Shown: piece after piece, positions 1 to 64,000 of the stretch
Layout: each line of letters opens with the position of its first letter
Position numbering within the stretch: position 1 is the stretch's first letter
Assembly: GCA_017993835.1 (NCBI GenBank)
Contig: JAGOLX010000013.1
Location: forward strand, 1-64,000
Reading direction: 5' to 3'
Length of the DNA: 64,000 nt
Origin: Phycisphaerae bacterium
GTDB taxonomy: Bacteria; Planctomycetota; Phycisphaerae; Sedimentisphaerales; Anaerobacaceae
The notes under the pieces: generated by a model
Told to the model about the DNA's origin: nothing
Databases searched by the model: none
What the model saw: the letters and a program-made list of their open reading frames with translations, nothing else
Made by a program: the position numbers and the translations under genes

Positions 1-600
1 GCTCAGACCAACCTGGGGGACTGCTACTATCATGGCCGGGGAGTGGATCAGGACTACCAGGAGGCGGTCAGGTGGTACCGCAAGGCAGCCGAACAGGGCC
101 ATGCATGGGCTCAGACCAATCTGGGGGACTGCTACTATCATGGCCGGGGAGTGAATCAGGACTGCCAGGAGGCGGTCAAGTGGTACCGCAAGGCAGCCGA
201 ACAGGGACATGCATGGGCTCAGACCAACCTGGGGGACTGCTACTATCATGGCCGGGGAGTGGATCAGGACTACCAGGAGGCGGTCAGGTGGTACCGCAAG
301 GCAGCCGAACAGGGACATGCATGGGCTCAGACCAATCTGGGGGACTGCTACTATCATGGCCGGGGAGTGAATCAGGACTGCCAGGAGGCGGTCAAGTGGT
401 ACCGCAAGGCAGCCGAACAGGGACATGCATGGGCTCAGACCAACCTGGGGGACTGCTACTATCATGGCCGGGGAGTGGATCAGGACTACCAGGAGGCGGT
501 CAAGTGGTACCGCGAGGCAGCTGAGCAGGGACACGCATGGGCTCAGACCAACCTCGGTGACTGTTATCGTCGCGGTCATGGTGTTGTCCAGGACTGCCAG
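1..600 (+). repeat. 108-bp tandem repeat with 216-bp higher-order period
   Basis: Blocks starting at 1, 109, 217, 325 and 433 begin with the same GCTCAGACCAA word and are almost identical over 108 bp. Odd and even blocks differ at the same sites (GTGGATCAGGACTACC against GTGAATCAGGACTGCC), so the real duplication unit is a 216-bp dimer. The repeat stays in frame and encodes the Sel1 units. Confidence 0.9.
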
Positions 601-636
601 GAGGCGGACAAGTGGTACCGCAAAGCTGTCGATTAA
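1..636 (+). CDS. Sel1-like repeat protein, 5' end outside window
   Basis: The reading frame is open from the first base, so the true start lies upstream; a GTG at 43 is only an internal codon of the repeat. The protein is a run of 36-residue Sel1 repeats with the family signature (A-Q-x-x-L-G-x-x-Y, then G-R-G-V, then E-A-V-x-W-Y-R-x-A-A-E-Q-G). About five and a half units are visible, and the last one is degenerate (YRRGHGVVQD) before the TAA. Units alternate between a DQDYQEAV form and an NQDCQEAV form. Sel1 repeats fold as alpha-solenoids and usually act as protein-protein scaffolds or secreted interaction proteins; no catalytic domain is visible here. The function is unknown. Repeat identity is high enough that assembly collapse or expansion is possible. 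Confidence 0.85.
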   Translation, partial: AQTNLGDCYYHGRGVDQDYQEAVRWYRKAAEQGHAWAQTNLGDCYYHGRGVNQDCQEAVKWYRKAAEQGHAWAQTNLGDCYYHGRGVDQDYQEAVRWYRKAAEQGHAWAQTNLGDCYYHGRGVNQDCQEAVKWYRKAAEQGHAWAQTNLGDCYYHGRGVDQDYQEAVKWYREAAEQGHAWAQTNLGDCYRRGHGVVQDCQEADKWYRKAVD

Positions 637-925
637 TTCAGAATCGGAAAGGGTGGAGGATGAACCTGCGACACAGCAGTCCCCAGAGCGGCGCGAGGTC
701 GCCCTGCGCCTGTCAGCGAGCGATCGTACGACTTTGGAGAGGCCGAATTTGGCGTCAAAATCCTTTCCGGAGATGGCACCCGTTACGCCCTCAGGCGGCG
801 ATAGAACCGTCTCGGGGCGGTGAATACATAGGAAACCGGTCGATCCCCGTGGTGTCACAGATCGGGTCAAGCCCGGCCACAGGTGCTCGGGTCAAAGAAA
901 TGAATAACTAAGAGTCCCTACGTTT

Positions 926-1471
926 GTGGTGCTGCCGATACAATGGCAGCACGTAGTCATTGTCAATGATCGTTCAGATTGGATACACACAGGGACGGAC
1001 GCTCTTTCTGGTGAAATCCAGGTTGAAGCAATGATCATGCAAGATACATATTGGATCTATATCATCCCGTCCGATCCTGGGCGACAGACGGAGGTGTCGA
1101 GAGCTGCGAAAGGCAAATGGCTGTGCTTCGGGCCGACACCCGAACTGCACCTTTACCTCCGCCTCATGGACCAACTCGTCGAAGACGGAACATTTCTGGA
1201 GGTGAAGATCGCACTGAAGAACCCCCAATCAGATCCATTTCCTCACAAGGAATGTGTCATGTGCGTGTTCACTGCATCGGACGAACAGGAGAAGACTCAC
1301 GCTGCCAGAAAACTGAAGGAGATCGGTCTTTCGCCGGTCGCTTGGAAGAGCGACGAGAAGACCGTGGCCGACTGGTTGCCCGGCGGAAGACTCGCGCTGG
1401 AAGCGAAGGTTGTTCGGGAAACGAACGGACTCAGAGCTGCGAAACGGCCGCACACAACTGGAGACGGATGA
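926..1471 (+). CDS. DUF1917/Bles03-like protein (putative phosphothreonine lyase domain)
   Basis: A protein of about 181 residues. The segment GKWLCFGPTPEL, a central region with HKECVMCVFTASDEQEK, and a YK/WK-SDE-T pattern before the C-terminus resemble the DUF1917 (Bles03-like, eIF4E-like fold) family, which databases label as a putative phosphothreonine lyase domain. The match is by pattern memory only, and no biochemical role is established from this sequence. The start is uncertain: GTG at 926 has no clear ribosome-binding site, and ATG codons lie inside at about 1031 and 1037. The stop codon at 1469-1471 abuts the first codons of an ISAs1 remnant, so the true 3' end may have been altered by that insertion. 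Confidence 0.5.
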   Translation: MVLPIQWQHVVIVNDRSDWIHTGTDALSGEIQVEAMIMQDTYWIYIIPSDPGRQTEVSRAAKGKWLCFGPTPELHLYLRLMDQLVEDGTFLEVKIALKNPQSDPFPHKECVMCVFTASDEQEKTHAARKLKEIGLSPVAWKSDEKTVADWLPGGRLALEAKVVRETNGLRAAKRPHTTGDG

Positions 1472-1998
1472 GGAGGTATCCGTGTCTTCCTGGACGATGC
1501 GGTGGAAAGTGGTTTTCGGGGGATCGAGCATGATTCCTACGAGCAGATGGAGAAGGGACATGGCCGGCTGGAGACCTGCATGTGTCGGACGACTCAGCAG
1601 ATTGCCTGGCTCCGTGAACGCCACGAGTGGGCGGGGTTGCAGAGTATCGCGGTGGTGGACAGTCGCTGCCAGATCGGGGAGCAGGTCGGCACAGAACGGC
1701 GGTATTTCATCAGCAGCTTGCCGGGACACACGGCCCAACGGATAGGCCAGGCGGTGCGGAATCACTGGTGCGTGGAGAATGAACTGCACTGGTCGCTGGA
1801 CCTGTGTTTCGCGGAGGACCAGAGCCGTGCCCGGATCGGCAATGCCGCGGAGAATCTGTCCCGAGTCCGTCGGCTGGCCTTGACGCTGTTGAAACAGGAA
1901 ACGACCGCGAAGGTCGGGATCAAGGCCAAACGACTCCTCGCCGGCTGGGACGAAAAATACCTCCTCCGAGTCCTCCGAGTTTAGATGCGTTTGCCCTG
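1472..1998 (+). pseudogene. ISAs1-family transposase, C-terminal remnant
   Basis: The reading frame from about 1472 to the TAG at 1982-1984 encodes the C-terminal part of an ISAs1-type DDE transposase. It shows the H-G-R-x-E-T segment, the NHWCVENELHWSLD block, EDQSR, and the NAAENLSRVRRLAL block typical of the family. The N-terminal two thirds, with the first catalytic residues, are missing. The sequence TTAGATGCGTTTGCCCTG directly at the stop (1981-1998) looks like the conserved outer end of these elements, so the right end of the IS survives while the left is lost. Confidence 0.8.
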
Positions 1999-2033
1999 GG
2001 ACATTATTGTATCTGACAACGCTTATATCAATC

Positions 2034-2062
2034 TTGACACGTTCGGAGAAGTATTGTATGAA
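2034..2062 (+). promoter_or_regulatory. Candidate sigma-70-type promoter for the radical SAM gene
   Basis: TTGACA (2034-2039), a 17-bp spacer, then TATGAA (2057-2062). The -35 box is perfect and the -10 box matches TATAAT at 4 of 6 positions. It sits about 80 bp before the ATG at 2145, downstream of the ISAs1 end. Confidence 0.5.
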
Positions 2063-2144
2063 CAAGTCTCAACATATTCGAACATGGCTGTGAAATAAGA
2101 GCAGGTGTGAGCAATGGACTGATTAGGCACACTTAGACAACGGC

Positions 2145-3488
2145 ATGAGCGATTCAGAGCCTATACACTACAAGAAATCATCCGAACAACCAGGTCCGTC
2201 TCGGAAGTTTCGCACGGATGTAGCTCGCGGACTTTACCATAGCCTGACATCCCACATCAAATTGGAGGTGCAATCTGCCTCCGATAGCCTACGCGAACTT
2301 GTCCTTCACATCAGTGAAGGCTGTAATATGAGGTGCGCCTACTGTTTTGCTGATAAAGGCCACTATGGACGAACCATAGCACGTTTCATGTCACCACAGA
2401 CAGCGACCCAATGTATCGATCATATTGTTGACACATACCGGCGCATTGAGAAGGTTAAGATTATTGGTGGTGAACCTCTGTTGAACTGCAACACCCTTCA
2501 GTCTGCCTTGGATGCTCTACGCCAGGTTGTAAGTGATGGCAGGCTTGAGTCAATGCCTAAAATCATCCTGAACACGAATTTGACTGTTGGGGTCAATAGG
2601 CTGTCCAGCCTGCTTAGAGATTATCCCATGGCGATAACTGTCAGCCTTGATGGCCCCGAATACATTCACGATGAGTTCCGTCGCTTTAGTAACGGCAAAG
2701 GATCTTTTCAGATCGTCGATTCCAATATCCGGTCGCTTCTATCAACGACCGGCCAGCGTATCCTCCTTGAAGTGGTCTATCACCCTAACCACCTTGAGTA
2801 TGGATTCGCCATGCCTGATGTGCACAGTTTCCTAGAAGAGCGTTATGGGAGTGTAGATGTATTCCTGCATCCTGTTAGCGGGGGGAAGGCATCATTTAAG
2901 GGGGCTGACCATCAACCAACACCCGATTCGTGGCACCGTTACACCACACAGATGTTTGAACTGTCCCAAAGTTATGGTCGCTTTCTCGTCCAGGACGCAA
3001 TCAACAGCAACCAACTGGACCACTTGATAAACCTGTTTATTGATTTGATGTACTGCAAGCGTAATGACGCACACTGTGACGTAGCCGTTAAAAGCCTGAC
3101 GATCAGTGCAAGAGGAACGGTTTATCCCTGCTATATCTTCAGTGGTCTAAAGGATTTCGTCATGGCGCACAACTGCACGCCTGAGCAACTTGCATCAGAT
3201 CGATTCTCAAGCGTACAGCAGCGGTTTATCGCCAATACTAAATCGGGGAACCCCACGTGTGCTCAGTGCGATCTTCTGAAAACGTGCCACAACTGTCCCG
3301 GAGAAATGCTACGCAGAATGGGCGCACTTAACACGGTGCAACCGATCATCTGCGATTTCAGGCTGGGATATGCAGAAGGGCTTATGCTTGGCTTGCACAG
3401 ATTGTTGGCGGACCGCCGACTGGGATATCTTCTCCTGTCTTACCTTAACAACTGGAATCATCGTTTGGCATCGAGTGCCGAAGAGTAG
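2145..3488 (+). CDS. Radical SAM/SPASM protein, probable peptide maturase
   Basis: A 447-residue radical SAM enzyme. The Cys motif CNMRCAYC (Cys60, 64, 67) binds the SAM-cleaving 4Fe-4S cluster, and KIIGGEP follows at about residue 104. The C-terminal third has a SPASM-type auxiliary cluster set: C-D-V-A-V...G-T-V-Y-P-C, then CAQCDLLKTCHNC, then IIC. SPASM enzymes mostly modify ribosomal peptides or activate sulfatases. No sulfatase is nearby, but a 72-residue peptide gene lies 89 bp downstream on the same strand, which supports a RiPP-maturase role (inference). The base composition looks AT-richer than the flagellar genes, and IS remnants flank the pair, suggesting transfer. The ribosome-binding site before ATG 2145 is weak. 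Confidence 0.85.
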   Translation: MSDSEPIHYKKSSEQPGPSRKFRTDVARGLYHSLTSHIKLEVQSASDSLRELVLHISEGCNMRCAYCFADKGHYGRTIARFMSPQTATQCIDHIVDTYRRIEKVKIIGGEPLLNCNTLQSALDALRQVVSDGRLESMPKIILNTNLTVGVNRLSSLLRDYPMAITVSLDGPEYIHDEFRRFSNGKGSFQIVDSNIRSLLSTTGQRILLEVVYHPNHLEYGFAMPDVHSFLEERYGSVDVFLHPVSGGKASFKGADHQPTPDSWHRYTTQMFELSQSYGRFLVQDAINSNQLDHLINLFIDLMYCKRNDAHCDVAVKSLTISARGTVYPCYIFSGLKDFVMAHNCTPEQLASDRFSSVQQRFIANTKSGNPTCAQCDLLKTCHNCPGEMLRRMGALNTVQPIICDFRLGYAEGLMLGLHRLLADRRLGYLLLSYLNNWNHRLASSAEE

Positions 3489-3577
3489 ATATGGATGAGA
3501 GATCTTGGCTGTAACCGAAAGGTCCTCTGTGATATGAGGTGGAGTATATTCCAATTAATTCAGATTAGGAGTTGCGT

Positions 3578-3796
3578 ATGTTAGCGGACAACTCGAAGGG
3601 TAATAAGAAGATAGGGTCAATGACCCCGGAAGAATTGAAGGAATTGGCTGATACATTGGCCGATCCGAACCTCACCCACGTGCAGAAGGTAGCCATCCTC
3701 CAAAGGCTTCTACTCACCGATTGCTTCAATAGAATCCCGAAGCCTCGAAAAGACTATGAATCACACGGCGGAGGTATGCTCGCAGGCCCTTTTTAG
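3578..3796 (+). CDS. 72-residue peptide, candidate RiPP precursor
   Basis: The ATG at 3578 has a good AGGAG (3567-3571) six bases upstream; a TTG at 3572 would overlap that site and is rejected. The product starts with a polar segment, then has an acidic helix-like part (MTPEELKELADTLADPNL) and an amphipathic part ending in LLLTDCF. It finishes with a basic, proline-rich linker (IPKPRKDYES) and the glycine-rich tail HGGGMLAGPF. A conserved-looking leader followed by a short Gly-rich C-terminus is how many radical SAM-modified precursors look. It follows the SPASM enzyme with no other gene between. I recognise no named precursor family. Alternatives are a small regulatory protein or an enzyme subunit. 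Confidence 0.6.
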   Translation: MLADNSKGNKKIGSMTPEELKELADTLADPNLTHVQKVAILQRLLLTDCFNRIPKPRKDYESHGGGMLAGPF

Positions 3797-3821
3797 GAGG
3801 CTTTGCTCCACTAGTGTTCCA

Positions 3822-4157
3822 TTACTCCTCAAGTAAGGGATAGAGCCTCTTGAGCTTTGTTCTGGCATCTGCCGTGGTGAACTGCCAGTTGACTTTCACC
3901 TTGGCAGTGTCACGACGTTTCTCCCAGATGCGCGTCTGTCGCCGCAGGGCCTCGATGTTGTCGATGCGTTGCGACAGGCACTGCCGGCTCAGGATGCCCA
4001 ATTCGATCTCCGCCATGTCCAGCCAAGCACACGACCGGGCGCTGGGGATCATACGGCCGCTTGTACACCTCCAGCACGTCCTCCATCTTCCAGACAAACT
4101 CGGCATTGGCCTGCGGCGGAATGCACCACTGCTTGCTCAACCAAGGCTTGATCTGGT
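3822..4157 (-). pseudogene. IS630-family transposase remnant with internal deletion and frameshift
   Basis: On the minus strand the frame from 4157 reads KPWLSKQWCIPP and then MEDVLEVYKRPYDPQRPVVC. The downstream half, in another frame, reads WLDMAEIELGILSRQCL and VNWQFTTADARTKLKRLYP, ending at TAA 3822. Both blocks are typical of IS630/Tc1 DDE transposases, but in intact enzymes they are separated by roughly 120 residues that are absent here. The 5' end stops at the edge of the IS256 element. The gene is therefore a double-truncated scrap. Confidence 0.75.
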
Positions 4158-5569
4158 AGTGTCAAGGATCTTTCGCTTTTTTGCGTATCCTCCGGAGAGG
4201 GACACCGCTGCCTGACCCATGGGTCAGGCGATTTTTTTATCGGCCGTTGGCGACTCGGCCTCCTGCATCTCCTTGAGCCGGTTCATGTCCATGTACCGCC
4301 GCGTGCCCCACCGACTGCCCGAGACATATCGCAGCCGGGCCGCCGCCAGCATCAACGCCGAACGCCCATCCGGGAACGAACCCACCACCCGCGTGCGACG
4401 ACGAATCTCCCGCATGATCCGCTCCAGCATGTTGTTCGTGCGGATCTGCCGATGGTGTTCGCGGGGGAAGCGATAGTACGTCAGCGTCTCGGACACGCTC
4501 TCAGCGACCTTCTGGGCCGCCTTCTTGAGCTTCATCGACTGGAGCTTCTCCACCACGGCCGTGGCCTTGGCCTGGGCGGCGGCCGCATCCTCCTGGGCGT
4601 GGATCGCCTTGAGCATTGCCGCGACCTCTTTGATCTTGGTGCTCGGAACATCACTGAAGATGTTGCGATACCAGTGCACCACACATCGCTGCCAGCGAGC
4701 TTCGGGATAAAACTCCGTCGCCGCTTCCACCAGGCCCAGGCACCTGTCCGAGACGATCAGTTGCACACCGGTCAGGCCGCGGCCCTTCAGATGCGTCAAG
4801 AACTGCCGCCAGCTCTCAGTGTCTTCCTTCGGGCCTTCCACCACGCCCAGGATGTCCCGAAAGCCATCGGTCCCGATTCCTACCGCTACCAGGACCGAGA
4901 CGTTGCGCACCTCTCCGGCCCAACTGCGCTTCAGGCAGATCCCATCCAGATAGACGTAAGGGTACTGGCCGACGATCGGGGCGTTGCGCCATTGCTCGAT
5001 GCGATCATACAGCTTCTGGTTCAGATCGCTCACCGTGCCGGCGCTGACCCGCATGCCCCACAGCGCTTCCGTGATATCCTCCACGCGTCGCACCGAGACA
5101 CCCGCCAGGTACATCTCCATCAAGGCCTCTTCCACCGAGGATTCCCGCCGACGGTACCGCTCGATGATCGCCGTCTCGAACTTGCTCTGTCGCAGCTTCG
5201 GGACCTTCAGCTCCACCTCGCCGGCCTGCGTCTGCAACTTACGCTGGTAGAAGCCGGCACGGCAATCCTTCCGCGCCTCGGTGCGTTCGTACCGCTGGGC
5301 ATTGCACAGGGCCTCGGCCTCCGTGTCCAGCATCTCGTTGAGCGTCTCCTGCACGGTCTTGCGAACCAGGTCGTTCAAATGACCGCTGACCTTCGCCTCG
5401 TCGATCCGGATAATCTGACTCAAGTCCTGACGCTCCTGCACCGATGTACTGCTTTGTTCTACTGCCATCGTTAGGTCCTCCAAAAGGGTTATCCACAATT
5501 CCACAATCGTCCCTTCAGGAGGACCTCTTCATAGTCCGATACAAATAAGCGAAAGAAATCCTACGTCAT
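4157..5569 (-). mobile_element. IS256-family insertion sequence
   Basis: An element of about 1.4 kb around one transposase gene. The left end (TAGTGTCAAGGATCTTTCGC at about 4157) and the reverse complement of the right end (GATGACGTAGGATTTCTTTC at about 5569) share the GGAT-TTTCGCTT core and look like imperfect terminal inverted repeats. The left flank is an IS630 scrap and the right flank is a different transposase scrap, so the element sits between two older IS fragments. The exact ends and any target duplication could not be fixed by eye. Confidence 0.75.
4224..5468 (-). CDS. IS256-family (Mutator-like) transposase
   Basis: A full-length transposase of about 414 residues, usual for the family. 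The start ATG at 5468 (MAVEQSSTS) is chosen because GGAGG lies seven bases upstream; an upstream in-frame codon at 5504 has no such site. It shows the Mutator DDE pattern: YVYLDGICLKR with the first Asp, LIVSDRCLGLVEA and ARWQRCVVHWYRN around the second Asp and the conserved Cys-His, and the RTNNMLERIMREIRRR block containing the catalytic Glu. No frameshift is visible, so this is the only transposase gene in the window that looks complete and possibly active. Confidence 0.92.
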   Translation of the reverse strand: MAVEQSSTSVQERQDLSQIIRIDEAKVSGHLNDLVRKTVQETLNEMLDTEAEALCNAQRYERTEARKDCRAGFYQRKLQTQAGEVELKVPKLRQSKFETAIIERYRRRESSVEEALMEMYLAGVSVRRVEDITEALWGMRVSAGTVSDLNQKLYDRIEQWRNAPIVGQYPYVYLDGICLKRSWAGEVRNVSVLVAVGIGTDGFRDILGVVEGPKEDTESWRQFLTHLKGRGLTGVQLIVSDRCLGLVEAATEFYPEARWQRCVVHWYRNIFSDVPSTKIKEVAAMLKAIHAQEDAAAAQAKATAVVEKLQSMKLKKAAQKVAESVSETLTYYRFPREHHRQIRTNNMLERIMREIRRRTRVVGSFPDGRSALMLAAARLRYVSGSRWGTRRYMDMNRLKEMQEAESPTADKKIA

Positions 5570-5570
5570 C

Positions 5571-5654
5571 CTGGGGTTCCCATTGCCGTGGCCGCAGTCT
5601 TCGTTCGATTCTCTGCTTGCGTCGTCGCAGCCTTCGTGGTAGGGTCTTGTTCAC
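5571..5654 (-). pseudogene. N-terminal stub of another transposase, cut by IS256
   Basis: On the minus strand a GTG at 5652-5654, preceded by AAGGAGG at eight bases, opens a frame rich in Arg and Lys (NKTLPRRLRRRKQRIERRL) that reads to QWEPQD. It then runs straight into the IS256 right end, where homology stops. The stub resembles the start of IS1380-type transposases by memory only. The family is uncertain, but the good ribosome-binding site and the abrupt end support a gene interrupted by IS256. Confidence 0.4.
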
Positions 5655-5831
5655 TCGAAATGCCTCCTTGCGGATGAAGAGGATCTTTGTGTCAATCTCC
5701 TTATACGCAAGTTCTCAGGGCATTTCGAGCCTTTTGTGAATTCCCGCCTCAGAAAAACGGGAAAATCACGCTTGTATAGGGACTAGTCTGAGGTTGTGGC
5801 AGGAATATCGCATGAGATGGACACATTCATA

Positions 5832-6026
5832 TCATTCATGGCATTGTCGAAGGATGCGGCGAACATGGTCGCGAAGGGCAAGCACTTTTTGATTATTTCC
5901 CGTCAACTCACAGGCCCGATCAAGTTGCTTCAGGAGTTCACTAACTAGCTCTGGAGTGACCGAATTCTGGACGCTGTCGAGTATTCTCACGACGGAGCCG
6001 ACAATCTCGAATCCATCACGCTTCAT
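5832..6026 (-). CDS. Small hypothetical protein, 64 residues
   Basis: Its ATG overlaps the TGA of the upstream methyltransferase gene by four bases (positions 6023-6026), which is strong evidence of translational coupling and of a real gene. The product is mostly helical by composition (LVSELLKQLDRACEL, KVLALRDHVRRILRQ) with no recognised domain, no signal peptide and no membrane segment. The function is unknown; it may be a partner of the methyltransferase. Confidence 0.55.
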   Translation of the reverse strand: MKRDGFEIVGSVVRILDSVQNSVTPELVSELLKQLDRACELTGNNQKVLALRDHVRRILRQCHE

Positions 6027-6598
6027 GGTGCAGGCTCCTCCTTCTTCACTTCCAGTTCCACATAAATATCCTTCACGATGAAGTTAAGCACTAGGCTGAT
6101 CGTGTCCCTCAGCCCGAACTTGAATATGACAGTCCCATCAATGACGAAACGCGGCAAGAGAGGAATAGGAATGTTGGGTATCAGCGTTCCAAACTTCGTC
6201 GGAATCCCTCGCAGTCTTTTCAGAGCGAACTTTGGCTCGTTCAGCCACGTTCGCGACAACGTATCCTTTGACAGATTGTAGAAGGTGAAGTAGTCGAAGC
6301 CTCTCTTGTGGTCGATATTCCTGAGCCATTGGTCTTTGTAAGGAACAGCAATCTTAATAACTGCCTGTGGTTTGCAGATTCTGTGCAACTCACCCAATAC
6401 CCTTGCGGTATGCGTCGTATCGATATGTTCAAGCACAAAGCTCGCCAGTATTTCTTTGAAGGTGTCGTCTGCAAAAGGATAGGGGAACGTTTCTAAATCA
6501 TGGGCAACGTCTATCCCAGGAAAGTAGATCTCTCGATCCAAGTTAACATAACCTGGCAGGATTCTTGAAAAGCAGCCTAAATTCAGTTTATCGCTCAT
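6023..6598 (-). CDS. Class I SAM-dependent methyltransferase
   Basis: A 191-residue protein starting MSDKLNLGCFSRILPGYVNLD. The N-terminal LNLGC is the glycine-containing motif I of class I methyltransferases, the acidic end of beta-2 (VNLDRE) follows, and FPFADDTFKEI...FVLEHI matches the Methyltransf_11 post-motif. Proteins of this type, with LNLGCG near residue 6, are common in surface-sugar and natural-product loci. The substrate is unknown. It overlaps the 64-residue gene downstream and is bordered on both sides by IS remnants, so the pair looks like an acquired or relict cassette. Confidence 0.8.
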   Translation of the reverse strand: MSDKLNLGCFSRILPGYVNLDREIYFPGIDVAHDLETFPYPFADDTFKEILASFVLEHIDTTHTARVLGELHRICKPQAVIKIAVPYKDQWLRNIDHKRGFDYFTFYNLSKDTLSRTWLNEPKFALKRLRGIPTKFGTLIPNIPIPLLPRFVIDGTVIFKFGLRDTISLVLNFIVKDIYVELEVKKEEPAP

Positions 6599-6691
6599 CT
6601 TATGCTGTCAACCGATCGTGTTGCTTCTACTGAATACCCGGAGGCCGGCTCTATCAAAGCAGTGTATCATGATCATAGAGGTAAGCCAACT

Positions 6692-7345
6692 TGTCAAGGA
6701 TCGGCTTCAAAAAGCAGCCACTTTGAGGAGCTGACGGTTTGTCGTAGAGACTTCTCGAAATCGAGGTTGTCACGGTTTCGGGAGGTTCGGTATGGCAAAC
6801 CAACTCGAGATGGCTGTGGTACAGGCAGTATTGACGCTTCAGAGGCTGGGCTGGTCTCAGCGGCAGATCGCGGAGAAGATGGGCATCCACCGCGAGACGG
6901 TGGCTCGTTACGTGCATTCGCCGCCGGGGGAGGCAAAACCAGCCACGAACCCGATCTCCGGGTGCGACGGGGTTGGCGTGGCGGCGGAGAACCCGATCCC
7001 GGGCCCGGAGAGCCTTTGTGAGCCGTTTCGGGCGGTGATTGAGGCGAAGATTCAACAGGGATTGACCGGCCAGAAGATCTATCAGGATCTGGTCGAGGGG
7101 CACCGCTTCCCAGCGAGGTACTCCAGCGTTCGGCGGTTTCTCCAACGTCTGGGGCAGGGTCAGTCGCTGCCGTTTCGCCGGTTGGAAGTGTTGCCGGGCG
7201 AGCAGGCGCAGGTGGACTTCGGCACCGGGGCGCCGATCCTGCGGCCGGATGGCAAACGCCGTCGGCCCTATGTCTTTCGGGTGGTGCTGAGTTTCTCGCC
7301 GAAGGCCTACAGCGAGGTGATCTACCATCAGACGACGGAGAACCG
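6692..7345 (+). pseudogene. IS21-family transposase (IstA), 3'-truncated
   Basis: An ATG at 6792 with GGGAGG upstream opens an IstA-type protein: an N-terminal helix-turn-helix (LGWSQRQIAEKMGIHRETV), then the linker region, then the start of the catalytic domain (LPGEQAQVDFGTG, the first Asp, and YVFRVVLSFSPKAYSEV). Homology stops near 7345, where a second, oppositely oriented IS21 gene begins, so most of the catalytic core and istB are missing. The TGTCAAGGATCGGCTTC at 6692 may be the left end of the element. Confidence 0.75.
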
Positions 7346-8041
7346 CGTCTCGAACAAATACCACGCCCGCAATTCCAGAAACCGCTTCGTGAGACGGCGG
7401 TTCTGGCCCTTGCCCACGTAGATCACCGCACACTTGAGGTTGTCGTAGGCGATCCGGCGGGGCACCCCGCCAAAGTACTCGAACGCCCGCACGTGACCAT
7501 CCAGGAACGACGCGAGATCGGCCTTCTCATAGGGATACACAAACGTCGCCTTCGAGTAGCACAGCCGCATGACGAAAAACTGGCACTTCCGCTCGACGCC
7601 GTTCTCGAAGATCCACCCCTCATGCCAGTCCACCTGGGCCTCTTCCCCCGGCTTAAACTCCAGGGGCATGAACACCTCCTTCTGCCGGTGCGCCGCCTCT
7701 CGCACGTAACGCTGCACGGTCCCGTAATGTCCCGTGAAACCATACTCGTCCCGCAATCGCTCATAGATCCGCTGCGCGGTCTGCCGCTGCTTGGGACGGG
7801 TCTGGGTGTTCTGCTCCAGCCACGCGTCGATGATCCCCTTAACCGGATCGAGCACCGGATGTGCCCGAGGCTCGCTCAGCCGATACCCTGGCGGAAGCCG
7901 ATACGCCAAGGCCTTCGCGATCGTCTTACGCGAATGCCCCAGATCCTGAGCCGTCTTCCGCTGGCTGAGCCCCTCGATCAATACCTTCCGCCGAATCAAC
8001 TCATAATGCTCCACCGTCAACATCCCTTCTGACCCCGGCAT
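7345..8041 (-). pseudogene. Second IS21-family IstA, 3'-truncated, facing the first
   Basis: Starting at 8041 (or the ATG a few codons inside, MLTVEHYELIRRKVL), the protein has the IstA helix-turn-helix (GLSQRKTAQDLGHSRKTI) and the catalytic-domain entry EFKPGEEAQVDWHEGW. It continues through FGGVPRRIAYDNLK, which carries the second Asp, and LELRAWYLFE. It ends at the junction near 7345 with the oppositely oriented IS21 gene. It is a different IS21 lineage from its neighbour, so two separate elements lost their 3' halves at one breakpoint. Confidence 0.78.
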
Positions 8042-8229
8042 CTGGAACCATCTCCAGACACTACACGTCGGTCAATTGCGGTGGTCCCTTTTCCGGCGCT
8101 TTTTCCCCCTCTAAAACTCCCCTCTCCTGGCCCCCGTTCTGATGCTTTTCTCCACATTCACGGCACCACCCGTAAGCAGGTCCACCTGCTGTTCCAGGAG
8201 GAAAAGCCCCGTCGGACCCCGCTGCCTGC

Positions 8230-8391
8230 GGCTTCCAGTCGTGAACCACCCGGCACTGGCTCGGCAAATGCCCCTAACCGCCGACACTTCCTCGCCGTCT
8301 TGGCAGTCATCCCGGCCTTCGCGGCCGCCGCCTCCAACGTCTTCTCTCGGTTCATTCGTTGCATCAGTATCCTTACCTGACCATCCTTGAC
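8230..8391 (-). pseudogene. Possible third IS21-type helix-turn-helix fragment
   Basis: The minus strand from about 8391 encodes DGQVRILMQRMNREKTLEAA and then AKAGMTAKTARKCRRLG. This resembles the start of another IstA subgroup, whose N-terminus carries K-T-L-x-x-A-A-x-K-A-G-M and T-A-R-K-Y-R. No catalytic part follows. The assignment rests on a short stretch. Confidence 0.4.
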
Positions 8392-8510
8392 ACCGCAGAC
8401 CCGGCGATCGATAATCCGCTGAGCCGGGTGGCGGACTACCTGGAAACCCGTTCTTCCCGCTTCAGGCAACGAATCCACCTTAGCCCGTGGTCCAACTGTT
8501 GGGGGGAGTA

Positions 8511-10388
8511 TTATAACAGTAGAAGTATGATTAGAAAGACAACAGCAGCACCTAGGATCACAAGCCACCACCATTCAGGTCCATCTGGCTGCGAGCGGTG
8601 GGGAGAGCCCGAAAGACCACGAAACCCTTGGTCAGCCAACATATCATCCATATAGAACAGGATAGATGGCTGTTGCCCCAAAGCTCTATATAGTAACTGT
8701 CTCGCTGCTGGCGCAGTTCGCACGACATATCTCAACAGTGACGAGAACCTCTGAGGGGCTACTCTCGGGAGTCTTAGGATCTCAGAAAGTGCAGAGCCTA
8801 ATTGTGGGCGCGTCCGGGCGGCGGAACCAATCCGTGCACCACGAGGCACGGTCGTCATTCTCTCCCACACTTGTGTTCCATATTTCCAGAATCGAGAGTT
8901 GTCTCTTTCGACGCGACGTCTAGCATCTCGGGCTATTATGTGGATCTCGCGTTCGCTAACTGAGGGTATAGCCCGCAAACGCTGGGCCATATCGTAGAGA
9001 TGGTTGACTGTATTCTGATTTAGGTTATGGATGAAGACATCAACATCAGATAGAAGCCCATCCGGGATACTGTCAGGATAGAACCGACTTAGGATTCGCT
9101 TGCCATAATCAAGTTGCATAGCCAATTCGTTCAATCTTCTGTTTCCAAAATTCCTCTCAAAAAAGGACTCTGCGACGATCTCGAAGAACGCTTGCGTAAG
9201 TGGATCCGACATTCTGTAGTCATATGAAAGGTAATCGCCCTCCAGACGGTTTGTTTCCGACAATTGACGTTCAAGGGTCGTTCCTTGATAAACCTCTGTC
9301 CGGGAGAAATTCATTGGAATGGCGAGAAATCGTTCGATCAGCTTAAGCGTTTGTAAAACCTCGTGAAGTGTAGTATCTGGATTGAACATCAGTATATTGT
9401 AGGTAATGTGGATGGCATAGTGCTGCAGGATTTCCAAGGCCCGTATGTTGGTATCTACTGTCGTTCCCTTACCTAACTGCTGAAGAGCGGAGTCTGCAAA
9501 AGACTCTATCCCAAGAAAGACACGGATAAGGCCCATCTCCATCAGTATGTCGAAAACATCCTTGTTGACACAATCTGAACGACACTTAACTGCGATAGCA
9601 ATGTCATCAAGACCTGATTTTCTGAATTCCGAATGAAGTTCTTTTAGGTACTGTGAATTGAAGTCACGGTTTGGGCCAAGGAAGTTGTCATCAATAAAAT
9701 AGAACACTCGTGCGCCATGTACGTGGTACAAGTATGAGATCTCCGCAGCGATGTTCAATGGGCTGCGACGGCGCATCGCCGGAGCTTTGATGTCCTTGAG
9801 CCATACGTGGATACTGCAGAAATGGCAATTCGCCCAGCAACCGCGAGAAGACAGGATATTTGATTCCCGAACGCCAAGAAAAGTCCGTGGAGGAAGCTGA
9901 TGGTCGGGAAATGGAAGGGAATCTAAATCTATAACAGTGGGGCGTGGAGGGGTATCCATACTGCCTGAAGCCATGCGCAGGCAAATCCCTTTTACGACTT
10001 TAGGACACTCCAGATTGTCTGCCAAGTCGGCTATGGTAAGTTCTCCCTCGCCATAAACGACGCTGTCAAGAGCGCAACAATCCCTTAACAGCCTGTGCGA
10101 GTTGAAATGTGCAAAGAATCCGCCGGCAGTAATGTGCCCACGGTATCCTTTCTGACGAAGGCGATGAGCAAGATCAATGTATTCGCTCGCTCGATGGCTA
10201 AATATCATTGAAAGACCAATCAGGTCGGGCTTAAGAGATAGCGTTTGCCTCGCCACCCTCTCGATCTGTGAACGCGAATCGAACGAGATGATCTCTGTCG
10301 TGTGACCGTTTCTGCGAATGAGAGGAGTCAAGTATCTCAGTGAGAGGCTATCCGTCAATTCCATGCCGACTAAGATTACATTGGCCAT
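8511..10388 (-). CDS. Cobalamin-type radical SAM protein with C-terminal membrane tail
   Basis: About 625 residues from ATG 10388 (MANVILVGMEL), preferred over a start at 10439 because GGGAGA precedes it. The first 150 residues have the B12-binding-like fold (KPDLIGLSMIF, ITAGGFFAHF, VVYGEGE), without the DxHxxG motif. The radical SAM Cys motif CWANCHFC follows (Cys184, 188, 191), then YFIDDNFLG and VFLGIESF, typical of the family. The C-terminus ends in an aromatic-hydrophobic segment (WWWLVILGAAVVFLI plus five residues) that should anchor it in the membrane, unusual for this family. The gene lies 58 bp after the Cys-rich gene. The substrate is unknown, and composition and IS context suggest acquisition. 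Confidence 0.82.
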   Translation of the reverse strand: MANVILVGMELTDSLSLRYLTPLIRRNGHTTEIISFDSRSQIERVARQTLSLKPDLIGLSMIFSHRASEYIDLAHRLRQKGYRGHITAGGFFAHFNSHRLLRDCCALDSVVYGEGELTIADLADNLECPKVVKGICLRMASGSMDTPPRPTVIDLDSLPFPDHQLPPRTFLGVRESNILSSRGCWANCHFCSIHVWLKDIKAPAMRRRSPLNIAAEISYLYHVHGARVFYFIDDNFLGPNRDFNSQYLKELHSEFRKSGLDDIAIAVKCRSDCVNKDVFDILMEMGLIRVFLGIESFADSALQQLGKGTTVDTNIRALEILQHYAIHITYNILMFNPDTTLHEVLQTLKLIERFLAIPMNFSRTEVYQGTTLERQLSETNRLEGDYLSYDYRMSDPLTQAFFEIVAESFFERNFGNRRLNELAMQLDYGKRILSRFYPDSIPDGLLSDVDVFIHNLNQNTVNHLYDMAQRLRAIPSVSEREIHIIARDARRRVERDNSRFWKYGTQVWERMTTVPRGARIGSAARTRPQLGSALSEILRLPRVAPQRFSSLLRYVVRTAPAARQLLYRALGQQPSILFYMDDMLADQGFRGLSGSPHRSQPDGPEWWWLVILGAAVVFLIILLLL

Positions 10389-10445
10389 CGTGATTCGTCT
10401 CCCAAGATGTTTGCACCTACTCAGATATCTTACCCACAACCTTGG

Positions 10446-10970
10446 CTACCACAAGGGCCGCTTCAATGGGTCCCACATGTCCCAGACTCGCAAGAAGTAC
10501 CCTTTGTCAGCAGGTGTAAGTGAAGCCTTCAGAACAACACGTGTGGAGACCTTCTTTAGAAGGTCTTCTCCACCTTTTGTCCTCAGTTGGCCTGCGATCT
10601 CGCGCAGCCAGGGATCTGGTGTAGGCTCTGGCAGTAGAAAACACTCTCTTGGCTGCTCGGTCCACTCTTGAGACCTGCGGCAGACTACGCCGGTGATCTC
10701 ATCGATGAGTTCCTCAGGGATTCCGAGCACCTGTCTCGATGCCGCCTCTATGCACTGGGGACACGAATCGGAAATGCCACCGCCCATGAACGATATTGCC
10801 TCGCTCAACGGTGGCAGGCCGATGCACGATCCGTGCATGAGGCCCGACAAGCCACAGTCAAAACATCTGAAGTATACACCGGGATGGCGTCTGGTCATTC
10901 TGATGACTAGGCGGCCACAAATCAGGCAAACGCGCCTTCGTACGAGGGGTATTCTGGCGAGCCATTTCAT
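10446..10970 (-). CDS. Cys-rich hypothetical protein, possible zinc ribbon
   Basis: A 174-residue protein. An N-terminal pair CLICG and CFDCG, spaced by about 20 residues, looks like a zinc ribbon. A third CPQC and further single cysteines follow at SCIGL, VVC and REC. It lies directly upstream of the membrane-tailed radical SAM gene in the same direction, so it is probably cotranscribed and may deliver or hold a substrate (inference). No named family was recognised. Confidence 0.6.
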   Translation of the reverse strand: MKWLARIPLVRRRVCLICGRLVIRMTRRHPGVYFRCFDCGLSGLMHGSCIGLPPLSEAISFMGGGISDSCPQCIEAASRQVLGIPEELIDEITGVVCRRSQEWTEQPRECFLLPEPTPDPWLREIAGQLRTKGGEDLLKKVSTRVVLKASLTPADKGYFLRVWDMWDPLKRPLW

Positions 10971-11580
10971 TGCTTGAACCTCCCAGGGTCCAACACTGAA
11001 TTATGAAAGGAGGCAAAAGCCCCCGGCCAGCGTGAACTTCCGATCCAGTTCACCGAACGACAATGCTGTTCATCAAAGTCGCGAATATCAATATGACGCG
11101 GATATCGTGGAAGAGCAAGAAGCGATATTTCCCATAAGGCTTTCTCCCGGCGACGATACCGGTTTCCTGCTCCGTGAATATACTGCTATCCCCACGGGGA
11201 ATTCAAGTCGAGAATGCTTCCATGCACGATAGCTGACGGGGAACAGAGGCAAAACCGGCGTTCAGAATACGAGGACAGGCGGCTTGTCCCCGGATGGGCG
11301 ATAGTCGCAGAGCCGCCCCTTCCGACCTTGTCCAGCGGTCCACTCTTGAACTCTGTCATATCGGCGCCGCCCTCGGGGAAGTGTTCGGGAAGCGCTGTAT
11401 TCGATCCAGGTGCGCCTGTCAGCCGGGGATGGGCCTGCTTGGGAGCAGCGAAATTCGCCAAGAAACGCTCTCCGACCCTGATGGCATGTGGAACAAGGGA
11501 ATTCGAAACATCGAGTTGTGGAGTTGGGCGTATTCTATAATACTCCCGCTTTTTGGACCAGTGGATAAGGTAGTGTTGCT
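10971..11580 (+). other. Gap with no supported gene
   Basis: Short open frames exist here, but none has a ribosome-binding site together with a recognisable domain. The stretch separates the Cys-rich gene from an IS3 scrap and may contain further decayed IS sequence. Confidence 0.5.
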
Positions 11581-11930
11581 GTGGTATGGTGGCGTCCGAC
11601 AGGAGGTTGTCATTACACCGCGTCGGCACCATGGCGGTGCGTTCAAGGCCCGGGTCGCGATCGAGGCGATTGCCGGTCACAAGACAGTCAACGAGATCGC
11701 CAGCGCGTACGGAATCCATCCCTCGCAGGTGGCCAAGTGGAAGGCGGAGGCCCTGGCTCGTCTGCCGGAGGCGCTTACGGATGGCCGTCCGGCGAATGCC
11801 CCGGTGGATTCGTAGATCGAGGCCCGACTCTATCAGGAGATCGGCCGGCTGACGGTGGAAGTGGAGTACCTGAAAAAAAGCTCGGGCTGTGCCGCTCGAG
11901 CAGCGTCGAGGACTGATCGAGATGGTGGGC
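11581..11930 (+). pseudogene. IS3-family OrfA remnant
   Basis: The frame encodes GAFKARVAIEAIAGHKTVNE and then YGIHPSQVAKWKAEAL, the helix-turn-helix of IS3-type OrfA. An in-frame TAG at 11815-11817 interrupts it, after which RLYQEIGRLTVEVEYLKK continues the usual OrfA leucine-zipper region. A run of seven A residues at the end resembles an IS3 frameshift site. OrfB is absent; the sequence passes into the end of an IS1380-type gene. Confidence 0.7.
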
Positions 11931-11949
11931 TGTGACGTGAGTGGCGAGA

Positions 11950-12705
11950 AGCATCAGAAAGGGGGCCATTCGGCCAGACCCCACGAATCCGCTTCACGAT
12001 CCTCGCGACATGTTTGAGGGCCCCGGCGGCCACATCGATATCCGAAGGACGCAGCAACGCCAGCAGTGGATGATCGTCGCAGAACACATACAGCGGCAGA
12101 AAGCAGTACGCGTCATAGTAGCCGTGGAAGAACCGACCCAGTTGGTGACCGTGGATCGGATCGTCGGTGGCATCGAGGTCCAGCACGATCCGCGACGGCG
12201 GTGTCGTGTGTTGGCGCAAGAACGCCTCCACGAGGAAATCATGGATCTGGTGCAGATACGCCACGATCTTCTTGTAGCGGTGGTCCCCGTCCGAACCGAC
12301 CGGCGTCAGTTCGCGTCGGTTCAAGGTGCTCTTGCCGGCCAGGGCCTTGCCCCGGTCCCGCCGCTGTCGCCGGTCGTGGCCGTCGGGATCGGCCTTGCCG
12401 ACCAGCACCGCCAGCATCGCATCATGCCGGAGCCAATCGTGATCGTTGAGGTCCTCATACCCCAGGCACAGACCGAACAGCCGCTGCTTGAGCAGATCGG
12501 TTACCGATTGCTCGACCAACTCCGGATCGCGGTGGTCGGTGAAGCAGGCGGCGAAGCGCTCGATGAAGCCAAAACGTTCCTCGATCTGCCGCAACAGGAC
12601 GCCGCCGCCGTCGTAGGTGACGCGTCCCCCATCAAAGCGAGCGACGACATCTCGCCGACCAAGGGGTTGAAACGCGAACGTCCTTGGGATACACTGTGTT
12701 TCCAT
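11950..12705 (-). pseudogene. IS1380-family transposase, 3'-truncated
   Basis: From ATG 12705 (METQCIP) the protein shows the IS1380-type DDE pattern: TYDGGGVLLRQIEERFG, LLKQRLFGLCLGYEDLNDHD, then IVLDLDATDDPIHGHQLGRF and YCFLPLYVFC. Homology runs to about IVKRIRGVWPN near 11960, roughly 250 of the usual 430-460 residues. The remaining codons to 11833 are antisense to the IS3 remnant and look like read-through. The element is broken at the junction with the IS3 scrap. Confidence 0.8.
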
Positions 12706-12967
12706 AAACCGTCTCCACCGGGATGCGTAGGGTGCCGGATTCAGCATTGCTTACGTGGTCGAGACGGTTTTGTTGCATCCTTCCGGTGAGAACTTTGGGC
12801 TATGCGTAAGCGGGGATGTGCCGGTAAAACAATGCGGCACGATCCGGCGGCGTAGCCGGCCGAGGTCAAATGGGAAATGTTGCGGGACGGAGTGAGTTGC
12901 GGGAACGAGGGGGGAATGGCGGGTGTGTCCGTCATCCGGTTTGTCCTTTCCTGAAAGGAGGCACGGT

Positions 12968-13483
12968 ATGGTGCGTCACGTGGTGTTGACATCGGCTTTG
13001 CTCGCGGCGTCTTGTCTGGCCGTCGGTTGCACTGCACGCGTGAATTCTCACGCTTTCGGATCTGAGGACCTGGATCTGAAACCAGTCGGAGGATCAGGTG
13101 ATGAACCCGTCGAGTATACGCTGCATCAGAGGTTCTCTTGTGACAATGCCCTGAAACGTCTGGGGCAAATCGAGTCGGCCCTGAGTAGTTTCGAGCAATT
13201 GACGGAAGTGACGAGAGCCACACGTGTGAGCGATACACTTGGCGAGATTGAGAACTTGGACTGGGAGACTCAAACCCTCGGTTTTCCCAACTGGAGCGGT
13301 GCGATCGAAGGAACGCTTCTCAAGCAGCAATACATCGTTGCGAAGCTTCAATACGACTTGTCCCGTGAACGGCTGAAGCAGAATGAAACAAGCAGTGCGG
13401 AGGCGGCCAAGGCTCGACAGGAATACCAGCAGGCGAAGCAGGCCTTCCTGACATTTTGGAATTCCTTCACTATCATCGACTGA
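12968..13483 (+). CDS. Small lipoprotein with coiled-coil C-terminus
   Basis: A 171-residue protein. The ATG at 12968 is supported by AAAGGAGG (12955-12962) just upstream. A lipoprotein signal peptide is clear: VRHVV, a hydrophobic stretch, then the lipobox LAVGC with Cys near residue 22. The mature part has a helical, charged C-terminus (YDLSRERLKQNETSSAEAAK...YQQAKQAFLTF) consistent with a coiled coil. No named family was recognised. It lies alone between an IS1380 scrap and a 690-bp gap. Confidence 0.75.
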   Translation: MVRHVVLTSALLAASCLAVGCTARVNSHAFGSEDLDLKPVGGSGDEPVEYTLHQRFSCDNALKRLGQIESALSSFEQLTEVTRATRVSDTLGEIENLDWETQTLGFPNWSGAIEGTLLKQQYIVAKLQYDLSRERLKQNETSSAEAAKARQEYQQAKQAFLTFWNSFTIID

Positions 13484-14174
13484 ACGCCAGTGGGGAAATG
13501 GGGAATAAGGAAAAAGAAGGTGAAGAAGGGAACTGAGACCGCATCGCCGCTTGCTGCGGCTGTCCTCCTTATGTCTGTCGAGCGGTATTGTGGAGATTTG
13601 AGAAAATGATTGCCTGTCCTTTTGTCTCAATGCGTTCTGTTTGGCCAGAGGCGGGCGAGTGCAGTGCAGCACAGACTTTGGCATTGGGAGTCAGGTCGAT
13701 TTCACCCAATCGTGCCCACAGCGGCTGGTTGTGTCCAGGGACTTCCTTGAAGACGGCTGAGGTTCGGATAGGATTCCTTTGTATCGCCGCCAGCCTTAGG
13801 CAGCTGGGATGCCGGTGCTCTGGCTGGTGCCCCGCACGTCCCAGGCATCACAATGAATACGCAGACATAGGTCTTCAAGTGCAAGGGCGATAGTATGTCA
13901 CGTATAGGGGAGGAATCACGTAAAATGTTGGGGCGGTCAGCTCTACGGCCTCGGGTCATACCCGGTGAGGAAGTCAGACGAGGGTCCGGAACGCATGAAT
14001 CAAACCGCAAGCGGCCAAGGCGCAGTTCAAGTCGGGCACGAGACAAGAAGGGCTTGCCTCTGAACACAAGATCCTTATGTTTATCTCTGAGAAGATTTGC
14101 CGGTGAGGTTGGAATGGAGGCACATCATCAGCTGTGGAAAGGTATTCTCATGGCTCACGTTGCTGGGGATAGCC
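13484..14174 (+). other. Gap of about 690 bp without a supported gene
   Basis: Open frames here lack ribosome-binding sites and domain signals. A short GCCGC-TTGCT-GCGGC hairpin near 13551-13565, downstream of the lipoprotein, could help end transcription but has no T tract. Nothing else was identified. Confidence 0.5.
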
Positions 14175-15308
14175 ATGTCTGACAACTACCGCAGAATCGA
14201 AGGTGATTGGGAACGAACCATCGTAGTTGGTGACATTCATGGGTGTTTCGACGAACTTCAGGAGCTCCTGAGGCGTGTAAAGTTCAAACCCACAGATCTC
14301 TTGATATCGACAGGGGATATGGTCGACAGGGGGCCGGACACATGGAGGGTGTGCGAGTTCTTCAGAGATACTGTGAACGCCTTCGCCGTATTGGGAAATC
14401 ATGAACGTCGGCTCGCCGGGACGATAAGGGGAACGTCACGTCCCGCGTGGAGCCAGAAGCATACGCTATCGAAGATAGCACACCAGGAGTGGGAACCATG
14501 GCTTGAGTTTCTGGATTTGCTTCCAGCCGTTGTCGAAACACCTCATGTGATCGTGACCCATGCCCGCCTCGATCCTGCGCGTTCCCTGGAAACCCAGGAT
14601 CCCTACCATACATGTGCGGTCGGTGGACACAGAGTCAAGATCGAGCTTGATGATCAAGGAGTACCTTGTTGGTTCCATGCGATGGGTCTCACAAAGGCCA
14701 TGTGCATAGGTCATATCTCGTACGAGAGGGTAGAATTGGTCCCAGGGAGGCTCTTTGCCTTGGATACCGGGGCAGTGAGGGGATACGATTTGACATGTGC
14801 CATATTTCCAGAGCGACGGATACTCTCCGTGAAGGCAAGTCGTAACTACTATGCGGAGTCGCGTGAGAGGTGGCGAGAGCAGGAGTCATTCTCGTCGGGA
14901 GATGTGAGCTTGTCACTCCTGTCGAACGTTATCGCACTGCTCGGGTCGGACGGGCAGCTTGAGGACAAGACGGTTCGTGCTCTGGCCGGAGATCTGAAGT
15001 CCTTCACAGAGGGCCTATGCTTGCCGCAGTGGATATGCAAGACTCGACAACGCCTTGTTGAGCGTTTCGGTGACGTGCCTGCGCCGGGACCACAGCGAGG
15101 AGTGTATTATGATAGAGTCAGAGACTACTTCCAGGATCGTCAACTTGGGACGCTGGCCCGCAGAGTACTTGAGCATAAGATTCAGTCCATCGAAGCATTT
15201 GCCAAGATCGTTGGGATCGACAATCTCGCTTCAGTCCAGAGAGCGATGGATAGGCTCACCGCAGCCCTGAGGATGGTCGATGGACACAATGAAGGTGTAG
15301 TAGAATGA
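14175..15308 (+). CDS. PPP-family metallophosphatase, first of a tandem pair
   Basis: A 377-residue protein from ATG 14175 (MSDNYRRIEG), with GGGGAT upstream. It carries the three PPP/ApaH core motifs near its N-terminus: GDIHG (about 19-23), GDMVDRG (about 47-53) and GNHE (about 74-77). A later VTHARLDP and GHISYERV provide the remaining metal-binding His. About 140 residues of helical sequence follow the catalytic core, unlike the compact diadenosine tetraphosphatases. It could dephosphorylate proteins, nucleotides or RNA ends; the sequence does not decide. A second homologous gene follows after 66 bp, so they are probably cotranscribed. Confidence 0.8.
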   Translation: MSDNYRRIEGDWERTIVVGDIHGCFDELQELLRRVKFKPTDLLISTGDMVDRGPDTWRVCEFFRDTVNAFAVLGNHERRLAGTIRGTSRPAWSQKHTLSKIAHQEWEPWLEFLDLLPAVVETPHVIVTHARLDPARSLETQDPYHTCAVGGHRVKIELDDQGVPCWFHAMGLTKAMCIGHISYERVELVPGRLFALDTGAVRGYDLTCAIFPERRILSVKASRNYYAESRERWREQESFSSGDVSLSLLSNVIALLGSDGQLEDKTVRALAGDLKSFTEGLCLPQWICKTRQRLVERFGDVPAPGPQRGVYYDRVRDYFQDRQLGTLARRVLEHKIQSIEAFAKIVGIDNLASVQRAMDRLTAALRMVDGHNEGVVE

Positions 15309-15374
15309 TACCCTGATCGTCCGATACGACGAATTGCGTATGACCCTTGCGACCTATATTCGGATGCCGGAGAC

Positions 15375-16457
15375 ATGATCGAGGAATCAAAACGAATATT
15401 GGTTGTCGGCGATATCCACGGGTGCTTTGAAGAACTGTGCAGACTTTTGGACAGGGCGGCGCTTGGTACAGATGATGAGATCGTCGCTCTGGGCGATATA
15501 CTTGACAGGGGACCGGCACCGGATGCCGTTCTGGAGTTCTTCAGCACGCGGAGGCACGTTCGTTCTCTGATGGGCAATCATGAAGAAGAACATGTCCGAT
15601 GCTTCCGCTCAGGTGCCAGGCTCGACCTGGCGCAACGAATCACGCAACGACAACTGGGCGAGGAACGATATGCACACGCCTGCGCTTTCATGAGCAGTCT
15701 TGACTGTTATCTGGATCTGCCTGAAGCACTCTTGATACACGGCTTCTACGAGCCCGGGTTGCCCATATGGAAACAGAAGGCCGAGGTTCTGATCGGGACT
15801 ACCACGGGCGAGCATTATCTGCGTACGAAGTACCGACAACCATGGTATGAACTCTACGATGGCAAGAAACCCATCATTGTGGGGCACCGTAATCATCTGG
15901 GAAATGGACAGCCCTTTGTCTACAAGGACACCGTCTTCTGCATTGATACAGGATGCTATTGGGGGGATCGCCTGACGGGGTTGGTTCTGCCGGAGTTTCA
16001 TTTCGTTTCGGTTAAGGCGAGGCAGGATCATTGGGAGAATCTGAAGCTCGACAACATGGATATCTGTATGAACTCCATTTTCCAGCATCAGATTGACTGG
16101 AGTCTGATGGATGCCGCGTTATTGGATGCCGCTGCTGAGGAACACGCGCCATTGCGCTCCATGGCTGTGAGAGAAGACCTTCGACGGTTGGCTGATGATG
16201 CTGCCGCACTGCTCAACAGGCTTCTCGATTGTGTCCTGAGGGAAAATGATCGGCTCCTCTCGCACCTCCGCTCCACCCATCAGTACGACCTTCTCCCGCC
16301 CGAGGAACAAGCTGTAATCTACGATGAGCATATCGACAACACTCGGCTATCCCATTTCCTTCATATCGCCAGGCGAGGATATATGACGCATGAGTATCTG
16401 CGCAGCTACTTTGATGGTCCGCATGCCCTGAGGGAATTCATGGCTGGCATAGATTGA
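15375..16457 (+). CDS. PPP-family metallophosphatase, second of a tandem pair
   Basis: A 360-residue paralogue of the preceding gene with the same layout. GDIHGCFEEL is near residue 14, ALGDILDRGP near 40, MGNHEEEHVRC near 67, then LIHGFYEPG, VGHRNHLG and an extended helical C-terminus. The conserved catalytic motifs are all present, so both copies should be active. The C-terminal parts diverge more than the cores, which would fit different substrates or partners. No kinase or ligase gene that would identify an RNA-repair or signalling system is next to it. Confidence 0.8.
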   Translation: MIEESKRILVVGDIHGCFEELCRLLDRAALGTDDEIVALGDILDRGPAPDAVLEFFSTRRHVRSLMGNHEEEHVRCFRSGARLDLAQRITQRQLGEERYAHACAFMSSLDCYLDLPEALLIHGFYEPGLPIWKQKAEVLIGTTTGEHYLRTKYRQPWYELYDGKKPIIVGHRNHLGNGQPFVYKDTVFCIDTGCYWGDRLTGLVLPEFHFVSVKARQDHWENLKLDNMDICMNSIFQHQIDWSLMDAALLDAAAEEHAPLRSMAVREDLRRLADDAAALLNRLLDCVLRENDRLLSHLRSTHQYDLLPPEEQAVIYDEHIDNTRLSHFLHIARRGYMTHEYLRSYFDGPHALREFMAGID

Positions 16458-16725
16458 ATCAGATGGAGCAGGGGAATCTATTTGACGGATGGAATCAAGA
16501 ACTGTAAGAAGAAACCAAGATACAGACTGGTTTTGACGAACCCATGACTGGCTTGGTCTGATGTGTCTCGTGATAGGGTACAGCTGTGTTGCCCTCAAAT
16601 TGCCCTCAAAACGGGCCATGAGATAGTAAGAAATCGTGCGAACACAGTAAGTCAACGAGAGATCCTAAGTCTTTGTCGCATGCTGAGTTAAGCTGTAAAC
16701 ACAGTTCTTGTAGGACTTTGGAGAA

Positions 16726-16755
16726 AGAGGGCAGATCGAATCCCGCCCTCTCCGC
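16726..16755 (+). other. tRNA-Ser-like 3'-end fragment, possible attachment-site remnant
   Basis: TCGAATCCCGCCCTCTCCGC (from 16737) looks like the T-loop and acceptor 3' strand of a type II tRNA, but no tRNA body lies upstream. AGAGGGC (16726-16732) and GCCCTCT (16745-16751) form a 7-bp stem. Such 3'-end copies are typical scars of tRNA-targeted integration. The reading is tentative. Confidence 0.35.
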
Positions 16756-16766
16756 TGGGTGCAAAA

Positions 16767-16809
16767 AAATCGCCACAAGTCCAAACGTTTCATGGGCTTG
16801 TGGCGATTT
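16767..16809 (+). other. Perfect 13-bp inverted repeat (strong hairpin)
   Basis: AAATCGCCACAAG at 16767-16779 pairs perfectly with CTTGTGGCGATTT at 16797-16809 around a 17-nt loop. A run of A residues precedes the left arm and Ts end the right arm, so it could act as a terminator in either direction between the phosphatase pair and the EPS cluster. It could also be a recombination site next to the tRNA-like fragment. Confidence 0.7.
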
Positions 16810-16963
16810 CGTGCGCCGATTGCTGACATGGCGAGAGGGATCGGCGAGCCAGACGAGGAAGCGGTCAGACCAGCGCAGCAGGAACTGACGAGGGTCGCAT
16901 CAGGGAACTGGGCGGAGGTTGGAGATTCAGCGATCAACCGCAAAAGGGTGAATCACTGACTCG

Positions 16964-17713
16964 CTACCACCCCATCTTCGTAAACAGAGCCGGGATAGTC
17001 CGCAGGAGGATGTAGATGTTGAGCAGGAGGGAGCGCTTCTGGATATAGAGGCGGTCGTATTTGACCTTGTGGGTGGGCTTGAGGTCGTAGAGACCTCGGA
17101 TTTGGGCGAGTCCAGTGAGCCCCGGGCGAACCGCGAGACGGGTGCCCTGGAGAGCCTTGTGCCGAGCGACGAAGAAAGGCCTCTCCGGCCGGGGACCGAC
17201 CAGACTCATATCGCCGCGAAGGATGTTGTAGAGCTGGGGGAGTTCGTCGATCCGCATCTTCCTGAGGATGCGTCCGACCGGCGTGACGCGGTCGTCGTCG
17301 CGGGACGCCCAGACCGGACCGACATGCTTCTCCGCATCATTGATCATCGTGCGGAATTTGTACAGGGTGAACAGGTGCCCCCCCTGGCCGACCCGTTCCT
17401 GGCGGAAGAACACGGGCTTGCCCGCCGTGATCCGGACGGCCGCAGCAGCCACCGCCACTACGGGCAACGTCAGAATCAGGATGAACAGCGAACCGAACAC
17501 ATCGAGCAGACGAATCAGGACCTCGGCGGCTTGAGGCAGCTCGGGAACCGAATACGCGCGCACGACAGACCGGGGTCTCGCTGGAGAAGCCACGGAGACT
17601 TGGCTTGGGCGAGGATACATGCGGGAAACCCGCCCTTGCGCCATCCCCGGCCCAACCGTCACAGCCGTCGGTTGCCTGTACTCCGCGTCACGAACACTCG
17701 CTCCTTCGCCCAT
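16964..17713 (-). CDS. Exopolysaccharide phosphoglycosyl transferase (polyprenyl-phosphate sugar transferase)
   Basis: A bacterial sugar transferase (WbaP/PglC-like) that starts a repeat unit by moving a sugar-1-phosphate onto undecaprenyl phosphate at the inner membrane. It shows one reentrant hydrophobic segment (VFGSLFILILTLPVVAVAA), FFRQERVGQGG, YKFRTM, RIDELPQLYNILRGDMSLVG with PRPERP, and PGLTGLAQIRG. It is a short form without the extra N-terminal membrane helices. The frame is open up to 18034, but that region overlaps a terminator hairpin, so a start near 17713 (MGEGASV) or a later one is more likely. It is the last gene of the EPS cluster. Confidence 0.88.
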   Translation of the reverse strand: MGEGASVRDAEYRQPTAVTVGPGMAQGRVSRMYPRPSQVSVASPARPRSVVRAYSVPELPQAAEVLIRLLDVFGSLFILILTLPVVAVAAAAVRITAGKPVFFRQERVGQGGHLFTLYKFRTMINDAEKHVGPVWASRDDDRVTPVGRILRKMRIDELPQLYNILRGDMSLVGPRPERPFFVARHKALQGTRLAVRPGLTGLAQIRGLYDLKPTHKVKYDRLYIQKRSLLLNIYILLRTIPALFTKMGW

Positions 17714-17970
17714 GCCTGCGCCCTGTTTCTCCGTGTGTCTCTGTACGCTGCTGCTCACTTTGCGCAGCACGTATGACAACCGCCATCCTTCGTCACGCCA
17801 CCCCCTCTTGACCAGCGTGATGGCCGCCATTATAGCGTGAGCGTGACACGTTTCAATACAAAAAATCCCCAATCCCGGAAGATCGGTGCCGACGCCTCTG
17901 CCATGCGTATTCTCGCCCGGCGGGTCGCATCGCACTGTGGCGGAACCACTCACAAGATCAGGAAATGCAA

Positions 17971-18003
17971 GGGGCCGAGACGCGGTATGGCGGTCTCGGC
18001 CCC
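17971..18003 (-). terminator. Hairpin terminator after the PEP-CTERM gene
   Basis: GGGGCCGAGAC (17971-17981) and GTCTCGGCCCC (17993-18003) form a perfect 11-bp GC-rich stem with an 11-nt loop. On the minus strand it lies about 40 bp after the stop of the secreted protein and is followed by TTGCATTTCC, a weak T-rich tail. Confidence 0.75.
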
Positions 18004-18044
18004 GGGATTTGCTGCCGATTTCCAGAAGACCCAAGATGGGCAGG

Positions 18045-18653
18045 TTATAGCGCTCTGCGACGCCGCAACCAACCCGTCAGGCCCGTGCCCAAACCGACCA
18101 GGATGATCGCGCCGGGCGCGGGAGCGTGGATCGTCAGGTTGTCCATGGCGAACTGGGTTCCCGACAACCGCCATCCCACGGACGTTCCGCCTGAGGAGGA
18201 GAAAACCAGTTGATCCGTGTAGCCCCAAGCGACCTGTGCCCAAGTCGGTTCCTCGGTATTGACCGTGAAGGTCGTGCTATAGAGCAACTCGCCGTCGAGG
18301 TAACCGTCGATGACGATCTGCAAATCGTCGCGCCACGCCCCGGTGAAATACGCCCCAGTGAACACGAAGGTGTCCTCGCAGGAGATCGAGACCGTCCGTC
18401 CCATGGAGTTGAACGCGACATAGCCCCCCGAAACCGTGCCGTTGGCATATCCAGATGGATTGCTGCCATAGTAGTCACCGCTCATTACCCCCCATCCCTC
18501 GCTCCACGCAAGACCTGTATATCCGCTTGGCATATGCCATGTTATGGGGTTTGCTATCGCATCGTCAAAATCGATGACCGTTGTGGCTTCCGCCGGCATG
18601 GTCATAAGAAGTGCAGTGATACCGATACCCAGGACAATTGCGTCTCTCTTCAT
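18045..18653 (-). CDS. Secreted PEP-CTERM-type protein
   Basis: A 202-residue protein with an N-terminal signal peptide (MKRDAIVLGIGITALLMTM, cleavage near AEA). The mature region is rich in Gly, Ser, Thr and aromatic residues. The C-terminal sorting tail is APAPGA, a hydrophobic stretch, then WLRRRRAL. The tail matches the planctomycete variant of PEP-CTERM signals, which in other bacteria are processed by exosortase alongside exopolysaccharide production. The body, with SCEDTFVFTGAYFTG and a DNLTIHAP end, looks like a beta-rich domain of unknown ligand. Its position within an EPS cluster fits that link. No exosortase gene is in the window. Confidence 0.82.
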   Translation of the reverse strand: MKRDAIVLGIGITALLMTMPAEATTVIDFDDAIANPITWHMPSGYTGLAWSEGWGVMSGDYYGSNPSGYANGTVSGGYVAFNSMGRTVSISCEDTFVFTGAYFTGAWRDDLQIVIDGYLDGELLYSTTFTVNTEEPTWAQVAWGYTDQLVFSSSGGTSVGWRLSGTQFAMDNLTIHAPAPGAIILVGLGTGLTGWLRRRRAL

Positions 18654-19063
18654 GTCTCACCCATCCTCAGAACTGTAGCTTTTAGGTGCTTTGATCCCCC
18701 ACCCCACGCGCACCGAGCCACCGATCCCTGGCTGCGTTTGCCAGACGCCCCCATGTATTGCTGTTGTCCGGCAACAAGACCAAGTATATCCGATCAGGCA
18801 GGCGAAGTCAAGCCCTGCGTGGCGGACACACCGACTCAAGGAGCCGCCACGGCAGTCGCGAATGAGACGCAATCTACGCTGTTACAAGGAGTTACAACCT
18901 CCCCTTAAACGGAGAAATATCCCTGTCGGGATCAAGAATGGAAAGGTCGGAAGTGAATATTCTTCGCCAGAGCAGCAAGGAAGACGGCCCCCCCGCTGGA
19001 CACATGCCCGACTCGGATCACACCCCGATGTCAAACGAGGCGCTTCTCGCTCCGGCCAGCGTC
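18654..19063 (-). other. Gap of about 410 bp without a supported gene
   Basis: It lies between the GT2 gene (ends at 19064) and the PEP-CTERM gene start (18653), both on the minus strand, so it should hold the promoter of the secreted-protein gene. A short palindrome TGTTGTCCGGCAACA is present near 18763. No gene was supported. Confidence 0.5.
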
Positions 19064-19831
19064 TCAAGAACAGGCGGGATTATGGGGCCTACTGACAAGT
19101 TCACGCACCTTGCGAACCAGCTTGGAGCAGAAGAACCGGCCGGAGAACTCCAGGCCGTTGCTATGAAATGCCCGGACGATCTCGCGGTTGCCCTGGATCA
19201 TTCCCCGGATCGTGTTGGCCCGCCCGCCCGCCCGCATTCGCACGAATGGCTTCGCGATGTACCGCACGCGGATATGGTTTCTCTCGATGAAACGAAGCAT
19301 CAGTTCAAAATCGCCTGCGATTCGATACGCAGGATCGAATCCGCCGAGGTCCCGATACAATGCGGACCGGCAGAAGAACGTCGGATGGGGCGGCACCCAG
19401 CCACGGTAGAACGCCCGAGGCCCATACTCCCCCGCTCGCCAGTAGCGAAGAACTCGGCGCGAGTCGTGCCGCCGCACGTACACGAGATCGCCGTAGACCC
19501 CGTCCACAAGGTCGGCGCTCATAGCGTCCGCGATATCGCCAATCACAGTCGACGACACGTAGACATCGTCTGCGTTCAGGAAACCGACGACGTCACCCGT
19601 TGCCAGGGCAAGTCCCTTGTTCATGGCGTCGTAGATGCCGCGGTCCGGCTCAGAGATGAACTCCCTGATCCGGCCGTTGTACCGGCCTACGACCTCCTGC
19701 GTCCCATCTGTCGAGCCGCCATCGACGATGACATGCTCGACATGCTCATACTCCTGGTCGCGAACGCTGCGAATCGTATGCTCAATCGTGGCCGCACTGT
19801 TGAAGCAGACTGTGACGATGGACACTTTCAT
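19064..19831 (-). CDS. Family 2 glycosyltransferase
   Basis: A 255-residue GT-A fold enzyme resembling WcaA-type colanic-acid transferases. MKVSIVTVCFNSAATIEHTI opens the nucleotide-binding fold, VDGGSTDGT is at about 36-44, EPDRGIYDAMNKG follows, and the metal-binding FLNADD is at about 85-89. WVPPHPTFFCRSALY is the acceptor-side loop. It adds a sugar to the lipid-linked repeat unit on the cytoplasmic face. It lies 25 bp after the pyruvyl transferase-like gene, in the same direction. Confidence 0.9.
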   Translation of the reverse strand: MKVSIVTVCFNSAATIEHTIRSVRDQEYEHVEHVIVDGGSTDGTQEVVGRYNGRIREFISEPDRGIYDAMNKGLALATGDVVGFLNADDVYVSSTVIGDIADAMSADLVDGVYGDLVYVRRHDSRRVLRYWRAGEYGPRAFYRGWVPPHPTFFCRSALYRDLGGFDPAYRIAGDFELMLRFIERNHIRVRYIAKPFVRMRAGGRANTIRGMIQGNREIVRAFHSNGLEFSGRFFCSKLVRKVRELVSRPHNPACS

Positions 19832-19856
19832 TCAAGATCACGACCCATCCGAAAGA

Positions 19857-20960
19857 CTATCGATTCATGACTGACCTGATGAACTCGATCTCAGCCGTCC
19901 TCAGATTATCCAACGCCGGCAGATCAAGTCGCGTCGGCTGCTGAAAAATGGTGGTTGCACCGACTCGTTCGATGATCTGCGCTCGCGGGCTCTTCGAGAA
20001 GAGCATGGCAGTCCCGCCATAGGCCATGGTCACCACACACGCATGAATGCGGTCAGCCAACGTCAGCACGGAATTCGCATAGACTGCGAAATACCCGTAG
20101 GGCACGTCCATGGCAAACGCCCCGGGGCCGTAGTAGAGCTTCCGATGGCAGAGCGGGTTCGTTTGATGGTCCGTTCGCAGGAGAAGATACTCGCCGACTC
20201 GATCCTGCTTCGTTCTCTTGAGACCAAGCACCCCGGCCAGATAGCCGTAGTACTTGCCCAGGCGGTCGCTCGCAAATCGCTTGTGACCCGGAAAATGGAT
20301 GTCGAGAACACCGGCCTCGAAAGGGATACGACAAGAGTTGTAGCCCAGCCGCCCCCAGACCGGCGTCTCGCTGGCTGCGAGCAACGTACATATCGGCTCA
20401 GGTCCTTTGTCGAAGTTCAATGCAATATACGGCGGATAGTCCAATTTGACGGCCGGACAAGCCAAGGGCAGGAAATACGCGTTGTCGATGCCGTCATGGG
20501 AATGGACAGCAAGATCCCTGAAGTTCTGGTATGTAACAGAGTCACGGGAGACGAATACATACGGTGGGTACTCGCGAAGCAACTCTCTGCAGAGCTGTGT
20601 CTCCCGCTCGCTGTAGTCGAACTGCCCCACCCCCAACAACACCAGGCGAGTGCCCCTTCGCTTGAGAATCTCGAGCGAATCCGCCCAAAGCGAAGGGAAG
20701 CTGTATGTGAGGAGGCTGCCGCTGAGTACGACGTACTCTGCATCAACATGATCCAACAGCCTGGCACTGTTGGCCGGCTCGACCTTCTTCCCGTATCGCC
20801 AGTATCCGGCTTGATCCGTGAACAACTGGACCGCACGGTCGCCGCATGCCTGAGACATCACATACCGGGCGCCAAGCTGAAAAAAGGCATTCCCGATATT
20901 CGTGGACCACGTCCCCGCCGTTACGATGATCGGACGATTGGCAATTGTCTCGACAGTCAC
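19857..20960 (-). CDS. Polysaccharide pyruvyl transferase family protein
   Basis: A 367-residue protein starting at GTG 20960 with GGAGAA upstream. It shows NIGNAFFQLGARYVM near the N-terminus, VVLSGSLL, LLGVGQFDYSE, SRDSVTYQNF and a late ADRIHACVVTMAYGG. The pattern of an early GNxG, a central S-R-D and a late D-R-x-H matches the pyruvyl transferase fold, which adds ketal pyruvate to exopolysaccharide sugars. The exact acceptor is unknown. Confidence 0.8.
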   Translation of the reverse strand: MTVETIANRPIIVTAGTWSTNIGNAFFQLGARYVMSQACGDRAVQLFTDQAGYWRYGKKVEPANSARLLDHVDAEYVVLSGSLLTYSFPSLWADSLEILKRRGTRLVLLGVGQFDYSERETQLCRELLREYPPYVFVSRDSVTYQNFRDLAVHSHDGIDNAYFLPLACPAVKLDYPPYIALNFDKGPEPICTLLAASETPVWGRLGYNSCRIPFEAGVLDIHFPGHKRFASDRLGKYYGYLAGVLGLKRTKQDRVGEYLLLRTDHQTNPLCHRKLYYGPGAFAMDVPYGYFAVYANSVLTLADRIHACVVTMAYGGTAMLFSKSPRAQIIERVGATTIFQQPTRLDLPALDNLRTAEIEFIRSVMNR

Positions 20961-20979
20961 CCGGGTTCTCCTTGAATCA

Positions 20980-22119
20980 CTACCTCACAGACCGAACTGC
21001 TTTCTGCAGTTCTTCGACCGTTCTACCACAGCACGCATCCCAACTGAACTGTGCTGCCCTGGCAACCGCGCGTTTCCGGGCTATCTCTGGCTGGTCGTGC
21101 GGCAGACGCAGGACATCGCCAATTCGCTCGGCCAAGGTGCGGGACTCACCGGCCGGATAATACCAGGCTGCATCTGCAAACATCTCAGGTAAGGGCGGGT
21201 TCTTCGTCGATATGCACAAGGAGCCATTCGCCATGGCCTCCAAGGCAGTATTGGGACACGCCTCCACCCGGCTTGTCATAACAAACGCCGCACAGTTCCT
21301 GTAACACCACGTCATCTCAGGTCGGCCCAGCAGACCCACAAAGTGCACGTACCGCTCCAGATCTCCTTCTCGCAGCAGTCGCTGCAACCTGGCATAGTAC
21401 CTGGACATTCCCTGGCCCACCTTCCCTGCGATCACCAGTGGCGGCAGATCAGTGAGACAACGCAAGTGGCACCACGCGTCGATGAGATCCTCCAACCCTC
21501 TGTAGGGATATATGAGTCCGGCGGTAAAGACAAAACGCCCAGAATAATCAGCAGGCACGGCATCGGGCTTCCGCAGGGACGCATCCCGATGCAGGTCTGT
21601 ACCGTGATGCACCACGCCCACCCGGTCTTCGGCCAGGCCAAGCTCACCCGTAAGGTAGTCTTTCACGAACTGAGAGATGGCGATGACCCGATTGGACTGG
21701 GAAACCGCTCTTCTCATCTGGCGAAATCTCGCCCAGTTCCGAAACCGCTCCACACAGTATCTCGAATTGTGCGGCGTCATGGGCATCATGTTGCGGACCA
21801 TGTTAACAACAGGAACGCTGCCAAACGAGCAGAATCGTGATGTCGGGATGAACAGAACATCCGGCGCAAACTGGTCAATTGTTCTTCTCTCCAAGCCGGT
21901 CAGCCCCCCCCTTATCAGGGAGGCGGACCGTTGCAGCGGCAACCATTGTGCGGAACCGTCGCCCACTCCGCGTCCGGAGAGATCAATCGACTGGGGCACT
22001 CCAACAAGCAGCGAACTCACCTCAGGATGAGCAGCCAATCGAGGCACTAGGTTCCGCAGGTAATTCCTGTACCCCCCGCTCATCCCTCCCGCAGTCAGGT
22101 TCAGCATGCAGATCCGCAT
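20980..22119 (-). CDS. Family 4 glycosyltransferase
   Basis: A 379-residue GT-B enzyme. N-terminal MRICMLNLTAGGMSGGYRNYL has the glycine-rich acceptor-domain loop, and VIAISQFVKDYL and VVHHGTDLH lead into the donor domain. FVFTAGLIYPYRGLEDLIDA and the C-terminal EACPNTALEAMANGSL (the E-x7-E donor-binding motif) are typical of GT4. It probably adds a sugar to the EPS repeat unit. A 19-bp spacing to the pyruvyl transferase-like gene supports one operon. Confidence 0.88.
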   Translation of the reverse strand: MRICMLNLTAGGMSGGYRNYLRNLVPRLAAHPEVSSLLVGVPQSIDLSGRGVGDGSAQWLPLQRSASLIRGGLTGLERRTIDQFAPDVLFIPTSRFCSFGSVPVVNMVRNMMPMTPHNSRYCVERFRNWARFRQMRRAVSQSNRVIAISQFVKDYLTGELGLAEDRVGVVHHGTDLHRDASLRKPDAVPADYSGRFVFTAGLIYPYRGLEDLIDAWCHLRCLTDLPPLVIAGKVGQGMSRYYARLQRLLREGDLERYVHFVGLLGRPEMTWCYRNCAAFVMTSRVEACPNTALEAMANGSLCISTKNPPLPEMFADAAWYYPAGESRTLAERIGDVLRLPHDQPEIARKRAVARAAQFSWDACCGRTVEELQKAVRSVR

Positions 22120-22200
22120 GGGAAGACGCTTAACTCAGCATTCGTCAATAACGCCTATTGCCAAGATCCTGTGAGAGGAAGACAGGCGTGTGTCTTCGAA

Positions 22201-23307
22201 TCACGATGATATCCCACAGATCACCTTCCGGGCCCGCTTCTCCCACGTATGGTGTTGGAGGAGGGCTTCATAGGCATTCCGGGCCAGGTCTTCCCGATAT
22301 GTTATATCCTCACACCGTCGGATGGCATCGACCCATTGTTCAGGATCATCCGGCTCGACTAAGATGGCCATTCGTTCGTTCAAAACCTCGCGCAGGACAG
22401 GTAGATCGGAGGCGATAATGGCCTTTCGAGAGGCCATGTACTCGAAGAGCTTCATGGGCGACATCCAAGGAACCGTGTTCAAATGGCTGTGAGGATTGAG
22501 GATCTCCTTCTGATAGGGCATCAACAACACGTCGCACTTGGCACAAGCCTGGCTGATGACTGCGGGTTCCAGAAACCCGTGAAAGAAGGCGTTCGTTGTA
22601 GCCTGCCTCTTCCAAGCATCGATATCGCCATCGGTGCCCCCGACGATGTGAAAATCATGCTGGGGCAGTTCTCTCGCACATGCGATGATGATCTCGATGC
22701 CTCGTCCTGGATACAAATGCCCTGTATAGCCGACCTGGAGAGTGGTCCTGCACGGCGGCCAGGCGAGGCCACTGTCCGATGACAGAGCGGGAACAGCAGC
22801 CGCATCATGGCAGACCACGATCTTGTCCGCGATGTCGAATCTGGACACATACAACGACTTGAGTGCCTCGGAGATCACGACAAGCCTGACCAACCGCGGA
22901 TTCCTCAAAAGGACTGTCTCCAGATAGCGAATCAAACGATTGTACGGCGCTGCATGAGCCTCGTAGACGACTCGAAAACCCATTCTGACCGCCAGCGAAA
23001 CCCCGTAGATATCCCTGGCATAGATGAGGACATCGCGACGATCGTAACCCCTGAGCGTCCGATAGAGCTTCGGGAGTAGACGAGCGTTGATCCCTTTGAC
23101 CTTTCTGCAGCGAATAGGCACCAACTGGAAAGAGCGTTCGACACCGTAGTAGTGGAATGTGTCTTCAACAGGGTGCGAGCCGAATTGCTTGGCTATGAGC
23201 GTTACGTCATGGCCATTCAGGGCGAAGGCTTCGCACATCCGCATGACCTGAATACCATTAGCCGAACGTGAAGGCAGGTTGGACGCAGACAGATATACGA
23301 TCTTCAT
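22201..23307 (-). CDS. Family 4 glycosyltransferase
   Basis: A 368-residue GT-B enzyme from ATG 23307 (a GTG codon immediately precedes it). MKIVYLSASNLPSRSANGIQ is the acceptor-domain loop. LQVGYTGHLYPGRGIEIIIA starts the donor domain, and PMKLFEYMASRKAIIASDLP is the sugar-nucleotide-binding region with the E-x7-E-type element. It lies within the EPS run, between the polymerase and another GT4 gene. Confidence 0.88.
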   Translation of the reverse strand: MKIVYLSASNLPSRSANGIQVMRMCEAFALNGHDVTLIAKQFGSHPVEDTFHYYGVERSFQLVPIRCRKVKGINARLLPKLYRTLRGYDRRDVLIYARDIYGVSLAVRMGFRVVYEAHAAPYNRLIRYLETVLLRNPRLVRLVVISEALKSLYVSRFDIADKIVVCHDAAAVPALSSDSGLAWPPCRTTLQVGYTGHLYPGRGIEIIIACARELPQHDFHIVGGTDGDIDAWKRQATTNAFFHGFLEPAVISQACAKCDVLLMPYQKEILNPHSHLNTVPWMSPMKLFEYMASRKAIIASDLPVLREVLNERMAILVEPDDPEQWVDAIRRCEDITYREDLARNAYEALLQHHTWEKRARKVICGISS

Positions 23308-23337
23308 CACGATTACCCGTGACTATCGCGAGGATAG

Positions 23338-24867
23338 TCACAACAGAGGTTCTGATACAGGCCGGGGGTGTTCTCGACGTATGAAATACGTCCCCACTAT
23401 GCGAAGAGACTGTACAGCAAGGAGATATGCGAGTGGCGACAGACAAAGAATGAACACCCGAAGAAAGTCAAGGTCAAACACCTTCCAAATCACAACCGGC
23501 ACCAGACTCCACCCCAGCAGAAGCAGAAAAGGCATCGCGCGGCGACTGGGGACGGCGAGAACCGCCAGGGCAGCAACGAAGATCACGTAGACGCCGACCC
23601 GTGACATGAGATACGGCATACGTGCTTGAACTCCTGGGAAGAACACCTGGACAGAAATCAGCACTGTCAGCAACACCAGAAATGGATTCCGCCTGCATCG
23701 GCGTTGCCATTCAAAGATCATCCCGAAGAAGAGACCTATCATATAGCCAAATATCAGAACCGATGGCCACCCACCCCAGGAGTACAGTTCAGCACCAGCG
23801 GCATAGTTGGCGCCTATGGTCCCACCATATGGATTCTCCCCGCCATAGAAACGTTGAATTACGTATCCATACAGTGTATCCGTCCCGGGAATTACCATCC
23901 CAGGTACAAATCGGCCCACGACACCCGCCGCATTGAGGACACCTGTGTAGGGCATTTTGTCTGGGACCGTTCGCAGAATCCACGCTGCGTCGTCGACCCG
24001 ACAATACCCAACCAACGACAGACGCAACACACTGAATATGCCAACGTCTGCCAAGCCACGCGAGAGCAGGTGACCAAAGCGGGCATACACAAGAGCACCG
24101 AAAAGCAGCAGGAAGATGAGTACAAAGCATGCCAGACGGCGCACACGTATCCTTCCTACTGCGTATTTGTAGACCAACAGGAAACACACAATGGCAGCAA
24201 CAACTCCTCGGCGGCCCCCGTATAGTGATGTCATGCCGATCGTGACAAAAGTCGCCGCAATGCCTACTCGAAGTCGAACAAGCGACCTGCCGGAAAACAG
24301 AATCATTCCAAGGGCACCGATCAACATAGAATGCCCCAGCATTAGGAGCATGTAATAGACAGGCGACTCGACGAAGCCTTCGTCCGCATACAAGGCCCGT
24401 TCAGCAACGACAAGGCCAATGCCTCGTTGCCGTAGCAGTATACTGAGAATGAGCAGATTAGCCGCCACCCCCAACGCGAAGAACAGAAGGCTGGCGCCCC
24501 ACCCTCTCACAGCAAGATGTCGCGACCACTCCTCGCGTATTTGGACGACATCGTCGTCTGCCTGTCGACCGGACAAAAACCGTATCGAGATCAGGCCCGC
24601 CGCAATGACAAAATAAGACACCGAAAGCAGGCCAGCCGCACGCAAAGCCTCTGTGCCATGCGTCCTTGTTATGAGCTTGATGGCTTTATACTCGACGCCT
24701 GATAGATCAGAGACCAAGGGAGCTATGCCTAAGTCATTCGTGGCTTGCAGCACCAGCAAGAGAAGAGGACAACCCTTCCATCCTGGCCAGCGTGAATGCA
24801 GCAATCCCCAGGCAAACGCCGCACCAATGGCAACTACCCCTGCGTAGACTATGTGCTCAAATCGCAT
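23338..24867 (-). CDS. O-antigen/EPS polymerase (Wzy-like), multi-spanning membrane protein
   Basis: A 509-residue very hydrophobic protein with about eleven or twelve predicted membrane segments, for example IVYAGVVAIGAAFAWGLL, LLFFALGVAANLLILSIL and PYLMSRVGVYVIFVAALAVL. Large loops sit near DTLYGYVIQRFYGG and GENPYGGTIGANYAAG. Length, topology and setting between GT4 genes and a flippase fit a Wzy polymerase that joins lipid-linked repeat units on the periplasmic side. Wzy sequences are weakly conserved, so the call rests on topology and context. Confidence 0.75.
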   Translation of the reverse strand: MRFEHIVYAGVVAIGAAFAWGLLHSRWPGWKGCPLLLLVLQATNDLGIAPLVSDLSGVEYKAIKLITRTHGTEALRAAGLLSVSYFVIAAGLISIRFLSGRQADDDVVQIREEWSRHLAVRGWGASLLFFALGVAANLLILSILLRQRGIGLVVAERALYADEGFVESPVYYMLLMLGHSMLIGALGMILFSGRSLVRLRVGIAATFVTIGMTSLYGGRRGVVAAIVCFLLVYKYAVGRIRVRRLACFVLIFLLLFGALVYARFGHLLSRGLADVGIFSVLRLSLVGYCRVDDAAWILRTVPDKMPYTGVLNAAGVVGRFVPGMVIPGTDTLYGYVIQRFYGGENPYGGTIGANYAAGAELYSWGGWPSVLIFGYMIGLFFGMIFEWQRRCRRNPFLVLLTVLISVQVFFPGVQARMPYLMSRVGVYVIFVAALAVLAVPSRRAMPFLLLLGWSLVPVVIWKVFDLDFLRVFILCLSPLAYLLAVQSLRIVGTYFIRREHPRPVSEPLL

Positions 24868-24962
24868 GTCGAGATACGCTGATCTTCATAAAGCACATGG
24901 AGTGAACGAGAACGACCCGGACCCCACCGCTAACAAATGCGAGCCGACGAGTGACGGCGTCT

Positions 24963-26297
24963 CTATGCATTATCACACTCAGCGCGGTCAAGATCCAACA
25001 CGACGATTACACGCTTTCGCCGAAGAGCAGAGTCAAAACAAACCCGCCCTGCCGCTCGATCCCAACGAGGGTGCAGATCGCATCGTTGAGGGCCTTGATA
25101 GCGGAATGGGCTGAAGAACCGTCCTACCTCTCCGAGGACCTTCTGGCGGACCGAGTAGACGTAGAGAGCTTGGTCTCCCAGTCGATCCGGGTATGCGTCG
25201 GTCACCAGCCGCTCGCCGCAAGGGCTGAGCGACGGATGCCCGTCTTCCGAAGGCATTGTGTGCATAGGCGTGCATTGGACCGCGTGATCGGAGCTAACCG
25301 TGTAGACGTAGTACCCCCGGCTTCCTTCGTGAGGATAGCGGAAACAGATCAACCGATCGTCGGCGAGCCAATTGAAATGGGATGCCATTGCAGCGTCATC
25401 AAGGACGTGTAAGGACCCGTCGGCGAAATCGTAGAGCATCAGCCTATTCCGCCGCCCTCCCTCCGGAATCCACAGGTGCAGGAAAACGATGCGTTTCCCA
25501 TTCGGACTGAACAACAGGTGGTTAATATAGTGCGGGACGCCCGCCATGGAAGGCAGCGGTCTGAAATCCGCGACCTGGCGCAGGCTCAGGAGCAGCTCGT
25601 GACTGCCGGTTTCCAGGTCCACCTGCCAGATACCGTCGCCATCGGGGCATGCCTCCGCCGCCGTCTCATCGGGAAGATTGGCATAGCCATACCCCGGCCG
25701 CAGCCGTTCGAGACGGGAGAAGTTCAGCGTAACGCCCCATCTTCCCGCCGGATCGATTGCATAGATCGGTAGATCATAGGACTTCACAACATCTCGAGTG
25801 AATACACACTGGATCACGCAGCCATACTTGCCCTCGACAAGCCGATTGTACAAGACCAGTCGATCCAGGTCCTTCGGGAACCACTGCAGCATGCAACCCT
25901 GCTGCCAGCTCCATGTGGCGGTCTCGCCAAACTGGTGAAATTCAGCCCTGCCAGAGACTACAGATGACCAGTCGAACCAGCCCACCTTCACAGGGAAACT
26001 CGCAGCCCTCTTCGACCAATCTTTCCTGTACGTCATGGCCATTGCCAGGATCTTGTTGTCGTCGCCGCTAAACGGGGTCTTGTCGTAATACCCGAACCAC
26101 GTCGGCAGGCCCTCAGCAGTCAAGTGGTACAGACGATACGGGATTGTCCGCCCCGCTCGCTCGTGCGAATGGGAGAGATATCTACGGCACGAACGAATCG
26201 TTCTGAGACCATGGCCGCGAAGCGCTCGCAGGTGACGCATCACACCCGCTCTTCGAGCCACGGGTCGCAGTAGTCGCTCAACAATGCTCAACCGCAT
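24963..26297 (-). CDS. WD40-like beta-propeller protein of the EPS cluster
   Basis: A 444-residue protein. After a basic N-terminus it has repeated blade-like segments: WFGYYDKTPFSGDDNKILAM, HYINHLLFSPNGKRIVFLHL, HFNWLADDRLICFRYP, EDGHPSLSPCGERLVTDAYP and CDLHPRWDRAAGRVCFDSA. The S-P-x-G-x-x-[IL]-V/A pattern is that of TolB/WD40-like propellers. No signal peptide or catalytic motif is evident. Its start overlaps the flippase stop by 20 bp, so it is part of the operon. It may bind or sense the polysaccharide, or scaffold the synthesis complex (inference). Confidence 0.6.
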   Translation of the reverse strand: MRLSIVERLLRPVARRAGVMRHLRALRGHGLRTIRSCRRYLSHSHERAGRTIPYRLYHLTAEGLPTWFGYYDKTPFSGDDNKILAMAMTYRKDWSKRAASFPVKVGWFDWSSVVSGRAEFHQFGETATWSWQQGCMLQWFPKDLDRLVLYNRLVEGKYGCVIQCVFTRDVVKSYDLPIYAIDPAGRWGVTLNFSRLERLRPGYGYANLPDETAAEACPDGDGIWQVDLETGSHELLLSLRQVADFRPLPSMAGVPHYINHLLFSPNGKRIVFLHLWIPEGGRRNRLMLYDFADGSLHVLDDAAMASHFNWLADDRLICFRYPHEGSRGYYVYTVSSDHAVQCTPMHTMPSEDGHPSLSPCGERLVTDAYPDRLGDQALYVYSVRQKVLGEVGRFFSPFRYQGPQRCDLHPRWDRAAGRVCFDSALRRKRVIVVLDLDRAECDNA

Positions 26298-27657
26298 TGC
26301 CTCCCCACTCGGGCCGCCCTCGCAGGGTCACAACCAGAAAACTCACCATGATCACGGACCAGGATAGGAAGAAGCCTACATACGCCAACGAGGCGCCGAC
26401 GACCCCGAACGCTTTCACAAACAGAAACAACAAGCAAAAATAGAAGATCGTCGCCGCCAGATTGGCGAAGAACGATTTCCTCGCCAGCCCCATGGCGAGC
26501 AAGGAAGGCGTGAGCGTGAAACTACATAGGAACACCACCATGGCCAGCATGTAGACTACCGTCACCCAGTAGGCATCTTGAAACGCAGGTCCCACTGTGA
26601 GCTGGATGATCCACCGTCCAAGCAGGACAAACACAAACCATCCGGCAGATGCGGCCGTGCCGGTGAACAGAGTTGTTCTCTTGATCAGGGAGACGAAACG
26701 CTTCCTGTCCGCCTGAGCCCAGGACCGAGCCAGTTCCGGGTAGATCGACTGCGACAACGGGTCCGACAACTTGGGCAACGCACTGGAAAACTGCTTGGCC
26801 ACATTGAAAAGCCCCAGCGCCGCCGGGGTCGTGAGTCCGGCTATGAACAAGCCGTCGGCCTCGCGAGAAAGCATCCGAACCGTCATGGTCAGATTCGTAG
26901 TCCATACATAATCCCAGATCCCCGGAAACTTGGTGCGAATCCCCCGCAGCGGCTCCCGAACGACGTTGCCGACGCCCTGTTTGCGCAGGACCCAGAGCGA
27001 GGCAAAGACCTGGTACAACTGGCCGACGACACCAGTAATCAGGTAGACCACAACGAAGCCGGCCAAGCTCTGCCTTGTCAGCAGGCACCCGAGAACTCCG
27101 ACCAGTCTGACCACAGCACTGAGGATCGCCGTATAGCTCAGCAGATCGAACCGGTCGAACAGACGCAGGATGCCGATTGGCGTACCGGTCAAGCCAAAGA
27201 GAATCAGCACGCTATACAACACCAGCAGGGACCGCACCGACGGGTCCCAGCCCAGCAGGCCCACGACGGGACCGGCAAGCACCATCGCGACGACCGTCCC
27301 CACGATCGCGCTGCTGATGTCCAAACAGAACCCGAATTTGATGAGTTGCCGCAAGGCTTGGCGGTCGTCTTCCTCCAGGGCCTCGCTGCCGAACTTGATG
27401 ACAGCCTGCCACGCGTTGAACGTGACAAGTTTGCCGATGGTCAACTGGTAGACCAGAACCAGTGCCAGAATCCCATAGTTCGCTGGGCCAAGGGCCCGCG
27501 CCGTCAGTACGGTGACAACAAGCCCCGTGGCGGCCGCGAGCACATTGGCGGAAAGCAGCTTTCCCGCGTTAATGAACAAACGACGGAAAACGTCGTCCTT
27601 GAACCACGCCAAGACTCTCCGCCAATTCCCGATAAACCAATCAGCAATCGCTTCCAT
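26278..27657 (-). CDS. Wzx-like oligosaccharide flippase
   Basis: A 459-residue polytopic protein of the MOP/polysaccharide-transporter type with about twelve membrane segments, for example FINAGKLLSANVLAAATGLVV at the N-terminus. The hydrophilic loop SREADGLFIAGLTTPAALG and VAKQFSSALPKLSDPLSQSI-YPEL are typical family features. It moves lipid-linked repeat units across the inner membrane. It overlaps the propeller gene downstream and follows the Wzz-like gene after 144 bp. Confidence 0.88.
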   Translation of the reverse strand: MEAIADWFIGNWRRVLAWFKDDVFRRLFINAGKLLSANVLAAATGLVVTVLTARALGPANYGILALVLVYQLTIGKLVTFNAWQAVIKFGSEALEEDDRQALRQLIKFGFCLDISSAIVGTVVAMVLAGPVVGLLGWDPSVRSLLVLYSVLILFGLTGTPIGILRLFDRFDLLSYTAILSAVVRLVGVLGCLLTRQSLAGFVVVYLITGVVGQLYQVFASLWVLRKQGVGNVVREPLRGIRTKFPGIWDYVWTTNLTMTVRMLSREADGLFIAGLTTPAALGLFNVAKQFSSALPKLSDPLSQSIYPELARSWAQADRKRFVSLIKRTTLFTGTAASAGWFVFVLLGRWIIQLTVGPAFQDAYWVTVVYMLAMVVFLCSFTLTPSLLAMGLARKSFFANLAATIFYFCLLFLFVKAFGVVGASLAYVGFFLSWSVIMVSFLVVTLRGRPEWGGNAVEHC

Positions 27658-27801
27658 CAGTCAATTCTGTATGCAGCCCATCGTCTGTTTGCACCATCTG
27701 CCTTCCCGTTAGTCCAGACTCCGTCCCCGTCGGTTGCAGGAACCGACGCGATGTATCCCACCGCAAACAAGGACCTGCGGCAGAATCCGTTCTTCGCTCC
27801 G

Positions 27802-28779
27802 CTATCCGGCGGTCGTGGGAGTCGCTGCCCTACCACTCGCTGCGGACTCGCCGGAACCAGAATGGCCCCGGCCGGACTCAACACGATCCTGTTCCCGCCG
27901 ACGACAAGCGAGGCAGTACTCCCGACTGAAGGCAAAGAAGGCCACACACAGGAATGCCACGATGCCGGCGAGAACCGCCTTCGTGATCGTGCCCTTGGCT
28001 TTTCGCATCTCGGGGGGATGAGCCATGTCGAGGACCTGGATCGTGGGCATGCTCTTGGCCTCCTCGATCCGGGCGAGCTCGAGCTCGCGCATGAGCAACT
28101 CGTAGAGCATCTCCTGGACCTGTGCCTCGCGGGCCGGGATGCTGTCAATCCGGCTGAGCTTCTGCTCGACCTCTTTGAGCCGAGTTTCGAGGAAGACTCG
28201 CTTGCTGGTCGCCTGGCCGACGGACAGTTTCTTGTTCAGCTTGTCCAGTTCCTCCACGTAGGCGTTGGCCATGGCCGCGGCCCGATTGGGATCGCGGTCT
28301 TCGACCGTGATCGAGACAATCCCCTCTTCGGATGCATTGATGTTCGTATATTTCCTCAGGACTCTCTCGGCCTTGAATCGGGATTCGTTCACGTCGTAGA
28401 CGTGGATCAGATCGAACCGGTCGATGATCGCATCGACCACGGTGTGGCTTTCGAGAATCCCCACGTACAGGTCCGCCACACTGGTCGAGTCCATCATGCT
28501 CCGCAACAGGGCCCCCTCGGTCCCTCCCAACATGCTGGACAATCCTGTCTTGCCGCCAGACAGTTCCATAGGCGGGACAATCGAAGCCTTGGCGACATAG
28601 GTGGGCGGCCAGAGATAGGAAATCGTTCCCGTCGCCGCCATCGCAAGGAAACAGACCAGCAGCATGGCCCATTTGTACTTGGCGAGCACTCGTACGTAGT
28701 TGAACAGGTCCAGTTCGTCATCCGCCCCACTGGTTCGGACCGGAGACACCCGATCCCCCTGCTGCCGACTGACAACCAT
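27802..28779 (-). CDS. Wzz/GumC-type chain-length determinant
   Basis: A 325-residue protein from ATG 28779 with GGGAGA upstream. One membrane helix lies near the N-terminus (WAMLLVCFLAMAATGTISYLW) and one near the C-terminus (AVLAGIVAFLCVAFFAF). A large periplasmic helical domain between them ends in PTIQVLDMAHPPEMRKAKGT, the usual proline-rich motif before the second helix. It controls polymer length in Wzy systems. It lacks a fused tyrosine-kinase domain, and no separate kinase gene is nearby. The last 40 residues are Arg/Ser/Gly-rich and weakly conserved. Confidence 0.88.
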   Translation of the reverse strand: MVVSRQQGDRVSPVRTSGADDELDLFNYVRVLAKYKWAMLLVCFLAMAATGTISYLWPPTYVAKASIVPPMELSGGKTGLSSMLGGTEGALLRSMMDSTSVADLYVGILESHTVVDAIIDRFDLIHVYDVNESRFKAERVLRKYTNINASEEGIVSITVEDRDPNRAAAMANAYVEELDKLNKKLSVGQATSKRVFLETRLKEVEQKLSRIDSIPAREAQVQEMLYELLMRELELARIEEAKSMPTIQVLDMAHPPEMRKAKGTITKAVLAGIVAFLCVAFFAFSREYCLACRRREQDRVESGRGHSGSGESAASGRAATPTTAG

Positions 28780-28812
28780 CCAATGTCTCCCGTTATTGCC
28801 TCAACGATCACG

Positions 28813-31437
28813 TTAGATCGCAAACACCACGCCGGCGGCGACGGCGATCTGGAAGATGATCTGCGTGATGTCCTTCGTCAGCCGCAGACGCAGGTACTTG
28901 TCGATCTTCCTGGGCACCACGATCGTGTCGCCCGGTTCCATCCGATGACTCATGAATCCGCCGAAAAACCAGGAATTGTGCTGAGAATCCCAGAACAGCA
29001 GCTTGCCGCGGTTGCCCTGGGTCATGCTGAACACGGTTCCGTCAGCTTTGATCACGCTGACCTGTTTCTTGTCGGCCTCCTTGGTCATCCCGCCCACGCG
29101 ATTCAAGTAGTAGCTCACCGTGCCCTCCTCGTCGTACAGCAGCGAAGTCGGGTTGAAGACCTCGCCGACCACGTGTACCACGCCGGGAGTCTGCGGGATC
29201 GTCAACACGTCCCCATCCTCCAGCTCGATGTCGTACTTGGCGCCCGTGAACTCGATCAGGGGCGTCAGGTGTACAACGACCCGTCCGGTGATCTCGACGG
29301 CGCGGAGTTTTTGCAGCAGAGCTTTCTTCGTCTCGAGCGCCGCCTGCTCGGTCTTGGCGGTGTCGGCCTCCAGGGACGCGCTGATCTGTTCCTGGGCGCT
29401 CGACAGCATGGACTCCTCGATCTGTCGGATCAGATCCTCGAGCCGACGACGTTGCACGATCTTGGCGCTCTCGCGGGTGAACACAGCACCGCGCAGATAC
29501 GCCTCTTTGGTGTAGCCTCCCGCCCTCTCGATCAGAGAGCTGAGCGTCTCGCCCTTTCGAATCGGATAGACCCCAGGGAACCGCACCTCGCCGGAGATCG
29601 TGGCACTGACGTCAAACAACAGATCCGGGATCGGACGGACGACCAGGCGGTCGTAATCGCGCAGCGCCAGATTGTGCTCCGGATCGCCGGCCAGGGCCTT
29701 CTCCAGGTCGATGTCGATCTTCTCCGTGGTCAGCCCCTCCTGGCTGACGTGGCTGCGCGTGACTTCCGCCGTGCGAAGATAGGCGTTCTTCCGGAGTCCG
29801 CCGGCGGCATCGATCAGGTCACTCACCTTCATGCCGGGCACGAGACGGTATTGATTGGGGTCGAAGACCAGACCTGTGACGGTCACGCTCTGCGAGATCC
29901 TCTCGTCCCAGCGGAACACGCGAATCGTGTCGTACTGGACGAGTTCCAGGTCCTGGGATTGATCGCCGGCAAGCAACGCGCCGAGCTGAAAGGGAATGAT
30001 GACGGGATGCAGATCCGGAGGGATGAGCCGTTCAATCTCCGCGCGTTCCACGTTCGGCTGCGGCAGGAGAACATCATACGAGGTCAGGAGGTCCCTCAGA
30101 TGCATGCCGGACACCCATTCGTACTTGCCGGGACGGACCACGTGACCGCCCAGATAGACCGTCCGCTCCTCGCGGACCGGCACCGCCAGAACCTTGACGA
30201 CGTCGCCATCCTGCAGGATCGTCGCCTCCTCGCCGGGCTGCTGGCCTCCCTGGCCGACTCGGGAAAGGTCGAAGTCCACCACAATTCGCCGTTCGTGATT
30301 CTGCACCCGCTCCACCTGCACGCGCTGGAGCCACCCGGCGAAGGTGATGCCGCCGGCCAAATCGAGCACCTGCTCGAGCGTCATGGGTCCAGCCATCTCG
30401 TAGATGGCCGGCTTCTTCACGTTTCCGGCAACCCCCACGACCGACCCGATCAACGGAACGAAGATCGTATCACCATCCTGAAGACGCTGATCCTTGCTCC
30501 TGTCCCCTCCCAGAAGAAGGTCATAGAGATCCATTTCAACCGGATCCTGGCCGTTGCGAGACAGCCGGATCCTTCTCAGTGTCCCGTTCTTCGAAGGCCC
30601 GCCGGCGGCGAACAGGGCGTTGAGCACGGTCGATAGCGAACTGACCGTATATGTCCCCGGCAGCGCGACCTCGCCCACGACGAAGACCTGGATCGTCCGC
30701 AACCGGTCCATGGCGACGGACATCTTGAAGTCCGTGAACTTGCGGGACAACTCATGCTGAAGGTAGTTCTCCATCTCGCCGAACTTCATGCCCCAGACCC
30801 GCAGAGCCCCCACCTCCGGCAGAACGATCTGACCGTTGCGATCCACCTGCACGGCATGCTGCGCGTCGGTTCGCCCCCACAGAGTCAGGGTGAACTGGTC
30901 GCCGGGCCCGATCACATAGTCCGGCCCCACCGGCACATTGGTCACCGGAGCGAAGGTCGTCGCAGGCGAGCCGAACACGTCGTATCCGAACTGCTTGATC
31001 TCGAGCGACACCTCTTTGACGCCCGGTTCGACCTGTCGGGACAGCAGCAACTCAATCCTCGACGGCGTCTCCGGTCCGCGCGGCACGCGAGTCTCCGACG
31101 GCACCCTTTCACCCGGCTCGCAGGGTTCGGACGGCGCGCGGGCGGCCGCCGGCTTCGCCAGTTGGTCCTTCGTCAGAGCGCCCTGTCCGGCCTGCGATGG
31201 GCTCGACATGGAGGACTTCAGCCCAGGGACGTCCAGGAGCGACTGGGCCACAACAGGCGACGGTTTCACTCCCAGACAGACCATCAGCGCAACGGCCAAG
31301 ACCCCTCCCAGCCGCAATCCCACGGACGCAGCAGGCAGTCGCCCCTCAGATCCCACACGGGCAGACGCCCCCCCCACTCCGCTCGCATCGCGCACAGATC
31401 GAGCTCTCAGCATGGCTGAAGGTACGCAGCCTCTCAT
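28813..31437 (-). CDS. Wza-like polysaccharide export protein with several SLBB domains
   Basis: An 874-residue protein, more than twice the usual Wza length. A signal peptide-like stretch (GGVLAVALMVCLGVKPSPVVA) lies near residues 44-64. The polysaccharide export domain is at about 170-260 (YVIGPGDQFTLTLWG). Several SLBB repeats follow, each with a V-x-G-x-V-x-x-P-G-x-Y pattern: VVGEVALPGTYTV, GNVKKPAIYEMA, GGHVVRPGKYEW, TGLVFDPNQYRLV, SGEVRFPGVYPI and VVGEVFNPTSLLY. It should form the outer-membrane export channel. No lipobox Cys is visible, unlike E. coli Wza. First gene of the EPS run. Confidence 0.88.
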   Translation of the reverse strand: MRGCVPSAMLRARSVRDASGVGGASARVGSEGRLPAASVGLRLGGVLAVALMVCLGVKPSPVVAQSLLDVPGLKSSMSSPSQAGQGALTKDQLAKPAAARAPSEPCEPGERVPSETRVPRGPETPSRIELLLSRQVEPGVKEVSLEIKQFGYDVFGSPATTFAPVTNVPVGPDYVIGPGDQFTLTLWGRTDAQHAVQVDRNGQIVLPEVGALRVWGMKFGEMENYLQHELSRKFTDFKMSVAMDRLRTIQVFVVGEVALPGTYTVSSLSTVLNALFAAGGPSKNGTLRRIRLSRNGQDPVEMDLYDLLLGGDRSKDQRLQDGDTIFVPLIGSVVGVAGNVKKPAIYEMAGPMTLEQVLDLAGGITFAGWLQRVQVERVQNHERRIVVDFDLSRVGQGGQQPGEEATILQDGDVVKVLAVPVREERTVYLGGHVVRPGKYEWVSGMHLRDLLTSYDVLLPQPNVERAEIERLIPPDLHPVIIPFQLGALLAGDQSQDLELVQYDTIRVFRWDERISQSVTVTGLVFDPNQYRLVPGMKVSDLIDAAGGLRKNAYLRTAEVTRSHVSQEGLTTEKIDIDLEKALAGDPEHNLALRDYDRLVVRPIPDLLFDVSATISGEVRFPGVYPIRKGETLSSLIERAGGYTKEAYLRGAVFTRESAKIVQRRRLEDLIRQIEESMLSSAQEQISASLEADTAKTEQAALETKKALLQKLRAVEITGRVVVHLTPLIEFTGAKYDIELEDGDVLTIPQTPGVVHVVGEVFNPTSLLYDEEGTVSYYLNRVGGMTKEADKKQVSVIKADGTVFSMTQGNRGKLLFWDSQHNSWFFGGFMSHRMEPGDTIVVPRKIDKYLRLRLTKDITQIIFQIAVAAGVVFAI

Positions 31438-31687
31438 TACTCACACACTCCTTTGCACGTTCACGAGACAACCCGGGGAGCCGTACAGAACTCCAAGGAC
31501 TTATCGAAACGACGAACCCCCCACGGCGTCCCTCAGTCATCACTATCGTCGTACGCCAGTCGATTCAGATCTCTCATCCTATAGGCTCCGGCACTCCTGT
31601 CAAGGCTTTTCCCAGTACTGATAACCGCCTTACCACAGCATAGTCCTTGACCACGACAAGGGGATCGATTAGTCTCCTCACTGCCTT

Positions 31688-33217
31688 ATGGAGTACCACA
31701 ACAGGGATGCTACAGTTCGAATGATGCGACAGACTGCAGCGGTTGGGATGCTGCTGCTTCTGAACGCGCCGGTGTTCGCCCTGGTGTCCACCAATGTCCC
31801 GCTCGATCATTGGAGCTACGCTGCGGTGGACAAGCTGGCGGATTACGGGTTGATCGACGGTTCCATGCTCACCATCCGCCCCATTTCCCGAGTCGAGATG
31901 GCTCGCCACGTCGGCCAGGCAATGCTGACCATCGCCCAGAAGGAGGACATGCCCCCGATCCTGGTGTCCATCGTGAATCGACTCAAGAGGGAATACGAGG
32001 CAGAACTAATGCTCATGGGTTTGCTCGACGGCTGGCACAGCGAGTCCTTCATCAAGCCCGTGGAAGACCCCTACGTCCGATATCTGTACGCGGACCGCAC
32101 GCCGGACCTGGAGAACATGCGCGGCGACGAGTTCCAGCGGAAGTCGAATTACCGGACTGGTTTCGCCACGCGGGGGACACTGGGGAATCTGTTCGCCTTC
32201 TATCTGCATCCAGAGTATGCCGATTCCTCGCAAATCGACGGCGACGTGGACTTGGTCGAAGCCTACGGCAAGGCCATGGTCGGCCCGCTCGAAGTCGAGG
32301 CCGGCAAGGACTCTCTCTGGTGGGGACCCGGACGCGGCGGCTCGATCCTCATGAGCAACAACACACAGCCCTTCACCCTGGTCAAGGTGACCAATCCGCA
32401 GCCCATCCAGCTTCCCTGGATCTTCCGCACCATCGGTCCGGTCAAGGCGCAGTGGTTCCTTACGGAGCTGGAGGAAGATCGAGAGATCCCGGAGGCGAAG
32501 TTTTCCGGCATCCGTCTGAATGCCAAACCCCATCCGCTCGTCGAGTTGGGGGCATCCAGGGTTGTGATGTTTGGGGGCCGTGGCGTTCCCAGGGTGGATC
32601 TGTACGACTACGCCAAGATGTTCGTGGCCACGGACGAGCAGGCGGAGAACAATCAACTCGCAGGATTCGACGCATCGCTGCTCTTGCCCATGGACCGCAT
32701 CCCATTCGGCAGGAGCCTCCCCCTGCGGTCCGTCAGATTCTATGGGGACGCCGCCGGCGAAGACGAGGCGGGCGGCCTGCCGAGCAACTGGGGACTACTG
32801 GGCGGCCTGTCGTTCAATGACCTGTTCAAGACCGGACGAACCGATCTGCGTGTCGAGTACGCAGACAATCACGTCGGCGGCAAGCCGGACGTCTTCTACA
32901 ACCATGGCATGTACAAGTCCGGATACACATACGAAGACCGAATCATCGGTCACTACATGGGGACGGACTCGCGAGACGTGTTTGTACGCCTCTCGCACTA
33001 CCTCAGCGACAGCCTGATCCTGGACCTGACCTACAACTGTCAGACGCACAACCTCTCGGGACAGACACACCCGGAGGTTCATATCTATGAGTGCAGTCTG
33101 ACATTCTTCGCATCAGACAATTGGCGAGTGGGCGCCGACTATCGGTATGAGAACGGCGAAGGACCCGACGCACAGGACAACCACGTCTTTCAACTCCAGT
33201 TGGTGCGACGGTTCTGA
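31688..33217 (+). CDS. Wzi-type capsule assembly outer-membrane protein
   Basis: A 509-residue protein with a hydrophobic start (MMRQTAAVGMLLLLNAPVFA), so translation may begin at 31721 rather than 31688. An N-terminal SLH-like segment (DHWSYAAVDKLADYGLIDG) precedes a beta-barrel of Wzi type, with VEAGKDSLWWGPGRGGSIL as the conserved plug/barrel motif and GADYRYENGEGPDAQDNHVF with an aromatic C-terminus (VRRF). Wzi anchors capsule polysaccharide to the cell surface. It is divergent from the Wza gene across a 250-bp promoter region and converges with fliS, 7 bp away. Confidence 0.85.
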   Translation: MEYHNRDATVRMMRQTAAVGMLLLLNAPVFALVSTNVPLDHWSYAAVDKLADYGLIDGSMLTIRPISRVEMARHVGQAMLTIAQKEDMPPILVSIVNRLKREYEAELMLMGLLDGWHSESFIKPVEDPYVRYLYADRTPDLENMRGDEFQRKSNYRTGFATRGTLGNLFAFYLHPEYADSSQIDGDVDLVEAYGKAMVGPLEVEAGKDSLWWGPGRGGSILMSNNTQPFTLVKVTNPQPIQLPWIFRTIGPVKAQWFLTELEEDREIPEAKFSGIRLNAKPHPLVELGASRVVMFGGRGVPRVDLYDYAKMFVATDEQAENNQLAGFDASLLLPMDRIPFGRSLPLRSVRFYGDAAGEDEAGGLPSNWGLLGGLSFNDLFKTGRTDLRVEYADNHVGGKPDVFYNHGMYKSGYTYEDRIIGHYMGTDSRDVFVRLSHYLSDSLILDLTYNCQTHNLSGQTHPEVHIYECSLTFFASDNWRVGADYRYENGEGPDAQDNHVFQLQLVRRF

Positions 33218-33224
33218 CCGCCGA

Positions 33225-33584
33225 TCATCCGGTGACGGTCTGCCAGCCCTGATTCAATTCCTCCATCAGGGCGATCACTTCCCGGATCATCTGGGGGTCC
33301 CGTTTCGTGTTGGCTTGGCGCAAACGGCGATTCATGAACATGTACAGACTCCGGAGGTTCTGAGCGATCTCGCCTCCGTTGTCCATGTCCAGCACACCGT
33401 TTAGTTCGTTGAGGATATCGTGGGCTCGATTGATGTACTGCCCCTTCGCCGCGTAGTTCCCCGCCTCCAGCTCCTTGATGGCCAGCTTGAGGAACTTGAT
33501 CGCGCCATCATACAGCATGACGATCAGGCGGCCCTTGCTCTGCGTTGTCACGGCCACCTGCTGGTACGCATCCATTGCCTTCAT
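33225..33584 (-). CDS. fliS: Flagellin export chaperone FliS
   Basis: About 119 residues from ATG 33584 (MKAMDAYQQV), chosen because GGGAGA lies seven bases upstream; the longer frame to 33629 includes two more ATGs with poorer spacing. It matches FliS: AYQQVAVTTQSKGRLIVMLYDGAIKFLKLA, split across two helices, then AAKGQYINRAHDILNEL and LDMDNGGEIAQNLRSLYMFM. FliS keeps flagellin unfolded before export. It lies downstream of the flagellin gene, separated by a strong hairpin. Confidence 0.93.
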   Translation of the reverse strand: MKAMDAYQQVAVTTQSKGRLIVMLYDGAIKFLKLAIKELEAGNYAAKGQYINRAHDILNELNGVLDMDNGGEIAQNLRSLYMFMNRRLRQANTKRDPQMIREVIALMEELNQGWQTVTG

Positions 33585-33723
33585 ACACATGTCTCCCGTA
33601 GCGAGAACATCCGTTGGGGTCACCAGCACAATCGTTGGCAGGAGACCCCGCCATCCATGGCTTCATCGTCTGCGGCGTGGGGGATCTCGCCGCGCGGCAC
33701 ACCCTGCGGGCAGAGTATCAACA

Positions 33724-33760
33724 GGGAGATGACTGGCGCTGTTCACGCCAGCCATCTCCC
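33724..33760 (-). terminator. Strong hairpin between flagellin and fliS
   Basis: GGGAGATGACTGGCG (33724-33738) pairs with CGCCAGCCATCTCCC (33746-33760), a 15-bp stem with one mismatch and a 7-nt loop. On the minus strand it follows the flagellin stop by about 35 bp. A T-tract is weak, but the stem is strong enough to stop or attenuate transcription before fliS. Confidence 0.75.
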
Positions 33761-33795
33761 GTGGTTGTTGTTATCGGGCCATTCTACCTCGCCGA

Positions 33796-34605
33796 CTACC
33801 GCAACAGCGTCAAGGCCATCTGCGGAATGGAGTTGGCCTGGGCCAGCATCGCCGTGCCCGCCTGCGACAACACCTGGTTGCGGGTGAGGGTCGCCATTTC
33901 GGTTGCCACATCGACATCCGAAATGCGGGATTCGGCCGTGCTGAGGTTCTCCGCCTGGATGTCGAGCACTTGTCCCGTGCTTTCCAGACGGTTGATGTTG
34001 TAACCGAACTTCGCTCGGGCCGTATCCTTGGTGTTGATGGCGCTGTCCAGAGCCGTCAGGGCCGCCCTGGCGCTCGCGGCGGTCGTGACCGCCAGGCCGC
34101 TGATCCCCAGGCCGGCCTTCGTCATCTTGCTGCCTACGATGTCGATCTTGTCGGTGGCCCCACCGAAGTGAACCGACACGGTGGCCGAGTTGTCGAGCAT
34201 CTTGATGCCGTTGAAGTCCGTCGCCGCGGCAATACGCTCGATCTCGTTGGCCAACTGGTCAAACTCGTTGTCCATGATGACCCGCTGGGCGGACGAATAC
34301 GAACCCGTAGACGCCTGCTCAGCCAACTGCTGCATACGAACGAGGATGTTATCGATGACCTGCATCGCGCCTTCCATGGTCTGCAGCATGCTGACGCCGT
34401 CCTCGGCGTTTCTCGCACCTTGTTCCAGCACGGCGATATCGGCACGCATCAGTTCGCGTACGGCCATGCCCGCAGCATCATCGGCGGCGGTGTTGATGCG
34501 AAGGCCCGACGAGAGCCTCTCGACCGAGGTGGCCAAGGCATCGTAGCTGCCGCCCAGATATCGGGCAGCGTTTGCCGCCATGAGGTTGTTCTTAATTGCT
34601 AACAT
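33796..34605 (-). CDS. fliC: Flagellin
   Basis: A 269-residue, minimal-length flagellin. The conserved N-terminal D0/D1 helix (LAIKNNLMAANAARYL, SVERLSSGLRINTAADDAAG) and the C-terminal D1/D0 helix (NLSTAESRISDVDVATEMAT, NQVLSQAGTAMLAQAN) are intact. The surface D2/D3 region is almost absent. AAGGAG is seven bases before the ATG. A sigma-28-like promoter lies upstream. It is the only flagellin gene in the window, so filaments would be made of this short type or of others encoded elsewhere. Confidence 0.95.
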   Translation of the reverse strand: MLAIKNNLMAANAARYLGGSYDALATSVERLSSGLRINTAADDAAGMAVRELMRADIAVLEQGARNAEDGVSMLQTMEGAMQVIDNILVRMQQLAEQASTGSYSSAQRVIMDNEFDQLANEIERIAAATDFNGIKMLDNSATVSVHFGGATDKIDIVGSKMTKAGLGISGLAVTTAASARAALTALDSAINTKDTARAKFGYNINRLESTGQVLDIQAENLSTAESRISDVDVATEMATLTRNQVLSQAGTAMLAQANSIPQMALTLLR

Positions 34606-34700
34606 GCTTACGACTCCTTAAAAGAAAGACCCCAATATGGCCCTTACGAGAGCGTTCAATTGTTTCAGTGCACACCAAGGGTGTTGCCCTTTACTGCTGA

Positions 34701-34727
34701 TTATCGATGGAAAGATGGGAGACTTAA
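34701..34727 (-). promoter_or_regulatory. Sigma-28-like flagellin promoter
   Basis: On the minus strand TTAAGTCT (34727-34720), an 11-bp spacer and ATCGATAA (34708-34701) match the sigma-28 consensus TAAAGTTT-N11-GCCGATAA at 6 of 8 positions in each box with exact spacing. It sits about 95 bp before the flagellin ATG. Confidence 0.6.
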
Positions 34728-35107
34728 GGGGGATGCACACTTCGAATCTAGACAAAAAGGGCCAGACCACTAAAATACGGCGAGATGAGGTTGATAGGGC
34801 CATCCCCGACTCGATACCGCGGTGTGAACCGGGGAAAAAAATTTCCGCCCTCTCCTCGCATCGATCCCGGAATCCTGCTTCAACGCAGGGAACCCGATTG
34901 ACCGGGTCGCGTCCTCGGCCCGAGCGGGACGGGCACGGCTTTTCTCATGCGAATCGGCCTTGATGGCCGATAATGCAGGTGAGGGCGTGGTCGATATGGA
35001 TGATCCACGCCGCCTGCGCAGCGGGCCCGTTCTCCGAATGGAGAGACAGCCAACCGCCGCGACGGGCGCAAGAAAACACCGAGAAGGGGTCCACACATCC
35101 TGTTCGG
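34728..35107 (+). other. Gap between flagellin promoter and glycosyltransferase
   Basis: About 380 bp with no supported gene. It should carry the promoter of the plus-strand glycosyltransferase, but no clear consensus was found. Confidence 0.5.
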
Positions 35108-36151
35108 ATGAAACGCGAGATGTGCTCAGCGGGCAAGAAGAGACTGCTGGTATTCAACTGTCACGAACCCTGGGTATACCAGCTCCATTCGCTGGGCTAC
35201 GACCTCGACATCATCGTGGATCTGCCGGGCAAGTACAACAAGGGCTGGGACGAGCACATGAGACCTGTGCCCGCCCGCGCGAGACTGATCACCCTGTCGC
35301 AGGCTCTGGACCCCGCCGTGGGCTACTACTGCCTCATCGCGCACAACATCGCCGACCTGCTCGACATCCGACACCGCCCGGAGCCCAGACTCCTCGTGCT
35401 CCATCACACCCTCGAGGGGCGACTGCGGGAAGAGGGCTGCGCCATCGATCCCCAGGCCATGAAGGATATGCTGCACAGGTACATCGACGCGGTCGGCGGA
35501 CACGTCGTGGCAACCTCCATGTTCAAGGGAGAATCCTGGGGTTTCACAGACGACATCGTGCACTTCGGAATCGATGTTGACGAGTATCCACTCAACGAGG
35601 GAGAGAAACCACAGGGACTTCGAATCTGCAACTTCATCAACAGTCGCCGCAGTATTCTGACGTGGGACCTCCACGAGCAAGCGTTCGAAGGCATTCCCGT
35701 CACGCTGGTGGGACATAACCCGGATCTGCCGGGCGTACAGGCAGCGGACAACTGGGATCATCTCAAGGCGATCCTGCGAAGCCACCGTTTCTATATCCAC
35801 ACGGCCGATCCACGATTCGAGGCCGGACACAACATGGCCACCGCGGAGGCGATGGCGGTCGGACTGCCTGTCCTGGGGAACCGGCATCCGACCTCTCCTG
35901 TCAAACACGGCGTCTCTGGTTTTCTCAGCGACAATCCCAAAGAGTTGCAGCACTATGCGAGAATCCTCCTGGAGGATCGGGATCTGGCGCGTCTGATGGG
36001 CCAGCGGGCGAGACAGACGGTCATCGAGCGGTTCTCCCTCGGTCGATTCAAGCACGCGTTTCTCAGATCGATTGAGATCGCCCGACGAAGATGGTACACA
36101 CGAACGGTCGATCCATCCGCGGTCTCCCTGACACCCGCGCAGACGGCCTGA
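35108..36151 (+). CDS. Glycosyltransferase next to flagellin
   Basis: About 347 residues from ATG 35108 (MKREMCSAGKK); the open frame begins at 34973 but the earlier codons look non-coding. The C-terminal half has the GT-B donor-domain pattern: VTLVGHNPDLPG, FYIHTADPRFEAGHNMATAE with AMAVGLPVLGN, and LSDNPKELQHYARILLEDRDL. The N-terminal half contains HNIADLLDI and VATSMFKGESWGF. Location next to flagellin suggests glycosylation of flagellin, but a surface-polysaccharide role cannot be excluded. Its 3' end converges with fliK, 13 bp away. Confidence 0.75.
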   Translation: MKREMCSAGKKRLLVFNCHEPWVYQLHSLGYDLDIIVDLPGKYNKGWDEHMRPVPARARLITLSQALDPAVGYYCLIAHNIADLLDIRHRPEPRLLVLHHTLEGRLREEGCAIDPQAMKDMLHRYIDAVGGHVVATSMFKGESWGFTDDIVHFGIDVDEYPLNEGEKPQGLRICNFINSRRSILTWDLHEQAFEGIPVTLVGHNPDLPGVQAADNWDHLKAILRSHRFYIHTADPRFEAGHNMATAEAMAVGLPVLGNRHPTSPVKHGVSGFLSDNPKELQHYARILLEDRDLARLMGQRARQTVIERFSLGRFKHAFLRSIEIARRRWYTRTVDPSAVSLTPAQTA

Positions 36152-36164
36152 CGCCGGCGGCGAA

Positions 36165-37919
36165 CTACAGGAGCAGGTCGAGCCGGTCTTGTGCGGTCGC
36201 AGCTTGTTGCTGGGCCTGGGACGCGCCCCTGTGGGCAACAGCGTGCTCTCCCCAGTTCTGCGACCATCGCGTCTGCGGAGATGTGTGAGACTGGTCCCTG
36301 CCCTGACCGGCCCCCTGATGCTGCGACCAGGGATCCTGCATCGAGTGCTCCCGACCCGGATCTCGTTCGGACTGATCGGAGGCAACCACTTCGAGCCGAC
36401 GGACCTGAACCCCGGCCTCCTGGAGTGTGCGCGCCACCTGGGGCAGGGCCTGCTCGATTTCTCGACGGGCATCCTGGTTGCTCACCTCCAGCGTGCCGGT
36501 GAGCTGATCCCCTTGTTGCTGAAACCGCACAAGGACGGTCCCCAGTTCGGGCGGGGTGAGCCGGACGAGGATCTGTCTATCGCCGCGAGTCGCGGAAGCC
36601 TGCACGGAATCGAGAATCTGCTCGCCAATGCTCGGAACCGTGGGCCGGGCAACCGTGGCATCGGCGCTGGCCTGCGTCTGAGGTGGTGTTTGAGCCGAAG
36701 ACCGCGGCGACGAGGTCACAGACTCGCTGCCGGAGGAGACGGGCGAACCGGACAACGCCATCGGGGCATCCTTGGCAACAGTCGCGAAGACATCTTTCAT
36801 GCTGGACTGGACAGGTTCGGTCTTCACACTCTCGCCTGAGACGATCTCCGGACGCTCCGATGCGCTGTGCTGCGAGTCGTTCGAGAAGGAACCACGATCC
36901 AGTGCCTTCCTTTCTAACCGGACCGACCTGGCGGACGCATCGCCATCGGTGGTCGCATCCGAGACGACAGACGACGATTCCTCCGAGACAGATCCTACCC
37001 TTCCGAAAGCCTTGCCTGGCTTATCCTCGGACGTTGACGTGGGTGCATCAGGCGTATCCTGCCCTCTGACTTCCATCACGGCGTCCGCGTCGGGAGCGCC
37101 GGCAGACAGGGAATCTGTCATGGCCGGCATTTGTCCATCGTCTGCATCACCTGCTTGGCCGACTTCGGCCGCATCGGGTGATGCAGCCACAGTCTGCGTG
37201 GACGCAGCGCTCGGCACAGACGCAACCTCGGCTGCCGCCTGCTCCGGTCGCCGTGCCGGCGGGGTCTGCCCATCGGGAGCCCGCACAGCCTCTTGAGCCT
37301 GTTGCGGCATGGTCGGCCTGCCGCCAACCTCGATTGGCGTCGCTATCGCCGCATCGCCGAGAACTCCGTCTCCCGCTGCAGAGCTCGTAATCTCTTCATC
37401 GCCAGGCACTTGCATCAATTCCGGCGGCCCGGACGGGATCGCTTGGCATTCCTGGGGGGACTTATCTTGCGCTGACGGAGCGACTATTGCGGTCTGCCCT
37501 GCCGCTCCTTGTGCAGACTGTGCAGATTCGACGGCCTGCCCATTGACACTGGATACGCAGGATTGAGCAACATCGGCATCCATTTCCGTCCGCGGTTGCA
37601 TCGCAGGTGGAATGATCTGGGCGAATGCCCACGCCGCAGTCTCAGGATTCTCCGATCCCGTCTGATCCTGCTCCGGTTCCGGGCAATCCGAAGAGACGGA
37701 CGCCTCCTCGCCGACTTGCGCGTCAGCCGACTCGCCTTCGGGCACCGGCGCATCTGCCTCCGACGGCTCCTCCAACGCAGCCTGGGCGATAGGCAAAACT
37801 TCCGCGAATCGCTGTGGCACACGCTCGCCCATCGAGTCGGAGGCCACTTTGCTGCGATTGCCGCCCTCGCAAGAGACCCCCATTGGCGTGCTTTCGCAAA
37901 TCATCATCGCACTGCTCAT
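36165..37919 (-). CDS. fliK: FliK-like hook-length control protein
   Basis: A long, low-complexity protein (Ala, Ser, Pro, Asp-rich, with a Gln-rich stretch near the end) whose C-terminal domain is of the Flg_hook type: ILVRLTPPELGTVLVRFQQQ, TGTLEVSNQDARREIEQAL and LQEAGVQVRRLEV. FliK sets hook length and switches export substrate. The frame is open up to 38048, but a perfect sigma-54 site at 37950-37965 places the transcript start near 37939, so translation should begin downstream (ATG 37937, 37919 or 37907). 37919 is chosen provisionally. Confidence 0.85.
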   Translation of the reverse strand: MSSAMMICESTPMGVSCEGGNRSKVASDSMGERVPQRFAEVLPIAQAALEEPSEADAPVPEGESADAQVGEEASVSSDCPEPEQDQTGSENPETAAWAFAQIIPPAMQPRTEMDADVAQSCVSSVNGQAVESAQSAQGAAGQTAIVAPSAQDKSPQECQAIPSGPPELMQVPGDEEITSSAAGDGVLGDAAIATPIEVGGRPTMPQQAQEAVRAPDGQTPPARRPEQAAAEVASVPSAASTQTVAASPDAAEVGQAGDADDGQMPAMTDSLSAGAPDADAVMEVRGQDTPDAPTSTSEDKPGKAFGRVGSVSEESSSVVSDATTDGDASARSVRLERKALDRGSFSNDSQHSASERPEIVSGESVKTEPVQSSMKDVFATVAKDAPMALSGSPVSSGSESVTSSPRSSAQTPPQTQASADATVARPTVPSIGEQILDSVQASATRGDRQILVRLTPPELGTVLVRFQQQGDQLTGTLEVSNQDARREIEQALPQVARTLQEAGVQVRRLEVVASDQSERDPGREHSMQDPWSQHQGAGQGRDQSHTSPQTRWSQNWGEHAVAHRGASQAQQQAATAQDRLDLLL

Positions 37920-37949
37920 GTCCGGTATCGTTTGCATGGACACCCAGTG

Positions 37950-37965
37950 AGCAACTGCCGTGCCA
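37950..37965 (-). promoter_or_regulatory. Perfect sigma-54 promoter driving fliK
   Basis: The minus strand reads TGGCACGGCAGTTGCT, identical to the sigma-54 consensus TGGCACG-N4-TTGCW at every defined position. The -12 GC lies at 37951-37952 and the expected transcript start is near 37939. Confidence 0.8.
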
Positions 37966-38258
37966 GAGCAGACAGGCCAGCAGGAGTACACTGGCATTAA
38001 ACTCTTATTCCACAGGAACTTACGACTCACGTACGTACACGACAGCACCGCCCGGACCTAGCGGTCACAGGAGGTTTGTTCCAGAGGGCAGAAGAATCTT
38101 CCGCAAGGAGGCGTCGTCGTCTCCTGTGGCTGGCGTCTAATAAGCCGACCGCGTGTATAGAAACCTGACAGTGGCGCACGCCATGGAGGACGGCCCCTCG
38201 ACCCTCCGCAGCCCTTTCCAATGCATGGTTGGACCAGACCGCACCGAAATGGCTCTTC

Positions 38259-38274
38259 TGGCACGCCTGTTGCT
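38259..38274 (+). promoter_or_regulatory. Perfect sigma-54 promoter driving the flgB-flhB operon
   Basis: TGGCACGCCTGTTGCT matches the sigma-54 consensus TGGCACG-N4-TTGCW at every defined position. The expected start near 38285 leaves a leader of about 78 nt before flgB. It is divergent from the fliK sigma-54 site about 300 bp away. Confidence 0.85.
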
Positions 38275-38362
38275 GCTTTCAAGCCGGCACAGTGTGTACA
38301 CAGAGGTCCGCCCCGCGTGTTTTTGCGCGGGCGGCCGATCCAGAACAGGGAAGGACCGGGAT

Positions 38363-38719
38363 ATGTCAAATTCGGTGGATATCGTCGGGTTGCTCGAAGC
38401 CGGGATCAAGGCCGAGAGCCTCCGCCAGACGGCGATTGCCAGCAACACAGCCAACATCGAGACGCCGGGCTACCGAAGGCTCGATGTCAACTTCGAGGAG
38501 TTGCTGACCAAGGCTTTGAAATCCTCTGATGCGATGGACATGGAAGACCTCGAACCGGAGATCTACCAGCCCTTGAATACGCCGGTCCGATCCAACGGCA
38601 ACGATGTCAACCTGGAGGCCGAGATCGGGGAAATGCTCAAGAACTCCTTGCGCCACACAGCCTACATCCGGCTCCTGCAGAAGAAGTTCGCCCAGATGGA
38701 GAGAGCCGTGGGGGCGTAG
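38363..38719 (+). CDS. flgB: Flagellar basal-body rod protein FlgB
   Basis: A 118-residue protein with AAGGACCGGG before ATG 38363. LRQTAIASNTANIETPGYRR is the conserved rod-protein N-terminal helix, with the N-x-A-N-x-x-T-P-G-Y motif. FEELLTKALKS follows, and the C-terminal EIGEMLKNSLRHTAYIRLLQ completes the FlgB pattern. It forms the proximal rod with FlgC. It is the first gene of the large plus-strand operon. Confidence 0.93.
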   Translation: MSNSVDIVGLLEAGIKAESLRQTAIASNTANIETPGYRRLDVNFEELLTKALKSSDAMDMEDLEPEIYQPLNTPVRSNGNDVNLEAEIGEMLKNSLRHTAYIRLLQKKFAQMERAVGA

Positions 38720-38789
38720 GGCCCGGCCAGCGCCATGACGCCGGGGCGCGAGACTCAGTCGGCCCGGGCACGGAAAGGATTTGATCCCA

Positions 38790-39194
38790 ATGACAGTCAA
38801 TAATGTATTCGGCCCGGTAGACATCTCGGTCTCCGGCATGCGCGCCCACGACCAATCCATGGAGGTCATCTCCTCCAACATCGCCAATGCCCGCACGCTG
38901 GATGCCGGCCAGGGCAAGCCCTACCGCCGACTCCAGACCATTCTGCAAAGCGAGAATGAAGGCGTCAGCGGCGTGATCGTCGGCAACATCGTGCAGGATA
39001 TGACCGCCCTGCAACGGATCTACGAGCCGGGCAATCCGAAGGCGGACGCCAGCGGATACATCACGATGCCGAATGTCCAACTGCCCGTGGAAATGATGAA
39101 TCTGAGTGTCGCCAGCCGGGCCTACCAGGCCAACGCGGCGATCCTGAAACGCTACCAGAAGATGGTGGAAACAACACTCGAGTTGCTCCGCTAA
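38790..39194 (+). CDS. flgC: Flagellar basal-body rod protein FlgC
   Basis: A 134-residue protein from ATG 38790, with AAAGGA ten bases upstream; a TTG at 38781 is rejected for poor spacing. FGPVDISVSGMRAHDQSMEV and ISSNIANARTLD match the rod N-terminus. The C-terminus MPNVQLPVEMMNLSVASRAY is the standard FlgC/FlgG end. It is a proximal rod subunit, lying 70 bp after flgB. Confidence 0.93.
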   Translation: MTVNNVFGPVDISVSGMRAHDQSMEVISSNIANARTLDAGQGKPYRRLQTILQSENEGVSGVIVGNIVQDMTALQRIYEPGNPKADASGYITMPNVQLPVEMMNLSVASRAYQANAAILKRYQKMVETTLELLR

Positions 39195-39210
39195 TTGAGA
39201 GGACCTCAGC

Positions 39211-39525
39211 ATGGTCAATTTCGATCCGAACGTCAGTCCCCTCCAGCCGAACGTCAACGGACCGACACCGCAGAGCCCGGCAAGCGCTCCGGTCAAGTCG
39301 GACTTCATGCGGGCTGTCGAGGTGGCTGGAAACTATGTGTCGAAGGTCAACGACCTGCAGAAGGCTTCCGACACCTCGATCCAGGACCTGCTGACAGGCA
39401 AGAACAACGACATCACATCGGTCGTTTCCGCCGTGGCCAAGGCCGATGTCAGCTTCAAAGTCCTCGTGGGCGTGCGAAACAAGCTCATCGAAGCCTACAA
39501 GCAGACGATGAACATGCAACTATAG
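39211..39525 (+). CDS. fliE: Flagellar hook-basal body protein FliE
   Basis: A 104-residue protein 16 bp after flgC. The C-terminal half (DLLTGKNNDITSVVSAVAKA, VGVRNKLIEAYKQTMNMQL) carries the FliE pattern with the K-x-x-E-A-Y-x-x-x-M-x-M-x-[LV] end. FliE joins the MS ring to the rod. The N-terminal part is Pro- and Asn-rich and poorly conserved. Confidence 0.9.
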   Translation: MVNFDPNVSPLQPNVNGPTPQSPASAPVKSDFMRAVEVAGNYVSKVNDLQKASDTSIQDLLTGKNNDITSVVSAVAKADVSFKVLVGVRNKLIEAYKQTMNMQL

Positions 39526-39631
39526 AATCAGACGGTTCCGGATGGCGGATGAAGGACCGTCGATGGGAAGAAGCTGACGCACCGCTCGCCTTCCCTCTAC
39601 GATCCAGCGTCGCGCATCCCGATGGGTCCCC

Positions 39632-41119
39632 ATGGAGTACCTGCAAAAGTTACTTCTGATCTGGCAGAAAATCGGCTTGGTGCAGCGGGTGCTGCTGGCC
39701 GCCATCGTGCTGGCGACCGGTCTCATCGGCGCCCTGTTGGTCCATTGGGCTCAGAAGCCGGACATGCGGATGCTGTACCAAGAGCTGTCCCCCACGGAGG
39801 CAGCCAAGATCACGGAGAAGATCGCCGGCAAGGAAATCGCCTACGAGTTGCGCGACGGCGGCACGACGATCTACGTCCCCCGGGAGTACGTTTACCAGCT
39901 CCGCCTGGATCTGGCCAAGGACGGACTGCCCGTCGCGGAACAGAACGGATACAAGCTCTTCGACGACGAGAAGATCGGCATCAGTCCCTTCGTGCAGAAC
40001 GTCAACCTCAAGCGAGCCCTCCAGGACGAACTGGCCAAGAGCATCCAGATGATCGACGGCGTCGCGCACGCCCGAGTCCACATCGTCAGTCCGGAGCAGA
40101 AGCTCTTTGTATCGGACGAAGAGCAGACGAGCGCGTCGGTGGTCCTGAAACTGCGCCCGGGCTACCGTCTGAGCGGAGTGAACATCGCGGCCATCACGCA
40201 TCTGGTCGCCGGCAGCGTCAAAGGCCTCAAGGCCGAGAGCGTCACGATCATCGACAGCGACGGGCGACTGCTCTCCGGCAAGGGGGATTCCACGCTGGCC
40301 TCCGGCGCCAGCACCGCCCAGGATTACAAGGAACGCGTCGAGCAGGGTCTCGTTCGCAAGGCCGAAGACATGCTCAGCATGGTCCTTGGCCCCGGGCGGG
40401 CCACCGTGCAGGTCAGTGCCGTGATCGACATGAACAGCGTCAACACAATCACAGAGACCTACGACCCCACCGGCAAGGTGGCGACAAAAGAGGAAATCAC
40501 CAGCAAATCGGAGTTGGGCGCGGCCGCCGCGGGACAGAAGACCTCGCCGGGCGCCACCAAGAAAGACGAAACCACAACGACCGAATACCAGGTGGGCAAG
40601 ACCGTCAAGCAGCACAGCGTGCTTCCGGGCGAGATCCGCTCCATGTCGGTCGCGGCCTTCGTGGACCTGTCGGTGGACGCCAACGAGCCCGGCCGGAGCA
40701 GCCAGTCGGCAGCGGCCATGACCGTTGCCGACGTCGAGGAAATCATCCGCACAGCCTTGGGTCTGAAAGAAACCGATTCCATCAAGGTCGTCAATGCTCG
40801 GTTCCACCGATCGCCGGCGGCGTTGATCGAGGAGGAGTCTTCGCCCTGGCCGTGGTATGTGGCCCTGGCCCGCCAGCTCTCGTTGGGCATCATGGCGATC
40901 TGCGCCGTGGTCGTCCTGCGGATCTTCAGCCGGGCGCGGGGCAAAGCCGCCGCCCAAGGCGAACTGCCGTCCGGCGGCGCCTCCGCTGGCGCCTTGATGT
41001 CGGGCGAGCCAACGGTCGCGGAGCCGCTGCTGGTGCGCCGCCAGATCGCCCACGCCCTGAAACAGAATCCGGACCAGGTCCGACAGATGTTCCTCAGTTG
41101 GATCGAAGAAAGGGAGTAG
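39632..41119 (+). CDS. fliF: Flagellar MS-ring protein FliF
   Basis: A 495-residue protein with a first membrane helix near residues 18-40 (VQRVLLAAIVLATGLIGALL). The YscJ/FliF ring-building domain follows (MRMLYQELSPTEAAKITEKI, LRDGGTTIYVPREYVYQLRL, ALQDELAKSIQMIDGVAHAR). A flexible region is rich in Lys/Thr, and a second membrane helix lies near 420. The C-terminal tail (VRQMFLSWIEERE) is the FliG-binding segment. The gene starts 106 bp after fliE. Confidence 0.95.
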   Translation: MEYLQKLLLIWQKIGLVQRVLLAAIVLATGLIGALLVHWAQKPDMRMLYQELSPTEAAKITEKIAGKEIAYELRDGGTTIYVPREYVYQLRLDLAKDGLPVAEQNGYKLFDDEKIGISPFVQNVNLKRALQDELAKSIQMIDGVAHARVHIVSPEQKLFVSDEEQTSASVVLKLRPGYRLSGVNIAAITHLVAGSVKGLKAESVTIIDSDGRLLSGKGDSTLASGASTAQDYKERVEQGLVRKAEDMLSMVLGPGRATVQVSAVIDMNSVNTITETYDPTGKVATKEEITSKSELGAAAAGQKTSPGATKKDETTTTEYQVGKTVKQHSVLPGEIRSMSVAAFVDLSVDANEPGRSSQSAAAMTVADVEEIIRTALGLKETDSIKVVNARFHRSPAALIEEESSPWPWYVALARQLSLGIMAICAVVVLRIFSRARGKAAAQGELPSGGASAGALMSGEPTVAEPLLVRRQIAHALKQNPDQVRQMFLSWIEERE

Positions 41120-41126
41120 AACCACT

Positions 41127-42131
41127 GTGCCGTTGACGGGAAAACAAAGAGCCGCACTGCTCCTGGCCAGCCTGGATGCTGCGACCGCCTCGGAGCTGCT
41201 CAAAGGCATCGACGCCGCGACCGTGCAGGAACTGGCCGTGGAGCTGACCTATCTCGACGCCGCAGGCCAGCGCAACGCTCGACAGACCGTGGACATCGCA
41301 CGCCAGTTCTGCAGATCTCTCCAAAACGAATCGGGGTTCGCCTTCAAGAGCTTCCTCAAGGAGATGCTTCGTAACACGGTCGGCGAGGACCAGGCCAGGC
41401 GAATCCAGCAGGAGATCGGCAGTCTGCTCCAGAGGCGGGACCCGTTCATGTCCATTCGCGAGGCGGATATCGAGTCCCTCACGAGCGTGCTGCAAACGGA
41501 GCATCCGCAGGCGATCGCGGTCATCCTGTCGGAGCTGCCGCCCAAGCGGGGCTCGACGATCATCGGCCTGCTCGCGGAGGACGTGCGGGTCAGCGTGATC
41601 AGTCGCATGACGAGCGTCAGCAGCGTCACGCCGGAAGCCAAGATGAGAATCGCCCAGATGGTCCGCACCCGCCTGGAGGACGCCCGAGCCGCCAAGAGCG
41701 CCGGGACCGCGATCCAGGTGAGCCCGGAGCAATCGCTGCGAAAGGTGGCGATCATCGTGCGCAATCTCGACAAAGAGGTCCGCGACGGCGTGCTCGAAGC
41801 GATTCGACAGAAGGATCAGGAAGCCGGCGACAAGATCGCCAATCTGATGATCGTCTGGGAGGACGTCGCACTGGTGGGCCCGCGTTCGCTTCAGCAGGCA
41901 CTCCGCGGCATCGACGAACGCCAGTTGGCTCTGGCACTGTACGAGGCCCCCAACGACATCGTCGAGAAGATCAAGTCCAATATCTCCGAGCGTGCGGCGA
42001 CCATGGTGGCGGAAGAGACGGCGCTGATGTCGGCCCCCAAGAAGGAAGACGTCGCCCAGGCCAGAGAGAAGATCGTCAACGCCCTGCGGGAGCTGAACCG
42101 CAAGGGAGAGCTGACCTTCGAGGAAGAGTGA
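41127..42131 (+). CDS. fliG: Flagellar motor switch protein FliG
   Basis: A 334-residue protein starting at GTG 41127, eight bases after fliF. It matches all three FliG domains: LTGKQRAALLLASLDAATAS at the N-terminus, TEHPQAIAVILSELPPKRGS in the middle (the EHPQ motif), and the C-terminal torque domain with VGPRSLQQALRGIDERQLAL and EAPNDIVEKIKSNISERAAT. FliM and FliN, its usual partners, are not in this window. Confidence 0.96.
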   Translation: MPLTGKQRAALLLASLDAATASELLKGIDAATVQELAVELTYLDAAGQRNARQTVDIARQFCRSLQNESGFAFKSFLKEMLRNTVGEDQARRIQQEIGSLLQRRDPFMSIREADIESLTSVLQTEHPQAIAVILSELPPKRGSTIIGLLAEDVRVSVISRMTSVSSVTPEAKMRIAQMVRTRLEDARAAKSAGTAIQVSPEQSLRKVAIIVRNLDKEVRDGVLEAIRQKDQEAGDKIANLMIVWEDVALVGPRSLQQALRGIDERQLALALYEAPNDIVEKIKSNISERAATMVAEETALMSAPKKEDVAQAREKIVNALRELNRKGELTFEEE

Positions 42132-42135
42132 GCCC

Positions 42136-42747
42136 ATGCCGGAAGTACCGACCCTCCAATTTGCTCTTCCCATCGCGAGAGTCCGCGTGCTGGGCGTGAC
42201 GGGCGCCCCGCGGGACAACCCCCGCGGCGAGGGGACGGAAGAGGACCGGGTGACCACCGAACGGCTCGAGGGAGCCATCCAAGCCGAGAGAGCCCGCATG
42301 GCGGACGAGCTCAAACGGCAGAAGGGCCAGTTCGCCCAGCAATGCGAGACGGCCGGCAACATCGTGAAGAACCTGGACCGACTCTATCAGGACGCCGTGG
42401 CGAACAATCGCGCCGAGATCGCCCGCCTCGCGGTCGAGATCGCCCGGAAGATCCTCATGCAGAAGGTTGCCCAGGGGGACTACGACATCCAGGCCATCGT
42501 CGAAGAGGCACTCAAGCGAGCCCCCGCTCACGAGGGCATCGTGGTTCGCCTGAATCCTGAGGATCTGCCGCCGTGCCAGCAGCACCAGCAGGAGAACCCC
42601 GACAGTCCATTCGCCGAGCTGGAGTTCGCGGCCGATTGGAGCGTCGGTCGCGGCGAGTGTCTCGTGGAGACCCCCAAGGGAATCGTGAAGTCGTTCATCG
42701 AAGAGCATCTGGAGCGCATCGCAGAAGCCCTCCAGAAGGTGGAATAG
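42136..42747 (+). CDS. fliH: Flagellar assembly protein FliH
   Basis: A 203-residue protein between fliG and fliI. The N-terminal coiled coil (ERLEGAIQAERARMADELKR) is followed by the FliH/HrpE domain (ARLAVEIARKILMQKVAQGD, IVEEALKRAPAHEGIVVRLN) and VETPKGIVKSFIEEHLERI at the C-terminus. FliH regulates the FliI ATPase in the export apparatus. Position and domain both support the call. Confidence 0.9.
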   Translation: MPEVPTLQFALPIARVRVLGVTGAPRDNPRGEGTEEDRVTTERLEGAIQAERARMADELKRQKGQFAQQCETAGNIVKNLDRLYQDAVANNRAEIARLAVEIARKILMQKVAQGDYDIQAIVEEALKRAPAHEGIVVRLNPEDLPPCQQHQQENPDSPFAELEFAADWSVGRGECLVETPKGIVKSFIEEHLERIAEALQKVE

Positions 42748-42750
42748 ACT

Positions 42751-44106
42751 ATGGCACAGGCTGCAGACTGCACCATCGATTTCAGCAAATTTCACTCGGC
42801 CCTCCAGACCGTGGACCTGATGAGCTGCCAGGGCTACGTGGTCCGCGTCAGCGGCTCGACGGTGGAATCGGCGGGTCCCGTGCTCGGCCTGGGCGAGTTG
42901 TGCGGCATTCACGTCCGCGGCGGCCGACGGGTCCTCGCGGAAGTGGTGGGATTCCGCAACGACCACCTGATCCTGTTGCCTCTCGAACACATCCAGGGCA
43001 TCTCGCCGGGCGATACTGTGACGGCCCGCAAGACGCCGCGGCACATTCTGCTCAGCGAAAAGACGCTCGGACGCGTCCTGAATGGCCTGGGCGAGCCGAT
43101 TGACGGCAAAGGCCCCCTGTCGGGCGGCGAGAAGTGCCCGCTCGACGTGAGCAGCCCGCCGCCCTTGAGCCGCGAGAAGATCGCCAAACCGCTGGCTTTG
43201 GGCATCCGCTCCATCGACGGCATCCTCACCTGCGGCAGAGGCCAGAGGGTGGGCATCTTCGCGGGCAGCGGCGTAGGCAAGAGCGTCCTGCTCGGCGACA
43301 TCGCGGTCTCCAGCGACGCGGCGGTGAACGTCGTCGCCCTGATCGGAGAGCGAGGTCGCGAGGTCCGCGAGTTTCTCGAGGAGAACCTGGGTCCCGAAGG
43401 CCTCGCGCGGAGCGTCGTGGTCGTCGCCACGTCGGACACGCCGCCCATCCAGCGAGTCAAGGCCGCCTTCGTCGCGGTGACCATTGCCGAGTACTTCCGC
43501 GAGAAAGTGGGCAACGTCCTGTTCATGATGGATTCCCTGACGCGGTTCGCACAGGCTCAACGGGAGATCGGGCTGGCCGCGGGGGAACCGCCCGCCACCA
43601 AAGGATATTGCCCGAGTGTCTTTTCCCTGATGCCTCGCCTGATCGAGCGGCTCGGCTGCTCTCGGACCGGCAGCATCACAGGGATTCTGACCGTGCTGGT
43701 GGAAAACGACGACCTGACGGACCCCGTCGCCGACAGCGCCCGCAGCCTGTTGGACGGGCACATCGTCCTGTCGAGGAAGCTCGCGGACCGGGGCCATTAC
43801 CCGGCCGTGGACATCCTGCGGAGCATCAGCCGGCTGATGTCCACCGTGGCAAGCAACGAGCATCGCGCCGCCAGCCAGAAATTCCGCGAGATCTATGCGA
43901 CCTACGCGGACGCCGAGGACCTGATCAATATCGGCGCCTTCGCTCCGGGCAGCAACCGACGGATCGACGGCGCCATCAGTCTCATCGACAAGATAAACGA
44001 ATTCCTCGTCCAGCCTGTCCGGCAGAGAACGCCGTTTGAGGAAACCGTCAAACGTCTGGTCACGATCACGCGGGCCTGGGACAAGCTGCTGGGTGGGAAA
44101 GGCTAG
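42751..44106 (+). CDS. fliI: Flagellum-specific ATPase FliI
   Basis: A 451-residue export ATPase. Walker A GSGVGKS lies at about 172-178, Walker B is in VGNVLFMMDSLTRFAQAQRE, and GYCPSVFSLMPRLIERLGCS is the family block. The N-terminal beta-barrel domain is shown by LGELCGIHVRGGRRV. The ring it forms delivers export substrates to FlhA and FlhB. It begins 3 bp after fliH. Confidence 0.96.
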   Translation: MAQAADCTIDFSKFHSALQTVDLMSCQGYVVRVSGSTVESAGPVLGLGELCGIHVRGGRRVLAEVVGFRNDHLILLPLEHIQGISPGDTVTARKTPRHILLSEKTLGRVLNGLGEPIDGKGPLSGGEKCPLDVSSPPPLSREKIAKPLALGIRSIDGILTCGRGQRVGIFAGSGVGKSVLLGDIAVSSDAAVNVVALIGERGREVREFLEENLGPEGLARSVVVVATSDTPPIQRVKAAFVAVTIAEYFREKVGNVLFMMDSLTRFAQAQREIGLAAGEPPATKGYCPSVFSLMPRLIERLGCSRTGSITGILTVLVENDDLTDPVADSARSLLDGHIVLSRKLADRGHYPAVDILRSISRLMSTVASNEHRAASQKFREIYATYADAEDLINIGAFAPGSNRRIDGAISLIDKINEFLVQPVRQRTPFEETVKRLVTITRAWDKLLGGKG

Positions 44107-44119
44107 CGCCGGTGCGTAG

Positions 44120-44572
44120 ATGATGCGATTCGTGTGGCGTCTCCAGCGGGTGCTGGACGTCAAGACAAAGGAAGAACAGATCAAGCAGACCGAGCTGTTC
44201 CGGCTCACCGAGCAGATCGCCGCCAAACGGGGCGAACTGCTCATGCGTCAGCAGGTCCTTCAAGAACTGCTGGCGGAGATCGGGAAGGACCCGTCCACGG
44301 AGCGGCTGAACACGCAGGAATTTCTGCTTCGCAGCGCCGCCGTGGATGACGAGCAGATCCGCACTCTCCGGACACAGATCGCGGATCTGGAAACCCGGCA
44401 CCAGGAGAAGACCGCCGAACTGCTGGCTGTCAGACGGTTCAAAGAGGGTCTGGAGAAGCTCCGGGACCAGGCCAAAGAGGACTATATTCGAGAACAGGAA
44501 CGTCTGGAGCAGCGGGAATTGGACGAGAGCACGACGATGGCGTTTGCCCGAAATGAGGAGTCCAACAGGTGA
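44120..44572 (+). CDS. fliJ: Flagellar export chaperone FliJ
   Basis: A 150-residue protein that is almost entirely coiled coil (LQRVLDVKTKEEQIKQTELF, VRRFKEGLEKLRDQAKEDYI). Length, coiled-coil pattern and position after fliI match FliJ, the central stalk of the export ATPase. ATGs at 44120 and 44123 are equally possible starts. Its last codons overlap the start of the next gene by four bases. Confidence 0.85.
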   Translation: MMRFVWRLQRVLDVKTKEEQIKQTELFRLTEQIAAKRGELLMRQQVLQELLAEIGKDPSTERLNTQEFLLRSAAVDDEQIRTLRTQIADLETRHQEKTAELLAVRRFKEGLEKLRDQAKEDYIREQERLEQRELDESTTMAFARNEESNR

Positions 44573-45285
44573 GCAAGAAGGTCATCATCATCGCGGTGGG
44601 GTTGGGCTTGGCCAGCTTCGTCGGCGCGTTCGCCACTGGCTGGTTCACCCGGCCGCCGGCCGCAGCCGCAGCGGAACCGAATCGGCCCAGCGCCGCCAGT
44701 CCGGCCAACGCGTCACGTCAGACCGCGCCGCCGACCCTCTCGCCGACGCTGGCCCTGGCGACCGATCAGGCCCCGGCCGCCCGCTCGATGAGCGAAGAGC
44801 AGCTCAAGGAGCTGATCCTCCAGGTCCGCGACAGAATTCAGGAATACGACCGCAAGCTGGCGGAGCTGGAGAAGGAGAAGGAGCGGCTCCAGATCGCTCA
44901 GCAAACCCTGAAGAAGGACATTGAGACCCTGAACAATCTGCGTGTCGACCTGGCCGCCAGCGTGGCCGACGTGAAGAACGAGCGCGACCAGCTTCTCAAG
45001 GCAAGGGTCGCGGTGGCGACCGCGGAGAAAGCCAATCTCGTCGCGATCGCGGCGGCCTACGACAAGATGGACCCGGTCGGCGCCGGCCAGATCCTGACCA
45101 ACATGGCCACGGGCGCCGCGCGGAACAACGGCAGCGCCGTCGCCAACCTGGACGACGCGGTCAAGATCCTGTTCTTCATGCAGGATCGAACGAAGGCCAA
45201 GGTGTTGGCCGAGATCGCCAACCAGGAGCCGGCGCTGGCGGCCCTGCTGTCCCAGAAGCTCAAGCAGGTCCAGGAAGGGAAGTGA
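44569..45285 (+). CDS. MotE-like protein with N-terminal membrane helix and MgtE-N-like end
   Basis: A 238-residue protein starting at GTG 44569. A membrane helix lies at about residues 5-25 (VIIIAVGLGLASFVGAFATG). A Pro/Ala-rich linker, a long coiled coil (about 75-150) and a C-terminal domain follow; the last has YDKMDPVGAGQILTNM and ILFFMQDRTKAKVLAEIANQ with PALAALLSQKL. The layout matches the MotE family, in which an MgtE-N-like domain sits in the periplasm. MotE helps stator assembly in some bacteria. Position between fliJ and motA supports a stator role. Confidence 0.72.
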   Translation: MSKKVIIIAVGLGLASFVGAFATGWFTRPPAAAAAEPNRPSAASPANASRQTAPPTLSPTLALATDQAPAARSMSEEQLKELILQVRDRIQEYDRKLAELEKEKERLQIAQQTLKKDIETLNNLRVDLAASVADVKNERDQLLKARVAVATAEKANLVAIAAAYDKMDPVGAGQILTNMATGAARNNGSAVANLDDAVKILFFMQDRTKAKVLAEIANQEPALAALLSQKLKQVQEGK

Positions 45286-45289
45286 TCGT

Positions 45290-46054
45290 ATGGACATCGC
45301 AACCATATTGGGCATTGTCTCCGGGTGCGCGGTCATCATCTGGGCCATGGCGCTCGGCGGGAGCCTGGTGATATTCTGGGATGTGCCCTCCGTCGCGATC
45401 ACCGTCGGCGGCATGCTCGCCTCGACGTTCATCCAGTTCTCCCTGCCCCAGTGCCTGAGCATCCTCTCGGTCGTCAAGAAAACGTTCGTCACGAAGATCC
45501 CGACGCCCTCGGAACTGATGAAGAGGATGGTCGAGTACGCGACGATCAACCGGCGGGACGGCGCCCTGGCACTCGAGCAGGAGATCGGAAAGCTTCACGA
45601 CGCATTCTTCGCCAAGGCCCTGCAGCTGATCGTGGACGGGCAGAATCCGGACGACATCCGCGATTTCCTTTCGATGGAAATCCAATACATGCAGGATCGC
45701 CACGCGGTGGGCAAGAAGATCTTGGAGTACATGGGCGCCGCTGCACCGGCATTCGGGATGGTCGGGACCCTCATCGGTCTGGTCCAGATGCTCCGGAATC
45801 TCTCCTCGCCCGACCAGATCGGCGCCGGCATGGCGGTAGCCCTGATCACAACGTTGTACGGCGCCCTCCTGGCGAACCTGATCTTTCTGCCGCTGGCGGG
45901 CAAGCTCGGACTCTATTCCAAGGCCGAAACGACAGCCAAGGAGATGATCGTCGAGGGAGTGTGCGCCATTTCCAAGGGCGACAACCCGACGATCGTCCGA
46001 GAGAAGCTCCAGGTGTTCGTCTCCCAGCACAAGCGGTCGGAGAAGAAGGCGTAG
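45290..46054 (+). CDS. motA: Flagellar motor stator protein MotA
   Basis: A 254-residue protein with four membrane segments (LGIVSGCAVIIWAMALGGSL at the start; ILEYMGAAAPAFGMVGTLIG and AVALITTLYGALLANLIFLP later). The sequence GMVGTLIGLVQMLRNL, followed by a P-x-x-x-G-x-x-M-A-V-A-L-x-x-T segment, is the MotA/TolQ/ExbB signature. With MotB it forms the ion-driven stator. It starts 4 bp after the MotE-like gene. Confidence 0.95.
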   Translation: MDIATILGIVSGCAVIIWAMALGGSLVIFWDVPSVAITVGGMLASTFIQFSLPQCLSILSVVKKTFVTKIPTPSELMKRMVEYATINRRDGALALEQEIGKLHDAFFAKALQLIVDGQNPDDIRDFLSMEIQYMQDRHAVGKKILEYMGAAAPAFGMVGTLIGLVQMLRNLSSPDQIGAGMAVALITTLYGALLANLIFLPLAGKLGLYSKAETTAKEMIVEGVCAISKGDNPTIVREKLQVFVSQHKRSEKKA

Positions 46055-46061
46055 GCCGACC

Positions 46062-46775
46062 ATGGGCAAAACGAAGAAAGAGTCGCCGCCCGAGGAAGCC
46101 TCGGGTGCCCCCCAGTGGATGATCACGTTCAGCGATTGCATGAATCTGCTGCTGACGTTCTTCGTCCTGCTGGTGACCTTCTCCGCGTTCGGCCCGGAAC
46201 AACAAGAGCGGATCATGAACTTCGGGAACGCCATCCGTACGGTTCTCGGAAGCCCTGTGGATCCCGGACGGGTCAAGGACGAGGGTTCGATGGTCGATAC
46301 CCGACGAGTGGTGAACGTGGAACAGCCGGAACATGGCAGCGACACGCCAACCAACAGCCAATCTCCGACGCGCAGCGGATCGCTGAATGAGGACCTTCAG
46401 GCCGCCGACTACCGGCATCACAAGGTGTTCTTGATCCCCTCCGCGAAGGTCTTCCTGGCCCGCGGCAGGGCACTGTCCCCCGACGGACGGTACTTCCTGG
46501 CCACCATGGCGGCCTTCCTCCGGGAAGTGCCGGGCAGCGTGGTCATCAGCGAGAACGGCCCGGACGATCGGGCCGGCGCCGCGGATCTCGGCCTGTCGCG
46601 GGCCTTGACCGTGCTCGAACACCTCGTCTCCCTGGAGAACCTGGGGCGCGAGAGGCTCAGCATCGCATCGGAGAGCATTGCCCCTCCCGAGGGGACCGGC
46701 GGCTCCGTAACCGCCTATCACAGACAGGAGCGGATGCTCGAGATCGTCCTGTTGGAAGGGGGCGTGCAACAGTGA
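46062..46775 (+). CDS. MotB-like stator protein, first of two
   Basis: A 237-residue protein. APQWMITFSDCMNLLLTFFV is the MotB membrane segment with the proton-binding Asp (TFSD). A variable linker follows, then a divergent OmpA-like domain whose LGLSRALTVLEHLVSLE matches the L-S-x-x-R-A-x-x-V helix. It is followed by a second MotB-like gene with a 4-bp overlap. Either can pair with MotA, so a mixed stator is possible (inference). Confidence 0.85.
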   Translation: MGKTKKESPPEEASGAPQWMITFSDCMNLLLTFFVLLVTFSAFGPEQQERIMNFGNAIRTVLGSPVDPGRVKDEGSMVDTRRVVNVEQPEHGSDTPTNSQSPTRSGSLNEDLQAADYRHHKVFLIPSAKVFLARGRALSPDGRYFLATMAAFLREVPGSVVISENGPDDRAGAADLGLSRALTVLEHLVSLENLGRERLSIASESIAPPEGTGGSVTAYHRQERMLEIVLLEGGVQQ

Positions 46776-47524
46776 GCAAACGACAGGAGGAATCCGCTCC
46801 GGGGGTCCCCCTCTGGATCATCACGTTTTCCGACATGACCACGAATCTGCTGACGTTCTTCGTGCTCCTGTTGAGCATGGGACACATCCGCGACGACACC
46901 CTCTTCGACGACGGACAACGGATGTCCATGCTCTTTCTGGAATCCGTCAAGGCGGGGTTCGGTTTCCGCCAGAGCACGGACTTCGACCACCCCAAGGTCA
47001 AATACTCGATAGACCAACCCGACCAGACGGAGGGAATCACGAAAGACGCCCGCGAGGAACAGACGCGAAGGCTCTTCGAGAACCTGCGCCGGTCCGTGCA
47101 GACGATGCCTTCCCAACTGAAGGGCGACCGGGTCGAGTTCTCGGTCGCCAATATCAAGTTCGCGCCGGACCAGGCCGTGCTCGACGAAGCCGCTCAACAA
47201 TGGCTGTCCCGGTACTGCCTGGATGTTCGACAGAACCTCGACCCGGCCTCCACCATGCTGTATGTCGTCGGAGTGCCCGACCGGGGAGCCTCGGAGACCC
47301 AATCCCGCCTGCTCGCGGCCCAGCGATCTCGTGCTGTGGCGGTCTTCGTCCGCCAGGCGATGTCTGCACCAACGGCCGGGCGAGGCACAGAAACCCAAAG
47401 CAGCGGCTCGCCCTGGCGGATCTTCTGGTGGGGCGCCGGTCCCGGCGCCACCTGGGGCGGACAGGACGCCCCCGCCCCCGGGCAGTCCCAGATCCTCATT
47501 GCCGCGATGAAGACCAGCCGCTGA
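46772..47524 (+). CDS. MotB-like stator protein, second of two
   Basis: A 250-residue protein from GTG 46772, overlapping the first MotB-like gene. VPLWIITFSDMTTNLLTFFV is again the membrane segment with the conserved Asp. The periplasmic part has LDEAAQQWLSRYCLDVRQNL and AAQRSRAVAVFVRQAM as a divergent OmpA-like helix. The C-terminus ends in a Trp/Gly/Pro-rich stretch unusual for MotB. The two copies differ strongly outside the membrane segment. Confidence 0.82.
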   Translation: MSKRQEESAPGVPLWIITFSDMTTNLLTFFVLLLSMGHIRDDTLFDDGQRMSMLFLESVKAGFGFRQSTDFDHPKVKYSIDQPDQTEGITKDAREEQTRRLFENLRRSVQTMPSQLKGDRVEFSVANIKFAPDQAVLDEAAQQWLSRYCLDVRQNLDPASTMLYVVGVPDRGASETQSRLLAAQRSRAVAVFVRQAMSAPTAGRGTETQSSGSPWRIFWWGAGPGATWGGQDAPAPGQSQILIAAMKTSR

Positions 47525-47696
47525 ACGGAGCGCGAAGCGGACCTCGTCGAGAACCTGTAGCAAAGACATGCGCCCGAGTGTATAGATCCTCGACACCCCC
47601 GGGGGTCTGCCCTCGGCGGAGGGATTTGCGCGCCCCGGCACCCCTCTGGGGCCCGCCCACCCGGCGACGGCACGCCATTTGCTGCATCCCCTGCTT

Positions 47697-48173
47697 ATGA
47701 ACGCCAATCGAAAGAGAATCGCGGCCCTGTGCCTGCTGCTGGTCGTGGGAGGCGGTTGGGCCGGCTTGGCCTCGCGGTATACCGGTTCGGCCGTGAGAGC
47801 CCAGGGCGCCCCCGGCGCCGGCCTTGTCGCGAGCGATCCCAACATCCCGACCGCGGCCGGCATGGACCTGGACACCGACGGGGTGATCGGGCGGATGATC
47901 CTCGCGGTGTGCATCGTGCTCGGGCTCGGTGCCGCAGCGGTGTACCTGTCCAAGCGGGTCCTGCCGCGGATCGCCCATCCCGCCGGACGGGAAATCCGAG
48001 TCGTCGAAACCACGTGCCTGGGGCCGCGCAAAGCTCTGCACCTCATCGAGGTCGGCGGGCAGCGCCTGCTCATCGGCAGCAGCAGCGACCGAATCACCAT
48101 GTTGACCCCGGTGGGAGATGCCTGGCTGGATGTGCCTACCAGAGAGCCGATGGATAGTGCGGTGGAGTCATAG
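47697..48173 (+). CDS. fliO: Flagellar export protein FliO
   Basis: About 158 residues from ATG 47697 (MNANRKRI); an upstream TTG at 47679 lacks a ribosome-binding site. A hydrophobic N-terminus is followed by a central membrane helix (MILAVCIVLGLGAAAVYLSK). The FliO-type cytosolic domain follows (REIRVVETTCLGPRKALHLI, GGQRLLIGSSSDRITML). FliO helps assemble the FliPQR gate. A 172-bp gap separates it from the second MotB-like gene, so a new transcript could start here. Confidence 0.85.
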   Translation: MNANRKRIAALCLLLVVGGGWAGLASRYTGSAVRAQGAPGAGLVASDPNIPTAAGMDLDTDGVIGRMILAVCIVLGLGAAAVYLSKRVLPRIAHPAGREIRVVETTCLGPRKALHLIEVGGQRLLIGSSSDRITMLTPVGDAWLDVPTREPMDSAVES

Positions 48174-49040
48174 ATGGCACGGATACGAGGAACCATTGGC
48201 GTCCTGTTGGTCATCGTCGCGTCGGCGGCGGCGCCGGTCGGAGGGCAAACCGGGCTGGACATCACCTCCCCGGTGGCGCCTGCGACGGGGGGTCAGACCC
48301 CGTCCGCGTCGGCCGTCGGCAGTATGCCCAGCGTCGGGGAACTCATGACCGTGCTCGATAAGGCGACGGCCCCCTCGCCAAACGGGTCGGAGGCATCCAA
48401 GCCGGTGGCCGGCGATTGGGCGACCCCGGTCAAGCTGGTGGTGATCTTCGCCGGTCTGGCGATTCTGCCCAGCCTGCTCGTGATGATGACGTCCTTCACG
48501 CGGATCGTCATCGTCCTGTCGTTTGTGCGTCGCGCCTTGACGACGCAGAGCATCCCGCCAACCGTGGCGGTGATCGGGCTGGCCCTGTTTCTGACGATGT
48601 ATACGATGGCACCGACGTACGCCCGCATGAACGCGGAGGCCATCCAGCCTTACCTGACGGACAAAGCCTCCCTAGGCGTTGCAGCAACTAAGGCGGGCGA
48701 GTGTATGAAGGACTTCATGCTCCGCCAGAGCCGCAAGGGCGACGTCGCGCTGTTCGTCGAGATGGCCAAGGCTCCCATGCCGACCGTCCCGACGGACATC
48801 CCGCTGCACATCGTCGTGCCGGCCTTCATCATCAGCGAATTCCGCACGGCCTTCGAGATCGGGTGCCTGTTGTTCATCCCTTTTCTGCTGATCGACATGG
48901 TGATCGCCAGCGTGCTGCTCAGCGCCGGGATGATGATGCTGCCCCCCGTCATGATCTCGCTGCCCTTCAAGCTGATCCTGTTCATCCTCGTCGATGGATG
49001 GGGATTGCTGGCCAAGAGCCTGAGTCTGGGGTTCCGCTGA
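48174..49040 (+). CDS. fliP: Flagellar biosynthetic protein FliP
   Basis: A 288-residue protein directly after fliO. An N-terminal signal peptide-like part is followed by the FliP block LVMMTSFTRIVIVLSFVRRA and TQSIPPTVAVIGLALFLTMY. VPAFIISEFRTAFEIGCLLF and DMVIASVLLSAGMMMLPPVM form the C-terminal gate helices. It is a core subunit of the export gate in the inner membrane. Confidence 0.96.
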   Translation: MARIRGTIGVLLVIVASAAAPVGGQTGLDITSPVAPATGGQTPSASAVGSMPSVGELMTVLDKATAPSPNGSEASKPVAGDWATPVKLVVIFAGLAILPSLLVMMTSFTRIVIVLSFVRRALTTQSIPPTVAVIGLALFLTMYTMAPTYARMNAEAIQPYLTDKASLGVAATKAGECMKDFMLRQSRKGDVALFVEMAKAPMPTVPTDIPLHIVVPAFIISEFRTAFEIGCLLFIPFLLIDMVIASVLLSAGMMMLPPVMISLPFKLILFILVDGWGLLAKSLSLGFR

Positions 49041-49066
49041 GAACGAACAACGGAGAATGAAGACGT

Positions 49067-49342
49067 ATGGACAGCAGTTTCGCCCTGTACATTGGAAGAC
49101 ACACGCTGGAGACCGCCCTGATCCTGTCGGCGCCCATTCTGCTGACGTGCATGGTCGTCGGCATCGCGGTGACGCTGTTTCAGGCCGTCACGTCGATGCG
49201 GGACATGACCCTGACGATCATCCCGAAGCTGCTGGCCCTGGGACTCATCACGTTGGTCTTCAGCGGGTGGATGCTCCAGGTGGTCCTGCGTTTCACGGCG
49301 GAGATCTTCTCGCTGATCCAGGGCATTGGGGGTAATGGATGA
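49067..49342 (+). CDS. fliQ: Flagellar biosynthetic protein FliQ
   Basis: A 91-residue protein with two membrane helices. ALILSAPILLTCMVVGIAVT and LFQAVTSMRDMTLTIIPKLL are the FliQ signature, and GWMLQVVLRFTAEIFSLI ends it. It is an export-gate subunit. Its TGA stop lies inside the left arm of an inverted repeat (49335-49347). Confidence 0.95.
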   Translation: MDSSFALYIGRHTLETALILSAPILLTCMVVGIAVTLFQAVTSMRDMTLTIIPKLLALGLITLVFSGWMLQVVLRFTAEIFSLIQGIGGNG

Positions 49343-49414
49343 TGGATAGTGGATTATTGAAAGAAGCGTCCGATGGGCGATGGAATCATCCATCATCCAT
49401 CATCCATCATCCAT
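49335..49414 (+). repeat. Inverted repeat with ATCCATC heptamer tandem in the fliQ-fliR spacer
   Basis: ATGGATGATGGAT (49335-49347) is the exact reverse complement of ATCCATCATCCAT (49388-49400), giving a 13-bp stem. The right arm is part of a heptamer array, ATCCATC at 49388, 49395 and 49402 plus ATCCAT at 49409. The structure spans the fliQ stop and precedes the fliR start, so it may tune fliR expression. Confidence 0.8.
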
Positions 49415-49423
49415 GGTGAAGCC

Positions 49424-50167
49424 ATGCCCCACGCCCTGCTCGGCCTGATCCTGATTCTGACGCGGACATCGAGTTTCATCCTCGTGCTCCCGGTCTTCGG
49501 GTGGCAGACGATCCCGCTGCACATCAAGGTGATTCTTGCGACGCTCCTGTCCGTGTTCTTCTGCATCTGCAAGCCGCTGGCTGTCGACCCGACGGAGATC
49601 TCCCTGCCGATGGCGATGTTCCTGCTGACGGGCGAAGCCATCTACGGTCTGGCCCTGGGACTGATTATCGCCCTGTTGTTCTCCGTCGTTCGGATCAGCG
49701 CCCACGTCGCGGAACAACAGATGGGCTTGACCATGTCCGAGATCGTCGATCCGTTCAATGGGGAGGTGACCGGCGAATTGTCGAACCTGATGGAAATGGT
49801 CTTTATCTTGCTGTTCCTCGGCGCCAACGGTCACCACGTGTTCCTCCAGGTCCTCTCGCGCAGTTACGACGCGTTCCCGCCGGGCACGGCGCCGACGCTC
49901 GATGTGCTCGTCGCAGGCGTGGTGGAAACCAGTTCAGCCATGTTCATTGCCAGCCTGCGACTGGCGGCGCCGCTGCTCGGCGCGTTCCTGGTCCTCATGG
50001 TCACCCTGGCGCTGCTCTCGCGTCTGGTCCCGGAGATGGACATCTTCATGGTCAGCATGCCGGCCCGCGTGGCGCTGGGCCTGTTCCTCGTGGCGATCTT
50101 CATGCCGTTCGTGGGAGAATACGTGACGGAACTGGCCGATTGGATGGGCAAGCTGCTCCCTATTTAG
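49424..50167 (+). CDS. fliR: Flagellar biosynthetic protein FliR
   Basis: About 247 residues from ATG 49424 (MPHALLGLILILTRTSSFIL). The frame is open to 49373, but those codons come from the heptamer repeat. It has six or so membrane segments, with FLLTGEAIYGLALGLIIALL, EQQMGLTMSEIVDPFNGEVT and LLSRLVPEMDIFMVSMPARV as conserved blocks. It is the third export-gate subunit. An AT-rich inverted repeat separates it from flhB. Confidence 0.94.
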   Translation: MPHALLGLILILTRTSSFILVLPVFGWQTIPLHIKVILATLLSVFFCICKPLAVDPTEISLPMAMFLLTGEAIYGLALGLIIALLFSVVRISAHVAEQQMGLTMSEIVDPFNGEVTGELSNLMEMVFILLFLGANGHHVFLQVLSRSYDAFPPGTAPTLDVLVAGVVETSSAMFIASLRLAAPLLGAFLVLMVTLALLSRLVPEMDIFMVSMPARVALGLFLVAIFMPFVGEYVTELADWMGKLLPI

Positions 50168-50175
50168 GATTTGCG

Positions 50176-50242
50176 ATTTATGATTTACGATTTCAAGAAG
50201 ACGGCTTCGGCGATGCGGCCGGCTCAATCGTAAATAGTAAAT
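50176..50242 (+). repeat. AT-rich imperfect inverted repeat in the fliR-flhB spacer
   Basis: ATTTATGATTTACGATT (50176-50192) matches the reverse complement of AATCGTAAATAGTAAAT (50226-50242) at 15 of 17 positions. Its base composition is unlike the GC-rich genes on both sides. It is the second hairpin spacer in a row in the export-gate genes and may be a small mobile or repetitive element. Confidence 0.75.
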
Positions 50243-50262
50243 TGTAGACAGTAAATCTGACG

Positions 50263-51345
50263 ATGGCCGAGAAACCAGCAGCCGAAAAAACAGAACAACC
50301 AACCGCCCGTCGGCTCAGCAAGGCGCGCGAAGGCGGCCAGATTCCCCAAAGCCAGGAACTGGGCGCCGCCTTCACGCTCTTGGCCCTGCTGGCGGCGCTG
50401 GTCACGCTGGGTCCCGGCCTGTTCCGCTGGTGCAAGATGGAGCTCGAGGAGGGCCTGTCGACAACGAATCCCTCCTCCACGTTCTCGGATGCGCAAGCGT
50501 TCCTCCATCTCGTCCACGACTGCACGATCGACACGCTCGTGGTGTTGATTCCGATTCTCGCCATCCTGTCGGCCGGGGGCGTGATCGCCGGCATCCTCAT
50601 GGGCGGCGTGACGCTCACGCCCGCCGCAATTCAGTTCCGCTGGGACGTTCTGATTCCCGCCAATGCGCTGGGCAAGCTGGTCAGCAAACAGTCCCTCGTC
50701 CACCTGCTGCTCTCCATCTTGAAGCTGGTTTTCGTCAGCATGATCGTGTGGGCCTACCTGAAAGACAGCCTGGAGGCCTTTGCGGCCCTGCGATGGGCAT
50801 GGTCCACCCAGATCATCACGGCAACCGGGGAAATCCTCCTGGGCGTGTTCCTCCGCGTGGGCCTTGCGGTGCTGATCATCGGATCGGCCGACGCCGTCTA
50901 TCAGAAGTGGAACTACATCCAGGAACTCAAAATGACGCGCGATGAGGTTCGCCAGGAGCGAAAGGACACGGAGGGATCTCCGGAGGTCAAGGCGCGTATC
51001 CGTCGCTTGCAGATCCAAATGTCGATGAGACGGCTTCGCAAGGACGTGCCCAAGGCCAACGTGATTCTCGTGAACCCGACCCACGTGGCGGTGGCGCTGC
51101 GCTACGATCCCAAGACCATGGAGGCCCCCCTCCTCGTGGCCAAGGGCGCCGATCATATGGCCCAGCGGATCATCGAGATCGGTCGTTCCTACGGGATCCC
51201 GATCATCCAGCGGCCCCCGCTTGCCCGGGCCATCTTCGCGGCCGTCAAGCCGGGCCAGCCCGTCCCCGAGGCCCTGTATATGGCGGTCGCGGAGGTGCTT
51301 GCATTGATCTACCGCCTCCGTCAGAAACGCCGGATGTCGAAGTAG
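50263..51345 (+). CDS. flhB: Flagellar export switch protein FlhB
   Basis: A 360-residue protein from ATG 50263. N-terminal EKTEQPTARRLSKAREGGQI is the FlhB signature, four membrane helices follow, and the cytosolic domain contains the autocleavage motif NPTH near residue 271 within NVILVNPTHVAVALRYD. Cleavage switches export from hook to filament subunits. It is the last gene of the plus-strand operon, followed by a hairpin. Confidence 0.96.
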   Translation: MAEKPAAEKTEQPTARRLSKAREGGQIPQSQELGAAFTLLALLAALVTLGPGLFRWCKMELEEGLSTTNPSSTFSDAQAFLHLVHDCTIDTLVVLIPILAILSAGGVIAGILMGGVTLTPAAIQFRWDVLIPANALGKLVSKQSLVHLLLSILKLVFVSMIVWAYLKDSLEAFAALRWAWSTQIITATGEILLGVFLRVGLAVLIIGSADAVYQKWNYIQELKMTRDEVRQERKDTEGSPEVKARIRRLQIQMSMRRLRKDVPKANVILVNPTHVAVALRYDPKTMEAPLLVAKGADHMAQRIIEIGRSYGIPIIQRPPLARAIFAAVKPGQPVPEALYMAVAEVLALIYRLRQKRRMSK

Positions 51346-51396
51346 GAATCAGCCCTCTCCGGGATCGCACGGAGCCAAGCAACTCCATCCGATTGC

Positions 51397-51424
51397 TCCC
51401 GACCGACTCAACCGCCGGTCGGGA
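51397..51424. terminator. Bidirectional hairpin between convergent flhB and fliD
   Basis: TCCCGACCG (51397-51405) pairs perfectly with CGGTCGGGA (51416-51424) around a 10-nt loop. It lies between the flhB stop and the fliD stop and can end both transcripts. T tracts are weak on both strands. Confidence 0.65.
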
Positions 51425-51431
51425 ACCTCTC

Positions 51432-53462
51432 CTAACTGCTGAGTGAACTCAGACCCGCAAACTGGTTCTGCAACAGCGTCAGCGTCTTCTCCAGGCGTGC
51501 GTACTTCGCGATGAGCCGTGTTTCCACGCCTTCCAGACGGTCTTCCTCTCGGTCTATAGCGTCCTGGAGATGGTCGATCTGATCCTGGACCTGGTCCTGG
51601 TCCAGAGCGAGCATGCCGGTCGTGGCGTTCAAGATACCCTCCAAGGCATCGTCCATGGCGCCGGTGAACCCCTGTTTGACCCTGACCGTCGCCGTATACG
51701 TGCCGTCGTTGCTGAGGTCGACGCTCAGTTGCAGCCCGTTCTCCGGATACACCGCGACGTTGTACTCGTCGAACGTGTTGTCGCCGATAATCATGTTCCC
51801 GCCGATCGTGGCGTCTCGCCAGGTCGTCTCATCGGCGAGCTTGATCTTGGCGCTGGTGATGGCCCCCCCTGCGACGGTCACTTGCACGTTGTACGTGCCC
51901 GCGGTCGTGTTGCGGCTTGATGCACCGTACATCTTGATCGTGTTGCTATCGGAACTGCCCGTTTTATTGGCCCCGATGAGCGCGAGCACGCCCAGGTAGT
52001 CCTTGGAAATAGCCTTGTCGAATACGTCACTATCGAGGCTTAACAGGCCATCACTGTCCAGTTTCAGGCCGATTTGACCCGGCATGAGGAAGCTATCCAC
52101 GTCGATGACGAACCCTTTGGTCTGCCGGACGAGGGAGCCTCGCAGGTTGTTCAGGAGGCCCGACATCGTCAGGTCGCTCATCAGCACTCCGGCCTCCTTC
52201 GTCTCCGCGTCGTAGCTCGTGTTCTCATCCAGGAACGACACGACCTCATTGTAGGCCTCCAGATACGTATCGAGCTTCGTCTTGACCGACTCGGTATCCC
52301 GAGTCAGGCTCACCTGCACCGTCCCGGTATCCAATAGGTGGAGCGTCACGCCGGAGATGACGTCGTCGACCGTGTTCGAGCTGCGGGTGATCCACTCATC
52401 CGCGCCGACCGGAAAGCCGTCCACTTTGATCCGCGAATCCTGTGCCGACTGCGTCTCGATGAAATCCCCTGCGGCGAAACCCGCCAGACTCGCGCTGACG
52501 CTGCCGCCCGCCGTGGACTGGCTGATCGTCGGGAGGTCCAGCGTGGTGGAGCCCGATCCCGCATTGTATGTCAGGCTCAACGTCATCAAGCTCGTGCCGT
52601 TGGTGTTGCTGGTCAGCCGGATCTGACCGTTGACCAGCGTGGCCGTCGCACTGTCCCCAAATGCATCGTTGATTTCTCCAATGAGATGGCTGAGCGTTGT
52701 GTGCTCGTTGACGTCCATGCTAACATTGACCGCGGTGCCGTCGTGCTTCGTGCCCGAGATGGTGATCGATTCGTCGCCCGCGAACACTCCGCTGAACTGA
52801 TCGAGGTCCTGGACGTTGTCGGACAGGGCCACGTTCTCGGTGCCGACGGTGAGGGCGGCGGCGGCCTGCCACACCTCCGTGTTGCTCGTGTTGATCTTGA
52901 TCTCGTAGTCCGAGCCGGCGTCGTTGCCGTTGAACACGAGATGATAAGCGTCGTTATAGGACAGTAGACTGGCGGTCACTCCCGGATTGTTCGCGTCGTT
53001 GTTGATGAGCCCCACGAGGTCTTCCAGGGTCGTTTCCTCGGTGGTGGTGATGACCATCTCCTCGTTGTTGTACGAGTAGATGAATGTGCCGGCCCCGACG
53101 AGGCTCTCGGCGTACTCCAGGCCGACGCTGTGCACCCAGCGCTCAGCACTGGCAAGCTGGTTCACGGTGACGGAATGGCTGCCTTCATAGGCCGTGCTGG
53201 ACGACTCTGCGGTCAGGACGTCCTCGTCGCTGGAGGCTGTGGTGTAGGCCCGAAGATCGTCGTAATCGGACAATTCCTCTGTCGCGTCCCGCAGGGTCTC
53301 GAGCTTGGTCTTCAGCTCGGTGAGGGCTTCCTTGCGCTCCGTGTAGGTTTCCTGGCGCGTCTTGTACAGATTGATGCGCTGCTCCTCAATCGCCATGAGC
53401 TGCTGGACCAGGGTCGTCGTATCGATACCGGTGGATAGTCCGGAGAGTCGTAATTCACCCAC
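51432..53462 (-). CDS. fliD: Flagellar filament cap FliD
   Basis: About 676 residues from GTG 53462 (read VGELRLSGLSTGID), chosen because AAAGGCAGG precedes it; the longer frame to 53528 has no such support. FliD_N is at the start (LSGLSTGIDTTTLVQQLMAI, LYKTRQETYTERKEALTELK). The FliD_C part includes VEAYNEVV-like LDTYLEAYNEVVSFLDENTS, LLNNLRGSLVRQTKGFVIDV and a coiled-coil end (LQDAIDREEDRLEGVETRLI). The protein is longer than usual because of Thr/Ser/Asn-rich middle domains. It caps the filament and guides flagellin folding. Confidence 0.92.
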   Translation of the reverse strand: MGELRLSGLSTGIDTTTLVQQLMAIEEQRINLYKTRQETYTERKEALTELKTKLETLRDATEELSDYDDLRAYTTASSDEDVLTAESSSTAYEGSHSVTVNQLASAERWVHSVGLEYAESLVGAGTFIYSYNNEEMVITTTEETTLEDLVGLINNDANNPGVTASLLSYNDAYHLVFNGNDAGSDYEIKINTSNTEVWQAAAALTVGTENVALSDNVQDLDQFSGVFAGDESITISGTKHDGTAVNVSMDVNEHTTLSHLIGEINDAFGDSATATLVNGQIRLTSNTNGTSLMTLSLTYNAGSGSTTLDLPTISQSTAGGSVSASLAGFAAGDFIETQSAQDSRIKVDGFPVGADEWITRSSNTVDDVISGVTLHLLDTGTVQVSLTRDTESVKTKLDTYLEAYNEVVSFLDENTSYDAETKEAGVLMSDLTMSGLLNNLRGSLVRQTKGFVIDVDSFLMPGQIGLKLDSDGLLSLDSDVFDKAISKDYLGVLALIGANKTGSSDSNTIKMYGASSRNTTAGTYNVQVTVAGGAITSAKIKLADETTWRDATIGGNMIIGDNTFDEYNVAVYPENGLQLSVDLSNDGTYTATVRVKQGFTGAMDDALEGILNATTGMLALDQDQVQDQIDHLQDAIDREEDRLEGVETRLIAKYARLEKTLTLLQNQFAGLSSLSS

Positions 53463-53500
53463 TGTGAACCTGCCTTTCTGACAACCTTCATAGCCTCCGT

Positions 53501-53520
53501 GCCCCCGGCAGGGGGCACAC
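53501..53520. other. Perfect GC hairpin upstream of fliD
   Basis: GTGCCCCC and GGGGGCAC pair around a GGCA loop. It lies between the stop of the GT2 remnant (53579) and the fliD start, both on the minus strand, so it could attenuate read-through from the modification cluster into fliD. No T tract follows. Confidence 0.55.
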
Positions 53521-53578
53521 GGACTCATTTCCCATTATCGGTCAGAAGCGGAGTCTTCTGCAATTCGGGCTTGTTCTT

Positions 53579-54430
53579 TCAGACACACGTCAGGTGGGCT
53601 CGTTCCGGCTCGCCATCCATCAGTCTCAGTTCAAGGTCCGGCATGTTCTCCATATACCAGCGGTACACATCCATCGACGCACCCTGTTCCTGCGAATCGC
53701 GGAGAAACCGACGGGCCGCCGAACTGTCGTGGTTCTCGATCTCGCGGTCCAGACAGGTCCGCCCGAGATCAGCCAGCCCCGAAGCGTGCAGGGCCATCGC
53801 ACGCAGCAGATCGAAACCCGCCACGCACCGGGCGATATCCCGCTGCATCACCTCCATCCCGCTCAGGATCGCAACGCAACTCACATAGGCCTCCGACCGC
53901 AAGGACACTACGGCGCCCTTCAGAAGGTCGTTCATGAAGGAAGCGGGCAAGGCCTCGCTCTCCCACAGGAGGATCTGGGCCTTGAACCGCGTCAGGAAGT
54001 CGGAGCAATCGCAGCGGCGGAGCTCCGCGGCCACGTCCAAGTCGGGCTGCATCTGCCGTTTCTCCCGGATATTATCGAGCCTGCACTCCCCATAGTACCG
54101 ATATCTCATCCGTCGGCCGCGCGGATCGAACACCGGGAGCATCTGCGTTTGACTGCCCGCGTGAATACGGATCAGCGTCAGGTACTCCGGGATGTTCGCC
54201 ATCTTCACCGCGGCGCCGCTCTGTGCGTTGAGCGCCAGTTTGGCGGACCAGAACGCGTCTGCCGCAAAGGGGTTCTCATCGTACAGGCCGATGGTGTCGA
54301 ACAGGGCCTTGCGGATGATGGGCGAGCCGTCGGGGATTCGGAATCCTCCGGCGGACTCCTTCTCGTATCCGTGTCCGTACGGACGGATCCGCCAGTCAGA
54401 TTCGCACACGCAGTCATGACCTTCAATCGG
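53579..54430 (-). pseudogene. C-terminal GT2-type transferase segment, out of frame with the giant gene
   Basis: From about 54430 down to 53579 the coding-like frame shifts relative to the upstream giant gene. It encodes GFRIPDGSPIIRKALFDTIG, GLYDENPFAADAFWSAKLAL and PEYLTLIRIHAGSQTQM, the usual C-terminal half of GT2-type transferases (the acceptor loop and the Y-R-I-H-x-G-S motif), followed by a helical tail. The N-terminal nucleotide-binding half of such an enzyme is missing. The frame stays open up to 54919, but that part is antisense-like overlap with the giant gene. This is probably the detached end of the same gene after a frameshift or deletion. Confidence 0.6.
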
Positions 54431-57400
54431 TGTGCCAGCCGGTCCCGGACCTGGACGATCGCATTTCTCCGCGCCGCTGGCATCCGGGCAGCGGGATGCT
54501 CCAGGAGCCGCGTGTAGGTCGCCACCACGTGCTCGGGACGACCCATCTGCATGTAGCACTGGGCGAGCAGAGTATGGGCGGCGACACAACGCTCGGCGAT
54601 CCGCATGTGACAAGCGGGGTCCGACGACAGGTACCCCTGTCGCTCCAGTCCGAACCAGATGTCCAGACACGCAATGGTTTCCTCGCAGTAGGAAACTGCG
54701 AGTTCCCGGGCTCCGACATCCAGGATCCTGCGTGCCTGTCGAAACAGCCAGACGCTGCGCTGCTCCCGGTACTCCGCGCCGTTGTACCGCGGCATTCGCA
54801 TCGACGTCTCGGTCAGTTCGCCGTCCTTTCGCAGAATCCACGTGGCGCCGGAAGTCAATCCGGTATGATCTACCGGCCCCGCCAGGTCTCGGTTCCTCGC
54901 GGCCTCCTCGCCTCCCCATACCGTCTGGCGACCGCCGGCCACATGCCCATAGTCATGGTCCTGATGCACCGCCGTGATGAACTCGGTGCCGTCAACTACC
55001 GGCACTCCACGCCGGTTCGGGTCCATCACCAGCCAGTTGTCCCAGGCGGTGCGCCCGATGGCAAAGGGAGGGATCTGCGGCCACAACCCCTTGCGAAACA
55101 CGAAGTAGTCCAGCCCGCACTCCGCGTGGAGCATGGCCTGCTCGCGGAGTAGTCGCATCAGCGAATCGTGCCAGGATGGCTCGCCGAAATCGATGGCATC
55201 GAGGACCGGTAGATCCCAGCGTCGGCCGACGAGCAGGAAACTCGCCAGACGCATCTGCACCCTCTGTGCTCCCTGGACGAAATCCTCAGACAGAATGATG
55301 TCCGCATTCACGTAGGCCAGCACATCGTGGCAGGCATGGTCCTGGGCAGCCTGGAACAACTCGTTGACGAGGGGCGTGCCGAATTCGCTGCGACCGACTT
55401 CGCGGATGTGCCGCGCTCCCACCTCCTCGGCCATCTCCCGGGTTCCGGGCTCATCGCCGAACAGGAGGATCTCCGGCCTCGGATCGAGTCTTGCCCAACT
55501 GCGGATGGCGTTCTTCTGAATCGTCGCGGTGTGACCGGCGAAGGCCTTGGGCATCGCGAAGAGGGTGAGACCACAAGCCTTGGATGGGCGGCGCGGCGTT
55601 GCAGTCGGACGCGCCTCGGGAGCCCCCGCCCGTGGGGCCAGATCGTCGGAGAGCCGTCGGTATCTCGGGTGGCTCGAATCATTCAGATTCCGGGCCAGAA
55701 CGTCCCTTGCCTGCGAGAGCATGCCGCCTCGGGCCAGGCAGACCGCCAGGCCGTACGACAGGCCCGGGTCCCGCGGGTCCTGCGAGAGAGCGTTCGCGAG
55801 ACTCTCCGCCGCCGCCTGGATGCTGCGTTGCCGGTACAGGGCCGCGACTCGACGCATCGTCTCGCTGTGCAAGTCGCGGGCAGGCACAGACTCCATCGGG
55901 TTGTACAGCACCGAACCGAAGCCTCCGTCGGATGGGCCGCACCCTTCGCCGGGCGATGGATGCTGCTCCAGGTATGCCTGCTTCCAGACGAAGAAGGCGT
56001 GCTTGCCCTTGCGGTCGTGGATGAGCGGAATCCCATGCTCATTGAGGAACTCCAGCAGAGGAATGACTTCGGCAAAGCCCAGGAATGAGCCGCCTTCATG
56101 GTAGGGAGCGAAATGCCCGTGGAAGCACTGCAACTCGTCGATCTCTGGGAGCACACTGGTTTCCAGGAACTGCCGGGCGTTGTCGGCGGTCAGTCTCTCT
56201 TCGCTGAACCACAGATCGTCGATGACCACCACGCTTCCATCGGGCAGCGTGGGCAGGGCCGTCGTCAGCACGTGCGCCATGATCGGCACATTCGGCAGAT
56301 CGTGCGCGTCCACAAAGAAGATCACCCTGTCCTGCGCCGTCCACAGACGGGGGAAGTCGGTCTTGAGGATGTCCTGTTCCAGGAGAGTCACTCGGGACAG
56401 GTCGGCGGGTAGGAACTCCATGGTCTCGCGGAGTGTGGCAAAACTGAGATCGACCGCGTAGATCCGGGTCGCCTTCGTCGATGCGATCCACGTTCGCAGG
56501 GAGAGCCCGCCGAGCGTCCCGAGTTCCACGATGACGGACGGATCCAACTGTCGCGCGAGACCCGCAAGAGAGGCCATCGTGTGAGCCGACTGGTCCCGGT
56601 AGTAGAGCCGATTCTCCTTGCGGGCCATGACGTCGATCATCTCGTCGAAATCCACGTCCAGTGGAGCGTCGGGCGCGGAGGGCAACGTCTTGGCGACGGG
56701 CACTCTGCACCGAGGACGATCCTCCATCTTCCGGAGAATCTCATGATACATCCTGAGGACCTTCTCGCCCCCTCGTTCGATGCGGAATCGCTCGCGGGCC
56801 TCCACGACGTTCCGCTTCAGAGCGACGAGATCCTGGCCGTTCAGAATGCTCGGCAGGTTCTCCATGTCCCGCTCGCCCAGCACCACCCCAAGGTGATGCT
56901 GCTCGACCAGGCCGGCCAGATAGCGGTTGTCGGCATCGATCACGATGGGCAGGCCCGCACGGAGATAGGCCAGGAACTTGTAGGCCATATAATAGTTGTA
57001 GTGTTCTCCGGCCTTCAGGTCCCTGGCCAGGAGCAGGAACGTGCCGTAGTCGTATTGCGCGATCGTCTTGACGAACTCCTCGAGTCGCAGCGGCCGACAG
57101 GCAAACACGTTGGTGAGCCCCTGCTCTCGGATGACCTCCTTGAGACCGTTGTTCTCGCCGGTTCCGTCCAGGTAAGGGGAGTTGTAGATGTAGAGGCGCA
57201 GGTTCTCCCGCGTGTAGTAGCGCACCACGTTGAGGAAGGGACGGTAGTAGAAGTTGTCCGGAGAGTTTACCGCCAGCATGGCGCCGCCATAGACCAGGCG
57301 GATCTCGCTGTCGTTTCGAGGCGGCGCATCGTACGTCGGCTCCTCCAGGTATTCGGTCACGGAGACGATGGACCCGCGACTGTCGTACTTTCGGGCCAGC

Positions 57401-60030
57401 TTCGCCGAGGTTTCCTCGGAACACAGGTGCATGACGTGATCGTAGTTTCGGAAGAAGTGTTCCTCCGCGCCGCGAACCTGCCGGGCGGTGCTGTGCGTCC
57501 GCTCGAAGAACCCGTCGGGCAGGAAGGAAAGCACTTCGTAGAAATCGACGACGGTCCGGGCGCGGTCCGGCAGGAATGCCGACAGGGCCAGAGCCTGGAT
57601 CCCCCATCCCACGTTCAGGTGCACCAGGGACGGGTCCATGATCCGCAAGATCAGCGGCCACAGGTAGAAAAACGGCTCCACGAGGGTCGCATCGAAATCC
57701 GTATCCAGAAGAGGCGCCGGCGACAAGGACACGCTGCGGAGCCCGTCATCCTTCTGACGGACGAATTTGGCCATGATGGGGACGGTCTGGATCTCCCGGT
57801 AGAGGGGATAGAGGACCATGTCGTGTCCTGCGAAGCGGCGCCGGATCTCGTGGAGCCCGTCGAAACGCCGGAGGTCGATGAATCTCTCCAGATAGTCGTT
57901 GGGCACACAGTCCGCGCTGCCGCCGGGGACTCGGCCGGAGACGCTGAAGATCACAGTCTCGATCTCTCCCAACCGGCTGGCCGGAACGATGCGATACGAT
58001 CCGAGCTGACGGACGTCGAGCGTCGCCAGGAAATCGTCCTCGATCACGAGCCCTCTCAGGCCGGCAAACCGCTCCGCAGACGCGCCGCGGAGGATCTGCG
58101 ACACGACGTGCAGACTCCTCGCGTCGTCCACATACAGAGCGTAGGGCTTGCCCTGCAGCTCGGCGAGCTTTTCCTCGGCCCGCTCCTGCATCCGTTCGAC
58201 CTGGTAGATCTGGGACCACTCGTTGACCTTCCGACGGACGTACTCCTTGTCCATCGTGGGTTCGGCCCGCTCGATTGCCGCTTCCAGATACTGTCCATAC
58301 TCCCGCTGGGAAATGAACGTCCGCCCATCGAGTGAGAGGGCTGCTTCGGACGAAGACGACACTTGGGGAGCGACACTTGGCGCTTCGGCTGGCTGTGGAA
58401 CCTGCACGACCGTCGTGCTCGTCTCCGCGGTCGCACGGAGAATCCGATGGTACATGGCGGCCATCTTCTCGCCGCCCTTGGCAATGCTCCACAGGGAACG
58501 AAACCGCACGACGTTCTCTTTCTGCGTTCGCACGTCCTGCCGACTGAGGATCTCCGGCATGTAGTCGAGGTCCTCATGTCGGTACACCACGCCGATGTCG
58601 TATTTCCTCACCAGCTCGGCCAGATACGTCAGGTCCTCCGGCACCACGATGGGCAGGCCCGCCCTCAAGTATGCGATGACCTTGTACGGCAGGCTGTCGG
58701 GATAGGGACAGGGCCGACTGTCCGGCGGCGGGCTCATCCCGTAGTCACACGTCGAGATCGCCCGAACGAACTCGTCCTCCTCCAGGGGCTCGCAGGCGTG
58801 CACATTGGCGAGCCCGTGGGCATGGATCAGTTCCTCGACCGCTTTCGGTCTCCCGAAGCCGTACAGGTAAGGAGACGGATAGATGTACAGGTGCAGGTTG
58901 TCTCTCGCGAAGGAATTCGCCATGTCCATGAACCGGCGGTAGTACACCGATCCCGTATCGGCGGCATCCTGAATGATGATGCCGGCGTATACGATCTTCA
59001 GGTCCGCCCCTGCGTCACTTGCGCGCGAGTACACCGGGTCCTTCACGTACTCCACGAGCGACACGATGTCCCTGTCCTCGTGCCTCTGCTGGAGCTGCTC
59101 GGTGACCGAGTCGAAACAGCGGTGTACGAAGTGACGGCAGTTCGCCCAGAGGTAGCGTTCCGACGCACGCGCCAGAATGCGTTGTTCGAGCGCTCCCTCC
59201 TGCCTGTCCTCCGGCACCAGCTCCGTCACGTCGTAGAAATCCACGACGGCCTTCCGCACATCCGGAACGAACGGCATGAACGGAAGTCCCTGGGTCCCCC
59301 AGCCCACGTCCACGTGGACGATGTCCGCCTGGAGCATCTTGAAGACGAGCGGCCAGAGGTAGTAGGGCTGCTCAACCACGTGGCCGAACATGCCCGCGTA
59401 CGAGCCTTGGGCCGCATCCGCCAGCAGAACGGTGACCAGATCCGTGCTGGTGCGAATCTGCTGCGAAATGGCCGCGATGGTCTGCACCTTGCGATAGTCG
59501 GCGTAGAGAACGATGGAGCGTCCGGCGTGCCTGCACCGGATCTCTTCCACATCGGCCAGTCGGGACGAATCGATGAAACGCGACATGTAGTCGTTGCCCC
59601 GATCCCTCCCATTGTCGCGAAAGGGAGCCTCCGAGGAGAGGGTGAAGACCACCGTGCCTTCGGAGTCCCGCCACTCGCCGGTCCGATGCAACGGAAAAGG
59701 CGAGAACCACTCGGGTCTGAGGCTGTCCCGGAGATCGTCCGCCGCGAGGAAGCCCCGGAAGACCCGCGCGTCGAACCGATGACGCTGGGCCACCATGCCG
59801 AGAAGTTGCACGTCCGCTTCGCAGCGGAGATACAGCACATTGGGACGGTCCTTCTCGCAGGCAAGCAGCTCGATCGTGCGCTCCACCAGCCGATGAACGC
59901 GATATTGCTGATACCAGAGATCGAACATCTTCTCGACGTGCTCCCGCGTGGTGGCGTCATCGAGCGTGCGGATGCGCTCATCGAGGAACTGCTTGTAGCT
60001 CGTATCCGAAAGAAAGCTCATGTACTGCAC
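54205..60030 (-). CDS. Giant multi-domain transferase: two GT-B modules, methyltransferase, TPR, third transferase
   Basis: A protein of 1,941 codons. Residues about 1-560 and 575-1120 are homologous GT-B-like modules: each has a helical start (YKQFLDERIRTLDDATTREH against YGQYLEAAIERAEPTMDKEY), an H/V-x-V-G-W-G-x-Q-x-L segment, an FYDVTELVP-type loop and a Y-K-V/F-x-A-Y-L-R-A-G-L-P-I-V donor motif. A class I methyltransferase follows at about 1128-1330 (VIVELGTLGGLSLRTW, FFVDAHDLPN, VVIDDLWFSEE). Then come TPR-like helices, a GT-A-like domain from about 1485 (FAMPKAFAGHTATIQKNAIR, DVLAYVNADIILSEDFVQGA) and more TPRs to about 1868. The last 70 codons look like non-coding read-through. The target is unknown; fliD lies downstream. 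Confidence 0.75.
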   Translation of the reverse strand: MQYMSFLSDTSYKQFLDERIRTLDDATTREHVEKMFDLWYQQYRVHRLVERTIELLACEKDRPNVLYLRCEADVQLLGMVAQRHRFDARVFRGFLAADDLRDSLRPEWFSPFPLHRTGEWRDSEGTVVFTLSSEAPFRDNGRDRGNDYMSRFIDSSRLADVEEIRCRHAGRSIVLYADYRKVQTIAAISQQIRTSTDLVTVLLADAAQGSYAGMFGHVVEQPYYLWPLVFKMLQADIVHVDVGWGTQGLPFMPFVPDVRKAVVDFYDVTELVPEDRQEGALEQRILARASERYLWANCRHFVHRCFDSVTEQLQQRHEDRDIVSLVEYVKDPVYSRASDAGADLKIVYAGIIIQDAADTGSVYYRRFMDMANSFARDNLHLYIYPSPYLYGFGRPKAVEELIHAHGLANVHACEPLEEDEFVRAISTCDYGMSPPPDSRPCPYPDSLPYKVIAYLRAGLPIVVPEDLTYLAELVRKYDIGVVYRHEDLDYMPEILSRQDVRTQKENVVRFRSLWSIAKGGEKMAAMYHRILRATAETSTTVVQVPQPAEAPSVAPQVSSSSEAALSLDGRTFISQREYGQYLEAAIERAEPTMDKEYVRRKVNEWSQIYQVERMQERAEEKLAELQGKPYALYVDDARSLHVVSQILRGASAERFAGLRGLVIEDDFLATLDVRQLGSYRIVPASRLGEIETVIFSVSGRVPGGSADCVPNDYLERFIDLRRFDGLHEIRRRFAGHDMVLYPLYREIQTVPIMAKFVRQKDDGLRSVSLSPAPLLDTDFDATLVEPFFYLWPLILRIMDPSLVHLNVGWGIQALALSAFLPDRARTVVDFYEVLSFLPDGFFERTHSTARQVRGAEEHFFRNYDHVMHLCSEETSAKLARKYDSRGSIVSVTEYLEEPTYDAPPRNDSEIRLVYGGAMLAVNSPDNFYYRPFLNVVRYYTRENLRLYIYNSPYLDGTGENNGLKEVIREQGLTNVFACRPLRLEEFVKTIAQYDYGTFLLLARDLKAGEHYNYYMAYKFLAYLRAGLPIVIDADNRYLAGLVEQHHLGVVLGERDMENLPSILNGQDLVALKRNVVEARERFRIERGGEKVLRMYHEILRKMEDRPRCRVPVAKTLPSAPDAPLDVDFDEMIDVMARKENRLYYRDQSAHTMASLAGLARQLDPSVIVELGTLGGLSLRTWIASTKATRIYAVDLSFATLRETMEFLPADLSRVTLLEQDILKTDFPRLWTAQDRVIFFVDAHDLPNVPIMAHVLTTALPTLPDGSVVVIDDLWFSEERLTADNARQFLETSVLPEIDELQCFHGHFAPYHEGGSFLGFAEVIPLLEFLNEHGIPLIHDRKGKHAFFVWKQAYLEQHPSPGEGCGPSDGGFGSVLYNPMESVPARDLHSETMRRVAALYRQRSIQAAAESLANALSQDPRDPGLSYGLAVCLARGGMLSQARDVLARNLNDSSHPRYRRLSDDLAPRAGAPEARPTATPRRPSKACGLTLFAMPKAFAGHTATIQKNAIRSWARLDPRPEILLFGDEPGTREMAEEVGARHIREVGRSEFGTPLVNELFQAAQDHACHDVLAYVNADIILSEDFVQGAQRVQMRLASFLLVGRRWDLPVLDAIDFGEPSWHDSLMRLLREQAMLHAECGLDYFVFRKGLWPQIPPFAIGRTAWDNWLVMDPNRRGVPVVDGTEFITAVHQDHDYGHVAGGRQTVWGGEEAARNRDLAGPVDHTGLTSGATWILRKDGELTETSMRMPRYNGAEYREQRSVWLFRQARRILDVGARELAVSYCEETIACLDIWFGLERQGYLSSDPACHMRIAERCVAAHTLLAQCYMQMGRPEHVVATYTRLLEHPAARMPAARRNAIVQVRDRLAHRLKVMTACANLTGGSVRTDTDTRRSPPEDSESPTARPSSARPCSTPSACTMRTPLRQTRSGPPNWRSTHRAAPR

Positions 60031-60089
60031 CTTTCAGCCCTTCACGGGCCCGTACCCTGCCGGCCGAATCGCCTTCAAAACCCCCGGCG

Positions 60090-61577
60090 TCACACACCTT
60101 TCGCCGTCGAGAGTCCCTGGTTGATCGGCCCCCCATTTCTCTTGCCCTGCGTCCGGCGTTCCTGGAGGTACTCGATATTGTGCTTGTAGCCCAGCTCCAG
60201 ATTGTCGAACACGTAGCAGATGTTCCGCAGGAAGAACTTGCCCAACTCCGTTGCCTCGATCCGGTCGTCGTGCACCGTCACGATCCCGTCGTCCACCAGC
60301 TCTGCAAGGGCCTCAGATTGCAATTCCCGATGGAAGTACTCCCTGAACCGAATGCCGTGCTTTCGCTCGAAGTACGCGTATTCGAGGCTGTAGTATGAGA
60401 GGATGCTGAACATCACGTCCCTTCGCAGCAGGTTGTCTTCGGACAGTTTGAATCCACGGATCGTGGGGAATCGCCCGGCGCGCAGCAAGCCGGCGTATTC
60501 CTGTAGATCGTAGCAGTTCTGAGAGTAGTATCTGTTGATTCGGCTCAGCGCCGATGGCCCGATCCCGAGCGTGTCGTGCGAGACGCCGGGAGTGTAGCCC
60601 ATGGTGTTGCGATGCAGTCTTCTGGCCCGGGCTGCGATAGCCAAGTCATCGGTATCCTTCGCATAGTGGTCCAGTCCGATCCGCGTCCATCCATTGGCCG
60701 TCAGGAATCGGCAGGCGTCGTACCACATCATCGTGCGATCGTATGGGTTCGGAAGATCGTCCTGGTGGATTAGTCTGTTGTGCGGGAACACGTCCGGCCT
60801 GTATCCCATGTTGCACACCGCCAGTCGGTCGGGAGAGATCTTCTTGGTCAGCTCCAGCGTGTGCAGGAATGACTCCCGTGTCTGTTTGGGCAGGCCGTAG
60901 ATGAGATCGAAATTCAGCCCCTTGAACAGCTTGCGGATATCGGGGTGCGACAACCGCTCGACAAGCTCGTACGGCTGCACGCGGTTGACCGCCTTCTGCA
61001 CCACGGGATCGAAGTCCTGGACCCCGAAGGAGATTCGGTTGATCCCGACCTCGTGGTAGAAGCGCATCATGTCTTCGTCCACGGTCCTGGGATCGATCTC
61101 GATGGCGAACTCGTCGAGCTCTTCCACCTGCACGATCTTCCTGAGGTGGGCGATTAATTCGACGAGGTCTTGTCGTTCGATCACCGAGGGCGAGCCGCCG
61201 CCCAAGTGTACCTCCTTGAAGGACACGTTGATGCGGTTGCGCTGGAAGGTCTCAGCGACCAGGTCGATTTCGTCATGGAGGCTCCGGAGCACCGCCTTTT
61301 TCTTATCGGAGTCTCTCGAAACGAGCGCGTAGCACTGGCAGTAGTAGCATTGGAAGTGACAGTACGGGAAGTGCACGTACAGCGACATGGGGTACCCTTG
61401 CTCCTTCACCTCGGCCAGGGAAGAAAGCACGTCGCGCGTCTGCTCGCTCGTGAAGGTCTCATCCCACACTCCCGTCGGCGGATACGCCGTGAAGTAGGAG
61501 GCGCGGATATCGTACTTGCCGATCAATTCCGGCGTCAGCTTCTCGAGGACTTCGTTATCTGCGGGTCTGTTGCTCAT
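60090..61577 (-). CDS. HemN-like radical SAM enzyme
   Basis: A 495-residue protein of the coproporphyrinogen III dehydrogenase superfamily. Cys73, 77, 80 and 82 (CHFQCYYCQC, the HemN-type C-x3-C-x2-C-x-C) bind the cluster, VHLGGGSPSV follows, and FDLIYGLPKQTRESFLHTLE and ATELGKFFLRNICYVFD match the HemN domains. The N-terminal FTAYPP replaces the usual Y-T-S-Y-P-T. It may be a real heme enzyme or a HemN-like enzyme recruited to modification. It is 12 bp downstream of the cobalamin-type radical SAM gene and 59 bp before the giant transferase, so one operon is likely. Confidence 0.8.
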   Translation of the reverse strand: MSNRPADNEVLEKLTPELIGKYDIRASYFTAYPPTGVWDETFTSEQTRDVLSSLAEVKEQGYPMSLYVHFPYCHFQCYYCQCYALVSRDSDKKKAVLRSLHDEIDLVAETFQRNRINVSFKEVHLGGGSPSVIERQDLVELIAHLRKIVQVEELDEFAIEIDPRTVDEDMMRFYHEVGINRISFGVQDFDPVVQKAVNRVQPYELVERLSHPDIRKLFKGLNFDLIYGLPKQTRESFLHTLELTKKISPDRLAVCNMGYRPDVFPHNRLIHQDDLPNPYDRTMMWYDACRFLTANGWTRIGLDHYAKDTDDLAIAARARRLHRNTMGYTPGVSHDTLGIGPSALSRINRYYSQNCYDLQEYAGLLRAGRFPTIRGFKLSEDNLLRRDVMFSILSYYSLEYAYFERKHGIRFREYFHRELQSEALAELVDDGIVTVHDDRIEATELGKFFLRNICYVFDNLELGYKHNIEYLQERRTQGKRNGGPINQGLSTAKGV

Positions 61578-61589
61578 GGGTCACCCCAC

Positions 61590-63593
61590 CTATTCGGTCA
61601 TTCGTATGTTCACGGGAGGGAAGACCTTTCGGCCGTTCCCGTCGTACAGTTCGTTGAAGGGCGGAACGCCGCGTATCCGGAAGTGCGTTTCCAGGAACCG
61701 CTGCGCATCCCCCCCACAGGGGGTGTCGTCCCGGACGCGATACTCCATCGGGCGTTTCACCACCTCGCCGGCCGGCTCCAGGTTGAACGCCTCGGAGAAG
61801 TAGCCGACCCAATCATGCTCGAGCTTCACGCTCGTCTCTTGTTCCCGGTTGTTCGGATGGGCTAGGACCGCGTTCTGGAATACGAACAGGTCCGCCAACT
61901 CGGATTCGTCGAAGTCCACGCCGGACTCCCGAAGGAACGTCCGAACGGCGATCTGGAATTCCGCGTAGAAGTCCGCCTTGTGCATCAGCAACTCCAGGAA
62001 TACACCGTCGGGCGGATCGTACGGGATGCCGCCGTACCCCTCGGGCTCCAGCAGTTGGGAATGCCCCTTGTCCTGCACGTCTCTCGCGCACTTCGCCAGC
62101 TTCTCGAACACCCTGTGAATCAGAGGATACTCGTCCGGCGCCCTCGCGGATTCCCGTCGCATCCATACGACGAGGTCCGTGATTCGCACGCCGTGCTTGT
62201 TCTTGAGGTACCAGAAGACGAAGAACGCAAGCCGGTCGTCGTGCAGGCCGATCGTATAGTAGCCGTCGACGAACGCGTCGACCCACTTTGCAGGCGGCAT
62301 CGCCCCCGTCCCGATCACCACCTCCATGTTCTCCACGATCGCGGTGCTGACCTTGCTCTTGGTGTATTTGCCCTCCATCACCCTGCCCACGATGCCATAC
62401 TTTCGCCGGGATTCGCTGGAGGCAACCTGCGTGTTCGGAAACAGCAGAAACGGATAGGAATAGATCTGGTCGAACACGCTGCGGCTCATCAGCTCTTCCA
62501 GACCGGCCATGTAGGATTCGTATGTCTCCAGGGGCAGGCCCAGGATCAGCTCGATATAGGAGTAGAGAAACGCGTCGTGATAGGCCCTGCGGATGCGTTC
62601 GTAGAACTCCCGCTTGAAGTTGATTCGGTTCACCGCCCTCAGCGTGCTTTCGTTCAGGGATTGCAGCGCCAGCGTCACGCGGAAACCCACCCGGGCGTCT
62701 CGCAGAATGTCGGAGATCTTGAGCACCTTGTCCGAGGAGTTCTTCACCCAGCTCACGGAGACGAACTCGGGATATCCGTAGGTCCTTCTCGTCTGCGCCA
62801 GGTACTCCGCAATGGACACGTCTCGATTGCGGATGCCGAAATTGGAGTCGGACATGGCCACGTACTTGATCTTGTTCCTGCCGATCCAGTCGATCTCCGC
62901 CTTCACCTGTTCCAGGGGTTTCTCCCGAATGCCCCGGTGCGCCGTGTTGCCCCACGTGCAGAAAGAGCACTGGTTCGGGCACCCCCGATTGGTCTCCCAG
63001 ATGGTCCCGGAGAATTCACTCGCATACTGCCCGTAGATCGAGTCAAACGTCCCGTCCAGGTACGGCGACGGGAGCTGCTCGATCACGGGGAGCCTCTCCA
63101 CTCCGGTCCGACGAATCTCGCCGCTGGAACGATCGTGAATGATGATCCCCGGGATGTCCCCGAAGTCGCGTCCTTCCAGATGATGGCGGCACAGAGAGGC
63201 GAACACCTCTTCGCCCTCCCCGCAGCCGATGACGTCGATGAAGGGGTTCTTTCGGATGAATTCGGCCGAGAGATCGGGGTCCTTCGGAACGGACGGCCCG
63301 CCCAGCACGACCAAGGCATCGGGGAACCTCTCCCGCACGGCCCGGGCGGCGGCCATGCTCGCGTTCACATTCCACAGGAAGCACGAGAACCCAATGACCC
63401 AGACATCCTGGAGCCCGGCGGCAAACTCGGCCGGGTCGTGAGGCCGCCGAAACAAGATCTCGGGCAGATCAAAATGACGCGAGATCACGTCATCGACCCG
63501 CAGCCGTGAATAGAGCTGTCCTGCGGCCAACGGCAGAAGGTTGATGCTGGCGCCCGTGCCAAACTGAACTACGTATATCCTTGGTCTTGCCAT
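61590..63593 (-). CDS. Cobalamin-binding-type radical SAM protein
   Basis: A 667-residue protein. The N-terminal 180 residues are B12-binding-like (VWVIGFSCFLWNVNASMAAA, ALVVLGGPSVPKD, VIGCGEGEEVFASL). The radical SAM motif CPNQCSFC is at Cys205, 209 and 212, followed by YVAMSDSNFGI and FRVTLALQSLNESTL. The C-terminal 200 residues, with VFFVFWYLKN-type and YPLIHRVFEKLAK segments, are not assigned. Enzymes of this class methylate or rearrange small molecules, lipids or peptides; the substrate here is unknown. The cluster context suggests sugar or surface-component modification (inference). Confidence 0.85.
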   Translation of the reverse strand: MARPRIYVVQFGTGASINLLPLAAGQLYSRLRVDDVISRHFDLPEILFRRPHDPAEFAAGLQDVWVIGFSCFLWNVNASMAAARAVRERFPDALVVLGGPSVPKDPDLSAEFIRKNPFIDVIGCGEGEEVFASLCRHHLEGRDFGDIPGIIIHDRSSGEIRRTGVERLPVIEQLPSPYLDGTFDSIYGQYASEFSGTIWETNRGCPNQCSFCTWGNTAHRGIREKPLEQVKAEIDWIGRNKIKYVAMSDSNFGIRNRDVSIAEYLAQTRRTYGYPEFVSVSWVKNSSDKVLKISDILRDARVGFRVTLALQSLNESTLRAVNRINFKREFYERIRRAYHDAFLYSYIELILGLPLETYESYMAGLEELMSRSVFDQIYSYPFLLFPNTQVASSESRRKYGIVGRVMEGKYTKSKVSTAIVENMEVVIGTGAMPPAKWVDAFVDGYYTIGLHDDRLAFFVFWYLKNKHGVRITDLVVWMRRESARAPDEYPLIHRVFEKLAKCARDVQDKGHSQLLEPEGYGGIPYDPPDGVFLELLMHKADFYAEFQIAVRTFLRESGVDFDESELADLFVFQNAVLAHPNNREQETSVKLEHDWVGYFSEAFNLEPAGEVVKRPMEYRVRDDTPCGGDAQRFLETHFRIRGVPPFNELYDGNGRKVFPPVNIRMTE

Positions 63594-63608
63594 GCAGACT
63601 ATATCACG

Positions 63609-64000
63609 TCATCCATTGAGCGTTCTCGTTGCACATTCCCGATCCCCCAGGCCGGAGGGCACGCAGGCCTCCCACACCTGGGCCAGACCATCCTGGACCT
63701 GGCTTGGCCCGCCGGGGACTCTCTCCAACAGTTCGTCCAGGCCGAATTTCCCGAAGCGATACCGCCAGTTCGGCGAACCGTCTACGATCCGCTTCGCCTG
63801 TCCGATCAGAAGCCGAGCTTCAGCGGGCTGGCCCATCAGAACTCGGCCCAGCCCTGCGAACAGGAGCATGTAGGGGTTCTTCGGATAGGCGACCCGCACG
63901 GCGTCCAGCCAAGCGACGAATTTCTCGGGCCGCCCGCCGGGACGCAGGTTCTTGTTGCCAATGTAGTTGCCCAGAAGATTGAAAGTGAGCCAGACGTTCC
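63609..64000 (-). CDS. C-terminal part of a TPR-like protein, start outside window
   Basis: The minus-strand frame is open from the window end down to the stop at 63609 and encodes about 130 residues. LTFNLLGNYIGNKNLRPGG, KFVAWLDAVRVAYPKNPYML and GRVLMGQPAEARLLIGQAKR are TPR-like helix pairs. It ends 15 bp before the radical SAM start, so it is probably the upstream member of the same operon. Its N-terminal domains, which could be a transferase, are not visible. Confidence 0.65.
   Translation of the reverse strand, partial: NVWLTFNLLGNYIGNKNLRPGGRPEKFVAWLDAVRVAYPKNPYMLLFAGLGRVLMGQPAEARLLIGQAKRIVDGSPNWRYRFGKFGLDELLERVPGGPSQVQDGLAQVWEACVPSGLGDRECATRTLNG

Follow-up and report, generated by a model that had tools for sequence, protein, structure and literature searches.

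A radical SAM/SPASM enzyme gene and a neighbouring 72-residue peptide gene between insertion sequences in a Phycisphaerae genome: a candidate orphan RiPP pair

The window examined in the present study, a 64,000-nucleotide stretch from a Phycisphaerae bacterium, forms part of contig C52 in a genome assembly of 6.37 Mb. Two forward-strand genes lie near its start in a native fragment of 1.8 kb (positions 2002-3810) with a GC content of 48%, as compared to 59% for the window. The first (2145-3488) has an ATG start, an intact frame and a weak ribosome-binding site, and encodes a SPASM radical SAM enzyme of 447 aa. The second (3578-3796), also beginning with ATG, is a complete frame encoding a candidate precursor of 72 aa, or of 74 aa if translation begins at an alternative TTG start two codons upstream. 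The two genes each have a GC content of 49% and are separated by 89 bp, with an AGGAG ribosome-binding site (3567-3571, forward strand) located 6 nt before the ATG of the peptide gene. Both reading frames and the good ribosome-binding site agree with a preliminary description of this DNA, which had noted a SPASM-type gene followed at this distance by a peptide gene. No structured RNA was found around the gene pair.

The fragment is bounded on both sides by insertion sequences (IS). On its left is an IS remnant (1502-2001, forward strand), presumably ISAs1-like, whose conserved end, TTTAGATGCGTTTGCCCTGGGA, is common to two family members and stops at position 2001. On its right, an IS630-family remnant (3811-4222, reverse strand) has its left end, CTAG, at position 3811, and is followed by an IS256/Mutator-family transposase gene (4224-5504, reverse strand) with imperfect terminal repeats near 4168 and 5557. 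Seven IS630 copies at other locations within the genus and the family have the same left end (±2 bases), preceded by unrelated sequence. Since the stop codon of the peptide gene (3794-3796) lies outside this element, which begins 14 bp later, the C-terminal tail of the peptide is native, and a peptide truncated by the IS and carrying a transposon-derived tail is ruled out. No transporter or protease gene is present within the fragment, and the preliminary description, finding none adjacent, had concluded that processing would depend on genes located elsewhere. This over-reads the context; because IS elements bound the pair on both sides, its original neighbours may have been lost, genes that once followed the peptide gene, if any, are now cut off from it, and the absence of processing genes is uninformative.

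The peptide ORF is unlikely to have arisen by chance, based on its ribosome-binding site, length and codon usage. Shuffling of the 323-nt region yielded an ORF this long (72 codons or more) preceded by a comparable ribosome-binding site in 0.065% of cases, and the codon usage of the peptide frame scored above 99.3% of shuffled versions of itself. One of the reverse frames across this stretch outscores the peptide frame, so codon usage by itself gives weak support.

The enzyme passes the cut-off for the Pfam radical SAM family (PF04055; 41.6 versus 29.5 bits) and has a complete cluster motif, CX3CX2C, at residues 60-67, in which C60, C64 and C67 are invariant in an alignment of 61 relatives. 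Its score for the SPASM family falls just short (PF13186; 19.3 versus 21.5 bits). The earlier assignment as a SPASM-type enzyme is nevertheless right, as seven further cysteines (C311, C329, C372, C375, C381, C384 and C403) are invariant among the aligned relatives or conserved to at least 90%, and the predicted structure matches CteB over residues 24-421. A total of 79 NCBIfam families were listed for the enzyme, the best of which are almost all RiPP maturases; none was near its cut-off, and the enzyme fits no named family among them. The top family, for this enzyme and for all four of its closest tree neighbours described below, is the PapB ranthipeptide maturases (NF047865), to which it does not belong on score (127.6 versus 340 bits), and the 72-aa peptide, unlike the substrates of that family, is not Cys-rich.

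The enzyme was modelled with AlphaFold2 on the 61-row alignment (mean pLDDT 79, pTM 0.82). The first 44 residues are predicted to be disordered, with the radical SAM core beginning at about residue 48. CteB is the first fold match (Z 34.9 over 353 residues), followed by ChlB with bound leader, anSME, TigE and SuiB, and the CteB and anSME matches extend through the SPASM part. Together with the sequence, the modelled fold supports placing the enzyme among the peptide-modifying SPASM maturases. No N-terminal RRE is apparent in the model and no discrete RRE gene occurs within the fragment; the domain is frequent in RiPP systems and not obligatory.

Comparison with known systems indicates likeness in overall architecture and differences in detail. 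CteB, the SCIFF ranthipeptide maturase (PDB 5wgg/5why), shares the radical SAM core and a SPASM part with two auxiliary clusters at 19% identity. It carries an N-terminal RRE (PMC8172795) and acts with a six-Cys precursor, whereas the present enzyme lacks an RRE in the model, its putative partner has one Cys, and its score places it outside the SCIFF maturases (TIGR03974; 92.6 versus 425 bits). ChlB (PDB 9gm3, 9gmc), a radical SAM enzyme of a RiPP system whose structures include the leader peptide, is 16-17% identical and aligns from its residue 3, indicating a similar extent with no large N-terminal domain. Streptosactin (GggA/GggB) resembles the present pair in combining a small precursor with a SPASM enzyme, at a GggB score of 93.7 versus a cut-off of 650 bits. 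Its Cys-Ser and Cys-Gly thioethers (PMC8172795) are impossible within the Cys-free tail of the present peptide. The Cys-to-alpha-carbon thioethers that sactipeptides carry in their core likewise could not form within this tail (residues 53-72), although Cys49 might provide a link.

In a single-sequence model the peptide forms two helices (residues 17-27 and 34-52; pLDDT near 90), followed by a disordered tail reading IPKPRKDYESHGGGMLAGPF and ending in HGGGMLAGPF. Its single Cys, Cys49, lies outside this tail. The N-terminal part had been described as acidic and helix-like; the helices are predicted and the first helix region (residues 15-32) is acidic, yet residues 1-52 as a whole are charge-balanced (seven acidic and seven basic residues) and the peptide is not acidic overall. 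Searches of Pfam, NCBIfam, PHROGs and PADLOC assigned it to no family, Nif11 and PqqA-like precursors included, in agreement with the earlier statement that the precursor family is not recognised, and a fold search with its model returned no match below E 2. No homologue was detected at other sites of the source genome, in 161 genomes of the order, 397 of the class or 255 of the phylum, on plasmids, phages or viral contigs, nor among the ORFs of 275 loci. Weaker candidate matches were rejected. A 64-aa ORF in the window (5832-6026, reverse strand) gave a local score of 31 that was equalled in 4.5% of shuffles and exceeded by other window ORFs, a Sphingobium plasmid match (E 0.06) covers only a helical stretch within an AraC-type regulator, and hits from the class and the order with E values of 0.01-0.09 are portions of unrelated frames.

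No relative of the enzyme exceeding 31% identity over its length was found in the genome collection, the whole order, the phylum sample or the plasmids; the class sample was searched by profile. The nearest relatives are 22-31% identical, and in trees of 107 and 186 sequences the enzyme falls into a five-member clade with a support of 0.96-0.97; its branches are very long, and the grouping could possibly reflect long-branch attraction. Three of its four clade mates adjoin or cluster with candidate precursors, which are rich in Cys and Gly and differ from the 72-aa peptide. In the first (L151), a 206-aa ORF containing CGCGCGCGC lies 95 bp upstream of the enzyme gene (L151:6814-7434); the run is situated mid-protein, with about 75 residues after it. 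In the second (L154), a 107-aa ORF with CGCGG (internal GGIEECGCGGQGHHC) lies 121 bp downstream (L154:6190-6513); the last SPASM cysteines of the accompanying enzyme appear to be missing in the alignment. The third, 26% identical to the present enzyme, is encoded on a plasmid of Actinomyces oris (L137), in a likely complete RiPP cluster headed by an unannotated, GTG-initiated 34-aa ORF, MTLVERDDEIDLDELVQLEEDVSPATGGGCGAFC (L137:951-1055; NZ_CP116225.1, 150680-150781), and further comprising an ABC ATPase, a permease, a BtrH_N-like protein, the SPASM enzyme and an M50-like peptidase. The fourth, on a Methylocystis plasmid (L138), is surrounded by transposon genes, and no candidate precursor was seen at its locus. 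Overall, the clade resembles RiPP maturases with very varied substrates.

The A. oris cluster differs from the present fragment in its complete-looking set of transport and processing genes and in its peptide tail, TGGGCGAFC, which contains two Cys. Among 1707 small ORFs having a ribosome-binding site, 0.6% carry GGG within the last 12 residues, as both of these peptides do; GGG and a late Phe are the sole features common to the two tails, and we regard the resemblance as suggestive at most.

On balance, we consider it probable that the two genes represent a SPASM maturase and its precursor, orphaned when IS elements displaced the remaining genes of a RiPP locus that had been gained by horizontal transfer. 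This is the best reading because the enzyme class is indicated by sequence and predicted fold and because candidate precursors accompany three of the four nearest relatives. A small precursor-like gene lies beside the modifying enzyme, and we infer its role as substrate from that position. The proposal of a new RiPP system is thus supported in part, by the enzyme class and the candidate precursors of its relatives; recognition as a new system is unsupported on the side of the peptide: co-conservation of the pair was found in none of the collections searched. The preliminary description had proposed looking for peptide homologues beside related SPASM genes and had held that their absence would refute the system; none was found in the available data, though this outcome is tempered by the low identity of the nearest enzymes. 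Also against the pairing, the candidate precursors of the clade mates have several Cys, while the peptide has one, outside its tail.

If the pair functions in the manner of other SPASM maturases, which serve here as the model, the enzyme class being supported by sequence and the fold by prediction, the helical hairpin (about residues 15-52) would act as the leader, docking on the enzyme with no RRE domain involved. Cleavage of SAM by the radical SAM cluster would then give a 5'-deoxyadenosyl radical, which would abstract hydrogen from one of the residues in the disordered tail (53-72), and the two SPASM clusters would accept the electron. With the peptide as substrate and no RRE, the docking mode would be other than the RRE-dependent one; ThnB and similar sactipeptide enzymes require their RRE (PMC8172795). 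The tail, possibly with the single Cys or the Tyr, His or Met residues, had been put forward as the modified core. It may well be the core, and a thioether within it is excluded since it contains no Cys; the modification may instead be an epimerisation or a desaturation, a crosslink of C-C or C-O type to Tyr, His or Phe, or a link to Cys49. More speculatively, and in our estimation rather improbably, the enzyme would represent an unnamed RRE-less SPASM clade acting on short Gly-rich tails, in which the Cys-free HGGGMLAGPF receives a non-thioether modification, for example at Tyr, His, Met or Phe, under the direction of a helical-hairpin leader.

A less probable explanation, which still merits consideration, is that the enzyme matures a peptide or protein whose gene lay elsewhere or was lost to the IS elements, the 72-aa gene being unrelated or encoding an accessory small protein. 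The insertion sequences bounding the pair may have removed the true partner, the A. oris candidate precursor lies 3.8 kb from its enzyme gene rather than adjacent to it, and the peptide has no co-occurring homologue. Set against this are the shared strand, the 89-bp spacing, the good ribosome-binding site and the matched GC content, as well as the predicted helical part and disordered tail, which correspond to the usual precursor layout. We think it improbable that the enzyme matures a protein in the manner of sulfatase or quinohemoprotein maturases and takes part in no RiPP system. In favour of this reading, anSME ranks among the best structural matches (Z 27.7), both kinds of maturase receive weak NCBIfam scores, and some distant plasmid relatives adjoin halogenase-like, monooxygenase or ferritin-like genes. 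Against it, these scores are far below the cut-offs (TIGR03942 anaerobic sulfatase maturases, 84.5 versus 349.45 bits; quinohemoprotein, 101.7 versus 453 bits), enzymes of sulfatase-maturase length (380-390 aa) in related genomes are more distant in the tree, and the fragment holds no sulfatase or quinohemoprotein gene. Equally doubtful is the view that the fragment is mobile cargo in decay and has lost its function. In favour of this are the weak ribosome-binding site of the enzyme gene, the position of the fragment between IS remnants and its occurrence as a single copy absent from the rest of the genus and order; against it, both frames are fully open and every conserved enzyme cysteine is retained.

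A maturase and its precursor would be ordinary in kind, a plausible candidate for a well-known type of natural-product system, which is partly supported, with an enzyme that is not placed in detail. Lying in a pile of IS elements, the fragment may be decaying or silent. Should the peptide be modified, this SPASM clade, as yet unclassified, would gain a first substrate, and the Cys-free tail would allow the chemistry to be read directly. As it stands, the orphan pair is chiefly useful for directing attention to its clade in tractable hosts, for instance to the plasmid cluster of A. oris.

Several other loci were observed in the window and its relatives. At its start (43-636, forward strand), and cut by it, are Sel1-type repeats of about 36 aa, near-identical in DNA and in two alternating versions. 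B12-radical SAM and methyltransferase genes of low GC content lie at 5.8-11 kb and could conceivably be parts of the same cluster as the pair. Their GC content is similar and a relative of the same family has a loosely similar cluster; they lie on the opposite strand with IS elements between, and score under the RiPP-methyltransferase cut-offs. This stretch encodes a B12-binding radical SAM protein with a hydrophobic C-terminal tail (8511-10439, reverse strand) and an adjoining Cys-rich ORF of 174 aa (10446-10970, reverse strand) that matched neither a Pfam nor an NCBIfam family, nor any sequence on plasmids. The 64-aa ORF at 5832-6026 is helical, has a strong ribosome-binding site, overlaps the end of the methyltransferase gene and belongs to no family. 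In the relative (genome G093, L150:831-9354), the cluster encodes a 754-aa protein containing two tandem radical SAM/SPASM units, together with a sugar epimerase-like protein, a 182-aa lipoprotein-like ORF, a SPASM enzyme and two radical SAM proteins that bind B12. Four distant SPASM relatives on plasmids of Bradyrhizobium, Mycetohabitans and Rhizobium (L251, L252, L254 and L257) share a similar gene row, consisting of a large hypothetical gene, a second hypothetical gene, the radical SAM gene and a halogenase-like flavoprotein or monooxygenase gene. Near the far end of the window, from 60090 to 63593 and on to 78 kb of the contig (L153), several B12-binding and other radical SAM genes lie on one strand with genes for a thiamine-diphosphate enzyme and for HAD phosphatase-like, sugar isomerase-like and sugar-nucleotide dehydrogenase-like proteins, forming an unusual carbohydrate or small-molecule cluster.
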